A DNA stretch of 64,000 nucleotides. Source: Oceanispirochaeta crateris (GTDB lineage Bacteria; Spirochaetota; Spirochaetia; DSM-2461). The stretch covers positions 2,356,001-2,420,000 of the forward strand of contig NZ_CP036150.1 in NCBI RefSeq assembly GCF_008329965.1, in the 5' to 3' direction. The notes beneath the pieces were generated by a model. The model saw only the letters and a program-made list of their open reading frames with translations. It had not been told where the DNA came from and searched no databases. Made by a program: the position numbers and the translations under genes. Shown piece after piece: positions 1 to 64,000 of the stretch; within the stretch, counting starts at the first letter, position 1; every line of letters begins with the position of its first letter.

Positions 1-346
1 GATCCACCTGGGCCTTGTAGGCATGTGCTCTATTCATCAATCCCTTGGAGGTAAAGGCCATGATCATCGTAGTCAGTTCAAAGGTTTCTGGAACATCGGA
101 CTGTCTGTAGATCAGGGTTTTTTGAGGATCCAGTCCGCAAGCCAGCCAGCAGGCGGCAATCTCATAGGTATATTCCTTCAGCAGACAGGGATCTTTAATA
201 CTGTTCAAAGAGTGATAGTCCGCAATAAAATACCTAGCATCATAGCTCTTTGCTAATTCAAGTGCCGGTTTTATGGCTCCCAGGTAGTTCCCCAGATGAG
301 GCATTCCCGTGGGTTTTATTCCTGTGAGTACAACTTTTTTGTCCAT
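1..346 (-). CDS. trpS: Tryptophan--tRNA ligase, N-terminal part (runs off the left edge)
   Basis: Cytoplasmic class I aminoacyl-tRNA synthetase that charges tRNA-Trp. About 115 N-terminal residues are visible and the rest lies beyond the window. The start MDKKVVLTGIKPTGMPHLGN carries the TrpRS form of the class I HIGH signature (HLGN), followed by the Rossmann-fold stretch YFIADYHSLN and a DPQKTLIYRQSDVPE segment typical of TrpRS. An in-frame ATG four codons upstream (ending at 358) is an alternative start; it has an AAGG directly against it and so is badly spaced, whereas the chosen ATG has that purine stretch about 10 bases away. The gene diverges from the two-component genes to its right. 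Confidence 0.93.
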   Translation of the reverse strand, partial: MDKKVVLTGIKPTGMPHLGNYLGAIKPALELAKSYDARYFIADYHSLNSIKDPCLLKEYTYEIAACWLACGLDPQKTLIYRQSDVPETFELTTMIMAFTSKGLMNRAHAYKAQVD

Positions 347-698
347 CCCCGATTCCATCCTTAAAACAAGTCAGTTTCTGTTTAATTTGGCAGGGGCGAT
401 TTTATCATAATCCCTTATTAAAGGAAAGAGAGTGTATATTCTCCATCATGAAGGTCGAAAAAAAGAACAGGGAGAAGCTGTGAATAAGTGCTCTACATTC
501 CTAATTCTCAGCTTCAGAAACATCTGAGAATCTCTTCTTTGAACCACCCGGAAAACCAGAGGAATAGGGAAATTCACAAAACCTTCATTATTTCTTCAAA
601 GCGTCCCCTTACCCGGAGTTCATCATATTGTGCAGGAGATTTTTCCCACAGTGGAAAAAGGACTGGTAAATTCGGTTAAATTCAGGCAAAATATCTAT
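347..698. other. Intergenic region between trpS and the response regulator gene
   Basis: About 350 bases between divergent genes. I see no convincing protein gene: the one open frame here (488-679, plus) has no ribosome-binding site and crosses the 11-bp direct repeats described separately. A possible -10 element TATTGT lies at 626-631. A 7-base inverted repeat (GAAGCTG/CAGCTTC) with a long loop is present near 475-515 but is too weak to name. No tRNA-like or riboswitch-like fold was recognised. Confidence 0.5.
573..604 (+). promoter_or_regulatory. Three TTCAYA-like direct repeats at 11-bp period (candidate response-regulator site)
   Basis: TTCACA at 573, TTCATT at 584 and TTCAAA at 595 start exactly 11 bases apart, about 100 bases upstream of the OmpR-family regulator. 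Eleven-base direct repeats are the known arrangement for PhoB/OmpR winged-helix regulators, which bind as head-to-tail dimers. The same hexamer at the same period occurs before the outer-membrane protein gene. I infer autoregulation by the adjacent regulator. Confidence 0.6.
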
Positions 699-1385
699 AT
701 GGCACTAATTTTTGTTATAGAAGATAATGACTCGATCCGGGAAGCCGTATCGGGCTACCTGAAGTTGTCCGATTATGAGGTGGAAGAATTTGAGGGTCTG
801 AGCGGTGTAAAAGAAGCCATGGCCTCCAGAAATCCGGAACTCCTGATCCTTGACGCCATGCTCCCCGATGGAGATGGTTTCATTTTTGCAAAGGAGATCC
901 GTCAGAAATCTGACATTCCCATCATCTTCATGACAGCCAGAGAATCCGAATCGGATAGAATCACCGGTTTTGAGGTGGGGGCCGACGATTATGTCGTCAA
1001 ACCCTTCTCGCCGAAAGAACTGGTGCTGAGAGTGGGAGCCGTCTTAAAAAGAACAGGGACAGCTCTTCCCCAGAAAAAGATGCACGGCTGGACCCTGGGG
1101 GGACAGGTGCTGACAACCGATGAAGATTCCCACAAGGCCATGCTGAACAATCAGTTGCTGAAACTGACCGCAGCGGAGTGGAAAATCCTCCTGTATCTGT
1201 CTTCCAATGGCGGAGCCGTTGTCTCCCGGGAACAGATACTGGACCGTTGTCTGGAATACTCCTTTGAGGGTTATGACCGGACGGTGGATACCCATATTAA
1301 AAACCTCCGTGCCAAGCTTCAGAATCCCGATTGGATCGAGACTATAAGAGGATACGGGTACAGGTTTGCAGGAAACAGTACATGA
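699..1385 (+). CDS. OmpR/PhoB-family response regulator
   Basis: DNA-binding response regulator of 228 residues, the usual family length. The receiver domain (1-120) has the acidic pair E8/D9, phospho-acceptor D52 (LILDAMLPDGDG), T79 and K101 (KPFSP). A winged-helix effector domain follows (about 130-225) and ends with the typical RTVDTHIKNLRAKL and TIRGYGYRF segments. The ATG at 699 starts directly at the receiver fold (MALIFVIEDN); a longer frame from 630 would add 23 non-conserved residues. The stop overlaps the kinase start (ATGA), so the two are co-translated partners. Upstream 11-bp repeats suggest autoregulation, and a matching site precedes the outer-membrane protein gene downstream. 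The signal sensed is unknown. Confidence 0.93.
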   Translation: MALIFVIEDNDSIREAVSGYLKLSDYEVEEFEGLSGVKEAMASRNPELLILDAMLPDGDGFIFAKEIRQKSDIPIIFMTARESESDRITGFEVGADDYVVKPFSPKELVLRVGAVLKRTGTALPQKKMHGWTLGGQVLTTDEDSHKAMLNNQLLKLTAAEWKILLYLSSNGGAVVSREQILDRCLEYSFEGYDRTVDTHIKNLRAKLQNPDWIETIRGYGYRFAGNST

Positions 1386-2713
1386 GATCCATGCGCGCCA
1401 GAATGCTGGCGGCTTTTTTCCTGATTATCCTATTAAACAGTATTTTACTTATTCTGAGCCTTTTATTTGGATACTCCAATTCTCGCAAGCACTGGAATGA
1501 CCACGTAGAACATGAGTCCCGGAAGCTGGTTATGGAATTTCTCACGGCCATGATGGATCAGGAGGGAATCCTTGATGCCACATCCAGTGCAGAAATTTTG
1601 AAGGCCTCCCGATCCTATAAAATAGAATCTGCTCAAATTTTTCTATTTTCACCCGGTGGAGATCTCTTACAAAGCTGGTCAAATCCTTTTCAAAATCGAC
1701 AAGATCCGGAACAAGCCGACATTTCCAAGGCAGAACCTCTCATTCTGGGAGGACAACTCAAGGGATCTGTTCAGATCGTGCCCCTCTCCTTTGGCTCCGT
1801 AAACCATAACAGCATATTCATCACAAGGATTGTCAAACTCTTCAGCCTGGGGTTGATCCTCTCTGGCAGTCTCTCCCTCCTTTTGGCCTACAGGATATCC
1901 GCCGCGTTTACTAAAGAAGCGGGTTCTACCGCCAGATCCCTGATCAAGCTGGCAAGAGGCTCACGGCTGGAACAATTCTCAAACTCCCCCACGAAAGAAC
2001 TAGCCAAGATCAATGAAGCAGCAGGATCTCTGCAGAAAATGCTGATTGCAGATGAATCCAGGAGGAACCTCTGGTCGGCCAGCATTGCCCATGACCTGAG
2101 AACTCCGTTGACGGCCATGAAAACTCAATTCTCAGCATATAGAGACGGTGCCCTGGAATTGACTCCCGAAGGCTGGGATAAAATTATGTCCGAACTGACC
2201 GTCCTTGAATCACTCACCAGGGATTTTTTGATTCTGGGAGAACTGGACTCGGCGGGCAAGGAACTATCTGTGAAGAAGGAAACATCTGACGCTCTCCGCA
2301 GGAAGGTATTGGAAGCTCTCTTAGATCTCGCCGCCTCCAGGGACATTTCGTTGAAATGGACCAGCACACTGGACATCTTATTTTGCGATTTATCCCTGAT
2401 CAGCCGGGCCCTCGAAGCCCTTATAAAAAATGCCATACAGAATATGAATAGTGGAGGCACCGTTGAAATAATGGCCACAGGAACGGCAGAAAGTCCTTGT
2501 TTTAAGGTTATTAATCCAGGACATATCCCCGAAGAACACCTCCCCCACCTCTTTGACCCCCTATATAAAACAGACAAAAGCCGAAAAAAAGAAGGAAGCG
2601 GTCTTGGATTGACGATTTCAAGGCGGATTGCCGAATTTCATAGAGGGTCCTTAGTTGTTGAGAACCTGGAGGAACAGCGTGTATGCTTCACTATGAGCCT
2701 AAATCTTGGCTGA
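1382..2713 (+). CDS. Membrane sensor histidine kinase (partner of the OmpR-type regulator)
   Basis: Inner-membrane kinase of 443 residues. A first membrane helix (about 9-30) and a second (about 150-170) flank a small periplasmic domain of about 115 residues. A linker with HAMP-like character follows, then the dimerisation/phospho-acceptor helix SIAHDLRTPL with H237, and a HATPase domain with N-box N350 and the G-box GSGLGLTISRRIAEFHRG at 405-422. The start ATG overlaps the regulator's stop by the ATGA arrangement; another ATG three codons on is possible. It presumably phosphorylates the upstream regulator. The position directly before an outer-membrane protein gene recalls EnvZ/OmpR-type envelope control, but the ligand cannot be read from sequence. 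Confidence 0.92.
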   Translation: MRSMRARMLAAFFLIILLNSILLILSLLFGYSNSRKHWNDHVEHESRKLVMEFLTAMMDQEGILDATSSAEILKASRSYKIESAQIFLFSPGGDLLQSWSNPFQNRQDPEQADISKAEPLILGGQLKGSVQIVPLSFGSVNHNSIFITRIVKLFSLGLILSGSLSLLLAYRISAAFTKEAGSTARSLIKLARGSRLEQFSNSPTKELAKINEAAGSLQKMLIADESRRNLWSASIAHDLRTPLTAMKTQFSAYRDGALELTPEGWDKIMSELTVLESLTRDFLILGELDSAGKELSVKKETSDALRRKVLEALLDLAASRDISLKWTSTLDILFCDLSLISRALEALIKNAIQNMNSGGTVEIMATGTAESPCFKVINPGHIPEEHLPHLFDPLYKTDKSRKKEGSGLGLTISRRIAEFHRGSLVVENLEEQRVCFTMSLNLG

Positions 2714-2830
2714 AAAAGGACTTTTACCACTGGTCATTCAGTCTGTATGAAAATGAGCTTAGAATGAAAAGGTCACAAGCTCTGTATACACCTTGGTTTG
2801 AGTTAAAAAAAATCAGTAATTTTTTCTTTG

Positions 2831-2863
2831 CTTCACACATTCTTCACATTCTCTTCATATCAT
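2831..2863 (+). promoter_or_regulatory. Second three-repeat 11-bp-period site before the outer-membrane protein gene
   Basis: CTTCACA at 2831, CTTCACA at 2842 and CTTCATA at 2853 repeat with an exact 11-base period, matching in hexamer and period the site at 573-604. Possible -10 elements follow: TAATAT at 2880-2885 or TATAAA at 2897-2902. No good -35 box is seen, as expected for an activator-dependent promoter. The placement suggests that the phosphorylated regulator activates the downstream gene. Confidence 0.6.
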
Positions 2864-2952
2864 CAACATATATGACTCCTAATATCGAGTTAATTGTATA
2901 AATAACGCAGGGCGTATGCTCTGTAAATAAACAAGTAGGAGAGAAAGTAATT

Positions 2953-4026
2953 ATGAGAAAGACTATTGTTTTACTGACAATTGTTCTGGCCATTTTGGCT
3001 GCCCCAGTATTTGCAGAAGTAACAGCTTCTGGTAGTGTAGAATTCGGTTTTGCTTACAACGCCGACAACTACAGCGAATACGCTGACAACGAAGTTGATG
3101 TAAACCTCGGAGCCACTGTTGGTGAGTACACATCTATTGATGCTAACCTCAGCGCCGCTGAAGACACATCTGCCCTTGACCAGGTTGTTTACCTTGACAG
3201 CATGACTCTGACACAGGACATCACTGGTGCTCTGGGAATGGATGCCGGTTTTGGTTTGTCCGCAACTTTTGGTATTTCTTCTTTTGAACCCATGGAATAT
3301 CAGGCAGTAGCCGGTTATGGTGACTTTGAATACGATGATGATTCATCTGAACTAACTACTTACAACCTGATTGAAGGTGATACTATCATGTCTATGGCTT
3401 CTATCTCTTTAGAAGACATGGTTACAATCGATGTTGCAGTATACGAACCCGGTGCAGAAGTTATGTCTGATGCAATGCAGTTCGGTATCAATGCCTACGG
3501 AACATTCGGCATGGTTGACGCTTCTGTAAGCTACCTCAAAATAGCTGACAAAACTTCTATCTTTGGTCTGAACGCAGCTGCAATGCCCATGGAAGACCTA
3601 ACTGTTGGTGCTGGTGTTAGCTCATACAACTATGACGGTGATTCTATCACTGGTTTCGGTGTTTCTGCTTCCTACACAATGGACGCTCTGACAGCTGGTT
3701 TTGCCATGACAAGTGCCACAACTAGCTTAGACACAGATGAAGAGTTTGGTGACGTAACTAACTACGCAGTAAATGTAAACTACATGGTATCTGAAGCTGC
3801 AACCGTATTTGCCGGTGTGATGATCGCTGGTGATGGTGATGGTAATGTTGATACAGACCTTGCAGACACTCTTGGTTACGAAGTAGGAGCATCTTATGTT
3901 CTTGACGGCGTTACCTACTCTGCAGGTTACACATTCGATTCTGACTACACAGCAGTTAATGGTGAATTCATGGACGGTGCTGATCGTGCTGGAAACGTAT
4001 TCCTGAAAATCTCTGCTTCTTTCTAA
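2953..4026 (+). CDS. Putative outer-membrane beta-barrel (porin-like) protein
   Basis: Secreted protein of 357 residues with a clear Sec signal peptide (MRKTIVLLTIVLAILAAPVFA, cleavage after about residue 21). The mature part is acidic, almost free of lysine, cysteine-free, and made of alternating short strands rich in Gly, Ala, Thr, Ser and Tyr. It ends FLKISASF: a terminal aromatic residue after alternating hydrophobics is the usual barrel-assembly signal. A strong AGGAG ribosome site precedes the ATG, and a strong terminator follows, so it is a monocistronic, probably abundant product. No specific porin family was recognised. Codons are more restricted (many GCT, GAC, AAC) than in neighbours, consistent with high expression. 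Control by the adjacent two-component system is inferred from the shared repeats. Confidence 0.78.
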   Translation: MRKTIVLLTIVLAILAAPVFAEVTASGSVEFGFAYNADNYSEYADNEVDVNLGATVGEYTSIDANLSAAEDTSALDQVVYLDSMTLTQDITGALGMDAGFGLSATFGISSFEPMEYQAVAGYGDFEYDDDSSELTTYNLIEGDTIMSMASISLEDMVTIDVAVYEPGAEVMSDAMQFGINAYGTFGMVDASVSYLKIADKTSIFGLNAAAMPMEDLTVGAGVSSYNYDGDSITGFGVSASYTMDALTAGFAMTSATTSLDTDEEFGDVTNYAVNVNYMVSEAATVFAGVMIAGDGDGNVDTDLADTLGYEVGASYVLDGVTYSAGYTFDSDYTAVNGEFMDGADRAGNVFLKISASF

Positions 4027-4058
4027 TCTAATATAAGATTTTAAGAACTTTTAGATTG

Positions 4059-4088
4059 CCGCCTCCTTTACGGGAGGCGGTTTTTTTT
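4059..4088 (+). terminator. Rho-independent terminator after the outer-membrane protein gene
   Basis: A GC-rich hairpin (CCGCCTCC paired with GGGAGGCGG around a TTTAC-type loop) is followed directly by eight T residues. Confidence 0.9.
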
Positions 4089-4127
4089 GCTATTTTCTAA
4101 TAGAAATCATAAACCGGAGGTAATCCT

Positions 4128-4748
4128 TTGAAGCAAGCTCTATTTCCCTTGATACTACTGACGACCGTCTTTGCAGGCTGTGCCAGTGTTGATCCTTACA
4201 TCGGTGAGCAGATCATTCAGCATCAGGTGGCCGATATCTCTTTCACATTCCAATTGCTGTCCGAGGATCATCTTAAAAATCTCTATGGCAAAACCGAGAA
4301 CCCTTTTATCAACTTCCCCGGACGTTTCCCCAAAAAGGAGTTCTTTGTCTTTGACACGGAGATCAGTGCAGAGACAACAACCCTGGACATATCCAGGTCG
4401 ACCATGAGCATCCTAATCGGCTCTGATGTCTATAAAGCCTCCAACGATTTTAACCTGACTCGAGCCTGGACTCCCTATTTTGCCTCAGACAGAGAGCAGC
4501 TTCACATGAAGAATAAGATCAACAAACTTCTCAAGCCTGCGAACATCACAGTGAGTCCGGAGAATCCCTTCAAGGGACTCCTGGTATTTTTGGTTCCGCA
4601 GAGTGAGGATATAGACGCTGTGATCCGCATCCCCGCCGTCAGTCAGGAAGGAGATGAAGGAATCATTGAGGTTCCCTTCAAGGTGAAGAGGATGGTTGTA
4701 GGAACAAATGGAACTGTTGAAAAAAACACAGGAATCTTCTCAGAATAA
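4128..4748 (+). CDS. Putative lipoprotein of unknown function
   Basis: A 206-residue protein with a lipoprotein signal: hydrophobic helix followed by TVFAGC, giving a lipidated cysteine near residue 17. Translation starts at TTG: the only good ribosome site (GGAGG) lies seven bases before it and no ATG follows near the N-terminus. The mature domain has no recognised family or catalytic motif; it contains FPGRFPKKEFFVFDTEI and an all-beta look. It sits alone between the terminator of the barrel gene and a convergent HAD gene. An envelope role is inferred only from the lipobox and position. Confidence 0.72.
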   Translation: MKQALFPLILLTTVFAGCASVDPYIGEQIIQHQVADISFTFQLLSEDHLKNLYGKTENPFINFPGRFPKKEFFVFDTEISAETTTLDISRSTMSILIGSDVYKASNDFNLTRAWTPYFASDREQLHMKNKINKLLKPANITVSPENPFKGLLVFLVPQSEDIDAVIRIPAVSQEGDEGIIEVPFKVKRMVVGTNGTVEKNTGIFSE

Positions 4749-4751
4749 ATA

Positions 4752-5435
4752 TCAGAAATTGTATTCCCTGGAGATCCAGGAGATGGCTTTTTCACTTGTA
4801 AAGGCGGTCATACCGCCTTCAAAAATAAGGTCCGCCCGGTTCAGAAAGTCCTTAGGGTCTCTGACCATGGGGGAAGGAACGGCTATGGTGCGCATTCCTG
4901 CCCTGTAGGCCGCTTCGACACCCACAGGGGAGTCTTCTACCACCAGGCAGGCTTCTGGCCTTGCCTGAAGCCTTGAGGCCGCCTCCAGAAAGACATGGGG
5001 CTCGGGCTTCCCCTCCTCTACTTCCTGAGCAGAAACCCGCACCGGAAAGAGTTCTCGGATACCCGTAATAGAACACATCTCATCAATGATGTCCTTGGTG
5101 GAACCCGATGCAATCCCCACGGGGATATGATTCTCTATGGCCCATTCGGCCAGGGCGATCATCTGGGGGAAAAGGCAGATTTCACTGCGGGCAATCTCCA
5201 GATAGGTCCGTTCCTGAAACTCGCGCAACTCTTCGTAAGAGGCTTCAATGCCATATTTTTCCTTGATCATGGGTAGAAAAGTAACCGCCCCCATACCAAT
5301 GTACAGGTCATGCTCCTCTTCACTCATAAAACCACCGTATGAGGCAATCATGGCTAGGTCCGCCTTGAGCCAGAGAGGTTCACTGTCCATAAGAGTCCCA
5401 TCCATATCAAAGAGAATAGCTTCCAGTTTACTCAT
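4752..5435 (-). CDS. HAD-superfamily phosphatase (subfamily IA, beta-phosphoglucomutase-like)
   Basis: Cytoplasmic HAD hydrolase of 227 residues. All four motifs are present: FDMDGTLMDSEP with nucleophile D10 and acid/base D12, the Ser/Thr motif GIASGST, the Lys motif EEGKPEPHVF, and the acidic motif VVEDSPVGVEAA. An alpha-helical cap sits between motifs I and II. The nearest style is the HxpB/YniC and PGMB group, which act on small sugar phosphates; substrate cannot be assigned. Its ATG overlaps the stop of the membrane-protein gene upstream (ATGA), so the two are translated as a pair. Confidence 0.88.
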   Translation of the reverse strand: MSKLEAILFDMDGTLMDSEPLWLKADLAMIASYGGFMSEEEHDLYIGMGAVTFLPMIKEKYGIEASYEELREFQERTYLEIARSEICLFPQMIALAEWAIENHIPVGIASGSTKDIIDEMCSITGIRELFPVRVSAQEVEEGKPEPHVFLEAASRLQARPEACLVVEDSPVGVEAAYRAGMRTIAVPSPMVRDPKDFLNRADLIFEGGMTAFTSEKAISWISREYNF

Positions 5436-6517
5436 GATGATTCCTTATTTTCATTTTCTATTTGTTCAACACTGTCCACAACAACCACAGGAGCACTCTG
5501 TTTCAGGGACTTACCACTACTCATCAGAATACTGACAGGCTTCAGAATATCGATATTGGCACAGATGATTTTAATGGTTTCCGCCAGAGGCACGGCTAGA
5601 AACATGCCAGAGATCCCCCAGATCCATCCCCAGAAAACCAGGGAGATCAGAATGATAACCGGGGAGAGATCCAGCTGATTTCCCTGCAACTTCGGATCCA
5701 GGAAATTTCCAAGAACCATCTGAATAAGAGGCATGAAGATCAAAGACGCCAGAATGGGGTTCCAATCGGGGTAAAATTGAATAAAGGACATGAGAATAGT
5801 GGCTATCATAATGATGGTAGAGCCGATATTGGGGATAAAGTTGAATAAGATAGCCAAGAAACCCCACATAAGATAGAAATCCAGGCCTATAAAATAGAGA
5901 GTCATTGCCACGAGAGCGCCTGTGGCAATACTGATCCCCAGCTTGATAGTCAGATACCGGGCGATCTGAGTACTGATGGTCCGGATGATCCCCGCAAAAC
6001 GAATCTGCACATTCTGTTCGGGAAAAGCCATCTTAATCTTCCGTTCCGATAGGGGATTTTCAAGAAGCATGAACACTATAAAAAAGACAACGAGGATGAG
6101 CTGACCTGCAAAGTTTACAAAAGAAATGGAAATATTATAGAGCCCCGAACGGATTCCTCCTGAAAACTCAATGGCATCCAGAACGTCGGGAGGCAGTTTA
6201 TAGCGGCTGACGAGTTCACTCATAATGAGATTAAAACGATTTTGATAATATCCGATGACAGAAATAAATGTTGTAATTCTGGAATAAAAAAACCAGCCGA
6301 TGGCATAGAGACTGACCATGAGAATACAGATCACCAGCAAAACGGCAAGGATACGGGGTATCTTCTTATGAAAAATAGTCACAAGGGGCGACAATACAAA
6401 AGACATGAGTATGGCGATCACAAGGGGGAGGAAAACGGGCTGAAGAATATGCAATACCGCTCCCAGAGCTATAACCGTCAGTATACCAAGCAATACCGTA
6501 TTCAATGCAATTTTCAT
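5432..6517 (-). CDS. AI-2E family (PerM/YhhT-type) membrane protein
   Basis: Polytopic inner-membrane protein of about 361 residues in the AI-2E transporter family (Pfam PF01594), with two N-terminal helices, a soluble-looking central stretch with amphipathic helices, and a C-terminal block of helices containing FIPNIGS and the family-typical DLSPVIILISLVFWGWIWG region. Family members move signals, ions or other small solutes; substrates vary and the family name should not be read literally. I chose the ATG at 6517; a TTG six codons upstream is the alternative, and neither has a clear ribosome site. It is followed with a 4-base overlap by the HAD phosphatase gene and is divergent from engB. 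Confidence 0.85.
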   Translation of the reverse strand: MKIALNTVLLGILTVIALGAVLHILQPVFLPLVIAILMSFVLSPLVTIFHKKIPRILAVLLVICILMVSLYAIGWFFYSRITTFISVIGYYQNRFNLIMSELVSRYKLPPDVLDAIEFSGGIRSGLYNISISFVNFAGQLILVVFFIVFMLLENPLSERKIKMAFPEQNVQIRFAGIIRTISTQIARYLTIKLGISIATGALVAMTLYFIGLDFYLMWGFLAILFNFIPNIGSTIIMIATILMSFIQFYPDWNPILASLIFMPLIQMVLGNFLDPKLQGNQLDLSPVIILISLVFWGWIWGISGMFLAVPLAETIKIICANIDILKPVSILMSSGKSLKQSAPVVVVDSVEQIENENKESS

Positions 6518-6598
6518 AGTTGAATCATAATACAAAAGCAGGGCTTCTGACTATATAGACAGATAAGGCTCTTTTACAGAGTGATCCTTTACGCTAAG

Positions 6599-7210
6599 AT
6601 GGCTCTTGTGACAGACATAAACTTTAATACCATTAAATTCATCAAGAGCGCCCCCTATGTGAAGGGCCTTCCTCCCGAAAAAGGAATCGAGATAGCCTTT
6701 GCCGGACGCTCCAACGCAGGTAAATCCAGCGCTCTGAACGCCCTGGCCAATCGCAAGAGCCTTGCCAAGACATCATCGGTACCAGGAAAAACCCAACATA
6801 TCAATATTTTCCGTCTGAATGAAGACCTTCATATAGCCGACCTACCCGGCTATGGTTTTGCCAAGGTCCCCCCCAGAGAAAAAAAACGCTGGCAGGAAGA
6901 GATGACTGATTATATCCTCAACAGGGAGAGCCTGAAAGGGATTGTTTTATTAATGGATATCCGTCATCCCCTGACAGAGTTAGACCGTGCCATGCTTGAC
7001 CTGGCAGTCCAAGGTGGCAGAGAAGTACACATTGTTCTGAGTAAGGCTGATAAATTGAAAAGCGGAGCCAGATCAAAGACTCTCAGCGAAATGAATAAAG
7101 CTCTCAGGGGACTAACAGTGCCCTGGAGTATTCAGACTCTTTCGGCTGTCAAAAAGGAAGGAGTCAAAGAGCTTCGGGACCAGATTGTTTTCTGGTATGA
7201 GGCAGAATAA
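6599..7210 (+). CDS. engB: Ribosome biogenesis GTPase EngB (YsxC/YihA)
   Basis: A 203-residue TRAFAC-class GTPase needed for assembly of the large ribosomal subunit. Seen: the G1 loop GRSNAGKSS, the switch I region TSSVPGKTQHINIF, G3 DLPGYGFAKVP, G4 SKADK, and the C-terminal family segment. The length fits EngB (about 195-210). The ATG at 6599 gives an N-terminus (MALVTDINFNTIKFIKSAP) that aligns in style with other EngB proteins; a GTG six codons upstream is possible and has a somewhat better-spaced AAGG. It stands alone, divergent from the AI-2E/HAD pair. Confidence 0.94.
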   Translation: MALVTDINFNTIKFIKSAPYVKGLPPEKGIEIAFAGRSNAGKSSALNALANRKSLAKTSSVPGKTQHINIFRLNEDLHIADLPGYGFAKVPPREKKRWQEEMTDYILNRESLKGIVLLMDIRHPLTELDRAMLDLAVQGGREVHIVLSKADKLKSGARSKTLSEMNKALRGLTVPWSIQTLSAVKKEGVKELRDQIVFWYEAE

Positions 7211-7233
7211 AAGCCTGTTGAAACAACAGGCTT
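7211..7233. terminator. Hairpin at the engB 3' end
   Basis: A perfect 10-base stem (AAGCCTGTTG / CAACAGGCTT) with an AAA loop begins right after the engB stop codon. It lacks a T-run in either direction, so it is either a weak terminator for convergent transcription or an mRNA-stabilising hairpin. Confidence 0.5.
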
Positions 7234-7264
7234 ATTCTGAGTCAGGATCTCTTTAAAAGTGTTA

Positions 7265-7465
7265 TTAAAGAGAACTTGGCACTTCTTTCAGATATTCTGT
7301 CCTGATACAGGTATCAAAGAGATCTTTAGGCATGAACTCCTTTCTTTCTTCCATCCAACCACTTCTATCTCTCGTAATTTTCACCTGATATCCCTCTTTG
7401 CTCTCACGCAGAATTTCCAAAATTTCTTTCCGCTCGGGTGTTCCTTTGATTGTGTAGGCTTTCAT
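7265..7465 (-). CDS. Small hypothetical protein (66 aa)
   Basis: A short charged protein, MKAYTIKGTPERKEILEILR at its start and with SGWMEERKEFMPKDLFDTCI later on. The ATG has an ideal ribosome site (AAGGAG, six bases upstream); a longer frame from 7507 has none. It has no membrane helix, signal peptide or cysteine pair. The N-terminal half looks like a beta strand followed by a helix, and the conserved-looking tryptophan and acidic/basic pattern suggest a real folded domain. I do not recognise the family. It lies between engB and aroK on the opposite strand. Confidence 0.68.
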   Translation of the reverse strand: MKAYTIKGTPERKEILEILRESKEGYQVKITRDRSGWMEERKEFMPKDLFDTCIRTEYLKEVPSSL

Positions 7466-7616
7466 ATTCACTCCTTGATATGCTGCCGATACTCCTGAAA
7501 TAAGCAAAAGACGGCAGGGTATTTTTAACTTATTCCCATTATCGGCATTTAAATACGCTATATTAGCACTGCTTATTGACTCTTAGGGCTTGCCTTTTGA
7601 TTCAGGGTTTGAAAAA

Positions 7617-8165
7617 ATGGACAACATGCCCGTAATAGCCCTAGGGGGAATCAAACATACAGGAAAATCCACTGTTGGAAAGATCGTGTCACAAAGACTG
7701 GCCCTTCCCTTTCATGACCTGGATGACCTGATACTCAAAGACCTCCCTCCCCGATGGTCCATCCGCAAATGGTACAGAGAAAAGGGAGAGCAGGAGTTCC
7801 GAAATAAAGAGAGTGTGGCCCTGGCTCAGTATCTTAAAGAAGAGGATCAAAAAGGCATGAGGATACTGGCATTAGGCGGTGCCACTCTGGAAAATCCACA
7901 AGCCCTCAATCTCCTCAAAGGGTCAGATACTGAGATCTATATTCTGGATGAAGAAGTTGAGATTCTCTACCACAGGATCATTAAAAGGGGAATTCCTCCC
8001 TTCCTGGACCCCTTAAATCCAGAAGAATCATTTAGAAAAATGTACACCACAAGAAAACAGACCCTGCTGAACCAGGGAGATTATATCATCAACATTCACG
8101 GCATGGATCAGACGAATGCAGCAGAGCATCTGATCCGGCTGATCAGGAGTAAGTATGGCAGGTAA
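7617..8165 (+). CDS. aroK: Shikimate kinase
   Basis: Phosphorylates shikimate at the 3-OH with ATP, the fifth step of the chorismate pathway. The 182-residue protein has the P-loop GGIKHTGKST near the start, the substrate-binding DLDDLI motif, GEQEFRNKES (matching the family GExxFRxxE) and ALGGATLENP, in which the usual third Gly of the GGG motif is Ala. The loop LKDLPPRWSIRKWYREKG is slightly longer than in AroK of enterobacteria. The ATG at 7617 has CAGGG upstream; another ATG follows three codons later. Its last 11 bases overlap aroC, so the two shikimate-pathway genes are co-translated. Confidence 0.88.
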   Translation: MDNMPVIALGGIKHTGKSTVGKIVSQRLALPFHDLDDLILKDLPPRWSIRKWYREKGEQEFRNKESVALAQYLKEEDQKGMRILALGGATLENPQALNLLKGSDTEIYILDEEVEILYHRIIKRGIPPFLDPLNPEESFRKMYTTRKQTLLNQGDYIINIHGMDQTNAAEHLIRLIRSKYGR

Positions 8166-9222
8166 TAGCTTTGGAACAGCCTTCAGAATAAGCACCTTTG
8201 GGGAATCCCATGGTGAGGGCGTAGGAGTCATCATCGATGGCGTCCCCCCGGGTCTCCCTATCAGCGAGGAAGACATCCAGCCGGAAATGGACCGTAGAAA
8301 ACCAGGTCAGTCCGACCTCACTACTCCGCGCAAGGAGAGTGATACCGTAATCATTCAGAGCGGTGTTTTTGAAGGCCGGGCCACAGGCACCCCCCTTATG
8401 ATTATTTTGCACAACACCAATACAATTTCCAGCGACTATGATGACGTAAAGGACAAATACAGACCCGGACATGCCGATTATACATATCAGCAGAAGTACG
8501 GAATACGTGACTGGAGGGGCAGCGGCAGAGCCTCAGGCAGGGAGACCGCAGGCCGGGTTGCAGCCGGGGCTATCGCCAGAAAAATTCTGAGTCTCCAGGG
8601 AATTCGCATCAAGGCCTACACCCTCGCGGCAGCAGGAATCACCTGCGAGAACTATGTTCCCGAACAGATTGAAAAGAACCCCATGAGAGCCTGCGATCCC
8701 GTAGCGGCCAAAAAGATGGTGGCTGTCATTGAATCCCTAAAAGACAGGGGCAACAGCGCCGGAGGCATAATAGAATGCCGAATTGAAGGGGTACCACCCG
8801 GATTGGGTGAACCAGTTTTCGATAAGCTGGAAGCCGATCTTGGCAAGGCAATCCTTTCCATAGGGGCTGTAAAAGGCTTCGAAATTGGGGAAGGATTTAA
8901 GGTGGCCGATATGTTCGGTTCGGAACACAATGACGAAATGTCTGAAAATGGATTTTTGACGAATCATGCCGGTGGTATTACCGGGGGAATCTCAACGGGG
9001 CAGGACATCATATTTAGAGCCGCCGTAAAACCCACAGCCTCAATTTCGGCCCTGCAGCATACCGTAAAGATGACTGGTGAAGAGGCAGAAATCAGAACCG
9101 AAGGGCGGCATGATCCCATCATCTGTCCTCGTATCATCCCTGTGATGGAGGCCATGGCAGCTATCGTACTAGTTGACCATTTACTCAGACTGGGAGCACA
9201 GAAGAGCCTTCAGATGAGCTGA
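8155..9222 (+). CDS. aroC: Chorismate synthase
   Basis: Converts 5-enolpyruvylshikimate 3-phosphate to chorismate using reduced FMN, the last common step of aromatic biosynthesis. The 355 residues match the family length. Signature segments seen: [18 protein letters not shown] near the N-terminus, [18 protein letters not shown], the central [21 protein letters not shown], and the C-terminal region with [18 protein letters not shown], which matches the family's GRHDPC signature with Ile in place of Cys. The start overlaps the end of aroK. The next gene is convergent 9 bases away, with no clear terminator between them. Confidence 0.97.
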
Positions 9223-9231
9223 AAGACCATT

Positions 9232-9972
9232 CTAGGAAACACCTGCTGCTACGATCAGTGGCAGTTGATCTGCTCCCGCTCCAGCACCCTTGTATGAACC
9301 GTATGTATTCCATTCGGCAAAGCCGGACATGCTCAATGCGGCCATTAGGGTTTCGGGCATAAGGGGATAATGGATAATACTGTTTTCAAAAATCTGACCG
9401 GTCTCTTTAACTTCAAGTTCAGTCATAAAATAAAGCATTCCTTCCGTAGGACCGGATTCGTATCTTCGTCTAAAGAGACAGTGTTCTGTCTCAATAAGTG
9501 GGAATGTCATTCCACCATCTAGAATATTGATATAGTTCAGAATCTGAAGAACAAGTATACCCGACTTGTTCAACTTTTTGCCAGCATCCTGGAGGAACTG
9601 AAACTGAAGATTAAACGGGATATGAATCAGAGTATTGCCCAGACAGCTGATGCATTCAAAGCTCTGCTGAGGGTACAGCTGTTCCATATCAACCAGATTC
9701 CCGGCTTGAAATACCCCAGTTTTTTCCATCATTGAAGGTCCAGGATCTCTTACGAGTCTTCTTTCTGCTTCATGAATCATAGATTCATCCAGATCAAATC
9801 CTCGGGCCAGGATACCTTTGTGTCTGAGCTTCCTGACGAATTCCCCTGTTCCGCAACCGGCATCGAGCAGAGTGGCACCTGAATCGACTCTTTGCAATAC
9901 AAAATCAACACTGTCTTCAGACTGTGGAAATATTTCATCGTAGAACTCAGAAAGAATTGTATAAAAATCCAT
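9232..9972 (-). CDS. Class I SAM-dependent methyltransferase
   Basis: A 246-residue cytoplasmic protein with Rossmann-type methyltransferase motif I LLDAGCGTGEF (about 35-45), an acidic motif II (FDLDESMI), and a post-I region FECISCLGNTLIHIP. The substrate is not apparent; such proteins methylate small molecules or, less often, protein side chains. It lies downstream of rubredoxin on the same strand but beyond a terminator, so it probably has its own transcript or depends on read-through. Confidence 0.82.
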   Translation of the reverse strand: MDFYTILSEFYDEIFPQSEDSVDFVLQRVDSGATLLDAGCGTGEFVRKLRHKGILARGFDLDESMIHEAERRLVRDPGPSMMEKTGVFQAGNLVDMEQLYPQQSFECISCLGNTLIHIPFNLQFQFLQDAGKKLNKSGILVLQILNYINILDGGMTFPLIETEHCLFRRRYESGPTEGMLYFMTELEVKETGQIFENSIIHYPLMPETLMAALSMSGFAEWNTYGSYKGAGAGADQLPLIVAAGVS

Positions 9973-10007
9973 AGGATACCTCTCATCAAAAATATACAGC
10001 AGCCCAC

Positions 10008-10034
10008 AAAAAAAACCGCCCCGAAGGGACGGCT
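10008..10034 (-). terminator. Terminator after rubredoxin
   Basis: Read on the minus strand, GCCGTCCC and GGGGCGG pair around a TTC loop and are followed by eight T residues. One G-T pair interrupts the stem. It closes the rubredoxin transcript. Confidence 0.83.
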
Positions 10035-10058
10035 TTTATATAATTTACATTCTGCTCA

Positions 10059-10217
10059 TCAGTCGTTGGGTGAAAAATCAGATTTTTCAGCTCCACAAAG
10101 GGGGCATACCCAATCTTCGGGGATGTCTTTGAATGCTGTTCCGGCAGCTACACCGTTGTCAGGATCACCATCTTCAGGATCGTAAATATAGCCGCATACA
10201 TCGCATACGTATTTCAT
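10059..10217 (-). CDS. Rubredoxin
   Basis: A 52-residue mononuclear iron electron carrier, the standard rubredoxin size. Both Cys-rich knuckles are present: [15 protein letters not shown] near the N-terminus and [13 protein letters not shown] near the C-terminus, with the family-typical [15 protein letters not shown] between. The ribosome site GGAGG is seven bases from the ATG. It is encoded just downstream of superoxide reductase and rubrerythrin, for which it is the likely electron donor in peroxide and superoxide reduction. A perfect -10 box and a hairpin in the gap before it suggest that it also has its own promoter. Confidence 0.96.
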
Positions 10218-10252
10218 GTAGTAACCTCCAAAACCTTATTGGTTTCCATAGA

Positions 10253-10288
10253 ATTATATATATTAATTGCCCTTTCGCAAGGGCAATT
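10253..10288 (-). promoter_or_regulatory. Hairpin and candidate promoter before rubredoxin
   Basis: A perfect 10-base stem (AATTGCCCTT / AAGGGCAATT, loop TCGC on the plus strand) spans 10265-10288. Read on the minus strand, TTGCGA inside the hairpin and TATAAT at 10253-10258 are 16 bases apart and could form a promoter about 30 bases before the rubredoxin start. The hairpin lacks a T-run, so it may act as a partial terminator or an RNA-processing site for the upstream genes. Confidence 0.5.
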
Positions 10289-10310
10289 TATACCAGAATC
10301 GGCCTGATCC

Positions 10311-10685
10311 TTAACTTTTCCAGAGACCATGCAGGTTGCAATACTCTCGAGCAGTTACCTTGGAGGCTTTTACCATGAACTCGGCCACTGGCTGATCCCC
10401 TGGTTTAAGGAACTGTTTGTAGGATTTACCGTCGGCAATCAATTCTATCCACTGAATGGAATGTTCTTCTGTCATAGGATGCAGAGTGCTTCCCACAGTA
10501 ACTTTATATCCGCCACTGATAGATTCAATCACAGGAACATGCTTTTCTGTTGAAGAATCGGCTGTCTTCTCATCCAGAAGAACCATTGGCTGTCCGCAGC
10601 AAACCAGTTCACCGCCGCCAACAGTAAGAACTTCGACAATATTACCGCACTCTTCACACTTATACACTTGACCTTTAGCAATCAT
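10311..10685 (-). CDS. dfx: Desulfoferrodoxin (two-iron superoxide reductase)
   Basis: Reduces superoxide to hydrogen peroxide without making oxygen, a defence used by anaerobes. The 124 residues contain the N-terminal desulforedoxin-like iron site (YKCEECG and LVCCGQPM, four Cys ligands) and the catalytic neelaredoxin domain with [23 protein letters not shown] and the C-terminal CNLHG, which supply the His4-Cys ligands. It is therefore the two-centre (2Fe) class. It lies about 30 bases after rubrerythrin and ahead of rubredoxin, so the products form a superoxide-to-peroxide-to-water chain. Peroxide control through the adjacent PerR-like repressor is likely. Confidence 0.96.
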
Positions 10686-10717
10686 AATAATCTCCTGTTA
10701 TTTTTTTGGATTCAGAA

Positions 10718-11293
10718 TTACCAGTTTTCACCCAGAACTTCAAAATGGGCCTGAGGGTGTGCACAGGCAGGACACTTATTGGGAGCTTTTTTTCCTTCAT
10801 AGATATAACCACAGTTCATGCATCGCCAAACAACAGGCGCATCTTTTTCAAAGACTGTTCCATTATCGATATTCTTCTTTAAATCCAAATATCTTTTTTC
10901 ATGCTGTTTTTCGGCTATGGCGATAGAATCAAAGATCACAGCGATTTCAGAAAAGCCCTCTTCTTTTGCAGTTGCAGAGAACTCGGGGTACATGGTTGTC
11001 CATTCGTAATGTTCCCCAGCAGCACCTTCTGCCAGGTTTTCAGAGGTTGTCCCAATAACACCAGCGGGAAAGCTGCCAGTAATCTCTACTTCTCCGCCTT
11101 CAAGAAGCTTAAAAAGTCTCTTTGCGTGTTCTTTTTCCTGATTTGCTGTTTCTTCGAATACCCAGGCTACCTGTTCGAATCCTTCTTTTTTTGCCTGTTT
11201 AACAAAATATGTATATCTATTTCTAGCCTGTGACTCCCCGCAGAATGCGGTGAGAATGTTTTTTTCGGTTTTAGTTCCTTTAAGACTTGCCAT
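10718..11293 (-). CDS. rbr: Rubrerythrin
   Basis: A 191-residue non-haem di-iron peroxidase that reduces hydrogen peroxide. The ferritin-like four-helix part carries the metal-ligand segments FCGESQARNRY, EETANQEKEHAKRLF and AIAEKQHEKRYL. The C-terminal rubredoxin-like domain has CMNCGYIYEGKKAPNKCPAC. The ATG at 11293 is preceded by AAGGAG at six bases, which decides it over a frame starting at 11314. It heads the rubrerythrin-superoxide reductase-rubredoxin group and lies directly downstream of the PerR-like gene, its probable repressor. Confidence 0.96.
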   Translation of the reverse strand: MASLKGTKTEKNILTAFCGESQARNRYTYFVKQAKKEGFEQVAWVFEETANQEKEHAKRLFKLLEGGEVEITGSFPAGVIGTTSENLAEGAAGEHYEWTTMYPEFSATAKEEGFSEIAVIFDSIAIAEKQHEKRYLDLKKNIDNGTVFEKDAPVVWRCMNCGYIYEGKKAPNKCPACAHPQAHFEVLGENW

Positions 11294-11415
11294 TGAGATC
11301 TCCTTGATAAACAATTTTTATTTCCTGCAGAGTCTGTTTCCATTGCAAAACAATGGTGGTGCAAACGTTGACTCTGTTCAGATTCCAGATTCAATCAACC
11401 CCTTAATTAAAATAC

Positions 11416-11444
11416 AGTATACTATTAAAATCAAGCTTTACTAA
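11416..11444 (-). promoter_or_regulatory. Weak candidate promoter for rubrerythrin
   Basis: Minus-strand TTAGTA and TATACT are separated by 17 bases; the -35 half lies inside the 3' end of the PerR-like gene. The surrounding AT-rich stretch has an imperfect dyad (AATAGTATACTGTATT) that could be a degenerate repressor site. The leader to rubrerythrin would be about 115 bases and contains a small CCATTG/CAATGG hairpin at 11340-11356. Confidence 0.3.
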
Positions 11445-11823
11445 TGCAATCGCTACACAAACCCTGATAATTCACTGTAGACGAGAGGATCTTCCTCTTA
11501 CTGACCCATTCGCTGCGGGGATCCAGCGGAGGAGCCGTTAAAGGCAGAGGTATATCTTCAATTTTACCGCATTCTTCACATCTAAAATGCGGATGATTTG
11601 AAGTATCATAATCAAATCGTTTCTGCCCATCGGGTGTCTCGATTCTGACAATCATCCCTTGCCGATACATAATTTCCAGATTCCTATAAACAGTCCCTAA
11701 GCTAATATTCGGAATTTCGCCTCTGACAAACTCATAAACACGATCTGCCGAAGGATGACTCTGACTCTTCTTAAGAGCTTCGAGAATTATTTTCCTCTGA
11801 GTTGTCATCCTTAGATTATCCAT
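11431..11823 (-). CDS. perR: PerR-like peroxide-sensing repressor (Fur family)
   Basis: A 130-residue Fur-family repressor with an N-terminal winged helix (TTQRKIILEALKKSQSHPSADRVY) and a C-terminal metal-binding dimer domain. Two CxxC pairs (CEECG and CSDC) would hold structural zinc. The regulatory-site residues of PerR are matched: HPSAD (equivalent to B. subtilis His37), RFDYDTSNHPHF (Asp85, His91, His93) and, after CGKIE, Asp where PerR has Asp104 and Fur has Glu. This favours PerR over Fur. In PerR, iron-catalysed oxidation of these histidines releases the DNA. A Per-box-like palindrome lies just before its own start, and peroxide-defence genes follow immediately downstream. Confidence 0.88.
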   Translation of the reverse strand: MDNLRMTTQRKIILEALKKSQSHPSADRVYEFVRGEIPNISLGTVYRNLEIMYRQGMIVRIETPDGQKRFDYDTSNHPHFRCEECGKIEDIPLPLTAPPLDPRSEWVSKRKILSSTVNYQGLCSDCISKA

Positions 11824-11832
11824 GAGTAATAA

Positions 11833-11847
11833 TAATAATGATTACTA
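11833..11847 (-). promoter_or_regulatory. Per-box-like palindrome upstream of the PerR-like gene
   Basis: A 7-1-7 inverted repeat, TAATAAT G ATTACTA on the plus strand, agrees at 11 of 14 arm positions with the B. subtilis Per box (TTATAATNATTATAA). It lies 10 bases before the repressor's start codon, a placement that suits autorepression. Confidence 0.58.
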
Positions 11848-11872
11848 TTGATTGTCAACTAGATTTTTACAA

Positions 11873-13576
11873 TCAGTTTGAATTCTGCTTCTTAATCAAA
11901 AGATCGAGGAATAAGTCCCAGTTCAAAGGCTTTTCAAAGGCATCGCTATATAAATGATATTCGTTGGAATCTTTCTTTTCACTGATTAATGAAGAGGTAA
12001 GGAGGGAACAGTGATTCGTTCTCGGGAAGGCTCCATTTTTCCACTGTTTTAGGATTTCTAGTCCTGAAAGGGTGAGCAAGTGATCATTTACAAGAACCAG
12101 AAAGTAGTCATTCTCTTTCATTTTAAGGACTGCCTCCTGCCCTGTTTCTGCCTGGTCTACACTGTAACCGGTCTGTTCAAGCTGACTTGAAAGTTTTTTT
12201 CTGAACAAAGAATCATCATCAGCAATCAGAATTGCACCCGATTCCTTCCCAGGCCCTCCTCCCAGCCTATAACCGCTAATGACAGTCCCCTCCCCTTTCA
12301 CCGGCGGTATTGAAAGCAGAAATCTAGCGCCATCGCTGCAGGATGGATCACAGGAAAGACTTCCCCCCATTTTTTCTGCCAGACTGCGGGCAACAGTCAA
12401 GCCCAGTCCCGGCCCCTTCCTGTCTAAAATGATGCGCGTGAAGGGTTTGAAGATATCCTCCCGTCTAGTCGCATCAATGGCAGGGCCTAAATTACGGACG
12501 GTGATGTTCATAGTGAAAAATAGTGATTCGACTCGGTGAACTTTTATAATGATGTACATCCCTCCATGACTGAGTCCTTCCGCATTGTCAATAAGCCTCT
12601 CCAGCAGTTCATTCAGGAGGGTAAAACGGGTATTCAGTGATTCGGGAACATCCCCCAGCAGGAGGACAAAAAATGGAAATCCCTGTTGCTGATAGAATTT
12701 GCGAACCCGATTGACCAGTTGGTTCTGCCAGTCCTCCAGCGAACGTGTTTCATTGCGCGGCTGTTCTTGATTTCCTTCATATAAGGCCGAAATCTTATCC
12801 GGAAAAGCCAGGAATGAGAGGTTACGGATTGTGGAATTCATTTCCTGTCCTGAAGATGTGATCCGTTCCAACTTTTTCCTGGTCTCCACGCGATTTGAAT
12901 CATCATGCAAGAGTGAATCACTGTCTTCTATGATTTGATTCAACGGAGGGAGTCCTGTTCTCAGGAAATCGGCATAGTAATCACTGCGAAGCTGGAGGTC
13001 CTCTTTGACGGAAACATAAAGATCATTGAGAATATCCAGCTGATCTCTGTAATGACTAATATCCTTGAAGTGTATGAGAACACCCATTTTCCCCGTTTCA
13101 GGGTCTTTCATTTGCAGAAAAGAGACTTCGTAGGTTTTTGTATCACCCTCTTTATCGGTAAACTTCCTCTCTTTTATCAGGGGCCGCACCCTGGTATTGA
13201 CCATGTTCTCCATCTTGCGAATCTCATCAGACTCATTAGGAAATAGATTTTCCGGTGTCGAGCCAATAATCCGGTTTTTTGGCATTCCCCACAATTTTTC
13301 GAGTGCCTTGTTGCACCAGGTATAGACTCCCTTACTATTTTTAAAAACGAAGGGATCGGGATAGCTGTTTAGAAGACTATCAATGGAATTCAGTCTTTCA
13401 CGAAGATTTCTTTCTTCCCGATTATGGCGGGAAAACTCTTTACGAACTAATGAGGTATACTTATTTTTGTAATACAACACGATAAGACTGGTTGTAACGA
13501 CCAGAACAGAAATTATTGAAAAAATCAGAACACTGTCTTCGATGAGTGTTAAAGATATTTTGAATTGATTAAACAT
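11873..13576 (-). CDS. Membrane-anchored PAS/hybrid sensor-kinase-like protein with degenerate phospho-sites
   Basis: A 567-residue protein: one N-terminal membrane helix (about 16-37), a short coiled linker, a PAS domain (about 65-180, with GVYTWCNKALEKLWG), a dimerisation-helix region, a HATPase-like domain (about 310-425) and a C-terminal receiver-like domain (about 445-565). In the H-box the segment RTGLPPLN at 207-213 has Arg at the place of the usual His. The HATPase keeps N331 and GPGLGL at 388-393, but the DxGxG motif is replaced by RNLGPAID. The receiver keeps D453-D455, T527 and K549, but N497 stands at the normal acceptor position, with an Asp next to it. I infer a regulatory scaffold or ATP sensor rather than a standard kinase. 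The start overlaps the glycosyltransferase gene by 8 bases. Confidence 0.82.
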   Translation of the reverse strand: MFNQFKISLTLIEDSVLIFSIISVLVVTTSLIVLYYKNKYTSLVRKEFSRHNREERNLRERLNSIDSLLNSYPDPFVFKNSKGVYTWCNKALEKLWGMPKNRIIGSTPENLFPNESDEIRKMENMVNTRVRPLIKERKFTDKEGDTKTYEVSFLQMKDPETGKMGVLIHFKDISHYRDQLDILNDLYVSVKEDLQLRSDYYADFLRTGLPPLNQIIEDSDSLLHDDSNRVETRKKLERITSSGQEMNSTIRNLSFLAFPDKISALYEGNQEQPRNETRSLEDWQNQLVNRVRKFYQQQGFPFFVLLLGDVPESLNTRFTLLNELLERLIDNAEGLSHGGMYIIIKVHRVESLFFTMNITVRNLGPAIDATRREDIFKPFTRIILDRKGPGLGLTVARSLAEKMGGSLSCDPSCSDGARFLLSIPPVKGEGTVISGYRLGGGPGKESGAILIADDDSLFRKKLSSQLEQTGYSVDQAETGQEAVLKMKENDYFLVLVNDHLLTLSGLEILKQWKNGAFPRTNHCSLLTSSLISEKKDSNEYHLYSDAFEKPLNWDLFLDLLIKKQNSN

Positions 13577-14975
13577 AATAGGATTGCCGACTTATCTGCA
13601 ATCGCCTCCTGGATGCCCTGATTTCATCAGAATAATTATCTAAAATACTAGCTAGCCTGGTTTTCAGAATGTGAATTCCAAATTCATCTGCAGCTCTTTT
13701 AAAACTGAGGCCTACCCTTAGATTTCTGATTTTTTCTTCAGTCAGAACTTCATATATTTCTTCGAGCACAGAAGGATCTATGATTAAATTCCCTTGACCA
13801 TCATATCTGTCTCTTATTTCAACAGGTTGGATACCACTGCCCCTAATATCGGTTTTATAGATAAGATATGTGGTTGTCACCAGGGGAACTCTCGCAGCAA
13901 TGGTCTCGAGAAGTGCATTACCAAACCCCTCCCAAGCCGGGAGATAGGTGACCAGATCCGCATTAATCAGGACATCTGCATTTGTATAACAGCGTTGACC
14001 GTTTTTTTCGGTACGACAGGAGTAGACCCTATCTGTGATTATATGGAAATGAACATCTAAACTCCCGGCCAAGCTGATAAGATTTTGAAGGTAGGGGCTG
14101 TCCGGTTCATTACTATGATGCAAGGTAATAATGAAATGAATTTTATGCGCAAGGAAGCTGTACTTTCTAGAAAATTGAGCCATAAGCCTGATTGAATCCT
14201 CGATCCTTTTGCGGGGAACAATTCTTGTAGGTTGAACAAAGAGAAGATCATCCTCTGCGAAGCCAAAATCCTCTCTGAATTGTCTATTGTAATTGTCTTT
14301 TATGGGAGGATGATCAAAATCGGCACAATTGGGAACGATATGAGGCTTTACTCTTTTCACAGAACTGAGAACATGTTCCGCATAGGAGGAAGTCACCACA
14401 TGCTCAACGGAAATATTTCTAGGCGGCATGATTCTATTCAATAACTGCTCAATATGACTTTCACAGAACCTGCTCCTTTCCCACCAGAAATCATGGTGAT
14501 GAAAGAGTGCGGCGACTTTATAGGTCTGAACCAGCTCATTCACAGCCACGGCTCCTAAGAGTGTCATAGGTAGGGCATTTGTATTTTCTGCGATAATCAT
14601 ATCGATGCTGTTTTTTTGAATAAATTGATATAGAACCCCTGCTATTTTGCGTCCTTCTTCTAGCAACTCATCCTGAAGCAACTGCAAATTTTCTTCTGAT
14701 AAATGAGTAGAGTTTTCACCGAGGTAAGGAAACACAAGGTTTTCATAATACTCCTGACGGGGTGATGAAAAGCTGAGGTCTTTTATGGTCAATTGCTGCT
14801 TATATGGAACCTCTGTAAATTCTGAAGCATAGAACCCTGAAACAGTATACAGACCATGCCCCATGCCGGCCAGCACGGAGATCCATTTTTCAGTTTCCCG
14901 GGAAACACCATCCACATCCCCGAGTTTCCCGCTGATAAAACAAATATTGAATAAATTGTTTTTCTTATGCAACAT
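13569..14975 (-). CDS. GT4-family glycosyltransferase
   Basis: A 468-residue GT-B-fold retaining glycosyltransferase. The N-terminal domain begins CFISGKLGDVDGVSRETEKW (acceptor side). The C-terminal domain has the phosphate-binding RIVPRKRIEDSI and the EX7E motif EGFGNALLE followed by TIAARVPLV. There is no signal peptide or membrane helix, so it acts in the cytoplasm on a nucleotide-sugar donor. The GDVDGVS start is shared by GT4 enzymes that make compatible solutes or glycolipids, but I cannot assign a substrate. It is longer than most GT4 enzymes (about 380). The gene ends inside the start of the degenerate hybrid kinase gene, so the two are translationally coupled. Confidence 0.82.
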   Translation of the reverse strand: MLHKKNNLFNICFISGKLGDVDGVSRETEKWISVLAGMGHGLYTVSGFYASEFTEVPYKQQLTIKDLSFSSPRQEYYENLVFPYLGENSTHLSEENLQLLQDELLEEGRKIAGVLYQFIQKNSIDMIIAENTNALPMTLLGAVAVNELVQTYKVAALFHHHDFWWERSRFCESHIEQLLNRIMPPRNISVEHVVTSSYAEHVLSSVKRVKPHIVPNCADFDHPPIKDNYNRQFREDFGFAEDDLLFVQPTRIVPRKRIEDSIRLMAQFSRKYSFLAHKIHFIITLHHSNEPDSPYLQNLISLAGSLDVHFHIITDRVYSCRTEKNGQRCYTNADVLINADLVTYLPAWEGFGNALLETIAARVPLVTTTYLIYKTDIRGSGIQPVEIRDRYDGQGNLIIDPSVLEEIYEVLTEEKIRNLRVGLSFKRAADEFGIHILKTRLASILDNYSDEIRASRRRLQISRQSYYV

Positions 14976-15044
14976 TTTTATGCAAGCTCCAGACCTATTA
15001 ATGTACTTCGCTTTGTCTACTTTTTAAAGGGATGTTAAAATTTT

Positions 15045-15090
15045 TGAAAAAAAAGAACAGGGTTGTCTCCGCATGAGAAGACAACCCTGC
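15045..15090 (-). terminator. Terminator of the oligopeptide transporter operon
   Basis: On the minus strand an 11-base perfect stem (CAGGGTTGTCT / AGACAACCCTG) with a 10-base loop is followed by TTC and a run of eight T residues. It lies just after oppF. Confidence 0.92.
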
Positions 15091-15112
15091 TGTTCATAGG
15101 TTCAGATCTATA

Positions 15113-16105
15113 TCAGAAAGAACCTTTCACCACATGACAGGCAACATGATGCCCGGGAGCCATCTCTTCCAGAACGGGAGTCTGCTCTTTACAGACGGGC
15201 TGAACCAAGGGACAACGGGATGCAAAACGACAACCTGCAGGCGGATCGATGGGACTCATCACATCACCTGGCAGGATCACCCTCTTATTCTTTCTGGTCA
15301 ACTTGGGATCAGGTATGGGGATGGCCGAGAGCAAGGCTTTTGTGTAGGGATGGAGAGGATTCTTGTACAGCTCTTCACTTTCACAAACTTCCATGAGCAT
15401 CCCAAGATACATGACTCCGATTCTATCGGAGATGTGTTTAACCATGGATAGATCATGGGCGATAAACAAATAGGTCAGGCCCATTTCATTTTGCAGATCT
15501 TCCATCATATTCACAACCTGGGCCTGAATGGAAACATCCAGGGCCGAAATTGGCTCATCACAAATCACAAGATCCGGTTCTACAGCCAGAGCACGGGCAA
15601 TGCCGACCCTCTGCCTCTGTCCTCCGGAAAACTCATGAGGGTAGCGGTTGGCATGCTCTCTCTTGAGACCAACATGATTAAGAAGAGTATAGATCCGTTC
15701 CTGTCGTTCCGCACCTGAGGCAATTTTATGTGTAGAAATCCCTTCACCGATGATATCGGTCACTGTCATTCTGGAGTTCAGCGATGCATAGGGGTCCTGA
15801 AAGATCATTTGAATCCGTTTCCGGAAGGGTTTCAGGTCTTTTTCGGGCACCTTCGCCAGATCGATACCATCAAAATTGATTTCTCCACCTGTTGCCTCAT
15901 AAAGACGAAGGATTGTCCGTCCAGTAGTAGATTTACCACAACCAGATTCTCCAACGAGACCGAAGGTTTCGCCTTTTTTAATCTCAAAAGAAACACCGTC
16001 AACAGCCTTCAAATAGGATTTTTTCTGATTAAACAATCCACCTTTGCTGATTTGGAAATACTTTTTTAGCTCTTTAACTTCAAGTAGGACGTCCTTATTA
16101 CTCAC
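15113..16105 (-). CDS. oppF: Oligopeptide ABC transporter ATPase OppF
   Basis: Cytoplasmic ATPase subunit of the peptide importer, 330 residues. Walker [11 protein letters not shown], signature [16 protein letters not shown], Walker [13 protein letters not shown] and the switch His in [10 protein letters not shown] are intact. The C-terminal oligopeptide-transporter extension carries CRFASRCP with more Cys residues downstream ([13 protein letters not shown]), as is typical for OppF/DppF. It overlaps oppD by 8 bases and is the last gene of the operon, directly before the terminator. Confidence 0.95.
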
Positions 16106-17117
16106 TTACGGCTCCTGCTTTTTCATATTTTTCGACCTGAGGAGCCTTCTCATGAAGGAGCCAGCAGGCAGAGGTATGGGTTTCACTCAACACAAACGCA
16201 GGAGGCCTGTCGGTTAGACAGACAGCCATGGCATGAGGGCAACGGCTTGAAAAGGGACAGCCCTCGGGGGGATGAAGGAGGTCGGGAGGTGATCCCTCAA
16301 TGGGTATCAGCCGTTCCTTTTCACCCTGTGTTATCTTTGGTACAGACTTATGGAGACCCACCGTATAGGGGTTCTGAGGATTGTAAAAGATATCATCTTC
16401 TGTTCCCTGCTCCATGATGGTTCCGCCGTACATGACGACAATATGGTCACAAACCTCGGCAATAACCCCCAGATCATGAGTAATGAGGATGATAGAGGCG
16501 TTGATCTTATCTTTCAAATCATTCATCAGATCCAAAATCTGAGCTTGAATTGTAACGTCCAGAGCCGTTGTTGGCTCATCGGCTATGAGGAGCATGGGAT
16601 TACAGGAGAGGGCTGTGGCAATCATGACCCTCTGACGCATACCCCCTGAAAACTCATGAGGGTAGCTGTTAATTCTGTTTTCCGGTTCAGGAATTCCTAC
16701 AAGGCGGAGCATTTCAACCGCCTGCGCCACAGCTTTGGACTTGCTGATTTTCTTATGTCGACGAATGACCTCTACCATTTGATTTTTGATTGTGTAGACG
16801 GGATTCAGGGATGTCATGGGATCCTGAAAGATCATGGCAATCTCATTTCCCCGTAGATCAGAAAGTTCTTTCTGCGACAGTTTAGCCAGGTCTTTGCCCC
16901 CAAAGAGGATCTCCCCCTCTTTGATCCGGCCGGGTTCATCGATCAGCCCCATGATAGACAGGGCGGTCACACTCTTGCCGCTACCGGACTCCCCGACGAT
17001 TCCCAAAACACCGCCTTTTTTCAGTTGAAAAGAGGCTCCCCTGACGGCTTGTATCTCTCCATGATGTGTAAAAAAAGAGGTTTTTACATTTTTGACTTCT
17101 AATAGTATATCTTCCAT
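16098..17117 (-). CDS. oppD: Oligopeptide ABC transporter ATPase OppD
   Basis: Second ATPase of the importer, 339 residues. Walker A GESGSGKSVT, Q-loop FQDPMTSLNP, signature FSGGMRQRVMIA, Walker B LLIADEPTTALD and switch His in ILITHDLGV are present. The C-terminal extension has CPFSSRCPHAM and later Cys residues, as in OppD/DppD. It would pair with OppF as the ATPase heterodimer beneath OppB-OppC. It lies 7 bases after oppC and overlaps oppF. Confidence 0.95.
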   Translation of the reverse strand: MEDILLEVKNVKTSFFTHHGEIQAVRGASFQLKKGGVLGIVGESGSGKSVTALSIMGLIDEPGRIKEGEILFGGKDLAKLSQKELSDLRGNEIAMIFQDPMTSLNPVYTIKNQMVEVIRRHKKISKSKAVAQAVEMLRLVGIPEPENRINSYPHEFSGGMRQRVMIATALSCNPMLLIADEPTTALDVTIQAQILDLMNDLKDKINASIILITHDLGVIAEVCDHIVVMYGGTIMEQGTEDDIFYNPQNPYTVGLHKSVPKITQGEKERLIPIEGSPPDLLHPPEGCPFSSRCPHAMAVCLTDRPPAFVLSETHTSACWLLHEKAPQVEKYEKAGAVSE

Positions 17118-17124
17118 TTCTTAT

Positions 17125-18312
17125 TTATCCTTTTCTCAGTCTCGGGTCTAGGGCATCCCGCAATCCATCTCCTAAAAAGTTGAAAGAGAGCATTGTCAGG
17201 GCAATAGCCACGGAGGGAAAGAACAGCTGATAAGGATAGGATAAGAGTCCCTGAAGGGCATCATTGGCCAGAGTTCCCCAGGAGGCCATAGGAGCGGAAA
17301 CACCCAAACCGATGAATCCGATAAAGGCTTCTGTGAAAACGGCTTGGGGGATCATCATGGTCATTGAAACGATAATGGGACCCATGGCGTTGGGAATGAG
17401 GTGTCTAAAAATGATATGCCTTCTAGAAACCCCCAGTGCCCGGGCTGCCAGAACAAATTCCTGGCCCTTCAGGCTGAGAACCTGCCCGCGGACCAGACGG
17501 GCCATGACCACCCAGTACACAGATCCCAGGGCTATGATCATAGTCCACAGCCCTCTGTTACCAACGATAACCATGATAATAATGACATAGAGAACCAGTG
17601 GGATCGAGTTCAAAATATCCACAATCCTCATCATAAACGTATCGGTCCTCCCCCCTTCATATCCGGCGGCGCTCCCGTAAACAATTCCGATGAAGAGGTT
17701 GACCAAAGAGGCAACCAGGGCCACTGTCAAAGAGATTCTTGCTCCGTACATGACGCGGATCATGAGGTCTCTTCCCAGAATATCACTGCCGAAAGGATAG
17801 GTCTTGTTCCCCACCTTTTTAACAGGTTCTGTGATCTCTTCGCCACCATAGAGGAAGCTGAAATCGTAGGGATAACCCATCTTGTCTTTGAGTAGGTTGT
17901 AGGAAAAGTCCAGAACGACCTTTATATCTCCCAGTTCATATGTATAGAGTTTCTTAATAGGGTCAGTTTTGGTTCTTTTCAGACGGCCGAGGATTTCACC
18001 CTTCTCTGAGACTCTGAGAAGTTTGTAATCACTGGACAAAAAGACAAAAAAATCGTCTTCCAGCTGATAAAGATCCAGCCTGGGCGGGATATTGGCATAA
18101 TCCAGATTCTGATCAGAATAGGAAGCTTTAACAAATAGTGGACCGAAAACGGCAATAGATACGATGAGTATGACACCGAAGAGGCCGATCATGGCCATTT
18201 TATGATTTTTCAGTCTCCGCCAGGCATCCTGCCAGTAGGTGAGACTGGGGCGCATTTTTTCAGGAATATCCTTTACGCTCTTGTCGACAAATTCAAATTG
18301 ACTGGAGTCCAT
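17125..18312 (-). CDS. oppC: Oligopeptide ABC transporter permease OppC with a long periplasmic insertion
   Basis: Inner-membrane permease of 395 residues. The family norm is about 300; the extra length is one block of roughly 90 residues between the first membrane helix (about 40-60) and the conserved TYPFGSDILGRD. The block is rich in beta-type segments (DDFFVFLSSDYKLLRVS, GEILGRLKRT, YELGDIKVVLD) and would face the periplasm. After it come five more helices and the ATPase-docking loop with AARALGVSRRHIIFRHLIPN. Genes oppB, oppC and oppD are separated by only a few bases. The insertion may contact the binding protein, which is inference only. Confidence 0.93.
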   Translation of the reverse strand: MDSSQFEFVDKSVKDIPEKMRPSLTYWQDAWRRLKNHKMAMIGLFGVILIVSIAVFGPLFVKASYSDQNLDYANIPPRLDLYQLEDDFFVFLSSDYKLLRVSEKGEILGRLKRTKTDPIKKLYTYELGDIKVVLDFSYNLLKDKMGYPYDFSFLYGGEEITEPVKKVGNKTYPFGSDILGRDLMIRVMYGARISLTVALVASLVNLFIGIVYGSAAGYEGGRTDTFMMRIVDILNSIPLVLYVIIIMVIVGNRGLWTMIIALGSVYWVVMARLVRGQVLSLKGQEFVLAARALGVSRRHIIFRHLIPNAMGPIIVSMTMMIPQAVFTEAFIGFIGLGVSAPMASWGTLANDALQGLLSYPYQLFFPSVAIALTMLSFNFLGDGLRDALDPRLRKG

Positions 18313-18315
18313 GAG

Positions 18316-19245
18316 TTATTTGCTCTCCTTTTCAAATCGGATGCGGGGATCAATGAAGGCATAGGCAATGTCCACCAGCAGAACCATCAGGACATAGAAG
18401 GCGGCATACATGACGGTAATCCCCATAATCACCGTGTAGTCTCTATTGGAAACACTCTCTACAAAATACCGTCCAATTCCGGCGATGGCAAAGATCCTTT
18501 CTACAACAAAGGACCCGGTCATCAGGGCGGCAATGGTCGGTCCTAGATAGGTAACCACTGGTATCAGGGCATTTTTAACAGCGTGCTTACTGATAACAGA
18601 CCATTCTCTCAAGCCATTGGCTCGGGCTGTTCTTATATAATCCTGCCGCAGGACTTCCAGCATACTGGAACGAGTCAAGCGAGCGACAAAGGACAGAGAA
18701 TACCCGGAAAGGGCGATTACCGGTCCAAAATAACTGGCAGCAGTACTGAGACCGAAGGGAGGAATCCACCCCAGTTTTCCTGCAAAAAAATATATCATCA
18801 GGGAAGCAATGACAAAACTGGGAATTGTAACACCCAGAGTGGCCATAAACATCACTAAATAGTCGATGGGTTTATTCTGCTTCAAAGCCGAAATGATGCC
18901 GATGGGTACGCCTAAGATGACAATTAAGACACAGGCAACAAAACCGACTTTGGCTGTAGAGGGAAAGCCTTCAATGATAAGTTCATTTACAGAAATCCCA
19001 ATTTTTGAAAAAGAAGGGCCTAGGTCAAAGGTGAATAACCCTTTCATATAGTCCAAATACTGCATATACAGGGGCTGGTCCAGTTTATATTTTTCATTCA
19101 AAACACGCATGATTTCCGGGGGAACTGGACGCTCTCTAGTGAAGGGCCCTCCCGGTATGGAATGCATCATAAAAAAAGTAACCGTGGCGATGATGATGAT
19201 GGTCAGCATCGAGTAGATCAGGCGCCGTACGAAATAACTTCTCAT
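18316..19245 (-). CDS. oppB: Oligopeptide ABC transporter permease OppB
   Basis: Inner-membrane permease of 309 residues, the standard OppB length. It has the N-terminal helix MRSYFVRRLIYSMLTIIIIA, the conserved periplasmic PGGPFTRERPVPPEIMRVLNEKY, and the ATPase-docking EAA loop YIRTARANGLREWSVISKHAVKNALIP. It forms the membrane channel with OppC. It follows oppA after a roughly 110-base gap that contains a strong hairpin, which may lower permease expression relative to the binding protein. Confidence 0.95.
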   Translation of the reverse strand: MRSYFVRRLIYSMLTIIIIATVTFFMMHSIPGGPFTRERPVPPEIMRVLNEKYKLDQPLYMQYLDYMKGLFTFDLGPSFSKIGISVNELIIEGFPSTAKVGFVACVLIVILGVPIGIISALKQNKPIDYLVMFMATLGVTIPSFVIASLMIYFFAGKLGWIPPFGLSTAASYFGPVIALSGYSLSFVARLTRSSMLEVLRQDYIRTARANGLREWSVISKHAVKNALIPVVTYLGPTIAALMTGSFVVERIFAIAGIGRYFVESVSNRDYTVIMGITVMYAAFYVLMVLLVDIAYAFIDPRIRFEKESK

Positions 19246-19312
19246 ACAGGAGTCTCCTTAACCTGAAAAGTGAAATTTATTTTTAAAGAATTCAGGCTGT
19301 GCATAATAGACC

Positions 19313-19334
19313 GCCCTCCCGTTTTAGGGAGGGC
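19313..19334 (-). terminator. Intercistronic hairpin between oppA and oppB
   Basis: An 8-base GC-rich perfect stem (GCCCTCCC / GGGAGGGC, six-base loop) without a following T-run. Such hairpins between a binding-protein gene and the permease genes usually act as partial terminators or 3'-end stabilisers. That role is inferred here. Confidence 0.55.
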
Positions 19335-19354
19335 AGTCATAACAATTAATATAA

Positions 19355-21007
19355 TTATTCAGCCAAATAAGCTGTTGTGAAGTCTATCTGACCCAACATG
19401 CTTCGATCCCAGCCCTTAACTTTAGGACTGGAGAGGAAATAATCGGTGTAATGATAAACAGGAACGATGGGCATATCCTTCATAAGGATATCCTGGGCTT
19501 TATAGAGAGCCTTGAAGTGTGCTTCTCCGTAAGAGGAAGACGCTTCAGCCATGGCTTTGTTGTACTCAGGATTGTTATAGTTAGGATCGTTATAGTCGTT
19601 TCCATCTACAAAGATGGCCAGAAGACCCATGGGGTCGAGGAAGTCTGTGATCCACCCACCGCGGGAAATTTCATAGTCTCCTTCTTTCCTGGTGTCCTGG
19701 AATACGGCCCATTCCTGATTTTCAAGTGTACACTCAATACCCAGGTTGGTTTTCCACATTTCCTGAACCATCTGAGCGACAAGCTGATGACCTTCTGATG
19801 TATTGTAGAGCAGTGTGAATTTGGGGAATCCTTCTCCACCGGGATATCCGGCTTCTGCCAGAAGTTTCTGTGCTTCTGCAATAGATTCGCTACCCAGGGA
19901 AACACCGTATGTACCGGCAGTTTTAAAGAAGTCGTTGCCCTTATCATCAGGGAATCCTGGGGGAACAAAACCGGCGGCGGGAACGTTACCCTGGGCCAGT
20001 GTTTCTACAATCTGTTCTCTGTCAATGGCGTAAGCCATAGCTCTTCTCACTCTGGAATCCTCCCAGAGAGGCAGATCCATATTAAAGTTGTAGTAGTAGG
20101 TTCCCAGCAGCGGGAATACGTAGAATTCGGGATTCTCGGCAATGAGCTTTGAGATTTCAGCAGGCGGTACGGATAGACCATCAAGGAAATCAAATTCACC
20201 CGCCTGATAGGCAGTGTAACCTGTTGATGCCGAGTCAATAAATTTTACATTGATTTTATCCAAACCGGTTTTATCTGCTTTCCAGTAGTTAGCATTTTTC
20301 TCAAGGGTCATGCCGTCTCCGACTTTATAAGAAGTCAGTTTGTAGGCACCGTTGCTGACAGCCAGTGCAGGGGTCTTGGCCCAGAGACCTTCGGTTCCTG
20401 CAGGATCTTCTACAACAGACTGTTTAACAGGCATAAAATGATAAAAGGATGTAAGGGAGACAAAATAGTCGGTAGGTGCAGACAGGGTGACTTCAAAAGT
20501 CAGATCATCTACGGCTCTGATACCGACTTCGTCCAGGGAAACGTCTCCGTTGTTGGCCGCTTCGGCGTTTACAACATTGGTATAGTGCCAGATCCAGCCA
20601 TACTCAGAAGCAGTGGCGGGGTCCATGGCTCTTTTCCAGCCGTATACAAAATCATGGGCTGTCAGGGGAGACCCGTCAGACCACTTTGATTCACGGAGGT
20701 GAAATGTAATAACTTTACCATCAGCTGATGTGTCCCAGCTCTTGGCGATTCCGGGAACAACCTCTCCGCTTCTTTCACGGACAAGACCTTCGAAGGTATT
20801 GCTGATGACATCACCGCCGTCTGAGGCTCCATTCAGGCCTGGGTCAATCGTTTTGGGGTCGGCAGCCAGGTTCCAGTTCATAACAACAGGCCCGGCGGGA
20901 GCTTCTTCCATAACAACTTCAGCAACTTCTTCTTTTTTTCCGCAACTGATGAACAGCACCGGAATCATAAAAAGAGCTATAAGAGTAAGAAATAAATTTC
21001 TTTTCAT
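19355..21007 (-). CDS. oppA: Oligopeptide-binding lipoprotein OppA (SBP family 5)
   Basis: Extracytoplasmic peptide-binding protein of 550 residues, anchored by a lipidated Cys: hydrophobic signal then LFISCGKKEE (Cys near 22). The SBP_bac_5 fold is shown by LAADPKTIDPGLNG, GLVRERSGEVVPGIAKSW, FHLRESKWSDGSPLTAHDFVYGWKR and, later, VRRAMAYAIDREQIVETL. The acidic linker after the Cys (EEVAEVVMEEAP) is a flexible tether. A near-consensus promoter lies about 30 bases upstream and the ribosome site AGGAGATAGAAC fits the ATG. It heads the oppABCDF operon and delivers peptides to OppBC. Confidence 0.95.
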   Translation of the reverse strand: MKRNLFLTLIALFMIPVLFISCGKKEEVAEVVMEEAPAGPVVMNWNLAADPKTIDPGLNGASDGGDVISNTFEGLVRERSGEVVPGIAKSWDTSADGKVITFHLRESKWSDGSPLTAHDFVYGWKRAMDPATASEYGWIWHYTNVVNAEAANNGDVSLDEVGIRAVDDLTFEVTLSAPTDYFVSLTSFYHFMPVKQSVVEDPAGTEGLWAKTPALAVSNGAYKLTSYKVGDGMTLEKNANYWKADKTGLDKINVKFIDSASTGYTAYQAGEFDFLDGLSVPPAEISKLIAENPEFYVFPLLGTYYYNFNMDLPLWEDSRVRRAMAYAIDREQIVETLAQGNVPAAGFVPPGFPDDKGNDFFKTAGTYGVSLGSESIAEAQKLLAEAGYPGGEGFPKFTLLYNTSEGHQLVAQMVQEMWKTNLGIECTLENQEWAVFQDTRKEGDYEISRGGWITDFLDPMGLLAIFVDGNDYNDPNYNNPEYNKAMAEASSSYGEAHFKALYKAQDILMKDMPIVPVYHYTDYFLSSPKVKGWDRSMLGQIDFTTAYLAE

Positions 21008-21038
21008 GTTCTATCTCCTTGTGTGTAACTTGATAAAA

Positions 21039-21067
21039 ATTATACCCTGACTTAAACACGCTGTCCA
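21039..21067 (-). promoter_or_regulatory. Promoter of oppA
   Basis: On the minus strand TGGACA and a perfect TATAAT are 17 bases apart, placing the transcription start about 25 bases before oppA. This is one of the best sigma-70-type promoters in the window. Confidence 0.75.
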
Positions 21068-21396
21068 ATCGCGAGTAGAAATAAGTCTAAATAATATAAC
21101 TCAATACAGATATTTAACCCGCCTTACCCCGATTAGTCAATGTTTCAATATTTTCATGATTCGAACTGCAAAAGGTATAAAAAAAACATATTATTGCAAT
21201 AATACCCCGACAAAAGAGATTAAAAACCATAATTTTAGAATATATTTAGTATTTTTATATAATTTTTTTATTCTCGAAAGTTGATTTTCAACAAGAAATA
21301 ATGACATGTAAATATCGATTTATTCCTATATATTAGAGATTACTGCCTCATGGAGGCTTTTTAAGCGGTTTTTCAGAAATAAGTTCTGATTTTTCA
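21068..21396. other. AT-rich gap between the second binding-protein gene and the oppA promoter
   Basis: About 330 bases of AT-rich DNA with homopolymer tracts and no credible gene. The only structure is a small hairpin, GCCTC-ATG-GAGGC at 21345-21357, followed by five T residues on the plus strand. That orientation does not suit the minus-strand genes on either side. No riboswitch-like fold was recognised. Confidence 0.5.
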
Positions 21397-23001
21397 TCAA
21401 TGATGAAGGAATTGAAAAGAACTGGCATACCCTGGGAAAGAAAGAGGGACTCCCTTCCATTTTCTGAGATCGATAAGATGTGGTGTTCCATCAAAAAACA
21501 AGGGAATGAATGCCGTCTCTTTTACTAAAATCTCTTCTGCTTCTCTTAGCAATGTTCTTCGGTCAAAACCGCCTACACCTGACTCGGCCTGAATGATTTT
21601 CTGATCAAAGAAAAGACTCTCATAAACGCTTCCCCAGCGTTTCTCCTGAGAAAGAAAAAGGGATAAAAAATCAAGAGGGTCATTGTAAGTGGCCATCCAC
21701 CCGCCGAAAGCCAAATGGTAATCTCCTCTAGTTCTGGCCACGACAAAATCCAGGGCCTCAAGGGGATGCCCGTTTATGCGGAAACCCGCCTCTTCCCATT
21801 GACTGATCATCGCTTCGGCCAGAAGGCGGTGTCCGGTTTCAGCAGGATAGATCATGATTAAAGGCTCCAGATTCGGTTCCTCAGGAATCATCTGTTCCTC
21901 AGTATCCAAAGCATGAAAAACCTGAGATGAAAGGTCTTGGTCCCTATACATCATCGGAGGAACAAGAGAATGAGATGGAATCTGCCCTGATCTCAGAAGG
22001 TCAGAAATCAAAGTCTCAGTATCCAAAGACTGGCGGAGCATCCGACGGAACTCAGGATCATTCAAGGGAGTTCTCTTATGATTCAACACATAAAAATAAC
22101 TCATATACCCCGGGCTGTTATTGAAGTCATATCGATATTCCAGATCTTGCAGACTCATCAGGGGCAGTCCACCCGGTGCCAGCCAATCGGCTTTATCATC
22201 AAGATAGAATGACAATCCTTCCTGAGCCGTCTCTGCCTCTATCAACAGAATATTGTCCGGTCCCGGCAAATCCGGTGCCGTCGGTAGAAGGACAAAGGCC
22301 TTTTCATCGTTCACATCAAGAGTATAGTCACCTGAGGTTTTGATCCCAGAAAGAGCCTCTAAATCTATTGTTCCCAGGTCATAGAACTCTTGGGGATAGA
22401 GGAAGAAGGAATAATGAGATAGAAGATTCAAAGCAAAAGGATACGCCCTGTTAAATTCGAGTTCCAAAACATTCCCAGGAAGGACACGGATTCCAAGATC
22501 CACGTCTGAAGCCTCTCCCCGGAGATATGCCTCGGCATTGAAAATAAATCTTGACACGTAAGAACCGCCCGGAGCGGCGGCTCCGCCACTCTCCAGCATA
22601 TGAATGAAAGAAAGCCTTAAATCTTCAGCCTTCACCGAGCTGCCGTCACTCCACGATGAGTCATCCAAATGGAAGCGATAGACAGCCCCCTCCTTCAGAA
22701 CACTCCAGGATGCAACAAGAGCCGGCTCAACCTGCAGAGTTTCAGGATTGATACAGACAAGCCCAGCGAATAACTGGCTGAGAATCAGGATCTCAGAGTC
22801 CTCTGGTGGTGAGTCGAAAAAACGATCATCATTAAGGGGGGAGATGATCACTCTGAATTGATCGATCTTATCAATCTTAATTTCAGACGAACCAGACCAG
22901 TCCTCACTCTGCCCTCCTGCAGAAAGGATTGTCCCCGGGATGAGAGAAAACAAGAGAACGATCCATAAAATGCGTCTGTTTCTGCTTGATGATAAGGGCA
23001 T
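21397..23001 (-). CDS. Divergent extracellular solute-binding protein (SBP family 5), non-lipoprotein
   Basis: A 534-residue homologue of oligopeptide-binding proteins. The signal peptide (RRILWIVLLFSLIPGTILSAG) ends in Ala-Gly rather than a lipobox Cys, so the protein should be released to the periplasm. The family elements are SQLFAGLVCINPETLQVEPALVASW, FHLDDSSWSDGSSVKAEDLRLSF, and EFRRMLRQSLDTETLISDLL. It ends FLSFPGYASSFQFLHH. It is clearly diverged from the oppA product downstream, and no permease genes of its own are adjacent. It may offer a second specificity to the same OppBCDF complex or act as a signalling binder. A separate transcript is likely, since about 390 bases separate it from oppA. 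Confidence 0.85.
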   Translation of the reverse strand: MPLSSSRNRRILWIVLLFSLIPGTILSAGGQSEDWSGSSEIKIDKIDQFRVIISPLNDDRFFDSPPEDSEILILSQLFAGLVCINPETLQVEPALVASWSVLKEGAVYRFHLDDSSWSDGSSVKAEDLRLSFIHMLESGGAAAPGGSYVSRFIFNAEAYLRGEASDVDLGIRVLPGNVLELEFNRAYPFALNLLSHYSFFLYPQEFYDLGTIDLEALSGIKTSGDYTLDVNDEKAFVLLPTAPDLPGPDNILLIEAETAQEGLSFYLDDKADWLAPGGLPLMSLQDLEYRYDFNNSPGYMSYFYVLNHKRTPLNDPEFRRMLRQSLDTETLISDLLRSGQIPSHSLVPPMMYRDQDLSSQVFHALDTEEQMIPEEPNLEPLIMIYPAETGHRLLAEAMISQWEEAGFRINGHPLEALDFVVARTRGDYHLAFGGWMATYNDPLDFLSLFLSQEKRWGSVYESLFFDQKIIQAESGVGGFDRRTLLREAEEILVKETAFIPLFFDGTPHLIDLRKWKGVPLSFPGYASSFQFLHH

Positions 23002-23101
23002 AATCTTATAATAATACCTGGTGAGACAATACTCCAGAAGAAAAGATTTGGCATAAATTAGACTTGCACAAAACCTGAATTTGGGAGCATTATAAGTTTA
23101 T

Positions 23102-23983
23102 ATGAACAATTCCATAAACCAATTTAATGACATGGTAGCTCAGCTGAAAAGCAATCTCCATGGAGATTATGTAGCCCGTCCAGAGAATGTTTACCTGGAA
23201 GGTGAACCTAAAAACAGAGAAATCATCGGAAACATGGTAGAAAAGCTGATGAAACCAGGCAGCGCCATCCGCGGTGTAGAGAATCTTAAAAAGCTGCATG
23301 ACTATTCTAAGAGTGGAAAAGCATGCCTTCTGCTGGTAGAACATTACAGCAACTTTGATTATCCGGCACTCTACCGGCTCATTGAAAAAACAGAGGGCCT
23401 CGGCAGTGAAGTTGCTGAGACGCTACTCCCTATTCAGGGCATGAAACTTTCAGAATCCAGCGATCTGACAGCAGCATTTTCCAACTCATACAATACAATC
23501 GTGATCTACCCCAGCCGTAGTATAGACAGTGAAACTGATCCGGTAAAACAGGCAGAAATCAGAAAAATCAGCCTGCCCATCAACCATGCGGCCATGAAAG
23601 AGCTGACTCACAGAAAGTACAATGGAAGCATTGTCATCGTGTTCCCCGCAGGAACAAGGTACAGACCCTGGGTACCCGAATCCAAGAAGGGTGTGCGGGA
23701 AATCTATACCTATCTGAAAGCCTTTGATTATGTCTCATTTGTCAGCATAAACGGAAATTTACTTGTTCCCTGTCAGGAAGACGATATGGAAAAAGATACT
23801 CTCCAGGAGGATGTGGTTCTCTTTTCCGTATCCAAACCGGTGAAGGGTAAGGATTTTCGAAATGAAAAAACGGCCCTCGCTCCCCAGGGAGAAGACTCTA
23901 AGCAGTTTGTTGTAGACCAGGTCATGGCCGAACTGGACAAAAGACATCAAGAAGCCGAAGAGTATAGAAAAACTCTACTTTAG
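23102..23983 (+). CDS. PlsC/PlsB-like acyltransferase (HX4D family)
   Basis: A 293-residue protein with the glycerolipid acyltransferase motifs: motif I VEHYSNFD (HX4D) near residues 79-84, and motif III-like VFPAGTRYRPW near 180-190, in which the usual Glu of FPEGTR is Ala. No clear membrane helix is seen. It most likely transfers an acyl chain to glycerol-3-phosphate or a lysophospholipid in membrane-lipid synthesis, but the motif change and the lack of membrane anchors leave the acceptor open. It is divergent from the binding-protein gene, and its stop codon overlaps that of the convergent GNAT gene by a few bases. Confidence 0.75.
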   Translation: MNNSINQFNDMVAQLKSNLHGDYVARPENVYLEGEPKNREIIGNMVEKLMKPGSAIRGVENLKKLHDYSKSGKACLLLVEHYSNFDYPALYRLIEKTEGLGSEVAETLLPIQGMKLSESSDLTAAFSNSYNTIVIYPSRSIDSETDPVKQAEIRKISLPINHAAMKELTHRKYNGSIVIVFPAGTRYRPWVPESKKGVREIYTYLKAFDYVSFVSINGNLLVPCQEDDMEKDTLQEDVVLFSVSKPVKGKDFRNEKTALAPQGEDSKQFVVDQVMAELDKRHQEAEEYRKTLL

Positions 23984-24891
23984 CTATTTTCCTTCTCCTC
24001 GTAGAACCAATGAGGGATATCAAGGAGAAGGAATGAACCCTGTCTGCGAAACCCTCTTCTTTTAATATTATTCTTCATCACCTCGCCTTCCGGCGGAATC
24101 TGCAGGAGCAGAGACTTAACGTTGATTTGAAAACAGTATTCAGATATAAAGTCCAACAATCCTGAGGCTATCCCTGCTCCCCTGTATTCTGGGAGAACAT
24201 AGAGACAATCCAGAAGAGCATACAGCTCATCGGCTCTGCTTTCCAGGGTCAAACCGAGAAAACCACAACTGCTGCCATCGGGACTCATGGCTCGCACTGC
24301 GCAATCCGAATCACTCCCCTTCCAGGGACCATATTCAATCATCACGTTCTTTAATGGGGCTGTACTACCTGAAAAAATCTCATCCTTGAAGGATTGCCGT
24401 GCTAAAAGATATTCTTCATTATCCGGACTGATAAGCTCCATGGTAAAATTATCCAGAAACAGATCTGTCGTCTCTTCTGGTTCCTCTCCCAGAGACGCAA
24501 CACCCCAAAAATCACATAGTTCTGAATACCAGAGCCTAACCCGCTTTTTCATCTCCCGGTCTTTATGATTAAACCAGGATTTTTCAAGATCGGGACGTTC
24601 TTTAAGGACGTTTTTAAAGCCTCTGAAAACTCCACGCCCCGTATTTAGAATCGTCCTGAGCCTTTCTCTATAAATAGGATTTTTCAGGGACCCTGTAAAA
24701 CTGTCCATCAACTGATACCCATCACTGGGATTCCATTCGGGGAGACGCACTGCATCGGGTAGATTCTCATCCTTCAAGTCAGGAATGATCTTCAGACTCT
24801 GAGTATCGAGGAGAAATTTCTCGTTCTGGTTCTCCATGGAAAAAATAATCTGATCTATAAGTTCTTTTGTCAGTTCAAATTGACGGGACAT
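23980..24891 (-). CDS. UPF0158 domain-GNAT acetyltransferase fusion
   Basis: A 303-residue two-domain protein. The N-terminal half (about 1-155) resembles the uncharacterised UPF0158 family: LPEWNPSDGYQLMDSFTGSL, RTILNTGRGVFRGFKNVL, and the helical tail with Trp-rich KKRVRLWYSELCDFWG. The C-terminal half is a GNAT fold with the acetyl-CoA pyrophosphate loop YVLPEYRGAGIASGLLDFI. The acetyl acceptor is unknown. The start lies 17 bases inside the end of proS, so it is translationally coupled to prolyl-tRNA synthetase. Both domains occur separately in other bacteria; I cannot say from this sequence how common the fusion is. Confidence 0.75.
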   Translation of the reverse strand: MSRQFELTKELIDQIIFSMENQNEKFLLDTQSLKIIPDLKDENLPDAVRLPEWNPSDGYQLMDSFTGSLKNPIYRERLRTILNTGRGVFRGFKNVLKERPDLEKSWFNHKDREMKKRVRLWYSELCDFWGVASLGEEPEETTDLFLDNFTMELISPDNEEYLLARQSFKDEIFSGSTAPLKNVMIEYGPWKGSDSDCAVRAMSPDGSSCGFLGLTLESRADELYALLDCLYVLPEYRGAGIASGLLDFISEYCFQINVKSLLLQIPPEGEVMKNNIKRRGFRRQGSFLLLDIPHWFYEEKENS

Positions 24892-26578
24892 GTTGTTCTC
24901 TCCAGATTTTGAGTTCCTGTTTTAACCTTTCCTTCGGGATAAACCATTTGACTCCGGTCTTCCTATCTTTCAATTCCAACTCGTCATTCTCAAGATATCG
25001 CCGTCCAACGACGATCCGGAGAGGGATTCCAATCAAGGCGGCATCACGGAATTTAACTCCGATGGATTCAATTCTATCATCGACAAGAACAGAATCCTCT
25101 CCCAGTTCCTGCACAAGCTCATCCACGGCTCCGGAAATTCGGGAGGACCGTCCAATCCCCATGACAAAATACGTATAAGGTGCCAGCTCCAGAGGCCAAA
25201 CCAGCCCCTGTTCATCCCTATTGGCCTCGGCAATGCAGGTAATCAGTCGCCCCAGGCCCAGACCATAGGCTCCCATCTGTGGAAAGACTTTCTGCCCTTT
25301 TGCATTCTCAAAACTGAAACGCATCCGCTTGGTATAATAATCATCCAATTTGAATATATTCCCCATTTCGATGGCATTATGAGCCTCCAGCTCCTTACCG
25401 CAGTCAAAACAGAGATCCCCCTGATTCAATTGTGCAATATCAGCGCTGGGTGGCAGTTCAAAATCTCTGCCGAAGTTAGCATTGATATAATGAGTTCCTC
25501 CCTTGTTGTTCCCCAGAACCAGATTAGGAGTATTAACGACCAATTCATCGACAATAACTCTGACACCTTCCGGTGGAAAAGCTGGAGACATATACCCCGG
25601 CAGGAGTTTATATTTTTTAAGGGTCTCTTTTTTGGCCGGCGTAGAAACTGAAAAACCGAGAACAGCCGCAAGCTTATCCAGAGACACATCATAATCACCC
25701 CGAACGACCGCCATAACCGGTCCTTCCTCGCTTTCATAGACCCTTGGTTTAATCAGTTTTGACAGAGGAACATTCAAAGTCTCAGCCAGGCTTACTAAAT
25801 CCAGATTGCCGTCGGTTTCGACCTGAGAAAGTCCCCTCAAAGCTTCCGGTTTGCTCAATTTAACACCCACAGCCACAGAACGATTGGCCTTATATCCACA
25901 GGACGGGCAAACCATGACCACATCCCGACCCTGCTCGTGAGGAAAAAGGAATTCATAGGCTTTTGATCCGCCCATTATACCCACCCCCGATTCTGCCGGA
26001 AGAATGGGAACATTGCACTTTTTAAAGATTCGAACGTAGGCATTAAAGACCTTGGGGAAGAAATTGTTCAGATCGGCATAGGAACTATGAAATGAATAGG
26101 CATCCTTCATGATAAATTCTTTGGCGCGAACAAGTCCCAGTCGAGTACGCTGTTCATCCCTGAATTTTGTCTGAAACTGATAAATAAAAAGGGGCAGGTC
26201 CCTGTAGGACAGGACAGTCGACCTGGCCAGCTCAACGGCGGCTTCTTCATGGGTTGGTGCAAGAACCAATGTATGACCCTGAACATCCTTGAAGGTAACC
26301 AAAGGATTCTCTTTCATCCCACTCCTACCGGATTTGTGCCAGATAGAAATAGGATTGACCAAAGGAGCCAGAAATTCCTCCCCTCCCAGCTCATGCATTT
26401 CAGTTGAGATGAGATGCTTCAACTTATCCATGACTTTTTGACCCATAGGAAGGTAGGTAATCAGTCCCTGGCCAAGAACATGGATATAACCACCCCGCAG
26501 TAGGAGTGAATAACCTTCTATTGTTTGATTCCCCGACTGTTGCCGGATCGTTTTCCCGATGAGCCTGGAGTATTTCAT
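24875..26578 (-). CDS. proS: Proline--tRNA ligase (bacterial type)
   Basis: Class II synthetase charging tRNA-Pro, 567 residues, the usual bacterial-type length. Motif 2 is seen as KFRDEQRTRLGLVRAKEFIMKDAYSFH. A YbaK-like editing insertion occupies about 225-400, after the CPSCGYKANRS Cys pair. Motif 3 is seen as MGAYGLGLGRLITCIAEANRDEQG, and a C-terminal anticodon-binding domain begins VWPLELAPYTYFVMG. The editing domain presumably clears Ala-tRNA-Pro. The gene overlaps the UPF0158-GNAT gene and is divergent from enolase. Confidence 0.97.
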   Translation of the reverse strand: MKYSRLIGKTIRQQSGNQTIEGYSLLLRGGYIHVLGQGLITYLPMGQKVMDKLKHLISTEMHELGGEEFLAPLVNPISIWHKSGRSGMKENPLVTFKDVQGHTLVLAPTHEEAAVELARSTVLSYRDLPLFIYQFQTKFRDEQRTRLGLVRAKEFIMKDAYSFHSSYADLNNFFPKVFNAYVRIFKKCNVPILPAESGVGIMGGSKAYEFLFPHEQGRDVVMVCPSCGYKANRSVAVGVKLSKPEALRGLSQVETDGNLDLVSLAETLNVPLSKLIKPRVYESEEGPVMAVVRGDYDVSLDKLAAVLGFSVSTPAKKETLKKYKLLPGYMSPAFPPEGVRVIVDELVVNTPNLVLGNNKGGTHYINANFGRDFELPPSADIAQLNQGDLCFDCGKELEAHNAIEMGNIFKLDDYYTKRMRFSFENAKGQKVFPQMGAYGLGLGRLITCIAEANRDEQGLVWPLELAPYTYFVMGIGRSSRISGAVDELVQELGEDSVLVDDRIESIGVKFRDAALIGIPLRIVVGRRYLENDELELKDRKTGVKWFIPKERLKQELKIWREQHVPSI

Positions 26579-26693
26579 GAAGACATTCTAGTGTGCTTGT
26601 TTCCTAAAGGTCAAGAAAGTCTTTCAATCATTAGACTTGACTATCAACCTTAGATTTAGTTAATTTAATCTATGTGAATTTTGTACTGCAGAT

Positions 26694-26722
26694 TTGACTT
26701 TTATTCCTGCAGTAACCATAGT
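26694..26722 (+). promoter_or_regulatory. Candidate promoter of eno
   Basis: TTGACT and CATAGT are 17 bases apart, which would start transcription about 60 bases before the enolase ATG. A second TTGACT at 26637 is followed by a poorer -10 (TTAATT). Confidence 0.5.
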
Positions 26723-26762
26723 TTAATAAGGTTGGTATTTTCAATTTTTTTGAAAAAAATAA

Positions 26763-28094
<1,332 letters not shown>

Positions 28095-28119
28095 AGTCTT
28101 ATAATCTGTTAAACCAACG

Positions 28120-28145
28120 AGCCCGGATAAATCCGGGCTTTTTTT
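28120..28145 (+). terminator. Terminator of eno
   Basis: A 9-base perfect stem (AGCCCGGAT / ATCCGGGCT) with a two-base loop and a run of seven T residues. Confidence 0.93.
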
Positions 28146-28166
28146 ATGATGAGCTCAGGATTGTAT

Positions 28167-28442
28167 TTATGATCTGAGACTGAATCCCACAAGAGTTTGA
28201 TCAAAGCTAGTTTGAAGGCTTTGAACCTCTTCAACATCGGAATAATCAGGACCTTTTTCAAGACAGCGGCACATGTCTTCCAAGACCTCCGAAGGGCCCT
28301 GCATTTGAACGAGAACTGAGCCGTCATATTCATTTCGAACCCAACCCGTAATTCCAAGCCTTCGGGCATGACGGCAGGTAAAATACCTGAACCCAACCCC
28401 CTGTACACGCCCGGTAACACGGACCCGCACAGCATTCTTCAT
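28167..28442 (-). CDS. acyP: Acylphosphatase
   Basis: A 91-residue alpha/beta-sandwich enzyme that hydrolyses carboxyl-phosphate bonds such as acetyl phosphate or 1,3-bisphosphoglycerate. The signature TGRVQGVGFRYF places the phosphate-binding Arg at 19, and GWVRNEYDGSV places the catalytic Asn at 37. It overlaps the lone receiver gene by four bases (ATGA) and presumably shares its mRNA. The pairing is notable because acyl phosphates can phosphorylate receiver domains. Confidence 0.94.
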   Translation of the reverse strand: MKNAVRVRVTGRVQGVGFRYFTCRHARRLGITGWVRNEYDGSVLVQMQGPSEVLEDMCRCLEKGPDYSDVEEVQSLQTSFDQTLVGFSLRS

Positions 28443-28792
28443 GTGTGAAAAACTTCGGAAAGAGCACTTTCCAAATCAGAATAATCGTAGGGCTTATAAA
28501 AGACTCTGAAGGGAATGGGGAATTCCGGTCTCAGAAAACCACTCGTTATGAATATGTCCAGATCACTGCAGTAATGATCCAGAAATTTAACCCAGTAATC
28601 ACCGCCCAAAATATCCATCCTGTAATCAGTCACAATCACTTGTATTTCCGAATTATCCAGAAGCTGTTTAATAGCTCCTACACCATCTGATGCAACAAAG
28701 ACCTTGTAGCCTTTTCGGATGAGATAATCTCTCAGTGTTAGTCGTATGGCATCTTCGTCTTCTACAACGAGGATGGCTTTTTCATCTGTCAT
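28439..28792 (-). CDS. Single-domain response regulator (CheY-like)
   Basis: A 117-residue stand-alone receiver domain. Acidic residues E11 and D12, phospho-acceptor D56 (VIVTDYRMD), T83 (FITSG) and K100 (FYKPYD) are all present, so it should be phosphorylatable. No output domain follows. The ATG at 28792 has AGGAG six bases upstream; the ATG two codons earlier abuts that site directly and is unlikely. It is coupled by an ATGA overlap to acylphosphatase. The cognate kinase is not in the immediate neighbourhood, so its target is unknown. Confidence 0.88.
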   Translation of the reverse strand: MTDEKAILVVEDEDAIRLTLRDYLIRKGYKVFVASDGVGAIKQLLDNSEIQVIVTDYRMDILGGDYWVKFLDHYCSDLDIFITSGFLRPEFPIPFRVFYKPYDYSDLESALSEVFHT

Positions 28793-28841
28793 TCCCATCT
28801 CCTAAAAATAGGATACTCAATCCCGATATTCCTAATTATAG

Positions 28842-29498
28842 TCATGTTGAACCGTAATTGTCACGGTCAAGTTTCCTTATAATAGAAGAATAGGGGAATC
28901 CGCGTCTCATGAGACGCTGCAAAAGTTTCTCATCATTCAGTTTCTGGCGCCTGAATTTCTTGAGGCATTGATCCAGGGCCTGAAGTTCATCCTCGGCGCT
29001 GACTAAAGTGAAGACTTGGGACCGGGCTATTTCACCGCTGATTCCCCTTTTCTGCAATCCCGCCACCAGGGCATTCCGTCCTTCAGGATGGGTTCTCAAA
29101 CGCTCTCTTAACCAAAGCTCTGTGAATCGATGATCATCCAGAAACCCTAAGGTTTTCATGTCGTCCAGGATTCTGCGGCTGACTCCCGAAGAGTATCCTC
29201 TCTGCTGAAGTTTCTGCATCATCCTACCCGATGAGTCCTCCCGGAGGGCCAAGCGGGAGGCGGCCCACTCCCGCCCCCTGATATAAGAGTCTTCGGTGTA
29301 CAGATATTCCATGTCATCTTCATCCAGAAACTTGCCGGGGACCCAGGAATCCCTTAGGGGCAGGGGCATAAAAAAAGAGGAGCCATCGGACAAAGAGACT
29401 GTAACTGTCTCTTCTCCGGCGCCCCTCTTCTGGAAAGATGCAATAGAAAGATTAACGTTTTGAGAACTGGAACTTTCTACGAGCTCCTTTCTGTCCAT
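28842..29498 (-). CDS. recX: Regulatory protein RecX
   Basis: A helical modulator of RecA filaments, about 218 residues. Three-helix repeats characteristic of RecX are visible: MMQKLQQRGYSSGVSRRILDDMKTLGFLDDHRFTELWLRERL, then GRNALVAGLQKRGISGEIA, then LQRLMRRGFPYSSIIRKL. The N-terminus (about 1-70) is beta-rich and longer than in E. coli RecX. The start is uncertain: the ATG at 29498 lies 47 bases inside rpsI and no other start codon occurs in frame before the conserved part. It is the last gene of the rplM-rpsI-recX run. Confidence 0.85.
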   Translation of the reverse strand: MDRKELVESSSSQNVNLSIASFQKRGAGEETVTVSLSDGSSFFMPLPLRDSWVPGKFLDEDDMEYLYTEDSYIRGREWAASRLALREDSSGRMMQKLQQRGYSSGVSRRILDDMKTLGFLDDHRFTELWLRERLRTHPEGRNALVAGLQKRGISGEIARSQVFTLVSAEDELQALDQCLKKFRRQKLNDEKLLQRLMRRGFPYSSIIRKLDRDNYGST

Positions 29499-29844
29499 AC
29501 TTCTTTCTTTCGACCATTCTGGAGTCTCTTGTAAGAAATCCATTAGCCTTGAGTGTTGGTCTATTGGTTTCGTCCAGCTCGATAAGAGCTCTAGAAATAC
29601 CATGACGACAGGCTCCGGCCTGACCAGTAATTCCACCACCTCTAACGGTAATAAGAATATCATACTTATCAGCTGCATCGGTAACCACAAGGGGTTCCTT
29701 AATCATTGTTACCTGCTGTTCAATGGGGAAAAATTCTGATATCGCTTTTCCATTGACAACAATTTCACCTTTACCCTGTCTAAGATAGACGCGGGCGGTG
29801 GCTGTTTTTCTTCTTCCTGTACCATGTGCAAGATTTTTAATCAC
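29452..29844 (-). CDS. rpsI: 30S ribosomal protein S9
   Basis: Small-subunit protein of 130 residues whose C-terminal tail reaches the P-site tRNA. The N-terminal GTGRRKTATARVYLRQGKGEI, the central RGGGITGQAGACRHGISRAL and the C-terminal RKKYGQKGARRKFQFSKR ending in Lys-Arg are diagnostic. It follows rplM by 12 bases, the standard bacterial pair. Confidence 0.98.
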   Translation of the reverse strand: MIKNLAHGTGRRKTATARVYLRQGKGEIVVNGKAISEFFPIEQQVTMIKEPLVVTDAADKYDILITVRGGGITGQAGACRHGISRALIELDETNRPTLKANGFLTRDSRMVERKKYGQKGARRKFQFSKR

Positions 29845-29856
29845 TGTTCCTCTCCC

Positions 29857-30285
29857 TTACATCTCAATCTTAATAGGCTGCTGAGCGGCATGGGGATGAT
29901 CCGCACCGGCATACACTTTCACGTTGGAAAAAAGTTTGTTTCCAAGGGTTCCTTTCGGAAGCATCCCCTTGATAGCTTTTTCCATGGGTGCAGTGGGTTT
30001 TCTGGCAACCAACTTTTCGTAGTTTTCAGACTTCAGTCCGCCAAGGTAACCAGAATGGCGATAATACATCTTGTCTGATCTTTTCTTCCCTGACATGGAG
30101 GCGTCACTGGCATTTACAACGATGACATAATCTCCAACTTCCTGATGAGGAGTATAGAGAGCCTTGGTTTTTCCTCTCAAAATGTCAGCGGCTTTTACAG
30201 CAACACGACCAAGAGGCTGTCCAGCTGCATCGATGATGAACCATTTGCGCTCAATTTCCTGGGGTTTAACAAATATTGTTTTCAT
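29857..30285 (-). CDS. rplM: 50S ribosomal protein L13
   Basis: Large-subunit assembly protein of 142 residues. Diagnostic stretches: KWFIIDAAGQPLGRVAVKAADILRGK in part, VGDYVIVVNA, YRHSGYLGG, and IKGMLPKGTLGNKLFSNVKVYAGADHPHAAQQP in part. The ATG at 30285 gives the canonical MKTIFVKPQEIERKW start; an in-frame ATG at 30348 would add 21 unrelated residues. It leads the rplM-rpsI-recX transcript. Confidence 0.97.
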   Translation of the reverse strand: MKTIFVKPQEIERKWFIIDAAGQPLGRVAVKAADILRGKTKALYTPHQEVGDYVIVVNASDASMSGKKRSDKMYYRHSGYLGGLKSENYEKLVARKPTAPMEKAIKGMLPKGTLGNKLFSNVKVYAGADHPHAAQQPIKIEM

Positions 30286-30340
30286 TTCTTTTCTCTGCCT
30301 TACTTTAAAGGGTCTTTTATATAGTCGTAACGGGTTCGTT

Positions 30341-30369
30341 AGTTTCACACAATCTCATAAACTTGTCAA
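30341..30369 (-). promoter_or_regulatory. Weak candidate promoter of rplM
   Basis: A perfect minus-strand TTGACA is followed 17 bases later by a poor -10 (GAAACT), about 55 bases before rplM. The 200-base gap to the gene upstream supports a promoter here. Confidence 0.35.
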
Positions 30370-30484
30370 TACAGAATTTGATACAATAAAAGAGTTTAGC
30401 GAATTCGGCTCTAAAGCCGGTTTTATGGGGGTAGAAGCCCAATTCCCTGATACGGCAGTGATGGATGTGAAAAGTCTCCCCCGG

Positions 30485-30775
30485 TTAATACTGCCTGTTC
30501 CTATAAAGATAAAATGCAAGACCAACAGCATAAAGGACATAGGGTAAAAGCTGAAGGATTCCGAACCAGAGGGGAAGATTTCCCCGGGAAGAGAAAAATG
30601 TCAAAATCCCCACATCCATAAGGATTTCGATGAGCAGGGTAACAAAGGAGACTAAGATACCCGAGATGATGAAAAGCCAGGATTCTTCCCTGGTGCGGGA
30701 CCAAACCCAGATAGCCAGAAAAGAAGCAAAAAATACGACGACTGCCCGCCCTATAAGCAGCTCTGTATCCGTCAT
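30485..30775 (-). CDS. Small membrane protein (96 aa, three helices)
   Basis: A hydrophobic protein with three predicted helices: about 5-25 (LIGRAVVVFFASFLAIWVW), 32-54 (LFIISGILVSFVTLLIEIL) and 67-90 (LWFGILQLLPYVLYAVGLAF). It has no recognised motif or family. Its start overlaps the stop of the aminotransferase-like gene upstream by four bases (ATGA), so the two products are made together and may work together. Confidence 0.72.
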   Translation of the reverse strand: MTDTELLIGRAVVVFFASFLAIWVWSRTREESWLFIISGILVSFVTLLIEILMDVGILTFFSSRGNLPLWFGILQLLPYVLYAVGLAFYLYRNRQY

Positions 30776-31569
30776 GAAAGGCCTCCAAAGAATTGTTTTA
30801 CCAGACTGACATCTCCGCTCGTCAGATGCCCCGGTAATATACAGGGCGAATCTAAAGAAGGAGGCAGGAGGATTCCTGCACTTAATGCTTTTGAAAACAA
30901 TATTTTATAATTATCGGCATTTCCTGTGTAGAGACAATAGGGCCCTTTTTGTTTCCAGGGCGCTCCTTCTAAAAGGTCTAATTCGCCCACAGGAGCCGCA
31001 GTTTCCAGACAATTCTTCAACACCCAGACACATCGGGCCAACCCACCTGCTACGACAGGAGAGGGTAAGTCTCCCTGAGGGAGAGAATCATCCCTGGAAG
31101 CGATGACTCGACCATAGGCCAGTCCAGGCAGAGGAATCAACATCTCGACATTTATGGCGTCATGCGGCCATTGAAGTCCCGGTCGCCAGAGGGTACAGAG
31201 TCCCGGTTTACGATCCGCTTTGCTGTAAAGAGGATCGGCCGCTTCTGGAAGTCCTCCTCCCAGTACTGAGCTATAGTACCGTATATGAGAAAACTCAGAA
31301 CTTCCGGGTAAGATCATAAGCAGGGCCTTCAAGGCCTTATACAGCTTCCCTTCTTCCGAGCCGGGATAGGGAGCATAGACCCCACGGCTTAAAATATTTT
31401 TCAGCTGTAAGGACAGACCATCGGGACGGTGTCCAAGCCAGGCCCGGCCACCCTCCTGATAGAGGTCCAGATAGCGTTTTCCCGAAGTATCATAGAGATG
31501 AAAGTCTCGGGCTCTTCGAATAGCCGGCATGAGACGTAACAGTTCCTGTTCTTTCAATTCAATTACCAT
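30772..31569 (-). CDS. Shrunken class III aminotransferase-like protein (probable pseudoenzyme)
   Basis: A 265-residue protein. Its N-terminus (FHLYDTSGKRYLDLYQEGGRAWLGHRP) has the class III aminotransferase opening (D-G-K-Y-LDL-G-LGH), and its C-terminus (FSKALSAGILLPPSLDSPCILP) resembles the end of that fold (GV-x-PS). Complete enzymes have about 400-450 residues. The middle, which should carry the PLP-holding Asp motif and the Schiff-base Lys in a TxxK context, is collapsed and I find no convincing equivalent. The frame is intact and coupled by ATGA to a membrane-protein gene, so it is not simply decaying. It may have a binding or structural role. Confidence 0.6.
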   Translation of the reverse strand: MVIELKEQELLRLMPAIRRARDFHLYDTSGKRYLDLYQEGGRAWLGHRPDGLSLQLKNILSRGVYAPYPGSEEGKLYKALKALLMILPGSSEFSHIRYYSSVLGGGLPEAADPLYSKADRKPGLCTLWRPGLQWPHDAINVEMLIPLPGLAYGRVIASRDDSLPQGDLPSPVVAGGLARCVWVLKNCLETAAPVGELDLLEGAPWKQKGPYCLYTGNADNYKILFSKALSAGILLPPSLDSPCILPGHLTSGDVSLVKQFFGGLS

Positions 31570-31605
31570 TTCCTTGTTAAAAAAATATCTTGTTGTCTGA
31601 AAAAA

Positions 31606-33717
31606 CTAGGAGCCGAGCTTTTCCAGCTGATACCCTGAAAACTCAGGAAGGAAGGTCATGGAATGCCCTGTCTCAAAGGCAACCTGTATCACGAGATGGC
31701 CACCGTTTTGGACATTACGGATCACCTCGCCCGTACCGTAGTCTTCATGATAGATTCTTGTCCCGGGGGGATACTCCGATTCAAAACCAAGGTTTCCATG
31801 CCCCGCAGACAAAGAAGGCGCCGCTCCCTGTATATCGACATGCTCATCGGGGAGTTCATTCAAAAACCGGCTGGGCGAAGCCTGTTCGGTCCGCCCATAG
31901 AGCATACGCCTCCTGCAGGACGTGAGAAAAAGCTCCTTGCGCGCCCGTGTGATGCTGACATAAAACAGGCGCCGTTCTTCTTCAATCTCTTGTTCATCAT
32001 CGTATTCGGCCCCTCTGGGAAACAAACCTTCCTCCAGACCGCTAATAAAGACACGGTCAAACTCTAGACCTTTTGTATTATGCATGGTGATGAGAGTGAC
32101 CCTGTTTGTATCGGTCTCTTCCTCTTCCAAAGAAGCCTGATCCAGCTCTATCAATTCTAAAAATTCAGCCAGGCCTTCACTGTTGGACGGATAATCCGTA
32201 GCCGCTGTCACGAGTTCTTCCAGGTTCTTGACCCGTTGGGTATTTTCAACCTTATCCTGCTGCTTGTAATGATCCAGAAGGCCAGACTCGTGTATGAGTT
32301 CCTTAAGAAACTGCCCCAGGTTTTCCTGCAGAGGCATCAATTCTTTCATCTTGTCCAAAAGATCGATTAGAGAGGCCACACCTTTGCCCGCCTTTCCCTT
32401 CACCTTACCCACGGATTCTTTCAGGGCTTCTTCCAGATTCTGAGAAAGCAGAAAGTCCCCTTCTCCTTTGAGAATTTTCCTCAAAGAAACGGCGCCGATG
32501 CCACGGGAAGGCTTGTTAATGATCCGTCTAAAGGCCACTTCATCGGCGGGATTGCTCAAGAAGCTGAGATAGGCCAGGGAATCCTTTACTTCTTCACGGC
32601 TGTAGAAACTCAAGGTTCCCACAAGCCGGTAATTGATGTTGTATTTCCGCAGGATCTGTTCAAAGACTCGAGACTGGGCATTGGTACGATACAAGATGGC
32701 CGAATTGGACCAGTTGCCGTCGGCCAGTTGACGGGCACAGAACTCGGCTTCCTCATTCTGGTTATCCAGATAGGCGAGGCAAGGTTTAAGCCCCTCCTCC
32801 TGACGGGTCCAGAGATTCTTTCCAAGCCGCCCCTCATTATGGGCCACCACATGGGAAGCAACGGCCAAAATATGCCCGGTAGAACGATAGTTCTCTTCCA
32901 GCTTTATGACTTTTGTACCTGGAAACTGATCTTGAAAACCGAGGATATTCTCAACTTCAGCCCCTCTGAATCGGTAGATGGACTGATCGTCATCTCCCAC
33001 AACACAGAGCCAGGTTCCCGGAGAGACAAGCTGCTGAAGCAGCTGAAACTGAGCCCGGTTGGAGTCCTGATATTCATCCACAAGGATCACCCGAAACCTC
33101 TGCTGCAGTCGTCCCCGAATTTCCGGATTCTCGGCCAGAAGAAGGCGGGACAGGTATATGAGGTCACCAAAATCGGCATTGCCGATACTCCTCAAGCGCT
33201 CTTCATACTCCTTGTAATACCTTGGGAAATCCAGATCCGCCGAAATATGCCCCAAGTCATCATCGGGAGAGAGACACTCATCCTTGGCTCGTGAGATATT
33301 TTTGGCTATGAGGCGGAGTTCGTTCCGGGGGAGATCTTCAAACAGGGTTTTCAAAAGCCCTAAAGTGTCGTCATCGTCATAGATTGTGAAACTGCTCTTC
33401 AGTCCTAAGGGGGCTCCATTCCGGCGAAGGAGCCAAGCACCAAAAGAGTGGAAAGTCCTGATCATGGCACCTTCGGCTCCGGGAACCAGAGACTCAACAC
33501 GTTCTCTCATTTCAGCCGCAGCCTTGTTGGTAAATGTAACGGCCAGTATAGACCAGGGAGAAAATCCGAGTTTTTCGACAAGGTAGGCTATGCGGGTGGT
33601 GACCACCCGGGTTTTCCCCGAGCCGGCACCGGCCAGTATCAGAAGAGGCTCCTTTTCATGTATGACGGCTTTCTTCTGCTCATCATTGAGTGAAGTGAGC
33701 CACTCCGGTTCTCTCAT
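31606..33717 (-). CDS. pcrA: ATP-dependent DNA helicase PcrA/UvrD
   Basis: Superfamily 1A 3'-5' helicase of 703 residues used in repair and replication restart. Motifs in order: Q-motif LNDEQKKAV, Walker A LAGAGSGKTRV, Ia AVTFTNKAAAEMRERV, II VDEYQDSN, III VVGDDDQSIYRFRGA, IV LEENYRST, V ITMHNTKGLEFDRVFISGLEEGLFP, VI EEERRLFYVSITRARKEL. The C-terminal tail has the PcrA-typical GTRIYHEDYGTGEVI module that binds RNA polymerase or partners. The start overlaps the end of rimO by four bases. Confidence 0.96.
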   Translation of the reverse strand: MREPEWLTSLNDEQKKAVIHEKEPLLILAGAGSGKTRVVTTRIAYLVEKLGFSPWSILAVTFTNKAAAEMRERVESLVPGAEGAMIRTFHSFGAWLLRRNGAPLGLKSSFTIYDDDDTLGLLKTLFEDLPRNELRLIAKNISRAKDECLSPDDDLGHISADLDFPRYYKEYEERLRSIGNADFGDLIYLSRLLLAENPEIRGRLQQRFRVILVDEYQDSNRAQFQLLQQLVSPGTWLCVVGDDDQSIYRFRGAEVENILGFQDQFPGTKVIKLEENYRSTGHILAVASHVVAHNEGRLGKNLWTRQEEGLKPCLAYLDNQNEEAEFCARQLADGNWSNSAILYRTNAQSRVFEQILRKYNINYRLVGTLSFYSREEVKDSLAYLSFLSNPADEVAFRRIINKPSRGIGAVSLRKILKGEGDFLLSQNLEEALKESVGKVKGKAGKGVASLIDLLDKMKELMPLQENLGQFLKELIHESGLLDHYKQQDKVENTQRVKNLEELVTAATDYPSNSEGLAEFLELIELDQASLEEEETDTNRVTLITMHNTKGLEFDRVFISGLEEGLFPRGAEYDDEQEIEEERRLFYVSITRARKELFLTSCRRRMLYGRTEQASPSRFLNELPDEHVDIQGAAPSLSAGHGNLGFESEYPPGTRIYHEDYGTGEVIRNVQNGGHLVIQVAFETGHSMTFLPEFSGYQLEKLGS

Positions 33718-35090
33718 GACCCGTTCTCCGGCAAATCGGCCAGTACGGCTTCCAGGTCAACACCGTTACGCTTGATGATCCTTGCCCGAACAACATTACC
33801 GGCGTCCAAGCCCTGTGCCCGCAGAACAACCAGGCCATCCACTTCGGGAGCCTGAAAATGTGAACGGCTTAGGTAGAGAGATTCACCTTCTACTTTTTCT
33901 TCGACTATGAGAGTGAGCTCTTGGCCCACAAAACGGTCCATCTGTTCTTCTGTGATGATTTGCTGTAGATCTTCAAGCTCACTCTTCTGACGGCTAGATT
34001 TACCTGCAGACAATTTTGTCGCCAGAGATCCTCTGTAGTTATATGCCTCGGTTCCCTCTTCTCGGGAATAGAGAAAAAAGCCGACCCAGTCCAGACGGGC
34101 TTCTTCCATAAAGCGTTTTAACTCTGCGAAAGACTCTTTTGATTCTCCGGGAAAACCGGTCATGATGGAAGAACGGATCACACCTTGGGGAAATTCGCTT
34201 CTCAAGGTATTGATCAAGTTTAGATAGCTCTCCCTGTCGCCCTTACGCCCCATCTTCGCGAGGACTCTCTTATCCCCATGCTGAAAGGGGATATCAAAAT
34301 AGGGAAGAATCCGCGGATCAGACTTCATAATGGGCAGTATTTCCATGGGAAAATGATCCGGGTGGATATACAAAAGACGGAGCCAAAAATTCCCTCTCAT
34401 CGAAGAGATGGCCTCCAAGAGGTCCTTCAACTGCCGTTTTCCCTTATCCAGACCATAATTGGCCAGGTCTTGAGCCACAAGATTGATCTCAAAGATCCCC
34501 TTGTTCAGAAGGTCTTTGATTTCCTCCAGGACATCTTCCATATCCCGGCTCTGAAGGTCTCCCTTAATCAGAGGAATGGCACAAAACTTACATCTGTTAT
34601 TACAGCCTTCCGAGATTTTAACAAAGGCAGAACCCTTGAAATTAAAGAAGTCTTCCCGCTTTGGACCGCTCAAATCGGCTTCGGGCATATAGACCGGTTT
34701 GTCACCCGATAAGACTCCCTGAACCATGCCGGCAATCTTAGCCGGAGCTCTGTTGCCGAAAACACCATCCAGTTCCGGAATCATTTTGAGAAGTTCATCA
34801 TTGTATCTCTGGGCAAAACAACCGGCCGCCAGAACCTTACGGTCTGGAAAAGCCTTTCTGTAATCAAAGATGGTCTGTATGGATTCTTCTTTGGCGGATT
34901 GAATAAACCCGCATGTATTGACAATTAACAACTCAGCCCTGTCCGGACTGTCGCAATACTCCCACCCGGCAGCCTTGAGGGCTGCAATGATGGTTTCTGC
35001 ATCAACCTGATTTTTAGAACAACCTAAATTCTCTACATAAAAGGTTTTACTGGACAGGGAAGAGGACGAGGTCGTATTTTCCATCATCAT
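33714..35090 (-). CDS. rimO: Ribosomal protein S12 methylthiotransferase RimO
   Basis: Radical-SAM methylthiotransferase of 458 residues that modifies an Asp of ribosomal protein S12. The MTTase N-domain has the Cys ligands of its auxiliary cluster in GCSKNQVDAE, NTCGFI and AAGCFAQR. The radical SAM domain has CNNRCKFCAIP (CX3CX2C). A TRAM domain ends the protein. S12-type rather than tRNA-type (MiaB) identity follows from GCSKNQVDAE and the IPLIKG context. Three consecutive ATGs begin the frame about 40 bases inside the RodZ-like gene; the third is equally possible. It lies between the RodZ-like gene and pcrA with overlaps on both sides. Confidence 0.94.
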   Translation of the reverse strand: MMMENTTSSSSLSSKTFYVENLGCSKNQVDAETIIAALKAAGWEYCDSPDRAELLIVNTCGFIQSAKEESIQTIFDYRKAFPDRKVLAAGCFAQRYNDELLKMIPELDGVFGNRAPAKIAGMVQGVLSGDKPVYMPEADLSGPKREDFFNFKGSAFVKISEGCNNRCKFCAIPLIKGDLQSRDMEDVLEEIKDLLNKGIFEINLVAQDLANYGLDKGKRQLKDLLEAISSMRGNFWLRLLYIHPDHFPMEILPIMKSDPRILPYFDIPFQHGDKRVLAKMGRKGDRESYLNLINTLRSEFPQGVIRSSIMTGFPGESKESFAELKRFMEEARLDWVGFFLYSREEGTEAYNYRGSLATKLSAGKSSRQKSELEDLQQIITEEQMDRFVGQELTLIVEEKVEGESLYLSRSHFQAPEVDGLVVLRAQGLDAGNVVRARIIKRNGVDLEAVLADLPENGS

Positions 35091-36108
35091 TCTTCACCCA
35101 CTGTATAAATTTAACCGATACTTCTCCGGTTTTACCGGGAACCACGCTTATTCCGGAAATTTTAATAGACACATCTCCACCTGAGGATAATCCGAAGAGA
35201 AGGGAATCACTGACATCCAGACGAATCAAATCACCATCGCGGTAAAACTTCTCAACAACCTCTCCGTTATCTGCCTGATAACGGAACAAGCAATATCCGT
35301 TAAAAAGAACGTTCAGGGTAAAGTCTTCGGGAGCGGTTCTACCTCCGAGAAGAATTGTCTCGTTCCCGTCTACCACTGGAAGCGTTATTGGAGCCAGGGG
35401 CGCAGGATCGGAATGAACAACGGTGACATCTGTGCGTTCAACAAGCAGAACCGCCTCATTCTCATCGATCGATCTCAGACGGAATCCTATGACAGGAATA
35501 CCATCACCGCCGGGCAGAATCTTTTCATCTCCCACAGACAAAAGGAGCTGACTCCCTCCATCAATAGGTTGAATTGACAATTGATTATTGGCAACAGTGA
35601 CGACCATATGAAGTTCCCCTCTTTCATGGGAGATAAGGATTTCATCACCGCTGAGAAGAGTCCATTGGGCCTCACTCTCATCCAGCCGATACTGAACAGA
35701 CTCTCTTGGGGGGAGCTCCGATTCCTGTTCGGACCTCTGAGCAAGGACAGCCTGTAAGGAGAACCATCCGCCCATAACCAAGGCGGCCAGGACGATGATA
35801 ATCACAATGAATCGCACAGGAATAGTCTTCCTTCGATTCTGACCTACCAGCTCTTCTAAGGGAGCCGGCTCTTCACTGATCTTATAGTTTTTATATAAAG
35901 AAACCATTTTCTCGCTTTCGAGACCGAGGTATTCAGCATAATTGCGTAGGAATCCGAGAAGATAGGTCTCAGCAGGAAAAACATCGAATTCCTCGTCTTC
36001 CAGAGCAGAGATGTATTCCCGGGAAATATTTGTGTCCTGGGCCACTTGCTTTGTAGTAGCCCCTTTCATTTCCCTAGCTTCTTTGAGTGTATCACCAATG
36101 GATTTCAT
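35047..36108 (-). CDS. RodZ-like helix-turn-helix membrane protein
   Basis: A 353-residue bitopic protein. The N-terminal Cro/CI-type HTH (about 1-70: TLKEAREMKGATTKQVAQDT, then SREYISALEDEEFDVFPAETYLLGFLRNYA) is that of RodZ, in which it binds MreB rather than DNA. One membrane helix follows (about 97-120, RFIVIIIVLAALVMGGWF), then a periplasmic beta-rich domain of about 220 residues, ending with a DUF4115-like region. A role in rod-shape and cell-wall elongation is likely. It overlaps rimO downstream and follows the LolA-like gene by six bases. Confidence 0.84.
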   Translation of the reverse strand: MKSIGDTLKEAREMKGATTKQVAQDTNISREYISALEDEEFDVFPAETYLLGFLRNYAEYLGLESEKMVSLYKNYKISEEPAPLEELVGQNRRKTIPVRFIVIIIVLAALVMGGWFSLQAVLAQRSEQESELPPRESVQYRLDESEAQWTLLSGDEILISHERGELHMVVTVANNQLSIQPIDGGSQLLLSVGDEKILPGGDGIPVIGFRLRSIDENEAVLLVERTDVTVVHSDPAPLAPITLPVVDGNETILLGGRTAPEDFTLNVLFNGYCLFRYQADNGEVVEKFYRDGDLIRLDVSDSLLFGLSSGGDVSIKISGISVVPGKTGEVSVKFIQWVKNDDGKYDLVLFPVQ

Positions 36109-36114
36109 ATAGCC

Positions 36115-36786
36115 TCAATTTTCCGGTTCAAAGAGAAAGTTTTCGATTGAATTCCCTTCTGGCGGACTCTTGTAATCAAATCGGGCATCAGGAATACCCT
36201 TATTTGTTTCCAGATTTGTAAAATCAAATGTGATCCTGTCCAATGTAGTCGTTACACCTTCAATTCTGCGAATCAGGTTATCCTGACCGACAGCAATATG
36301 AAGTTCCCGGAACCCTTCGCTGGTTGACCGCCAATTGAGTTTTAGCTTGATGACCATTTCTTCTGAGCCTTCTTCCAGAGGAACGGCTTGAGGACCGGAG
36401 ACATAACCGATGCTGTAATTTTTCTTCATCAGCTCCAGCCCCTGGGAATTGGCCATTCCTGCCAGGGTGGATTGTGAGTGCGACTTTAGTGGCTGCACAA
36501 AAGAAACTCTGTATTCTGGTAGATAGAGCTCCAGGCTTTCGTTGTTGACATTTAGAACCTGTCCGGCCGGATCAGAGAAATCGAGTCTCATCATGTTGGG
36601 ATTTTTATAAGAAATCCGTGCAACCTGCTCAACATCTCCACGGGTAATCACAAGATCCCCCTCATAATCACGGATGCTTCCATAGTAATTGGATATTCTG
36701 TCAAAATATTTTTCAGCCGTTTCCTGGGCAGAAACGGAGAAGATTCCTGCAAGAAGCAGAAACAGTGCTGCTAATAGTCTATTCAT
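36115..36786 (-). CDS. LolA-like periplasmic carrier
   Basis: A 223-residue exported protein with a Sec signal peptide (MNRLLAALFLLLAGIFSVSA, cleaved before QE). The mature part has the LolA pattern: NYYGSIRDYEGDLVITRGD, ISYKNPNMMRLDFSDPAGQVLNVNNESLELYLPEY, and a C-terminal sheet ending DARFDYKSPPEGNSIENFLF. LolA shuttles lipoproteins to the outer membrane; related folds carry other lipids, and no LolB-like gene is seen here. It is the first gene of the run with the RodZ-like gene, rimO and pcrA. Confidence 0.82.
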   Translation of the reverse strand: MNRLLAALFLLLAGIFSVSAQETAEKYFDRISNYYGSIRDYEGDLVITRGDVEQVARISYKNPNMMRLDFSDPAGQVLNVNNESLELYLPEYRVSFVQPLKSHSQSTLAGMANSQGLELMKKNYSIGYVSGPQAVPLEEGSEEMVIKLKLNWRSTSEGFRELHIAVGQDNLIRRIEGVTTTLDRITFDFTNLETNKGIPDARFDYKSPPEGNSIENFLFEPEN

Positions 36787-36904
36787 ATAGTGTAATATAC
36801 CCTGATTTCACGGGGAACTGTCAAGGTAAGAAGAATGATCTGGGTATGGCTGGAGCTAAACATTTATATTATGATAGGCGAATATCATCGGGGAGTAATA
36901 AACA

Positions 36905-37600
36905 GTGGATAAAATACAAATATTAGATCTTGGGGGCTCAATTGTTGCACCGGAGGTCATCGATACAAAGTTCCTTCAAGAAATGAGGGATTTCCTCCAA
37001 GCCTGGCTGGAAGAAGACAAGGAAAGAAAACTCATTCTGATCATTGGGGGCGGTGCTCCCGCCCGGAAATATCAGGCGGCCTATAAAGGAACCGAAGCAG
37101 ATCCAGCAACGGAAGAACTGGACTGGATTGGCATCATGGCAACCCGGCTAAATGCTCAGCTGATGAAAGCGGTCATGGGTCCTTTATGCCTGGATGATGT
37201 TGTAACAGATCCAACCAAGGTTAAATCAATGAAAGGACGTGTACTTGTAGCCGCCGGTTGGAAACCAGGGTTTTCCACAGATTACGATGCTGTTCTACTG
37301 GCTGAGAATTTCAAAGCCCCCACCATCCTTAATCTTTCAAATATCAAAAAAGTGTATTCAGCAGACCCGAATCTTGACTCATCCGCTGTCCCATTAGACA
37401 GCCTGAGCTGGGAAGAGTATCAGAGAATGTGCGGGCATACCTGGACTCCCGGAAAGAATACCCCCTTTGATCCCATTGCAACCCAAAAAGCCCGGGACCT
37501 CGGACTAAAGGTGATTGCCGCCGATGGCAGAGACCTCGCGAACCTGAAGAATATTTTTTACGGGCATGAGTATACCGGAACTCTCATCGGACCGGAATAA
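36905..37600 (+). CDS. UMP kinase homologue, archaeal type (amino acid kinase family)
   Basis: A 231-residue amino-acid-kinase-fold protein. The glycine loop LDLGGSIVAPEVID, the GGGAPARKYQ motif, the substrate-pocket helix DWIGIMATRLNAQLMKAVM, and AAGWKPGFSTDYDAVLLAE resemble archaeal-type UMP kinases (UMP + ATP to UDP) more than the usual bacterial PyrH. Near the end FDPIATQKARDLGLKVIAADGRDLANL supplies the nucleotide-binding lid. Translation starts at GTG with GGGGAG upstream; no nearby ATG fits. It is divergent from the LolA-like gene. Whether it is the cell's main UMP kinase depends on whether a standard pyrH exists elsewhere. Confidence 0.82.
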   Translation: MDKIQILDLGGSIVAPEVIDTKFLQEMRDFLQAWLEEDKERKLILIIGGGAPARKYQAAYKGTEADPATEELDWIGIMATRLNAQLMKAVMGPLCLDDVVTDPTKVKSMKGRVLVAAGWKPGFSTDYDAVLLAENFKAPTILNLSNIKKVYSADPNLDSSAVPLDSLSWEEYQRMCGHTWTPGKNTPFDPIATQKARDLGLKVIAADGRDLANLKNIFYGHEYTGTLIGPE

Positions 37601-37615
37601 GACTGAAAGCCGGTC

Positions 37616-38563
37616 TTAGACGAACCCTTCTTTCCAGTGCCACAGCGGACTGGAAAGATCGGAGGCAAACGGATTGGTTCTGTTAAAATCGGGAAGCCAG
37701 TCACTCCCGGTGACCCAATCCTGTATAAATCCATCATCCAGATCATACTCATAGAGCATTTCGACCACCTGATCGTACTCAGAAGCACTGAGATAACGGT
37801 TTGGATGAGCCTGCGGATATTCCGGTGTAATAACGGGAGTATACTGACTCATAATAGACAGCAAGGCCCGTCCCTTCATATTTTTTGAAAACCACCTCAA
37901 AACATCCCTTGTAGAGTCAAGCTCTCCCGGCAAAACAAGATGGCGCAGAAGAAGTCCCTGCTTCATAACACCCCGATCGTCGAGTAAGAGGGGCTTGCTT
38001 TCTGCCATCTCAAGGAGCAATGGGGTGACAATTGCCGGGTACTTACCATAGTGGTAGTACTCTTTTGCCACTCTCCTATCCAGGGTTTTTAAGTCCGGAA
38101 GAAAGATATCGATAAGGGGAAGGATACCCTTCATGGCCTGTTTCATCTCCTGGCCTGAAGAGTTCCAGACCAAAGGGAATCCTTCATCCTTTACAAGAGG
38201 GAGAACCTCTTCCAGGGTCGGTATAAACTGAGAAGGGGTTACCAGATTCAGATTTTCTGCCCCCCTGTCCCTCAAGGCTTGCACGATTTTCAAAAATTCC
38301 TGATTATCGATCTCCTGCCCCATGCCCTGACGGCTTATCTGATAATTCTGACAAAATGGGCAACCCAGGGTACAGCCTGTAAAGAAAACCGTCCCACTGC
38401 CCCCACTGCCTGTGACGGGAGGCTCCTCACCAAAATGAAGACCTGCCCAGGCCAGTTTTAACTGATCAGAAGATTGACAGTATCCCAGAACGGAATGCCT
38501 GTCGACAAAGCAGTTCCTGCCGCAGAGGGAACAGGGACTATAGCCTTCTTTTATCCTTTTCAT
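37616..38563 (-). CDS. PflX-like radical SAM protein
   Basis: About 315 residues. The N-terminal Cys-rich segment (CSLCGRNCFVDR, GYCQSS) and GEEPPVTGSGGSGTVFFTGC lead into the radical-SAM cluster CTLGCPFCQNYQIS (CX3CX2C). This matches the uncharacterised PflX group related to pyruvate formate-lyase activases; the target is unknown. The core keeps DIFLPDLKT and LVLPGELDSTRDVLRW. The start is uncertain: the ATG at 38563 lies directly after a GGGGG tract, and a TTG 12 codons upstream is an alternative without a ribosome site. It is convergent with the UMP kinase homologue, with only 15 bases between their ends and no strong terminator. Confidence 0.82.
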   Translation of the reverse strand: MKRIKEGYSPCSLCGRNCFVDRHSVLGYCQSSDQLKLAWAGLHFGEEPPVTGSGGSGTVFFTGCTLGCPFCQNYQISRQGMGQEIDNQEFLKIVQALRDRGAENLNLVTPSQFIPTLEEVLPLVKDEGFPLVWNSSGQEMKQAMKGILPLIDIFLPDLKTLDRRVAKEYYHYGKYPAIVTPLLLEMAESKPLLLDDRGVMKQGLLLRHLVLPGELDSTRDVLRWFSKNMKGRALLSIMSQYTPVITPEYPQAHPNRYLSASEYDQVVEMLYEYDLDDGFIQDWVTGSDWLPDFNRTNPFASDLSSPLWHWKEGFV

Positions 38564-38624
38564 CCCCCTATTTGATAGGACAAAGCCCTTCTTAGTCAAC
38601 TAAAAAGGGATTCTATCGGGAAGA

Positions 38625-39611
38625 TCAGGTGGTTTGCCGTTCTACAAGAACAGGTGTCATGGTGACTTCACCAGGATATTCTGCAGGCAGAACCGAATCC
38701 CGGCTCTGAATCAGGTGATCCACAACGGTCTTTGCTTTGGCGGGTATAAACTGTTTCATCGTTGTCAGATTCAAAGATGAGGCCATCCGGATGTCATCGA
38801 ATCCCATAATAGCGATGTCCTCAGGGATTCTAATTTTGTGTTCCCGACAATATTCCAGACCACCGATGGCCATGGTATCACTTGTATAAAACAGCACATC
38901 CAGATCATGATCCTTTAGTATTCTTTCCGTACTGGAAGCACCACCTGCGGCGGTCATACTGCTGTATTCCCGGGGGATAGATGCCGATGGCAGACCATGA
39001 CCTTCCATCGATTTTAAAAACCCGGTGATCCGATCACTCTGGACAGGATTGTTTTCATCATGCCACAGAATGAGTCCAGGCCGCCTGTACCCTCTGTTCC
39101 AGAGGTACTCTGCCGCATCAGAACCACCCAGAAAATTGTTGTTTAAAACCGAAAAGAAAAAGGAACAGCGGGAATGGACTGCCGCACAATGGATGTGTTT
39201 TTCTTTCAGGAAGTGAAAGGATCTCTCATCTACATCCATATTGATAAACACAGCCATATTGACCATATCCGTCCAGGAACTGTCCCGGCTGAGCTGAACC
39301 GAAAGAGAGTGTTCATTCCGGCTGTTGATTAAAAGAGGATAGACTCCATGAGGCGCAAGCTCCTGCTCCAGCGCGACAATCAAATCCATGGAAAACTCTG
39401 TATTGATCTGTGGAGTGATGATCCCCAGGACGGCCCGTTCCCCTCCCCGGTTCTCCCTGTAACCCGGCTGATACTCTAATTCTCTCATTGCTTGATACAC
39501 GGCATCTCTCGTCTCGGAATGAACCTGATCCGGTTCATTCACCACCCGGCTGACAGTACTGATACTGACACCGGAAAGGCGGGCAATGTCTTTCAATCCG
39601 ACTCTTTTCAT
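38625..39611 (-). CDS. LacI-family transcriptional regulator
   Basis: A 328-residue repressor. The N-terminal HTH is GLKDIARLSGVSISTVSRVV, the hinge follows near 45-60, and the periplasmic-binding-type effector domain has VLGIITPQINTEFSMDLIVALEQEL, YRRPGLILWHDENNPVQSDRITGF, DVLFYTSDTMAIGGLEY and IAIMGFDDIRMASSLNLTTM. It is divergent from the GH4 glycosidase, so a sugar or glycoside freed by that enzyme is the likely inducer. An inverted repeat between the two genes is a candidate operator. Confidence 0.92.
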   Translation of the reverse strand: MKRVGLKDIARLSGVSISTVSRVVNEPDQVHSETRDAVYQAMRELEYQPGYRENRGGERAVLGIITPQINTEFSMDLIVALEQELAPHGVYPLLINSRNEHSLSVQLSRDSSWTDMVNMAVFINMDVDERSFHFLKEKHIHCAAVHSRCSFFFSVLNNNFLGGSDAAEYLWNRGYRRPGLILWHDENNPVQSDRITGFLKSMEGHGLPSASIPREYSSMTAAGGASSTERILKDHDLDVLFYTSDTMAIGGLEYCREHKIRIPEDIAIMGFDDIRMASSLNLTTMKQFIPAKAKTVVDHLIQSRDSVLPAEYPGEVTMTPVLVERQTT

Positions 39612-39686
39612 GTGTTTAGATTACCCAGAGCTGGACAAACTGTCAATTTAACATTCCAATTTTTCATCTATATTTTCATAGTTTTT

Positions 39687-39721
39687 CAATAATAATATTA
39701 TAATTCATGAAATTATTATTG
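39687..39721 (+). promoter_or_regulatory. Inverted repeat over the GH4 promoter (candidate LacI-type operator)
   Basis: Ten-base perfect arms CAATAATAAT (39687-39696) and ATTATTATTG (39712-39721) flank a 15-base core that contains a -10-like TATAAT (39699-39704) and a TTCATGAA palindrome (39704-39711). The overlap of dyad and -10 is typical of repressor sites. The central CG of classic LacI/GalR operators is missing, which lowers confidence. No good -35 box is seen. Confidence 0.45.
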
Positions 39722-39803
39722 ATTTCTTCCATTTTCAGATCTAATATGGAGCTCATAAGCAGGATTTAGCTTAGAAAAACCATAAAATAAGGAACCAAAC
39801 GTC

Positions 39804-41171
39804 ATGACAAAAAAGATTGTTCTTGTCGGTGCCGGCAGCGCACAATTCGGCCTGGGAACCCTGGGAGATATATTCAACAGTCCCATCCTGACAGGCTCTG
39901 AAATAACCCTGTTGGACATCAATGAAAAAGCCCTGAAAACTGTGGAAGAAAAAGCCCGGACCTTCCTTGCCGGGAAGAAGCTGGATTTTAAGATAAACAG
40001 CACAACAGACAGAAAAATGGCATTCCAAGCTGCCGATTTTATAATTATTTCCATTGAAGTAGGCGACAGGTTCCGTCTCTGGGAAGAAGACTGGAAAGTC
40101 CCGCTGCAGTATGGAGTGAATCAGGTTTACGGGGAAAATGGCGGTGCCGGAGGCGTTTTTCATGCTCTGAGGATAATCCCTCCCATCCTTGAGATCTGCC
40201 GGGATGCCATGGAGATCAGTCCTGAATCTCATATATTTTGCTATTCAAACCCCATGACAGCCATTACCACCACGGTACACAGAGCCTTTCCGGGGATCAA
40301 ATTTACGGGACTCTGCCACGAAATAGCCTCCCTGGAACGCTACCTGCCCTCCCTATTGAATAAGTCCTTTGATCAGATGGATCTGACTTCTGGAGGACTC
40401 AATCACTTTAGCTGCCTCCTCAAGGCTAAAGACAAAAAAACCGGACAGGACCTCTATCCCGAAATAAGGGAAAAGGCTCCTCAGTTTTTTGCCTGTGAAC
40501 CCGGCTACAGCGACTTTTGGGATTATTACAACAAGACAGGTAAACTGATAAAAACAGAAGGGACCAGGGAACGGTCCGACCTTGGCTTGAGTAAGAGTGC
40601 CTACTTTTGGGCAGACAGGAAGCTTTTCAAATTCATCCTGGAAACCTATGGATTACTCCCCATTACAGGAGACAGCCACTTTGGAGAATACCTCAGCTGG
40701 GCCTGGGAAGTGGCCGACCACAGAGGCATTATCGACTTCTTCGATTATTACAAAAAGCTGCTGAGTGAAGAAGGTGAACCTGAAATAAAATTGGAAACGA
40801 CAGAGCGGATTGTCCCCATCATGGAAGGCATATGCGGGGGAAAAGAATACCTTGAATCTGCTGTGAATGTGCCGAATAATGGCCTGATAAAGGATCTTCC
40901 CGATTGGATTGCCGTCGAAGTTCCCGGAACCATTGGAGCCTCCGGTGTGAAGGGCATATCTCCGGGAGAACTCCCCAAGGGATTCGCAGCACTGCTTAGA
41001 AATTACACAGGGACCTATGACCTGACGGCAGAAGCTGTCCTGACTGGAAAAAAAGACTATGTAGTTCAGGCCCTCCTGGCCAACCCGGTCATCAACAAGG
41101 CCCGGCCTTTGAAAGATCTCACAGAAAGAATGATCGCACAACAGAACAAGTGGCTGGGCTATCTGAAATAA
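39804..41171 (+). CDS. Glycoside hydrolase family 4 (alpha-glycosidase type)
   Basis: A 455-residue NAD- and divalent-metal-dependent glycosidase that works by oxidation-elimination. The Rossmann loop is KIVLVGAGSAQFGLGTLGDI. The NPM segment CYSNPMTAITTTVH and the metal-site motif CHEIAS with the later GLNHFSCLL are the family landmarks. CHE at the metal site, rather than the CN(V/I)P of phospho-glycosidases, points to an unphosphorylated alpha-glycoside; galactoside, glucoside or uronide cannot be separated by eye. No signal peptide, so it acts in the cytoplasm. Controlled by the divergent LacI-type regulator by inference. No sugar transporter gene is adjacent. Confidence 0.9.
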   Translation: MTKKIVLVGAGSAQFGLGTLGDIFNSPILTGSEITLLDINEKALKTVEEKARTFLAGKKLDFKINSTTDRKMAFQAADFIIISIEVGDRFRLWEEDWKVPLQYGVNQVYGENGGAGGVFHALRIIPPILEICRDAMEISPESHIFCYSNPMTAITTTVHRAFPGIKFTGLCHEIASLERYLPSLLNKSFDQMDLTSGGLNHFSCLLKAKDKKTGQDLYPEIREKAPQFFACEPGYSDFWDYYNKTGKLIKTEGTRERSDLGLSKSAYFWADRKLFKFILETYGLLPITGDSHFGEYLSWAWEVADHRGIIDFFDYYKKLLSEEGEPEIKLETTERIVPIMEGICGGKEYLESAVNVPNNGLIKDLPDWIAVEVPGTIGASGVKGISPGELPKGFAALLRNYTGTYDLTAEAVLTGKKDYVVQALLANPVINKARPLKDLTERMIAQQNKWLGYLK

Positions 41172-41192
41172 ATCATCATCTGTTCATGTCAT

Positions 41193-41220
41193 GGACCTCT
41201 CCGGGCAAAAGGAGAGGCCC
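41193..41220. terminator. Hairpin between convergent GH4 and lipase genes
   Basis: CCTCTCC and GGAGAGG form a 7-base stem with an 8-base loop, flanked by GG/CC that could extend it. There is no T-run, so termination strength is uncertain. Confidence 0.4.
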
Positions 41221-41226
41221 CTGGAA

Positions 41227-42252
41227 TTATGAGTCTTTTGAAACTAGGGCGTTCCAGAGCTTTACAGCGTAGTAGATGGGCTGATGATCATCGGCATTCA
41301 AGCCAAAATCAGCATCTATTTTCTCCAGATAATCCTGAACCCCTTTTCGGGTCTGATGGAGATGATCTGTGATTTTATTAAACACATCACCGGCGTTCTC
41401 CTCCCCCTGGGCCGATGACTTTTCTGTCTCGTTGCGTTTCTCCCTCTGTTCCATAACCTGTGCCATTTTTGACTTTGAATCTTCCAGGCTGAATTGGGGT
41501 CTGTTGTCCTGCAGCTCTCCCGACTTTTTTATAAACTTCATCTGCCCGGAGTCCTTATAGCCAAAATTCAGGGCCGGGATATCAAGAGGTATCAGCGGCA
41601 CAGGATCTCGGGCATGTTCCAGCCTCCAGACGCAGCGGTCTTTGAAGAGATCGACAAACTCCTGATCCCCAACACGGGGAGAACCAAAGAGATATAAACC
41701 AGTGGCACGGGGTAATCTTGCAAAGCAGAGCGAAGCCAGGGCCCCACCGAGGCTATGGCCGCAAATCCACATCGACCGCCGGGGATGATCATCCAGAAAA
41801 TGTTCAAGGAATGAACAAAGTCCATCGTCCCCTTCCCAGACCTCTTCCAGTCCCAGAAGGAATCCCTTATGCACCTTGCCTCCCTGATCAAAGGAGACGG
41901 GGACAGCATTAAGATCTGTCAGGATTTCATGCAGGGCCGAACTGCTTTTGAGCTCTGTTCCCCTGAAGGAGACAATGCTATCCCGCTCATTCCAGGCAAT
42001 CATAACCTCGGTGCCTTTTCCCTGAAAGAATTTGAATCCATCATAACCGGCAAGCTGGTAGGCCATCCGGGCAAATCCGGGATGACAATAGGCCAGAAAT
42101 GCCGCTTCGGCAAACCACCAGGCGTTCACTACCGAAAAATTCTCCTGTTCCGATTCCAGGGGAAAGGAAGTGGCATCTTCAAAATAACGGTAGTTCATAT
42201 CGGGAGGGATGATGGCATAGGTTTTGGCATCGGGTATTTTTTTTGGTTTCAT
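41227..42252 (-). CDS. Class 3 lipase-type alpha/beta hydrolase
   Basis: About 341 residues with the lipase class 3 nucleophile elbow CGHSLGGALAS (Ser167), preceded by the core strand and oxyanion region IVSFRGTE. The following FGSPRVGDQEFVD and the DPVPLIPL segment carry the expected catalytic Asp region; a later His is less clear. There is no signal peptide, so it would act on intracellular lipids or esters. The C-terminal 80 residues are charged and helical. The ATG at 42252 starts one base after the ptsP-type gene's stop, giving tight coupling; an upstream ATG (42279) lies inside that gene without a ribosome site. Confidence 0.8.
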   Translation of the reverse strand: MKPKKIPDAKTYAIIPPDMNYRYFEDATSFPLESEQENFSVVNAWWFAEAAFLAYCHPGFARMAYQLAGYDGFKFFQGKGTEVMIAWNERDSIVSFRGTELKSSSALHEILTDLNAVPVSFDQGGKVHKGFLLGLEEVWEGDDGLCSFLEHFLDDHPRRSMWICGHSLGGALASLCFARLPRATGLYLFGSPRVGDQEFVDLFKDRCVWRLEHARDPVPLIPLDIPALNFGYKDSGQMKFIKKSGELQDNRPQFSLEDSKSKMAQVMEQREKRNETEKSSAQGEENAGDVFNKITDHLHQTRKGVQDYLEKIDADFGLNADDHQPIYYAVKLWNALVSKDS

Positions 42253-42253
42253 T

Positions 42254-44563
42254 TCAGCTTGAAGCACCTTCTTCAGCATAGGGATATCTGAGTTTCAGAG
42301 ATTTCATGAATTCATCCATATCCTCAAGTCTGCGCACTTCAAGGATTTCCCTGCAAATCTGGAGAGTTTCTTCATGGGTAAATTGAAGGAGCCTTTTCTT
42401 GACATTTTCTACCTGGGAGGGAGAAACACTGAGCTTGCGGATACCCATACCAACCAGTACGGGAATCAGCTGGGGATCAGAAGCAATATCACCGCAGACC
42501 GAAATATCCCGGCCCTCATCAACGGCTTCTTTGATGATAGAAGACAAGAGTCTCAAAACCGTGGGATGATGGCTTCTGTAAAGATGACTCAAATTTTCAT
42601 TGGTCCTGTCCACGGCCAGGAGGTACATGATCAGGTCATTGGATCCGATAGATAAAAAATCGGTCACACCCGCCAACTCCCGGACAGACATGGCCGCCGA
42701 AGGCAGTTCGATCATGGCTCCGATTTTGGGGTGGGCATTAAAGGGTTCTCCCCTGGCCTCCAACTGACGGATGCAGAGCTCTACCTCCTGTCTTGCCTGA
42801 AGGATTTCCTCTACCCCGGAGACCATGGGAAGCATGATTCCCAGATCTGCTCCGTATCCGGCTCTGAGCATGGCCCGGATCTGGTCACGGAACATTTCAA
42901 GATTCGCCAATGAAAAACGGATGCCCCGGACCCCTAGAAAGGGATTGCTTTCGGATTCACTCCGTCCCTGGAGAAGCTTATCACCACCGATATCTGCAGT
43001 TCTGAGGATGATGGGTTTACCATTCTGGATTCCTACAATAGAACGATACAGGCGGAATTGCTGCTCTTCGGACAAAAAGTCATTCTTAAGGATAAAGGGG
43101 AATTCACTCCTGTAGAGCCCGATCCCCTCGGCTCCCTCACGCAGAGCATCTTCGGCATCCTTTAGGATATTGATATTGGCATGAACCGACACAGAGAGAC
43201 CGTCCGACAGATGGCCTTTGAGTATATATGACCCGGGAATCTGTTTTTTTAACCTGTGTTTTTCAGAGACATTCTTCCTGGTTTTCTCATCGGGACGGAC
43301 ATAGAGTTTTCCGTTGGTAGCATCCAGGAGAAGGGGCAAGCCCTCGGGAATTTCCAAAAGAGAAATATCATCGCTTATGAGAAGTGGAACCGAGAGAGAC
43401 CGGGCCAGAATAGCAATATGAGCGGTGACACCGGCTCCCCGCAGGACAACCCCGGCCACCCCTTCTACGGCCAGACGAAAAAGATCTGAAGGGAAAATGT
43501 GCCTGGACAGGACAACCTGATCGTTATAATTGAATCCTTCTCTCTCAGGCTGGGCCATATTTGAAAGGATACGGTATCCTAGGTCTCTCACATCCTGGGC
43601 TTTCTCGGCCAGTCGGGCTTCCTTCATGGAGGAAAACCTGTCGGCATAGGACGCGATGACCTTCAAGACTGCCTTTGAGGCAGAAAAACCCTCAGAAATC
43701 TCATGCCTCATCTTGCCTAGAAAGCTCTTATCTTTGAGCATGTACATCTGGGCAGTAAAAATCATGGAGACCAGCTCGGTATCACCGAAGGAGGTACTCT
43801 TTTGGATCCTTTTCAATTGATCTTGGGAGTGAAGCAAAGCCGTTTCAAAAACCTGCAGTTCCTGTTCCGGATCTCCGCTCTCCTGAATCATCTCTGCGAC
43901 AGAATCCATATCAGACCATATGGGAAGAGCGACCCCTTCAGCCAAACCTTCCGAGGCTTTCAACCCCAGTATGACTCTGGAGTCGGGAACACGAACAAAG
44001 GAGGGTTCCATATGAGAATGGACCATAAAGGCTGTAGCTTCGGACAGCATGTCTCCCAAAAGTGAAGCAGCCCGGCGTAAATCAGCCTTGTTTACACCGT
44101 CAAAGACTTCCGACCCGGGACCGGACATGATAAGGGCTCCGATTTTGTCGGGTCCTCTTACAACGGGAACCATGATTCTGGAGATGGTAAGGTTCTGATC
44201 ATCCGGATCGGGAAAATGAAGGATATGAAGGATATCTTCTTTAAAAGCCCGACCGACCTCCGAATCATCCAGGGAGAAGCGGCGGGGTATCTTTTTAGAA
44301 CTACAGCGCTTTGTATCCCAAAACTCCCCTTTGTCATAGCCGACTCTGAAAACGAGTTCGGAGGAAGCCTCATCAAAGATAAAGATGGACCCAGTAGCCG
44401 CACCGGCTTCGGCCATTAAGAGAGAAACGGCTTCCTTAAGGAACCCATCCATTTCCCCATCTGATTCAAACAAGGAAGCCTTATTGCTTATGCTTTTCAG
44501 CGATTTTGTAAAATTCTGCACTTCTATAATATAATAATCACAGAGAACAGGTTCAAATTCCAT
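42254..44563 (-). CDS. ptsP: GAF-domain PTS enzyme I (PtsP / EI-Ntr type)
   Basis: A 769-residue phosphoenolpyruvate-protein phosphotransferase. A GAF domain (about 35-180) replaces nothing of the EI core but is added before it, as in PtsP. The core then has the HPr-interacting helices (about 225-340), the phospho-His site GAGVTAHIAILARSLSVP with H382, and the PEP-binding barrel with GIGLYRSEFPF, RTADIGGDK, NPFLGVRGIR, GAMIELPSAA, SIGSNDLIMYLLAVDRTN and the catalytic Cys of VCGDIASD. It passes phosphate to NPr/HPr and EIIA-Ntr to regulate nitrogen, potassium or carbon metabolism. No HPr or EII genes lie in this window. Confidence 0.92.
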   Translation of the reverse strand: MEFEPVLCDYYIIEVQNFTKSLKSISNKASLFESDGEMDGFLKEAVSLLMAEAGAATGSIFIFDEASSELVFRVGYDKGEFWDTKRCSSKKIPRRFSLDDSEVGRAFKEDILHILHFPDPDDQNLTISRIMVPVVRGPDKIGALIMSGPGSEVFDGVNKADLRRAASLLGDMLSEATAFMVHSHMEPSFVRVPDSRVILGLKASEGLAEGVALPIWSDMDSVAEMIQESGDPEQELQVFETALLHSQDQLKRIQKSTSFGDTELVSMIFTAQMYMLKDKSFLGKMRHEISEGFSASKAVLKVIASYADRFSSMKEARLAEKAQDVRDLGYRILSNMAQPEREGFNYNDQVVLSRHIFPSDLFRLAVEGVAGVVLRGAGVTAHIAILARSLSVPLLISDDISLLEIPEGLPLLLDATNGKLYVRPDEKTRKNVSEKHRLKKQIPGSYILKGHLSDGLSVSVHANINILKDAEDALREGAEGIGLYRSEFPFILKNDFLSEEQQFRLYRSIVGIQNGKPIILRTADIGGDKLLQGRSESESNPFLGVRGIRFSLANLEMFRDQIRAMLRAGYGADLGIMLPMVSGVEEILQARQEVELCIRQLEARGEPFNAHPKIGAMIELPSAAMSVRELAGVTDFLSIGSNDLIMYLLAVDRTNENLSHLYRSHHPTVLRLLSSIIKEAVDEGRDISVCGDIASDPQLIPVLVGMGIRKLSVSPSQVENVKKRLLQFTHEETLQICREILEVRRLEDMDEFMKSLKLRYPYAEEGASS

Positions 44564-44664
44564 TTGAGTTTTTATCCAGTCCCGGAGGGTATTTTAAGGG
44601 TGAATAAGGATTTTTATGGACAATTGTAACGAAAGATATTAAAAAGGAGCCTGAGGACTACACT

Positions 44665-46239
44665 ATGAACAGGGACCTTTTGAAGAAAGCCGGTAAGATG
44701 TTTGTCGCCGGATTTGACGGAATGACGGCTGGAGAGCATACAAAATTCTGCAGCAAAGAGCTTTGCATAGGCAACTGGATTCTCTTTATCAGGAACGTGG
44801 ATTCCCCCCGGCAGCTGAAGGAACTTAATAGCGAACTATCAAGTCTGACTCTCGAAAATAACGGTCTGGCCCCCTTTATCACCATCGATCAGGAAGGGGG
44901 TATTGTCAGCAGACTCCATGGAGAAATGAACCTCTATCCTGGTGCCATGGCCTGTTCCGCCGCCGGAAAAGGTCATACTGCAAGAACAGCCCGCATCATG
45001 GCCGGACATCTAAAGAAGATGGGATTCAATATGAATCTGGCTCCCGTGGCAGACATCAACTGCAATCCCCGAAACCCCATTGTAGGACCGCGAAGTTTTG
45101 GGGAAACTCCAGAAATTGTGAGTGAGCAAATCCTGGAGTTTTGTGAAGCCACACTGACCGAGGGGATCATCCCGGTGGTCAAGCATTTCCCCGGCCATGG
45201 TGATACCGAAGTCGATTCCCACCTGGCTCTTCCTTCCCTGCCCTTCAGCCGTAAAGAACTGGAGCAGCGGGAAATGGTCCCTTTTATCAGGGCCATAGAG
45301 GAAGACGTTCCGGCTATCATGGTGGCTCATATGCTCATTCCATCCCTGGATGATTCGGGCCTTCCCTCCTCTCTTTCTAAGAAAATCATACAACAGCTGC
45401 TCAGAGAATCTCTGGGATTCAAGGGGCTGGTCCTGACTGACTGCCTGGAAATGCAGGGAGTTCAGGCCAGTTTAAAAACAGAAGAAGCCGTTAAAAAAGC
45501 CGTCACAGCAGGTGCGGATCTTCTGTTTATTTCCCACAGAGCAGAGGAGCAGGAAAAGGGTGTCAAAGTTCTATATGACGAGATGATTTCAGGGCGGATA
45601 CCGGAGTCCCGGATAGATGAATCGATTCGGAGGATGGAACTGTACCAAAAAAAATACTGTGGACCAACGAAAACACCGGCAACACGGACCTCCGCTTGGT
45701 CGGGAGAAGACATCCGTGCCCTGAGGGAGACAAGCAGAAAAAGTCTGACCGTCCTCAAGAGTGGAGGTTCTTTCAAACAATCGTTTTTAAAGGACAACCC
45801 GCGGTTTCTGATCCTTCATTTGAGAAGACCGGAACAATTTATTGGTGAAAACACAGTATCCGGCGGTGATCCGGTGGCCATCCTGGAAAAAGCCTACCCA
45901 AAGGCCTGCTACCTCAAAATAAAACCTGAAGAGTTGGAAGAGGGAATGGCCCCTCCTCGAGTAAAAACAGAAGAATGGGACAGAATACTCCTTGTCTGCT
46001 CCGACCTCTTCAGACAGCCCCGGGCTCTGAAATTTGCACAGAGTCTTCTACACACCACTACGCCCTGCATGGTAGCTGTCATGAGGACTCCCTATGAAGC
46101 GGGAGCTTTCTCCCGGGCTGACACATTGGTTCTGTGCTACGAAGATACAGTAGCAGCTTATACGAGCCTGAGCGAATACCTCCAGGATGATTTCGAGGCC
46201 AGTGGTATCTGTCCTGTAACAATCCCCGGCTTGGAATAA
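44665..46239 (+). CDS. Glycoside hydrolase family 3 (beta-N-acetylglucosaminidase / NagZ type)
   Basis: A 524-residue enzyme. The catalytic domain has the NagZ hallmark KHFPGHGDTEVDSH (the His/Asp acid-base dyad), the substrate pocket TIDQEGGIVSRLHGEMN, and the nucleophile Asp in VLTDCLEMQGV. NagZ releases N-acetylglucosamine from muropeptides. The extra 180 C-terminal residues (from about 340) make it longer than the 340-residue NagZ of enterobacteria and resemble a GH3 C-terminal domain. No signal peptide is seen, so cytoplasmic recycling is likely. Ribosome site AAGGAG precedes the ATG. It diverges from the ptsP-type gene. Confidence 0.88.
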   Translation: MNRDLLKKAGKMFVAGFDGMTAGEHTKFCSKELCIGNWILFIRNVDSPRQLKELNSELSSLTLENNGLAPFITIDQEGGIVSRLHGEMNLYPGAMACSAAGKGHTARTARIMAGHLKKMGFNMNLAPVADINCNPRNPIVGPRSFGETPEIVSEQILEFCEATLTEGIIPVVKHFPGHGDTEVDSHLALPSLPFSRKELEQREMVPFIRAIEEDVPAIMVAHMLIPSLDDSGLPSSLSKKIIQQLLRESLGFKGLVLTDCLEMQGVQASLKTEEAVKKAVTAGADLLFISHRAEEQEKGVKVLYDEMISGRIPESRIDESIRRMELYQKKYCGPTKTPATRTSAWSGEDIRALRETSRKSLTVLKSGGSFKQSFLKDNPRFLILHLRRPEQFIGENTVSGGDPVAILEKAYPKACYLKIKPEELEEGMAPPRVKTEEWDRILLVCSDLFRQPRALKFAQSLLHTTTPCMVAVMRTPYEAGAFSRADTLVLCYEDTVAAYTSLSEYLQDDFEASGICPVTIPGLE

Positions 46240-46252
46240 TATTGCCTCACCA

Positions 46253-46711
46253 TCATGAGCCGATGAAACGGCTGTAATGTTCGACAGCCTCTGTCGCTGT
46301 CATCTCCGGTTGGGCGGATTTCATATAATGCCAGTGTTCCGAGATAGACAGATAGAGTTCAAGCTTAGTTTTATCACCGAATTTCTTTTGGTACCCGGGC
46401 TGCTCAGCGATACGGCTGATAGGCTGCCAGACCTCCATGAACCAGGATTCTACAGCATCCAGCCAGGGGATATCCGCACTGGCCTCTTTACACAGCAGAT
46501 AGCGGTGAACTTCAATATGATTCAACAGCGACTGCCGTTCATGAACCTTCAGGGTTTTTAAATCAAACCAGTTTTTTTCCAGAAGGATCTGCTCAATAGG
46601 ATTTTGCTCATTATTCATACCCCGATTATGCAACAATACAGGAAGGATATCCAGAACATATTGATCCATTTTTATCTCTAATATCCGACAAAATAAGAAA
46701 GATTGAGCCAT
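46253..46711 (-). CDS. Conserved-looking hypothetical protein (weak DUF4032 resemblance)
   Basis: A mainly helical cytoplasmic protein. The C-terminal part (WFMEVWQPISRI, then ELYLSISEHWHYMKSAQPEMTATEAVEHYSRFI) recalls the end of DUF4032 proteins in its EH(W)xY-S-EAVxxY pattern; this is a weak visual match only. The start is uncertain: the ATG at 46711 has GGAG five bases upstream (152 residues), while ATGs at 46669 and 46618 give 138 and 121 residues and begin nearer the conserved-looking part. It is convergent with the GH3 gene (13 bases) and divergent from the CvfB-like gene. Confidence 0.62.
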   Translation of the reverse strand: MAQSFLFCRILEIKMDQYVLDILPVLLHNRGMNNEQNPIEQILLEKNWFDLKTLKVHERQSLLNHIEVHRYLLCKEASADIPWLDAVESWFMEVWQPISRIAEQPGYQKKFGDKTKLELYLSISEHWHYMKSAQPEMTATEAVEHYSRFIGS

Positions 46712-46865
46712 GATTTCTCCGGAACTCTTTTTTCCAAAATTGAAGAAATCCTGGCAGAAAAGACAGAATAAGGACGGATATCTCAAAAAAATCAGGAGAC
46801 TGATCAGAATATGCCTTGCTGGCTTCCTATACAGGAGTCTCCACCGGGCGTATACTGACATTTAT

Positions 46866-47732
46866 ATGAACAACGAAAAGCGACCCGTACAGACCGGGAC
46901 ATACCACACACTCACCCTGGGCGGGACCAGGGGAAGATTTAAAATATTGAAACTGGGGGAAGAAGAGATTCAGATCCCAGCCTATGAAGTCCCAGAATCC
47001 TGCCATCCGGGGGAGACATTGAAGGCCTTTGTCTATCTGGATGGTAAACAGGGGCTTAAGGCTACCACCGTTAGATCAAAGGCTCAGGTAGGAGATTTTG
47101 CCGCACTCACCGTCAAATCAGTGACAGATTTCGGCATATTCCTGGACTGGGGTATAAAAAAAGATCTCTTTGTTCCCAAGGCATTCCTCAGGAAGGATCT
47201 TGAAGAGGGAGAAACAGCTTTGGTCTGCCTTATTCCTGACTTTGACAAGGTGGGTGTAGTCGGCAGTTGCCAGATAGATGAATTCCTTGAAGACAACACA
47301 GGCGAATTAAAAGAGAACCAGAAGGTAGAACTGATGGTTTTTGGAGTTTCCGATTTGGGATACAGGGTCATCGTTGACAAGCGGTACAGAGGATTACTCT
47401 ATAGAAATGAGGTCTATGAAATTCTCAAGATTGGGGACAGACGCGATGGATTTATCAAAAAAGTCAGAGAGGACGGTCTCATCGATGCCTCCCTCCAGCC
47501 TCTTGGATTCAAGCACGCCTCCAAAGATGCTGAAGCTGTCATCATGGGGACTCTGGAAAGTCGGGGAGGGTTTCTCCCTCTTCATGACAAAAGCAGCCCC
47601 GATGAAATACGAGAAACACTGCAGATGAGTAAAAAGATATTCAAAAAAACCATTGGGGTCCTCTACAAGGAAAAGAAGATTCATATTGAAGAAGAGGGCA
47701 TAAGAATCACCTCGGCATCTCCCGATGCATAA
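46866..47732 (+). CDS. CvfB-like S1-domain RNA-binding protein
   Basis: About 288 residues with tandem S1-type OB folds and a C-terminal winged helix, the CvfB (YitL) architecture. Seen: GQLKATTVRSKAQVGDFAALTVK-type first fold, FGIFLDWGIKKDLFVPKAFL (S1 motif), a second fold with LGYRVIVDKRYRGLLYRNEVYE, and KKVREDGLIDASLQPLG. The C-terminal ESRGGFLPLHDKSSPDEIRE-type segment is the winged helix. CvfB proteins bind RNA and affect virulence-gene expression in Staphylococcus; the role here is unknown. The ATG at 46866 begins the conserved part, although a frame opens at 46710; neither has a strong ribosome site. Confidence 0.83.
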   Translation: MNNEKRPVQTGTYHTLTLGGTRGRFKILKLGEEEIQIPAYEVPESCHPGETLKAFVYLDGKQGLKATTVRSKAQVGDFAALTVKSVTDFGIFLDWGIKKDLFVPKAFLRKDLEEGETALVCLIPDFDKVGVVGSCQIDEFLEDNTGELKENQKVELMVFGVSDLGYRVIVDKRYRGLLYRNEVYEILKIGDRRDGFIKKVREDGLIDASLQPLGFKHASKDAEAVIMGTLESRGGFLPLHDKSSPDEIRETLQMSKKIFKKTIGVLYKEKKIHIEEEGIRITSASPDA

Positions 47733-47740
47733 GTCATAAA

Positions 47741-47770
47741 AAAAGAGGCTGCCCTGGCAGCCTCTTTTAA
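47741..47770. terminator. Bidirectional terminator between the cvfB-like and acyl-CoA ligase genes
   Basis: A long stem (AAAAGAGGCTGCC pairing with GGCAGCCTCTTTT) flanked by A residues on the left and T residues on the right, so it can end both convergent transcripts. Confidence 0.92.
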
Positions 47771-47772
47771 TT

Positions 47773-49650
47773 TTAGAAGAGACCTTGAATCTCTTTTTTA
47801 TAGATCTCCGCGATGGCATGTCGCTTTAAATCCTGCTTACCAGACAATTCCAGCCCCACTTCAAATGATTTTCTGAGGACAGCAAACTTATAAATTCGTT
47901 CAAAACTCTTATACCCATTCTTACTGCTGATGAGATTGTTGATTTCACCAGTGAGGAGCTCCAGTATGGAGTGGACATCCCTCAGATGGATTCTATTTTC
48001 ATAGGCCAGATTATTTTCTTTGGCATACCCTTCCAACGCATCAAAATCCGGAACAATCAGGGCTGCCAGATATTTCTGGTCCTGACCAACGATCACGGCC
48101 TGCTCAATATAGGGGGATTCAGCCAGCTTTTGCTCCATGGGTACGGGCTCAATATTCTCTCCGCCCAATAGGACAATGGTATCCTTTTCCCGTCCGATGA
48201 TCCTCAATTCCTGATGAACGGTCATAATCCCCAGGTCGCCCGAGTTCAACCAGCCCTCTTTATCGAGAATGCCCGCTGTTGCCTCTTCTTTCTTGTAATA
48301 CCCTTTCATGACCTGAGGCCCTTTGAGATGGACCACACCCTTTTCTCCCGCTGCGGCCAGCTCACCTTTTTCATTAAGGATCTTGATTTCAGTCCCGGGC
48401 CAGGCGGGTCCAACCACACTCATAACAGGATGATTCTGGGGGCTGAAGGCGACAACCGGAGCCGTCTCGGTCAGGCCATACCCTTCCAGGAGCTGGATGC
48501 CGATAGCCTTGAAAAACTGGTAGATCCGGGGGGGAAGAGCTCCTCCACCGGAGATACCGGCCTTAAATCCAGTACCGACCTTGGCCTGAACCTTGCTGAA
48601 AACCAGTTTGTTCCCAAGAAGGCGAAGGGGCAGTAAAAGAAGCCAGGGAATGGGATATAAAATGAAATACGGGAGGGTAAATACTTTTTTAAAATCGGCC
48701 ACTCGTCCTGTGAGCCGGTTTTGCATCCCCTGATGTAGGATGGCGATGCTGAGAAAAAAACGGTACAAACCCCAGGAGACGGGCCCCTTGGCCTTAATGT
48801 TCCTTGAAACCCCGGACTCAATGGCAGACCAGATCCTCGGAACAGAAGCCATCCATTGAGGATTGAGCTTTTGAAGATCCATCAGCATGACCTTGCCGAT
48901 TGGCTTAGAGTAGGCAATGGTTGTAGCGGCTCCGATGGCAATATACTGAATAACCCGTTCAAAGGAGTGCCACACAGGGAGAACGCTCAACCAGATATCT
49001 CCGACTTCAATATTGGCTACATTTTTAATGTTTAAGACCTGATGCAAAAAATTATCATGGGTCAGCATGACCCCTTTGGGTTCTCCTGTCGTTCCAGAGG
49101 TAAAGATCAAGGTGCAAAGGTCCTCACCCCTGCCCTGGGCAATTTTCTCAGCCAGGAATTCCGGCGAGGACTTTTCTTTTCCTTCTGCAAGGAGTTCTTC
49201 ATAGCTGTATACTTCCCAGGGTGTTTCCACAAGGGTCTCAGGGGCATCGATAAGAATAACCTTCTTCAACTCGGGAAGCTCTTCCTTGAGGGAGAGTATT
49301 TTTTCCAGTTGCTTATCATTTTCCAAAACCGTGATGGCACAACCGGAAAACCCCAGAATATAGGCCATTTCGGGTGCCATGGTGTCACATCCCCGGGGAA
49401 CATCTGCTCCTCCAAGGGAAACAATAGCCAGATCCAGAATTAACCACTCACTGCGATTGTCACTGATGAATCCTACATGATCGCCCTTTTGCAGTCCCAG
49501 TTTGTCCAGGCTCCATGCCATGGCCGCGACCCTTTGATAGACCTCTTTGTATGTAACTGGTGTAAACTGATGTTTTTCATTGCGGCTGTACTGACAGAGG
49601 ATTTCTGGATATTTTTCCGCCTGTTCCTGAAATAAGGATGGTATAGTCAT
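47773..49650 (-). CDS. Long-chain fatty acid--CoA ligase (AMP-forming)
   Basis: A 625-residue adenylate-forming enzyme that activates fatty acids to acyl-CoA through an acyl-AMP. Motifs: the AMP/P-loop TLIFTSGTTGEPKGVMLTHDN, A4/A5 GYGLTETAPVV, and A7/A8 WLNSGDLGIM followed by GREKDTIVLLGGENIEPVPME. The class with a membrane-associating middle region (YFILYPIPWLLLLPLRLLG at about 325-345) is typical of spirochaetal and eukaryote-like long-chain ligases. The ATG at 49650 has AGGAG six bases upstream; a TTG two codons earlier is less suitable. It probably activates scavenged fatty acids for lipid synthesis. Confidence 0.92.
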   Translation of the reverse strand: MTIPSLFQEQAEKYPEILCQYSRNEKHQFTPVTYKEVYQRVAAMAWSLDKLGLQKGDHVGFISDNRSEWLILDLAIVSLGGADVPRGCDTMAPEMAYILGFSGCAITVLENDKQLEKILSLKEELPELKKVILIDAPETLVETPWEVYSYEELLAEGKEKSSPEFLAEKIAQGRGEDLCTLIFTSGTTGEPKGVMLTHDNFLHQVLNIKNVANIEVGDIWLSVLPVWHSFERVIQYIAIGAATTIAYSKPIGKVMLMDLQKLNPQWMASVPRIWSAIESGVSRNIKAKGPVSWGLYRFFLSIAILHQGMQNRLTGRVADFKKVFTLPYFILYPIPWLLLLPLRLLGNKLVFSKVQAKVGTGFKAGISGGGALPPRIYQFFKAIGIQLLEGYGLTETAPVVAFSPQNHPVMSVVGPAWPGTEIKILNEKGELAAAGEKGVVHLKGPQVMKGYYKKEEATAGILDKEGWLNSGDLGIMTVHQELRIIGREKDTIVLLGGENIEPVPMEQKLAESPYIEQAVIVGQDQKYLAALIVPDFDALEGYAKENNLAYENRIHLRDVHSILELLTGEINNLISSKNGYKSFERIYKFAVLRKSFEVGLELSGKQDLKRHAIAEIYKKEIQGLF

Positions 49651-49765
49651 TTTCAACTCCTGCTGATTGATGAAATAGAGTGATCAATCTTTATTTTGAC
49701 ATTATACTATATCTGTCAAAATAAAGAAAGAAATCTTTTTCTCCTTGCAGAGGGAGTCCATATTA

Positions 49766-50713
49766 TCAGCGGGAATAGGCTCCAAAGAGATTCAGAAGAT
49801 TGTCGGCAATGGTTTCTTCGATTTTTTCGGAACTGTGCTGGCCTTCTGTTGTGCTGGACGGCTTGGTCAGCCCGATTTCTCCAGAGAGGTTCATGGGCAA
49901 GGTGGCTTCTTTCAACAATTCCAGTGAAGATCCTAGGAGGATGTCTCCCTGATAGTCATAAAAAAGAGCGTCCTCTCCCGACAGGAGATCTCTCACTGTC
50001 CGGCCCATGGATAGAAATTCCAATCGGATCTGAAACCCCATATCCGTCCATTCATCGGAAGCAAAAGCAAGGGTCTCAGGAATTTTCAATTCCGCCCACT
50101 TTTGTTTATTGATGTTCAGGGTTCCTTCAAAATCGTTCAAATAGAGTTCAAATGAATTGGGATTCTGAGCCTTCAGCAGGATGATAATATCCGCCCCAAG
50201 GAGGCCCAAGGAGCTGACATAGAGGCTTTCAAACTCAAAGCGGGGAATGCGGACAAGAGGGAACTGCCCCTGGTGGGACAATTCCAGCCTCTGCTTTCCC
50301 AAAACGGGGAGCATAAAACTCAGGCCTGTCACAATTTGATAATCCGCATCACGGGAGTCCGCAAGAGAGCTGACCGTCTGATACAGATTCTGATAGTTCA
50401 TTGTGATGGGAATGACCACGGTGGAGGTGCCCCCGGCAGCCACAGTTATTTCATCATCCTGATCCCCTTTGATGAAAGACACTTCATCCAGGAGTAAATC
50501 ATAGTCCAGCCCTGCCAGCTGAATCCCGACAGGATTGGGATTGCTTACGAGGAGTTCCATTTCAAGTGTGATATCAAAATAGCTCAGCTCAGAAATAGAG
50601 ACGTCGATTATGGAGACTTCGGGCTCCTGAATGATCTCTTTTATGCTGACGCAGGAAGAGGACAGCAGTGCAACAAGTCCGATTACAGAAATTTTCCTTA
50701 AAAAGGGAACCAT
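49766..50713 (-). CDS. LEA14-like lipoprotein
   Basis: About 315 residues with a lipoprotein signal (KISVIGLVALLSSSCVSIK; lipidated Cys near 21). The mature part has two LEA_2/WHy-type immunoglobulin-like beta domains: first LEMELLVSNPNPVGIQLAGLDYDLLLDEV, then IIILLKAQNPNSFELYLNDFEGTLNINKQ; the repeated NPN motif is diagnostic. Such proteins occur in bacterial envelopes and desiccation-stress plant proteins; their bacterial function is unclear. The ATG at 50713 follows a GAGGAG that is somewhat distant. It starts about 40 bases after the alcohol dehydrogenase gene and may share its mRNA. Confidence 0.82.
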   Translation of the reverse strand: MVPFLRKISVIGLVALLSSSCVSIKEIIQEPEVSIIDVSISELSYFDITLEMELLVSNPNPVGIQLAGLDYDLLLDEVSFIKGDQDDEITVAAGGTSTVVIPITMNYQNLYQTVSSLADSRDADYQIVTGLSFMLPVLGKQRLELSHQGQFPLVRIPRFEFESLYVSSLGLLGADIIILLKAQNPNSFELYLNDFEGTLNINKQKWAELKIPETLAFASDEWTDMGFQIRLEFLSMGRTVRDLLSGEDALFYDYQGDILLGSSLELLKEATLPMNLSGEIGLTKPSSTTEGQHSSEKIEETIADNLLNLFGAYSR

Positions 50714-50753
50714 GAATAAAAACTCCTCAACAGTATGATGGCTAGGATTATAC

Positions 50754-51923
50754 CTAGAGAGCCATTTCCAGAATAGCCTGTACATCTTTTTTATATAATT
50801 TTACAAACTGCCCTTGTGGTTTCTCTGTTTCTCCGGCGCATTTACCGGCCATTTCCTCCAGCCTGTCCCCGGGGATTCCCAGCTCTGACAGAGTTGTGGG
50901 CAGTCCCAAAGACCGCCAGAACTGTTCCAACGCCTCGATTCCGGCATACGCCGTCTCTTCATCAGATTTGAAATTCTGGTCCACATTCCAGACCCGCACG
51001 GCAATCTGAACGAAACGCTTGAGGTCCTGATTGATCACATAACGCATCCAATGGGGGAATAATGCAGACAGTCCTGCCCCATGAGCCACGTCATAAATAC
51101 CGCTAAGCTCATGTTCGATCTGATGTGTGGCCCAGTCTCCCAGACGTCCCGTATTCAGGCTGCCGTTGTGAGCAATGGCTCCGGACCACATGATCTCGGC
51201 CCAGGCATCGTATGTATCTCCGTCCATCATAACAGAAGGCCCGTTATGGATGACCGTTTTCAAGACGGCTTCGATCATCCTGTCTGTCAGCTCCACAGGG
51301 GAGGAGTTAGTAAAGTATCGTTCCAGGAGATGGGCCATCATATCCGCAATTCCGCAGGCTCTCTGATAGGGAGGAAGGGTCATAGCCAGTTCCGGATTTA
51401 AAATTGAAAAATCAGGATACAGCAGATCTGATCCAAAAGCCCTTTTCAACTGCCCCTCTTCCTTCGTTATAACGGCTCTATTGCTTGATTCGCTGCCGGC
51501 TGCGGGGATAGTCAATACCGCACCCAATCCGATAGCCTCTTCCGGTACGGCTTTGTTTTCGCAAAAATCCCACACATCACCCTCATAGGGAACACCAGCG
51601 GCGATTGCCTTGGCAGAGTCGATAACAGACCCGCCTCCCACGGCCAGGATAAAGTCGATGTTTTTTTCCCGGCAGATCCTGATTCCTTCCTGTACCAGAG
51701 ATAGACGCGGATTCGGCATGACCCCCGGAAGCTCCGTCCAAGTCACCCCTGCCGATTTCAATGAGGCAGTGATCCGCTCATACAGACCGGTTTTCTTGAT
51801 TGAACCGCCGCCATAATGGAGGAGGATATTGTGGCTGAATTCACCGACCGCTTCGCCGGTGCTGTTTTCCATTCCCTTACCGAAATAGATTTTAGTTGGA
51901 TTTCTGAAAATAAAATTGTCCAT
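50754..51923 (-). CDS. Iron-containing alcohol dehydrogenase (YqhD/butanol dehydrogenase type)
   Basis: A 389-residue NAD(P)-dependent group III dehydrogenase. The N-terminus FIFRNPTKIYFGKGM, the cofactor loop AVGGGSVIDSAKAIAAG and TIPAAGSESSNRAVI are typical. Metal ligands lie in IADMMAHLLERYF and HQIEHELSGIYDVAHGAGLSALFPHW. The sequence style is that of NADPH-dependent aldehyde reductases such as YqhD and clostridial butanol dehydrogenases. It would reduce aldehydes at the end of fermentation or detoxify them. The ATG at 51923 has GGAG five bases away, which decides it over an earlier in-frame codon. Confidence 0.93.
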   Translation of the reverse strand: MDNFIFRNPTKIYFGKGMENSTGEAVGEFSHNILLHYGGGSIKKTGLYERITASLKSAGVTWTELPGVMPNPRLSLVQEGIRICREKNIDFILAVGGGSVIDSAKAIAAGVPYEGDVWDFCENKAVPEEAIGLGAVLTIPAAGSESSNRAVITKEEGQLKRAFGSDLLYPDFSILNPELAMTLPPYQRACGIADMMAHLLERYFTNSSPVELTDRMIEAVLKTVIHNGPSVMMDGDTYDAWAEIMWSGAIAHNGSLNTGRLGDWATHQIEHELSGIYDVAHGAGLSALFPHWMRYVINQDLKRFVQIAVRVWNVDQNFKSDEETAYAGIEALEQFWRSLGLPTTLSELGIPGDRLEEMAGKCAGETEKPQGQFVKLYKKDVQAILEMAL

Positions 51924-52005
51924 AGATTCTCCGACTCTTTTGGAACTCTGCACAAGTTCCTATGATTTTTTGCACGTTTTTTGCAGGCCCTATTCTACCA
52001 TATTG

Positions 52006-52034
52006 AAAAGGAAATCCACCAGAGGTGGATTTCC
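52006..52034 (-). terminator. Terminator of the pnt operon
   Basis: On the minus strand an 11-base perfect stem (GGAAATCCACC / GGTGGATTTCC, three-base loop) is followed by four T residues. It lies 35 bases after pntB. Confidence 0.8.
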
Positions 52035-52068
52035 TGAGAGTTGGGCTGTCTCTTGTTTTTTTTTAAGA

Positions 52069-53454
52069 TTACGACTCTTTAAACTGAGCCACCACGGCCT
52101 GAATAGAAGCCTTGGCATCTCCAAAGAGCATGCGTGTATTTTCCTTGAAAAAGAGAGGGTTCCCGATTCCGGCGAATCCGGTTCTCATGGATCGTTTCAA
52201 GACGAAGACCGTCCTGGCCTTATCGGCACTGATGATGGGCATTCCATAAATAGGACTGTTTTCCACTTCCCTGGCGGCTGGATTCACCACGTCATTGGCC
52301 CCGATCACAATGGCCACATCCACCGTTTCCATCATGGGATTGATATCATCCATCTCTCTCATTTTATCATAGGAGACATTGGCTTCTGCCAGGAGAACAT
52401 TCATATGCCCGGGCATCCTACCGGCTACGGGATGTATGGCAAAATTAACTTCGGCACCGTTTTGTTCCAGAAGATCTGCTAATTCCCGCACCACATGCTG
52501 TGCCTGGGCAACAGCCATACCATATCCTGGAATAATGACCACCGATGAAGCTGCTTCGAGAATAAGATAGGCATCCTCAGAATTGATGGGCCTGATCTCT
52601 CCTTCATCCCCTTCCTCTGCAACAACACTGCCTCCGGCAGAACCAAAACCACTGAAAAGGACATTGGTTAAAGACCGGTTCATGGCCTTGCACATGATGT
52701 TTGTCAGAATAATACCACTGGCACCCACCAGAGCACCAGAAACGATTAAAAGGTTATTCCTGATGGCAAACCCGGCAGCACAGGCAGCCAGTCCCGAATA
52801 GGAGTTCAGCAGGGAGATCACCACAGGCATATCCGCTCCACCGATGGGAATGACAACCATAACACCTAAGATACCTGATAAGATCACAGCATACAGAATC
52901 AGAGAAGACCGGGAGATCCCTGCCAGATCAGGAAACAGGAAGAGGACTCCAAAACAGAGTAAGGCAAGGAGGATCAGAGAATTCACAAATTGCTGTCCCC
53001 GGAAAAGGACCGGTTTAGTTGTTATTTTCCCATCCAATTTACCAAAGGCAACCATGCTTCCTGTAAAGGTGATCCCTCCGATAAACACAGAAAGATAAAG
53101 CGTCGTGAGGGTAAAAGATTCTGTGTTGGGACTCTTAAAAAACAGAACCCAGGCTACCAGAAGACTGGCAATTCCTCCAAAACCATTGAAGGCGGCCACC
53201 ATCTGGGGCATATCGGTCATCGCCACCAGACGGGCAGCCAGAACACCTATAAGAGCCCCAAGAACGATCCCGATGAGTATCCATTGATAAGATAGAATGT
53301 TGCGGTCCAGTAGGGTAATAATGACAGCCAGAAACATGCCCACCGCAGATAGGAGATTCCCCCGTCGGGCCGTTGCAGGAGAACTCATGAGTTTGAGACC
53401 CATTATAAAAAGAACGGAACAGACAATATATACGCTATTGATGAGGAATATCAT
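52069..53454 (-). CDS. pntB: NAD(P) transhydrogenase beta subunit PntB
   Basis: A 461-residue subunit of the proton-translocating transhydrogenase. About nine membrane helices (residues 1-260, with GVLAARLVAMTDMPQMVAAFNGFGG and the VVIPIGGADMPVVISLLNSYSGLAA block) form half of the proton channel. The C-terminal NADP(H)-binding domain III has IIPGYGMAVAQAQHVVREL, HPVAGRMPGHMNVLLAEANV, ANDVVNPAA and KRSMRTGFAGIGNPLF. It overlaps pntAB by four bases. The enzyme couples proton re-entry to NADPH formation from NADH, or runs in reverse in fermenters. Confidence 0.97.
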   Translation of the reverse strand: MIFLINSVYIVCSVLFIMGLKLMSSPATARRGNLLSAVGMFLAVIITLLDRNILSYQWILIGIVLGALIGVLAARLVAMTDMPQMVAAFNGFGGIASLLVAWVLFFKSPNTESFTLTTLYLSVFIGGITFTGSMVAFGKLDGKITTKPVLFRGQQFVNSLILLALLCFGVLFLFPDLAGISRSSLILYAVILSGILGVMVVIPIGGADMPVVISLLNSYSGLAACAAGFAIRNNLLIVSGALVGASGIILTNIMCKAMNRSLTNVLFSGFGSAGGSVVAEEGDEGEIRPINSEDAYLILEAASSVVIIPGYGMAVAQAQHVVRELADLLEQNGAEVNFAIHPVAGRMPGHMNVLLAEANVSYDKMREMDDINPMMETVDVAIVIGANDVVNPAAREVENSPIYGMPIISADKARTVFVLKRSMRTGFAGIGNPLFFKENTRMLFGDAKASIQAVVAQFKES

Positions 53455-53741
53455 GAATCTGACTCCTTCTTCTTTTTGAACATGCCCAGCATCCTGTCAG
53501 TGACCAAATAGCCTCCCACGACATTAATGGTCGCAAAGGCGACAGCTAGTGTCCCCAGAACAATGGTCACCCTGGAATCGGCGCTCCCGGCGGATGTCAG
53601 GGCACCGACCAGAGTGATTCCCGAAATGGCATTACTCCCTGACATCAAAGGCGTATGCAAGGTTGAGGGAACCTTACGGATCAACTCCAACCCCAAAAAA
53701 ATTGATAGTATCAATACGAAGAAAAGATAAACTGCATCCAT
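53451..53741 (-). CDS. pntAB: NAD(P) transhydrogenase alpha subunit, membrane part (PntAB)
   Basis: A 96-residue membrane subunit corresponding to the C-terminal membrane region of the fused E. coli PntA. Three helices are seen, with the family stretches PSTLHTPLMSGSNAISGI and LAVAFATINVVGGYLVTDRML. It begins one base after the pntAA stop, with AAGGAGG upstream, and ends in an ATGA overlap with pntB. A longer frame on the same strand only re-reads pntAA sequence. The split alpha subunit is the arrangement also known from Rhodospirillum. Confidence 0.95.
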   Translation of the reverse strand: MDAVYLFFVLILSIFLGLELIRKVPSTLHTPLMSGSNAISGITLVGALTSAGSADSRVTIVLGTLAVAFATINVVGGYLVTDRMLGMFKKKKESDS

Positions 53742-53742
53742 A

Positions 53743-54876
53743 TCAGGATTCCTCCTTGAAGCGTTCGTGTACGATGGCGCCTCCCCGCGTGATGACGCAT
53801 CCCGTGAGGATTTCGTTCTCCCCTTCCAGAACAGGCCCCTTGGCCTCTGGACTCCAGAAGGTCTCAAGAAAGGCTGTAACATTTCCGGAATACATTTGAC
53901 TGGCGTGAAAGGGAACCGCCATTTCCCCTTTTCCATACCCAAGAATATGAACCCCGTCCACGGTAACCAGCTGGTCCGGCAGAGCTCCCTCTACATTCCC
54001 TCCACTATCTACAGCCATGTCTACCAGAAGGCTCCCTGGAGACATTTTCTGAATCATTTCTTTATTAATAATAACTGGAGCCTTCCTTCCAAAAAGCTTG
54101 GCTGTGGTGATGACCACATCGGACTGGCTGCAAACTTTTGTCATGAGTTCCCGCTGTTTCTGAAGCTGCTCCTCAGTCAGCTCTCGGGCATAACCATCCT
54201 TGGTCTGTCCTGTATCTCCCAAGTCTATTTTGATAAAACGGGCTCCCAGGGAGTGGACCTGTTCTTCCACCACGGGCCTGGTGTCAAAGGCGGATACACT
54301 GGCTCCCAGTCTCTTGGCTGTAGCAATGGCCTGAAGTCCTGCAACACCGGCTCCAATGACAAAAACCTTAGAAGGTGAGACAGTCCCTGCGGGTGTCATC
54401 ATCATGGGAAAAACTTTCTTCTGGATTTCGGCGGCTTTAATTACGGCCATATACCCCGCCAAGGAAGCCTGGGAACTCAGGACATCCATCTTTTGGGCGA
54501 TGGTACTCCGGGGAATCATTTCCAGACTCACAGCAGTCATTCCCGCAGAAGAGAGAGAACTGATCAGTTTCTTTTCATTAAAAGGATCCAGCTGGCAGAT
54601 CAGGGCTGCCCCCGAAGACAACCGGGTGATATCCGAGGCTTCCGGTTTGCCGACCATAACCAGGATGTCCGCCTTTTTAAGGAGATCCTCCCGGGAATCC
54701 AGGATTTCACAACCTGCTTCCCGGTACATGTCATCAGAATAACCGGATTTTAAGCCGGCTCCCGACTGCAAAGCGACAGAAGCCCCCTCCCATTTCAGAA
54801 TTTTACGAATCGAATCAGGGACCAAAGCCACTCTGGTTTCACCCACTGCCGATTCAACAGGCACAGCAATCAACAT
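53743..54876 (-). CDS. pntAA: NAD(P) transhydrogenase alpha subunit, NAD-binding part (PntAA)
   Basis: A 377-residue soluble domain I that binds NAD(H). Segments: the N-terminal VESAVGETRVALVPDSI, the flexible loop MIPRSTIAQKMDVLSSQASLAGY, the dinucleotide fold FVIGAGVAGLQAIATAKRLGASVSAFDTRP, and the mobile-loop region DGYARELTEEQ. It resembles alanine dehydrogenase in fold but is identified by RSTIAQKMD and its operon. It is first in pntAA-pntAB-pntB, and the ATG has AGGAG upstream. Confidence 0.96.
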   Translation of the reverse strand: MLIAVPVESAVGETRVALVPDSIRKILKWEGASVALQSGAGLKSGYSDDMYREAGCEILDSREDLLKKADILVMVGKPEASDITRLSSGAALICQLDPFNEKKLISSLSSAGMTAVSLEMIPRSTIAQKMDVLSSQASLAGYMAVIKAAEIQKKVFPMMMTPAGTVSPSKVFVIGAGVAGLQAIATAKRLGASVSAFDTRPVVEEQVHSLGARFIKIDLGDTGQTKDGYARELTEEQLQKQRELMTKVCSQSDVVITTAKLFGRKAPVIINKEMIQKMSPGSLLVDMAVDSGGNVEGALPDQLVTVDGVHILGYGKGEMAVPFHASQMYSGNVTAFLETFWSPEAKGPVLEGENEILTGCVITRGGAIVHERFKEES

Positions 54877-54941
54877 AGTTTATTCTCCTGTTATTTGTAG
54901 ATTATCCCCCTCTAGGGAGGACAGACACCACGAAACGGATT

Positions 54942-55106
54942 CTATTCCAGCTTTTTGGGACTGCAAAGCAAATCCTTATTGGTAGAGACTCTTAGGCATT
55001 TTTTACAGATGTATTTAGGATGAAGGACTTCTGCAATGATGGCCTCTTCCTTCTTTTTCAGGCCATCCCCGGCCAATTTACACATTTTCTTTTTTAACTG
55101 AGCCAT
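54942..55106 (-). CDS. Small basic protein with a Cys-rich C-terminus (54 aa)
   Basis: MAQLKKKMCKLAGDGLKKKE begins a highly basic helix, followed by HPKYICKKCLRVSTNKDLLC, which gives a CxxC and a later Cys; these with Cys9 could hold one metal ion. The ATG at 55106 has GGAGG nine bases upstream; ATGs at 55115 and 55130 in frame are placed too close to or without a ribosome site. I infer a zinc-ribbon-like nucleic-acid or ribosome-associated protein, but there is no family match I can name. It lies alone upstream of the pnt operon on the same strand. Confidence 0.66.
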   Translation of the reverse strand: MAQLKKKMCKLAGDGLKKKEEAIIAEVLHPKYICKKCLRVSTNKDLLCSPKKLE

Positions 55107-55181
55107 AAAACCCATCCTCCAGTTAGTCATGTCTAATATTTTAATTATAATATAGAGAGACGGGGTTTTGCATACTTTTTC

Positions 55182-55493
55182 TTACTTTCGGCTCCACAGG
55201 GCAAACAATTCGGGGCTCATTCCTGTGTATTTCTCAAAATGAGGCTTGAGCAGGTCTTCTCCGCTTAACCCCAATTTGATGAGCACATCTTCCCAGGAGA
55301 ATCCTCGGGATAAATAACGGCAGGCCATATTGCAATAAACACGAATGTTCAGGTCTTCAGGCTGAACAGGACAAACTGAAAAATACACACCTCCCTCTGA
55401 GGCATGGTCAGAAACAATGGGAGAAGTGATGTCCGGGATAAAATAAAGGGGCCTCATATCGGCTGTATCGAACAGTCCCGGCATAAAGTCCAA
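55182..55493 (-). CDS. Hypothetical protein (about 100 aa)
   Basis: Contains MPGLFDTADMRPLYFIPDIT, then Cys residues in SVCPVQPEDLNIRVYCNMAC, and ends FEKYTGMSPELFALWSRK. No family is recognised. The start is unclear: a TTG at 55493 and an ATG at 55484 are both without a ribosome site. The frame stays open upstream into the AhpD-like gene but has no other start codon. It lies about 30 bases after that gene on the same strand and is probably co-transcribed with it. Confidence 0.5.
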   Translation of the reverse strand: MDFMPGLFDTADMRPLYFIPDITSPIVSDHASEGGVYFSVCPVQPEDLNIRVYCNMACRYLSRGFSWEDVLIKLGLSGEDLLKPHFEKYTGMSPELFALWSRK

Positions 55494-55525
55494 CGAAAAA
55501 ATGGGTTTGGAGAAAAGAGCTGTCC

Positions 55526-56092
55526 CTAGCTGGAACGGATGATGAGATTCTTTAGAAATGCTGCGGGTAAAATAACGAGGATTCCCAGAAAAACAACAAG
55601 TTCTGTCCCAAGAGAACTATCCTTATTTCTTTTTCCATGGAGACGATCGATGAAGAGGGACATGGCTCCCCCATTGGCATTGCCCATCATGATCATTTTT
55701 ATAGAGGCAAGAATTCCTGCTGCCTGATCTTTGCCATATGACTCAACCAGCCTTTCGTAGGCTTGTGCATCATAAGAACCGGAAGTATCGGCATAGTGCT
55801 GGGCAAACAAAAGAGCCATCCTCTGACTGCTGTCTGCTGCGGCCAAATCGCCTTCCATAAGCTGTGCTAAATCCTCCTCGGAGGAACCCGACTTCAAAGC
55901 CTGTTTTGTGTGAACATAGGAGCAGTACTGACAGCCATTCACCTGAGTCACAGCCAGCATGATAAGACTTCTAAAGTTCTTATCCACCAATTTGATTTCT
56001 TTGCCATAGGACATCATCCCAGCTACCGCCTTGTCTACGATACGGACAAACTCACGAATACCAAAGATTTTCCCTGTATATACATCCTGCAT
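55526..56092 (-). CDS. AhpD-like (carboxymuconolactone decarboxylase family) protein with C-terminal membrane helix
   Basis: A 188-residue all-helical protein. The redox motif GCQYCSYVHTKQALK (CxxCxxxH) is that of AhpD-type peroxidases, preceded by a conserved helix with Leu and Ile. A second helical block contains AILASIKMIMMGNANGG, and a membrane helix near 165-183 (LVVFLGILVILPAAFL) anchors the C-terminus, which is not usual for the family. It may use thiol chemistry in peroxide defence at the membrane. The substrate is unknown. The terminator-like hairpin at 56162 lies between it and the PII-like gene. Confidence 0.8.
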   Translation of the reverse strand: MQDVYTGKIFGIREFVRIVDKAVAGMMSYGKEIKLVDKNFRSLIMLAVTQVNGCQYCSYVHTKQALKSGSSEEDLAQLMEGDLAAADSSQRMALLFAQHYADTSGSYDAQAYERLVESYGKDQAAGILASIKMIMMGNANGGAMSLFIDRLHGKRNKDSSLGTELVVFLGILVILPAAFLKNLIIRSS

Positions 56093-56161
56093 TGTACTGA
56101 CACTCCATCTCTATATCCAACATTAGATTCTTTATATATATTCAATATACTAAAAAGCGGT

Positions 56162-56201
56162 ATAAAAAGGAACAGCCTCATATAACATATGAGGCTGTTC
56201 C
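56162..56201 (-). terminator. Terminator of the RND efflux operon
   Basis: A 15-base perfect stem (arms 56169-56183 and 56187-56201, with GGAACAGCCTCATAT on the left) and a three-base loop, followed on the minus strand by five T residues. It lies 40 bases after the PII-like gene. Confidence 0.9.
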
Positions 56202-56241
56202 AAATTGTATAAATCAAATAGAAATGAAATTAATTGAGAAA

Positions 56242-56538
56242 TCAGATCTCTATGGGATTCGCAAAAGGAATAGCAAAAACTTTGATTCCCTCATTGGTAA
56301 AACGTTCTTTAATCTTTTTGAGGGCAGCCACAAAACGCAAAGCCATATCGTCCTCTGTATAAATAAGATAAATAAAGTTCTCTTCGGGCCAGACAGCATT
56401 TCCCGCCTTGGGTTCCGAGTGTCCCCGTCCATGAACGGCATTCAGACGGGTGTAGGAAAAGTCTATTTCGACACTCTTCAGAGCATCCTGAATATCATCT
56501 TCTACTGTATTATTGGCAATGATTTCCAATCGGGTCAT
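56242..56538 (-). CDS. PII-like protein coupled to the RND pump
   Basis: A 98-residue ferredoxin-like-fold protein. LEIIANNTVEDDIQDALKSV, the central NAVHGRGHSEPKAGNAVWPE (a flexible loop in the place of the PII T-loop) and FIYLIYTEDDMALRFVAALKKIK give the beta-alpha-beta repeat of the PII/DUF3240 superfamily. Its ATG overlaps the RND gene stop (ATGA), so it is made with the pump. No canonical PII uridylylation Tyr or nucleotide motif can be confirmed. I infer a small trimeric regulator that senses a ligand or metal and acts on the transporter. Confidence 0.7.
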   Translation of the reverse strand: MTRLEIIANNTVEDDIQDALKSVEIDFSYTRLNAVHGRGHSEPKAGNAVWPEENFIYLIYTEDDMALRFVAALKKIKERFTNEGIKVFAIPFANPIEI

Positions 56539-59500
56539 GCGTATTTTCTCCTATTCAAGCCTGCAAACAGCAGGGGGGTTACAAACAGAGTCATCAGGGT
56601 ACTCACAAAGAGGCCGCCGATAATTGTTTGAGCAATGGGCTGAACCTGCTCCGTACCGGCACCACCGAAGAAAGCCAGGGGAAACATCCCCAGAATGGTT
56701 GTGGCCGTTGACATAAGTATGGGTCTGAGCCTGTTCCCTGCGGCATTCACACAGGCATCTCTCAGATTATGGCCCCGCTTCAGAAGCATGTTGGTATAAT
56801 CCACTAAAACGATTCCGCTGTTGACAACCAGTCCGACCAGAACGACCAGACCGACTCCACTCATCATACTGAAGGTATTTCCCGAAAGGGTATAAAACCA
56901 GACTACCCCGATCATCATCAAAGGGATGGTAAAGAAGATGATAAAGGGATCTTTCAATGACTCAAATTGAGCGGCCATGATACCGAATACCAGCAGGATT
57001 GCGATAATGGCGATGATAAGCATCTCATGTCCCATGGAGCTTATATCCTCAAAGTCTCCTCCCAGACTGTAGGAAACATCGTCTGGAACAACAATCTGTG
57101 TATCGATAAGATTCTGAATATCCTTTTGAGCTTCCGTTGAGGCATACCCAGTCATGAGGCCGCCAGTGACATGCACAACGGTGGTTTCATTATCCCTGTT
57201 GATCGAAACGGGACCGGAAGACTTGATAAAATGAGCCACATTGGAGACCGCGATCCTGGTCCCGGAACTGTTAACCACAAAGATTTTACTCAAGTCGGGC
57301 ACAGAACTCCTGTCTGTCTCTCTGAGGATCAGCTCAACATCCAGTTCTTCCCCTCCAACCCGATAGGTGGTGGCTGTCTTACCATTGATTCCCGCACCAA
57401 TTTCACTGGCAACGGTGTACATATCCAGTCCCAGATCATAGGCCCGGTCCCTGTCAATCACGACTTCCAGCTGGGGCAGCCCCTCTTCCATATCGGTCGT
57501 GGGTTCTGTCACACCGGGTAAATTATCCGCCAGCATCTCTTTTAACTCATCCGCAAAGGCAATGGCCGCATCCAGGTCATCCGACTGAACCAGAATATCC
57601 ACCGGATTATCATTCCCCATTCCAGGCCCCCGGGAGGTAAATTCAAGAACAGCCCCGGGAAAGTCATTGAAATGCTGCCGCAGGATGGTTTTCATCTCGG
57701 CAACCGTAACGGTCTGATCCACAGCATCGGGCAGGTTCACTTCCACTGAGGACTTATTTGTGTAGGTACTTCCACCAAAACGTCCGGACTCACCCACGGA
57801 GACAATCATATTTTCATAGCCCCCGATCTCCTCAAAAAGGGCTACCAGCTGGAGGGTATCATGCTCGGTCTCAGCCAGAGGAGTTCCCATGGGTAACTCT
57901 AATGAAATGGTCAGAGAATCTTCACTCATAGGAGGGGCCAGGCTCACACCCAGTTGAGAGAACTGCATCATTGAGAAAACAAAGATCAGAACAACCAGAG
58001 TAAGAACTTTCCCCTTATGATCCAACAGGCGGGAAAGGAATTTTTTGTAGTTATTATCCAAATTCACAAAGCCCTGTTCAAAAAAACTATCGATCCGGCT
58101 CAGACTCTTAAACCGGAGGGGTTTTTGCTTTCTCGTATACACCTTGAGATAGTTCGCCGACATGGCGGGAACAAAGGTCAGAGCCACAATCAGGGAGACA
58201 GTCAAGGCGATGACGATAGTATAGGCAAGGGATTGAAGCATCTGTCCAAACATATCCAGATTATCTGCAAAGAGAATAATGGGAATGAAGACGCAGATCG
58301 TTGTGAGAGTGGATGCAGAGATAGACATCATCATCTCCCGGCTTCCCAGGATAGCGGAGGCTTTCAGCTTGGTCCCCCTCTCACGGAATCGGAAAATATT
58401 TTCCTGAACAACGATGGAGCAGTCCACAACCATCCCCAGTCCCAGGATGAGGCCAGTCAGGGTCATGAGGTTCATGGAAAGGCCCATAAAATACATAAAA
58501 AGGACCGTAATAAAAATGGAAATGGGAATAGACAGGGCAATGATGATGGTACTGGACCAGGTCCTCAGAAAAAAGAAGAGAACCACCATCGCCAGGAGTA
58601 TTCCCTCAAAGAGGGAGAGATAAGTCTGAGACATAATGGATGAAATCTGGTCGGAATCATCCGAGAGGATCACAAGGTTCACACCATCTGGCAATTCATC
58701 ATTTATAGATTTCAGCTGTGCCCGTATCGCATCTGAAACAGCAATACTGTTGGCATCTGATTCCTTCTGAACCGAGAGGGTCACCCCAAACTGTCCATTC
58801 ACATAGACCCGTTCCTCCTCGTCTTCATACCCCAGACTGACATCTGCCAGATCTTTTAAGAGGATGTCCCCTGAGATAACAACATTGGCAATCTCATCCA
58901 GACTGGTGAACTCCGCATCTGTTCGAATCAGGTAATTGGTCTGCCCATCCTGAATGCTCCCTGAGCCGAGCTGATAGTTTTGCTTGTCTAATGCGCTGGC
59001 GACCTGAGTGAGAGTCAGATTATACGCTTCCAGACGGTTCTGGGAGAGTTCTACATGAACAATCTTGTCCTGTCCGCCGTAAATACTCGTGGATGCCACC
59101 CCTCCCAGACGTTCAAGAAGAGACTGAACCGTATTATCCGCAATGGCACGGAGTTCATTCTGAGACAGATTTCCTTCAAGCCCTAGACTCATGATGGGCT
59201 TATCATCAGTACTCATCTTATACATCACGGGAGTATTCGCATCATCGGGAAGAAAATCAGTCACCATATCCAGCTTGTCCCGGATATCATTGGAGGCATC
59301 ATCCAGATCTTTTGAATAATCGAACTCCAGATTGATCAGACTGGATCCTTCGGAGGAAGTGGAGGTGATAGACTCCAGGTCACTCACATTGGAAAGTGCC
59401 TTTTCAAGGGTCTCTGTGACATTCTGCTCCACATCTTCAGGACCGGCACCGGAATAGCTTGTACTGACCATGATGACTGGCCGTTCCATATCCGGAAAGA

Positions 59501-59606
59501 GTTCCACCGGAATAGAGGGGACCAGAAAGGCCGCCAAACCTATAAATAGTGCAAATATAATGACAACCGTAACGGGACGGTGTACAACAGTTTCTGTTAA
59601 ATTCAT
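56535..59606 (-). CDS. RND-family efflux pump (HAE type, AcrB-like)
   Basis: Inner-membrane proton/drug antiporter of 1023 residues. It has an N-terminal helix, two large periplasmic porter domains and twelve membrane helices. In helix 4 GLGMVVDCSIVVQENIFR keeps one Asp of the AcrB Asp pair but has Cys at the second, as in several HAE groups with VDNS. The helix-10 region VGLVVNSGIVLVDYTNMLL is present. Opening residues VVHRPVTVVII and SIPVELFPDMERPVIMVSTSYSGAGPEDVEQNV are family-typical. It works with the fusion protein and TolC-type protein encoded just upstream. Substrates are not readable from sequence. Confidence 0.95.
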   Translation of the reverse strand: MNLTETVVHRPVTVVIIFALFIGLAAFLVPSIPVELFPDMERPVIMVSTSYSGAGPEDVEQNVTETLEKALSNVSDLESITSTSSEGSSLINLEFDYSKDLDDASNDIRDKLDMVTDFLPDDANTPVMYKMSTDDKPIMSLGLEGNLSQNELRAIADNTVQSLLERLGGVASTSIYGGQDKIVHVELSQNRLEAYNLTLTQVASALDKQNYQLGSGSIQDGQTNYLIRTDAEFTSLDEIANVVISGDILLKDLADVSLGYEDEEERVYVNGQFGVTLSVQKESDANSIAVSDAIRAQLKSINDELPDGVNLVILSDDSDQISSIMSQTYLSLFEGILLAMVVLFFFLRTWSSTIIIALSIPISIFITVLFMYFMGLSMNLMTLTGLILGLGMVVDCSIVVQENIFRFRERGTKLKASAILGSREMMMSISASTLTTICVFIPIILFADNLDMFGQMLQSLAYTIVIALTVSLIVALTFVPAMSANYLKVYTRKQKPLRFKSLSRIDSFFEQGFVNLDNNYKKFLSRLLDHKGKVLTLVVLIFVFSMMQFSQLGVSLAPPMSEDSLTISLELPMGTPLAETEHDTLQLVALFEEIGGYENMIVSVGESGRFGGSTYTNKSSVEVNLPDAVDQTVTVAEMKTILRQHFNDFPGAVLEFTSRGPGMGNDNPVDILVQSDDLDAAIAFADELKEMLADNLPGVTEPTTDMEEGLPQLEVVIDRDRAYDLGLDMYTVASEIGAGINGKTATTYRVGGEELDVELILRETDRSSVPDLSKIFVVNSSGTRIAVSNVAHFIKSSGPVSINRDNETTVVHVTGGLMTGYASTEAQKDIQNLIDTQIVVPDDVSYSLGGDFEDISSMGHEMLIIAIIAILLVFGIMAAQFESLKDPFIIFFTIPLMMIGVVWFYTLSGNTFSMMSGVGLVVLVGLVVNSGIVLVDYTNMLLKRGHNLRDACVNAAGNRLRPILMSTATTILGMFPLAFFGGAGTEQVQPIAQTIIGGLFVSTLMTLFVTPLLFAGLNRRKYA

Positions 59607-59618
59607 GAATATGCTCCC

Positions 59619-60584
59619 TTACTCTGTAACTCTGACAGAGGAACCGTCTTGAAGCATGGTTTGTCCTCTGACAATCACCCGGTCACCAGCAGAAAGTCCG
59701 CTAAGAACCTCGACCCTGCCGTCCAGAACCAATCCTGTTTCCACAAATGTCTGGAGAGCCGTGTTATCCGGTGAAACAATATAAACAAAACGAGAGTCAT
59801 CACCTTCAATCAAACTCTCCGAAGGAATGGTAAGAACATCTTCTTTCTTCTCTGTGATCAATTTGATGGATCCGAACATCCCCGATTTAACCCGACCGTC
59901 TTCGTTCTCCAGTGAAATCTTAATTTCCATGGTCCGGGAGCTTTTATTCAAAACAGGACTGATTTCAGAAACAAAGCCTGAAAAGACTTCACCAGGGAAA
60001 GGGGCAAACCCGATTTCGGCTCGTTGCCTTAGTTTAATTGACGCCATATCTTTTTCAGAAATGAAGCTATCCAACTGCATATTTGTTAGATCTCCCACAG
60101 TAGCCAGGGGAACTTGAGTGGTTGAGATGGTAGCCCCCACATTATAGGGAAGATCTGTGACAATACCGCTTATGGTAGACTTTACAGGACTGGCGACATA
60201 GATCTGTCCTGGTAAGGAGGGGTCCACTTCTGCAATAATCTGCCCTTTACGGACATAATCCCCCAGAGACACTGAAAGCTTTGTCAGTTTTCCTGCTGCA
60301 TCTGGATAAATATCCACACTGGTTTCGGCAATCACATCCCCGTTGAACTTCAGGTAGTTTTCCATGATTCCCGGTTCCATTGTTTCAACCAGGACCGAAT
60401 AGGTCACAGATTCTTCTGAACCACTATCCCCTCCTGGACGTCCTCCTGGACCTCCAGGAGCGCCGCTAATGGGAGCATCTTTGCCAAAGACAGAGAAGGC
60501 CATCGCCCCCAAAACAACGACAATCAATACAATCAGGGCAATACCCATCATCCGGGCCTGTTTCTTATTCTTTATGTCTTCCAT
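59619..60584 (-). CDS. Membrane fusion protein of the RND system (HlyD/AcrA family)
   Basis: A 321-residue periplasmic adaptor with an N-terminal membrane anchor (MMGIALIVLIVVVLGAMAF) rather than a lipobox, then a GGPGGRPGG linker. The lipoyl halves are VDIYPDAAGKLTKLSVSLGDYVRKGQIIAEVDP and PVKSTISGIVTDLPYNVGATIS, followed by beta-barrel (TMEIKISLENEDGRVKSGMFGSI) and membrane-proximal domains ending SAGDRVIVRGQTMLQDGSSV. The helical hairpin is very short, so it should reach TolC only as a compact ring. The ATG shares one base with the TolC-type stop; the RND gene follows 12 bases later. Confidence 0.93.
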   Translation of the reverse strand: MEDIKNKKQARMMGIALIVLIVVVLGAMAFSVFGKDAPISGAPGGPGGRPGGDSGSEESVTYSVLVETMEPGIMENYLKFNGDVIAETSVDIYPDAAGKLTKLSVSLGDYVRKGQIIAEVDPSLPGQIYVASPVKSTISGIVTDLPYNVGATISTTQVPLATVGDLTNMQLDSFISEKDMASIKLRQRAEIGFAPFPGEVFSGFVSEISPVLNKSSRTMEIKISLENEDGRVKSGMFGSIKLITEKKEDVLTIPSESLIEGDDSRFVYIVSPDNTALQTFVETGLVLDGRVEVLSGLSAGDRVIVRGQTMLQDGSSVRVTE

Positions 60585-61888
60585 TATGATTCTCCTTGTA
60601 TCTCATCTAAAGTGCTATTGAGGGCATATTCCAAATCAATCAACCCGGATAAATAGCTGTAACGGCTTTGAAGAAGGTCTTCATTTGCCGACAGAAGCTT
60701 GTTTTGTGCATCTTCCAGATCCAAAAGCTCCTTAGTTCCAAACTCATAAGCCGATTCTGTCATCTCATAGGTTTTCTGTGCCAGTTCCACGCTGAAGGCA
60801 GTTATTTCAATATTCTCTAAATATCCTTCAAGCTGCATTACGAGGGTATGGATATCCTGCTCTGCGGAATCCATGATTTCCTGAAGCTGCAAACGGGCTT
60901 GCTCTACCTCACGGACCGTATCTTTGATCTCCAGCGTATCCTCGGAACCAGGGATAAAACCATTCAGAGGCAACGAAAGGGAGAGTGTAAGCGAAACAGC
61001 ATCATTCCAATCCAGATCTGATGCATCATAGGCATAATTGCTCCAATCTCCGCTCAGACTTATAGAGGGGGAACGCTTACTAAAATTGGTAGCCTCCTTG
61101 AGATTTTCCTGAATATCCAGATTCTTAACAGCACTCTGAACATCCAATCTTTTGGCCATAAACTTATTAATCAAAGACGAGGCATCCAGATCTAAAACCG
61201 GAGTATCCAGAGATCCAGTGACATCAATCTCTTGATTAAGATCCAATCCTAAAAGATTTTTAAAAGACATCAGCTGTGTCTCATAGGATGTTTTGGTATT
61301 GGTATAGGACGGCCGGATGCTCTCATAAGAGTTCCTAGATTCCAGGACCGAAAGCTCAGAAGCCAGACCGTTTTCAAAATTTGTTTTAGTCTGGATATAG
61401 CGCTTCTCGGCCAGATCTAGGTTCTTTTTCACCAGTTCCAGATTTTCCTTATTCGCCAGCAGGTAGTAAAACTGCTTTCTTACGCTACTAATCAGCTGAT
61501 TCTTGGCAGTTTCATAGGAAAGAGACTGTGAATCATAACTAAGCTGATCCGCATCCATAGCCTGAATGGCCGCATAGTTTAGAGTCAAAGAAGCATCAAC
61601 TGATCCCCAGACTGTCCAACTATCACCATCCTTGGAGGAATCCACCGTAAACAACTCTTCAGAACGGGTCGTCCCACCTGAGACACTGAAATCCGGTAGG
61701 AACACATTCCAGCTATTTTCATTGGATTCTTGGCTGCTTTCCAAATCCAGCAGATTGGATTTAAGACTGAGGTTTTGCCCCAGGGCCAAGCTGACAGCCA
61801 GATCCTCTGTTAAGATTAAGGGCTCTTGGGCTGACAGGGACATTGTCACTCCTGCCAATATTAGAAATAAACAGTAGACTTTTCTCAT
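60584..61888 (-). CDS. TolC-family outer-membrane efflux protein
   Basis: A 434-residue outer-membrane factor. Signal peptide MRKVYCLFLILAGVTMSLSA, then two repeated helix-strand units typical of OEP: SLALGQNLSLKSNLLDLESS with the long coil ending in SVRKQFYYLLANKENLELVKKNLDLAEKRY, and later DSAEQDIHTLVMQLEGYLENIEI with the C-terminal ELLDLEDAQNKLLSANEDLLQSRYSYLSGLIDLEYAL. The ATG at 61888 has AAGGA eight bases upstream; a longer frame adds only a non-signal stretch. It leads the tolC-mfp-rnd-PII operon. Confidence 0.92.
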   Translation of the reverse strand: MRKVYCLFLILAGVTMSLSAQEPLILTEDLAVSLALGQNLSLKSNLLDLESSQESNENSWNVFLPDFSVSGGTTRSEELFTVDSSKDGDSWTVWGSVDASLTLNYAAIQAMDADQLSYDSQSLSYETAKNQLISSVRKQFYYLLANKENLELVKKNLDLAEKRYIQTKTNFENGLASELSVLESRNSYESIRPSYTNTKTSYETQLMSFKNLLGLDLNQEIDVTGSLDTPVLDLDASSLINKFMAKRLDVQSAVKNLDIQENLKEATNFSKRSPSISLSGDWSNYAYDASDLDWNDAVSLTLSLSLPLNGFIPGSEDTLEIKDTVREVEQARLQLQEIMDSAEQDIHTLVMQLEGYLENIEITAFSVELAQKTYEMTESAYEFGTKELLDLEDAQNKLLSANEDLLQSRYSYLSGLIDLEYALNSTLDEIQGES

Positions 61889-61989
61889 AAACTTATCCTT
61901 TTCATTTTTGCTGTCACCCTGCATAAGCAGGAACCATGCCAATTCATTAAAGGTTGTTTAGAGGCTCTCTTTAATGTAAAAAGGAAAAT

Positions 61990-63228
61990 TTAGATGTGCA
62001 GATTTTTCACAGCTGTCGTTTTTTTCACAGCAGACTTGAGCTTTGAAAGCAGATTCAAAATACCATACCCGAACCCTAGGATAAGAACTGAGATCCCGAC
62101 TCTGAAAAACAGCGTTCCTTCTGGAAGACGCGTGAGAATAGGTTGCAACAGCAATGGCGATAGGAATTGTCCTAAGAAAGCAGAGGCCGTCATGTATCCC
62201 AGAATCTGCCCCCGTGATTCGGGAATAGAAATATCCTGAAGCCAGACAGAGGTATTTGGAACGACCAAGCCGGTTCCCAGTCCGCAAAGAAGGATTCCTC
62301 CAAAAAGGCCTAAAAGACCGGGCTTCAAACCGATGAGAATAAATCCGGCACCCATCAGGACAAAGTAGAGGCCATAGATCATCACTGGCGAAAGTTGCCT
62401 TCTGATCTTATGATAAAAGGAGGCGGTGAAAAAACTTGCTAAATTCAGAAGGATCAGAATCCCTCCCATAAGAGAAGTACTGCTCCTGTTCTGCTGCTTT
62501 AGAACAAAGGGAAGCTGAGTATGGATCATAAGCAGAAAAATCATACAGAGAAAAACTGAAAGGTATATGAGGAGAATCAAACCAACAGGATTTCTTTTCC
62601 TTTTTGACTCTTCCAATACAGCTGGTTTTAATCGAGGTGGTTCCTTGAGAATAGCGGCGGCAGGAAGGATAAGGAATGAAAGAAGATAGACGAGGAATGG
62701 CGTTCTCCAGGAAATCTCTGCTAAAAAACCTGCTCCTCCCACAAAGATCATCCCACCCAGGCTGACAAAGGCCCCCTGAAGTCCTAACAATCTCCTTCGC
62801 CGATCTCCAGAATAGAAGTCTCCTATCAGAGCAGAGGCCATTGTAAAGGTTGTTCCCAGCCCCAGACCAAGGAGCCCCCGGCCAAGTAGAATCAAACGGA
62901 TATCCTGAAGATAAAACCCCGAAGATCCGCCGATCCCGTAAATAATCAGTCCCCAAAAGAGTATTTTTTTTCTTCCCCATAAATCACTGAGTTTTCCAGT
63001 GAGAGGAGAGATAAGCGCTATGAAAAGTGTCGGCAGAGTCAGGGCCAGTTTCACAAGGATTTCCGCAGAGGGCAGACTGCGGAACTCTTCCGCCATCAGG
63101 GGTAGAGAGGATGTAATAACAGCACTGGTCACATAAAGGCTACTGGCAAAGAGAAGGACCACAGCGCCATGTTTTTGAGAATCAAAACCATCAGCCCTGT
63201 CCGAGTCCTGTTTTAAACCCTTATTCAT
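61990..63228 (-). CDS. Major facilitator superfamily transporter
   Basis: A 412-residue inner-membrane carrier with twelve predicted helices in two halves. The loop 2-3 motif [16 protein letters not shown] is the MFS signature, and [24 protein letters not shown] is the helix-4/5 motif of the drug-efflux (DHA1, Bcr/CflA-like) group. The last residues are basic and cytoplasmic. Substrate is unknown. It overlaps the sigma-54 regulator gene upstream by eight bases, so it may be part of the same transcript, and it precedes the efflux operon by about 100 bases. Confidence 0.9.
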
Positions 63229-64000
63229 CTAGCCCGTATTCTTTGATCTTATTGATGATGGTTCTCCGAGAAATACCCAGCTCTTTGGCGGCATGACTCC
63301 GGTTTCCTTCCCAACGATGCAAAGCGGCTAGAATAGAGTCCTTTTCCTGTTCTTTTAGAGTCCTTCCGCCATCAGTACTGAATCCCTCCGGGATTTGTGC
63401 TTTGGTGACGTTAATATCGGACAACTCCAACTCTTCTGCGGACAACACATCACCCTCGGCAAAAATCATAGCCCTTTCCAAAAGGTTTTCGAGTTCTCGG
63501 ATATTCCCAGGGAAAGAGTAAGCATTCAGTTTCTCCCAGGCTTCTCGGCTCAGTGTCTCGACATGCATATCCATCTTACGATTCAGTTTTTCAAGCAGGA
63601 ATCCGGTCAGCCTCGGTAAATCGTCCATTCTACTTCTGAGGGGAGGAATGGCAAGGCGGGCTACATTCAGGCGATAATAGAGGTCTTCACGGAATGATCC
63701 ATCCTGGACCATCTCCTCTAGATTTCGGTTTGTGGCAGTAATAATACGGGAGTCAATGGTCAGATCTTTCAGGCCTCCCAGACGGCGGAAGCTTCTATCT
63801 TGAAGAACCCTCAACAGCTTTACCTGAAGATTCAAAGGCATCTCCCCGATTTCATCCAGAAAAAGGGATCCCCCCGAGGCAGTTTCCAACAAGCCCTGCT
63901 TCATCTTGTCTGCACCGGTAAAGGCTCCTTGTTCATACCCGAAAAGTTCACTTTCCAGGAGATTTTCGGGTACTCCTCCCACATTCAGGGCTACAAAGGG
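63221..64000 (-). CDS. Sigma-54-dependent transcriptional activator, C-terminal part (runs off the right edge)
   Basis: About 260 C-terminal residues of an NtrC-type AAA+ activator. The visible AAA+ part begins after the Walker A loop: [15 protein letters not shown] contains the GAFTGA loop that contacts sigma-54, then the Walker B segment [26 protein letters not shown], the RLGG sensor I region, the arginine-finger [11 protein letters not shown] and sensor [17 protein letters not shown]. The end has a Fis-type HTH ([22 protein letters not shown]). The lead-in [14 protein letters not shown] differs from the more usual VNCAALPENLLE. The N-terminal sensory domain and Walker A are outside the window. 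Confidence 0.93.

Follow-up and report, generated by a model that had tools for sequence, protein, structure and literature searches.

The locus described here raises the question of whether a small PII-like protein, encoded at the very end of an operon for a tripartite RND efflux pump, serves as a dedicated partner of that pump. RND pumps are trimers that are usually seen as being controlled by transcription and by small membrane proteins such as AcrZ, and GlnK, a PII-fold protein, is encoded with the trimeric membrane transporter AmtB. The window in which the locus lies is the whole stretch of DNA that was analysed, 64,000 nucleotides of the genome of Oceanispirochaeta crateris. The initial annotation called a PII-like partner of an RND pump little-described, which is an overstatement: the PG0541 family and its association with transporters are already catalogued, NCBI naming the family "transporter-associated", and a PII-like gene (PII-NG) within the operon of a CzcABC metal pump has been published (PMC7726332, in the text available). 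In the open-licence literature we found no study that joins the PG0541 family with RND pumps, which does not prove absence in print, and RND pumps do not figure among PII targets in the available portions of published descriptions.

The operon and its surroundings

The protein had been described as 98 residues long, ending a tolC-adaptor-RND operon and overlapping the stop of the pump gene with its own start, and the coordinates confirm this (Table 1). The PII-like ORF has an ATG start and four bases in common with the RND ORF, and on the minus strand the genes run outer membrane factor (OMF), adaptor, RND and PII-like, with Pfam matches to OEP, HlyD_D23, ACR_tran and P-II, respectively. The adaptor appears to have no alpha-hairpin between its two lipoyl halves, judging from the 26-residue segment found there, and alternative starts of the OMF are possible 6 or 18 codons further in. 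A terminator-like hairpin sits just 3' of the PII-like stop codon; of the six such sites that the scan finds around the operon, a number that is no excess over the shuffle mean of 6.0, it has the longest stem.

Table 1. Features of the RND operon and its neighbours in the window
Feature	Position	Strand	Basis
PII-like protein, PG0541 family, 98 aa	56242..56538	minus	ORF listing, NCBIfam NF045581
ATGA, PII-like start overlapping RND stop	56535..56538	minus	ORF coordinates
RND permease, 1023 aa	56535..59606	minus	Pfam ACR_tran
Periplasmic adaptor, 321 aa	59619..60584	minus	Pfam HlyD_D23
TolC-type outer membrane factor (OMF), TTG start listed	60584..61942	minus	Pfam OEP
Terminator-like hairpin, 15 pairs then TTTTT	56169..56201	minus	Hairpin scan
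MFS transporter, 47 bp upstream of OMF	61990..63228	minus	ORF listing, Pfam
NtrC-type response regulator (receiver, sigma-54 AAA+, Fis HTH), running off the window	63221..64000	minus	

The MFS gene possibly belongs to the same transcription unit as the four genes downstream of it. A histidine kinase gene that lies outside the window overlaps the start of the NtrC-type regulator by one base, and the presence of both genes upstream on the same strand would suit a PII-like protein that regulates the operon's own two-component system, as GlnB does NtrB. We regard this as highly improbable, since the link with RND genes recurs throughout the phylum and since, in the two annotated Bacteroidota operons considered below, a TetR/AcrR-type regulator lies upstream instead.

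Family, fold and motifs of the PII-like protein

Against the NCBIfam model NF045581 ("PG0541 family transporter-associated protein") the protein scores 93.9 bits over residues 3-90 (cut-off 45), and its gene adjoins that of a transporter through the ATGA overlap with the RND gene; it resembles the family in both sequence and gene order, with no difference at the family level. PG0541 itself is given as a (conserved) hypothetical protein in the available text of two papers (PMC1887533, PMC4493947). The Pfam P-II match, at 25 bits, lies right at its cut-off. The DUF3240 label used initially finds no support in the Pfam and NCBIfam sequence scans, which list no DUF3240 family for this protein; the DUF3240 structure 3ce8 does occur among the fold matches, at a Z of 10.7 that many PII proteins share. 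A search of PDB sequences with the protein alone gave no match, and one with the family profile gave weak matches: PII or PII-like proteins take four of the first five places (E 0.08-0.11) and a magnetosome protein the other, with T-box proteins next.

A PII-like fold had been set beforehand as a point on which the proposal could fail, and it is borne out for the predicted monomer. The AlphaFold2 model (mean pLDDT 85.4) has the order beta-alpha-beta-beta-alpha-beta, i.e., a ferredoxin-like fold with the T-loop between strands 2 and 3, as in the PII superfamily, and a low-confidence loop at residues 42-49. Its top Foldseek matches are the PII-like protein TTHA0516, CPII, SbtB and GlnZ, and VIA-align gives Z values up to 11.5, with an rmsd of 2.3 over 85 residues for CPII (5d4n); the GlnK-AmtB complex 2ns1 is also among the fold matches.

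The T-loop carries the motif GxG...G...WPEEN at residues 37-54, and the form G-x-G...G...WPxxN is conserved in the family. The nucleotide-binding motifs of canonical PII proteins (GlnB/GlnK) are missing: in 69 distinct sequences of the family the B-loop ATP motif GDGK never occurs, R[TS]GE is found in three (L051, L063, L089), where it lies inside the T-loop region and not as a C-loop, and alignment (A4) shows no C-loop. Classical ATP/2-oxoglutarate sensing by PG0541-family proteins therefore seems unlikely. The two GlnK-like proteins of the same genome keep both GDGK and the C-loop motif, and the present case differs from GlnK-AmtB both in lacking these motifs and in having an RND pump, rather than a channel, as its partner.

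Conservation of the pairing

Among 198 genomes of the phylum (spirochaetes), 70 members of NF045581 score above the cut-off: 64 immediately follow an RND gene, four are fused in frame to the C-terminus of the pump, another sits at the edge of a contig, and the remaining one is not adjacent. That member, which shares its contig with locus L124, apparently has one gene between itself and an RND gene 1.4 kb upstream. With 68 of 70 members adjacent or fused, the pairing goes far beyond chance. In a second set, which overlaps partly with the first and was obtained by a profile search of genome contigs using a tighter alignment, the 80 best among 235 relatives all have an RND gene upstream, which is the immediate neighbour in 77 and lies no more than 1.4 kb away in the other three, and the exact -4 nt overlap of the window locus recurs at 49 of the 77 loci with an adjacent RND gene. 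The non-random neighbourhood that had been named beforehand as a check is thus borne out in both sets.

At the fused loci (L045-L048) the RND frame continues into a PII-like domain placed shortly after the RND domain. L046, L047 and three unfused pairs share a clade with full support to which L048 does not belong, so the fusion probably arose in two events. On a tree of 179 RND proteins the pairing is inherited, with four changes between paired and unpaired labels as compared to a mean of 53.7 and a minimum of 45 in 200 shuffles. The sample behind this tree is not random, the paired genes having come from PII matches and the unpaired ones from the higher-scoring PF00873 matches listed; "unpaired" means that the 1.5 kb downstream contain no PII-like gene, given a flank of 500 bp or more, and four RND genes with less than 500 bp of flank and the truncated fusion L045 were left out.

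A plasmid search with the window protein gave two weak places only, one of which led to operons in Bacteroidota. The annotated operons of Parabacteroides and Bacteroides have the same order, TolC-adaptor-RND-PG0541, and the Parabacteroides protein is just 25% identical to that of the window; the N of WPxxN is replaced by C in two of three Bacteroidota proteins. Both a P-II protein and RND pumps are named in a study of the iron response in Bacteroidetes, whose available text draws no link between them (PMC10434189).

Vertical inheritance alone could hold neighbouring genes together, so that an unrelated PII-like gene might simply have been carried along with the pump. That such passive hitch-hiking would leave the pairing intact in two phyla despite 25% identity, yield in-frame fusions in probably two lineages, and leave few family members elsewhere in the genomes searched strikes us as far-fetched.

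The pump and its cytoplasmic loops

The initial annotation took the pump to be a multidrug-type RND protein, and the strong Pfam ACR_tran match upholds the RND part. The multidrug type is a leaning and not an assignment, because the pump stays under the cut-off of every NCBIfam RND subfamily model shown, the best being the multidrug-type NF033617 (679.8 bits against 1250), with TIGR00915 at 463.8 bits (cut-off 940.35) and the CusA/CzcA heavy-metal model TIGR00914 at 443.5 bits (cut-off 701.45). Residues D395, C396 and N929, placed by alignment, occupy the positions of D407, D408 and K940 in AcrB.

Some residues of the cytoplasmic loops covary with whether a PII-like gene is present. In the window pump the signature reads R348 F407 R408 K413 L420 M425 Y937 M940 R944; with sites chosen on the same data, at least seven of the nine are present in 112 of 113 paired pumps and at most four in 65 of 66 unpaired ones. 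The core Y937-[LIM]940-R944 is found in 111/113 paired and 2/66 unpaired pumps, in all three Bacteroidota operons, where this TM10-TM11 part recurs although just three of the nine residues are retained, and in none of eight other RND genes with no PII-like gene nearby, these eight being hand-picked from 40 of at least 5000 records. One exception, L094 from the window's own genome, has the full signature with no adjoining PII-like gene.

The residue statistics are modest, and the paired set consists essentially of two or three clades. In a hold-out comparison on a separate paired clade, cytoplasmic sites carried over better than the rest (0.25 vs 0.05, permutation p 0.019), and the training contrast itself had 16 cytoplasmic sites in 90 against a background of 13%, with no clear enrichment. 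Enrichment also varies with the threshold, from 5/8 sites (p 0.0016) through 10/34 (p 0.01) to 13/72 at the loosest setting, where it is not significant (p 0.15); among 50 control splits, the observed cytoplasmic count in the top 10, 20, 30 and 50 sites was reached by 5, 2, 1 and 1, respectively. The four in-frame fusions and, more weakly, this common signature speak for the PII-like protein being a dedicated partner of the pump.

A putative fourth component of the pump

We put at about 60% the probability that the PII-like protein serves the pump as a dedicated PII-type subunit, docked from the cytoplasm beneath the RND trimer in analogy to GlnK with AmtB and SbtB with SbtA. The position of the gene right behind the pump gene, and in some cases its fusion to it, suggests that one class of RND pumps may carry a built-in cytoplasmic sensor, as ammonium channels do. 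The protein would be a fourth, cytoplasmic component of the tripartite pump, presumably a homotrimer like its fold relatives, made in translational coupling with the pump through the overlapping stop and start. Docked on the cytoplasmic face, it would touch the TM4-TM5 and TM10-TM11 loops with its flexible T-loop (G-x-G...G...WPxxN), and on binding a small ligand from the cytoplasm (a nucleotide, an anion or a metal) it would lock or release the conformational cycle of the pump; docking there could have this effect because in AcrB the proton-relay residues lie on TM4 and TM10. Translational coupling, trimer formation, direct binding, docking site, ligand gating and direction of control are what we infer. 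At slightly under even odds, and thus tentatively, we would go further: RND pumps of spirochaetes and Bacteroidota may form a third class of PII-gated trimeric transporters beside AmtB and SbtA, in which a trimeric PII-like protein, fused to the pump in some species, grips the proton-relay helices TM4 and TM10 at their cytoplasmic ends and links efflux to a cytoplasmic metabolite.

If docking and gating are true, a dedicated subunit of this type would link efflux to the metabolism of the cell, and RND pumps would be under a post-translational, ligand-gated control that lacks description in the available text of the open-licence literature searched. The small membrane protein AcrZ offers a form of RND control already on record (PMC10710835, in the portion available). 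A constitutive accessory subunit of that kind would bind the pump and sense nothing, and would only keep the RND trimer stable or adjust its specificity, as AcrZ does for AcrB. It fits the near-obligate coupling and the fusions as well as a sensor does, and it accords with the loss of the canonical nucleotide motifs and with the description of AcrZ and YajC as RND modulators in the same source. We consider such a subunit unlikely, since several structure entries of CPII and SbtB, two near fold matches, have nucleotides bound by their titles, and since PII-fold relatives are, as a rule, ligand sensors. The fusions and the residue signature open the docking of a sensor to a direct test by point mutation.

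Relation to other systems

The founding paper on PII-NG is reportedly Sant'Anna 2009. In the available text of a later account, a PII-NG gene lies within a CzcABC-type RND operon of Geobacter and its product is proposed to be an intracellular cobalt sensor (PMC7726332); the likeness is a PII-family gene in an RND operon, and by that description the system is set apart by its heavy-metal pump, by the PII gene standing first in the operon and by evolution from GlnB/GlnK. A metal or substrate sensor or chaperone of the CutA1/PII-NG type, acting on cytoplasmic metal or on gene regulation rather than by docking on the pump, would follow this precedent, and would accord with the T-loop histidines (PHxGxHxWP-like) of part of the spirochaete-phylum members and of the three Bacteroidota proteins and with a substrate class that the subfamily scores do not fix. 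It seems improbable to us given that the window protein has one histidine in its GHSEP stretch and not such a pair, that its pump falls under the CusA/CzcA cut-off, and that the fusions and loop signature point at the pump itself.

BesCAB of Borrelia burgdorferi shares with the window operon the OMF-adaptor-RND order (PMC2279261) and, as it appears, a hairpin-less adaptor (PMC3807786); it differs in being described, in the text available, as three genes with no fourth mentioned (PMC2279261), as against the PII-like fourth gene of the window operon. BB0017 was rejected as the Borrelia counterpart, being a different PII-like protein by the available text (PMC6516651). In seven genomes of one genus, presumed to be Borreliaceae, a PII-like gene follows a besB-like RND gene, and if the proposed role of the protein is true, the Bes pump of the Lyme spirochaete would gain an unrecognised fourth subunit.

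SbtB, the partner of the bicarbonate transporter SbtA, is alike in its PII-like fold and in a gene directly after that of the transporter, and differs in the family of the transporter and in a T-loop motif unlike that of the window protein. A PII-like gene also lies behind an Sbt_1 gene in one of the genomes (G062), its product scoring 39.2 bits, under the NF045581 cut-off of 45, and by its look the same arrangement is present in a second (G181).

The pump operon and its PII-like gene

The coordinates that the initial annotation assigned to the PII-like and RND genes, and the ATGA overlap that it saw between them, were confirmed (see the table). Upstream of the gene for the outer membrane factor (OMF), and separated by small gaps or overlaps, are genes for an MFS transporter and an NtrC-type response regulator, followed by a histidine kinase gene that lies outside the window. 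The kinase and regulator genes (locus L266, 3722-6414) stand ahead of the MFS and pump genes with ends that overlap or are closely spaced, a spacing that makes a single transcription unit across these genes plausible, and their presence suggests sigma-54-dependent control of the pump operon. A second RND and PII-like pair is present in this genome.

Features of the pump operon in the window
Feature	Positions	Strand	Remarks
Long hairpin with T run	56201-56169	-	3' of PII-like gene
PII-like ORF	56242-56538	-	98 residues
RND ORF	56535-59606	-	1023 residues; ATGA common to PII-like ORF
Codon of RND N929	56820-56822	-	
Codon of RND D395	58422-58424	-	
Adaptor	59619-60584	-	upstream of RND gene
TolC-type OMF	60584-61942	-	upstream of RND gene
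NtrC-type response regulator	63221-64000	-	extends past window end

Family and fold of the PII-like protein

The PII-like protein scores 93.9 bits, with the cut-off at 45, for NCBIfam NF045581, "PG0541 family transporter-associated protein", an entry that already records both this family and its link to transporters; the protein's Pfam P-II match is at the cut-off. An AlphaFold2 monomer built from a 58-sequence alignment has the order beta-alpha-beta-beta-alpha-beta (mean pLDDT 85.4), with the lowest confidence at residues 42-49, within the T-loop, and the top Foldseek and VIA-align matches of this predicted monomer are PII or PII-like structures (CPII, GlnK/GlnB/GlnZ, SbtB, PstA and the DUF3240 structure 3ce8). 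Across a diverse alignment of 26 sequences, G37, W50, P51, N54 and G84 never vary, and Y29, T30, G39 and G46 hardly do. The motif WPxxN occurs in 68 of the 69 distinct PG0541-family sequences of the phylum and GDGK in none of them, unlike both AmtB-linked PII proteins of this genome, which keep GDGK and whose neighbours we take from their translations to be AmtB. A third, divergent PII-family protein of the genome (L050, G000:C1:2932969-2933277, minus strand; Pfam P-II 25.3 bits) is another that is transporter-linked, its neighbours presumably being Mrp-type antiporter genes and a PTS EIIA-like gene.

Genomic neighbourhood and fusions

A family search of 198 genomes of the phylum, whose named relatives are spirochaetes, found matches at 74 places, spread over 59 genomes; 70 of the 74 exceed the cut-off. 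Sixty-four of these 70 follow an RND gene on the same strand at a distance of at most 400 nt, four are in frame with one, one is at a contig edge and one is non-adjacent; on the contig of this last one an RND gene is 1.4 kb upstream, with a gene between that we take to be FliM-like. At L124 (JAFYAI010000144.1)/L037, on that contig, a FliM-like flagellar gene adjoins the PII-like gene and an RND gene is 1.4 kb off; the genome in question, G046, carries a fused RND-PII gene (L048) as well. Two of the four below-cut-off places lie directly 3' of a bicarbonate-transporter gene, Sbt_1 by Pfam at L060 (G062) and presumably such a transporter, from the look of its translation, at L061 (G181), and thus resemble SbtA-SbtB pairs in two genomes of the phylum; for the remaining two, the weakest, an upstream RND gene was not found. 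A pattern search of titled genome contigs, some of them common to the family-search set, placed 77 of the best 80 of 235 relatives directly 3' of an RND gene (49 of these 77 with an overlap of exactly four bases) and three within 1.4 kb.

In the fusions (L045-L048) no stop interrupts the RND frame, which reads on across a linker several tens of residues long and takes in the whole of a PII-like domain; L045 is truncated by the edge of its locus, and its uncut open frame encodes 1140 aa. Two fusion events are likely, because L048 (own node support 0.53) falls outside a fully supported clade in which L046 and L047, themselves clustered with full support, mix with three unfused pairs. RND C-termini are cytoplasmic, by homology to AcrB, which should place the fused domain in the cytoplasm, once per pump protomer.

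PII-NG with CzcABC has already been published (PMC7726332), and the Borrelia Bes operon is described as three genes, at least in part of its published account (PMC2279261). We found a PII-like gene behind a besB-like RND gene at seven loci in small genomes of one genus, taken for Borreliaceae; by numbering, the Borrelia gene would be bb0139. To this the present analysis adds near-obligate RND-PII pairing, fusions of the two, and a signature of residues that suggests where to seek the pump-PII interface.

Paired pumps and their adaptors

The window RND protein matches Pfam ACR_tran and scores under the cut-off of every NCBIfam RND subfamily model among the matches listed, multidrug models being best and the CusA/CzcA model lower. 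All 113 paired pumps (PII-like gene directly downstream or fused) carry N where AcrB has K940 (N929) and D where it has D407 (D395), and position 396 (AcrB D408) is variable; N929 occurs in 29 of 66 unpaired pumps (no such gene within 1.5 kb downstream). From these residues, the proton relay of paired pumps would differ from AcrB's. Hairpin-less adaptors are known from BesA, and an adaptor without the alpha-hairpin, as in the window, accompanies 103 of 104 paired and both fused operons, and 14 of 24 unpaired operons in which an upstream adaptor was found; in this phylum PII pairing and hairpin-less adaptors thus coincide as a rule.

Inheritance of pairing and a cytoplasmic residue signature

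Pairing is inherited. On a tree of 179 RND proteins (66 unpaired and 113 paired, three of these by fusion), the paired state changes four times, whereas 200 shuffles gave 53.7 changes on average. With topology carried over by alignment from the AcrB helix boundaries, the residues that best discriminate between the groups are enriched on cytoplasmic loops at a strict threshold (5/8 sites, p 0.0016) and a middling one (10/34, p 0.01), and not at a loose one (13/72, p 0.15) among these 179 proteins. In 50 control splits within the paired or within the unpaired pumps, the observed cytoplasmic count in the top 10, 20, 30 and 50 sites was reached 5, 2, 1 and 1 times. In a hold-out test, 90 sites were picked on a training set (99 paired pumps, 48 unpaired) and then tried on a separate clade of 13 paired pumps, with a neighbouring clade of 14 unpaired ones for comparison. 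Cytoplasmic sites made up 16 of the 90, slightly above the 13% background. Transfer was better for cytoplasmic sites than for the rest (permutation p 0.019): 4/16 cytoplasmic sites transferred strongly, versus 4/74 others (Fisher p 0.03), the four cytoplasmic ones being R348, L420, M425 and R944. A score over nine sites (R348, F407, R408, K413, L420, M425, Y937, M940 and R944), which were chosen on the very pumps that it sorts, puts 112 of the 113 paired pumps on one side and 65 of the 66 unpaired ones on the other. At positions 420 and 940 almost every paired pump has a hydrophobic residue, where unpaired pumps frequently carry a charged or polar one, the pattern expected of a buried contact.

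The TolC-adaptor-RND-PG0541 order is also annotated in Parabacteroides distasonis, whose adaptor has a longer segment at the hairpin site than the window adaptor (71 residues versus 26), and in Bacteroides finegoldii, and an unannotated Phocaeicola record has a long RND-type frame ahead of the PII-like gene; C replaces the N of WPxxN in two of these three PII-like proteins. In this small outside test (three paired Bacteroidota operons and eight hand-picked Bacillota and Alphaproteobacteria RND genes without a PII-like gene within 1.5 kb flanks), six of the nine residues are missing from the Bacteroidota pumps, an argument against a fixed docking site; the TM10-TM11 loop residues Y937, L940 and R944 are retained in all three, and none of the eight has this trio, which in the phylum marks 111/113 paired versus 2/66 unpaired pumps.

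Most likely, the PII-like protein is a dedicated cytoplasmic PII-type subunit that would dock on the RND trimer through its T-loop and the TM4-TM5 and TM10-TM11 loops of the pump. By analogy with SbtB and GlnK, and from the PII fold, this contact might gate transport in response to a ligand; the main rival is that the protein is a constitutive structural subunit.

Elsewhere in this genome, RND-family matches extend across several adjoining open frames (G000:C1:935820-941459, minus strand), a pattern that points either to an RND gene, perhaps two, in a split or decayed state, or to an RND arrangement made up of several genes. Another RND gene (L094, G000:C1:85269-88349, minus strand), sister to the clade of the window pump, has the full nine-residue signature, no adjoining PII-like gene and a hairpin-like repeat 3' of its stop; its pump may use one of the genome's two PII-like proteins in trans, or may have lost its own.
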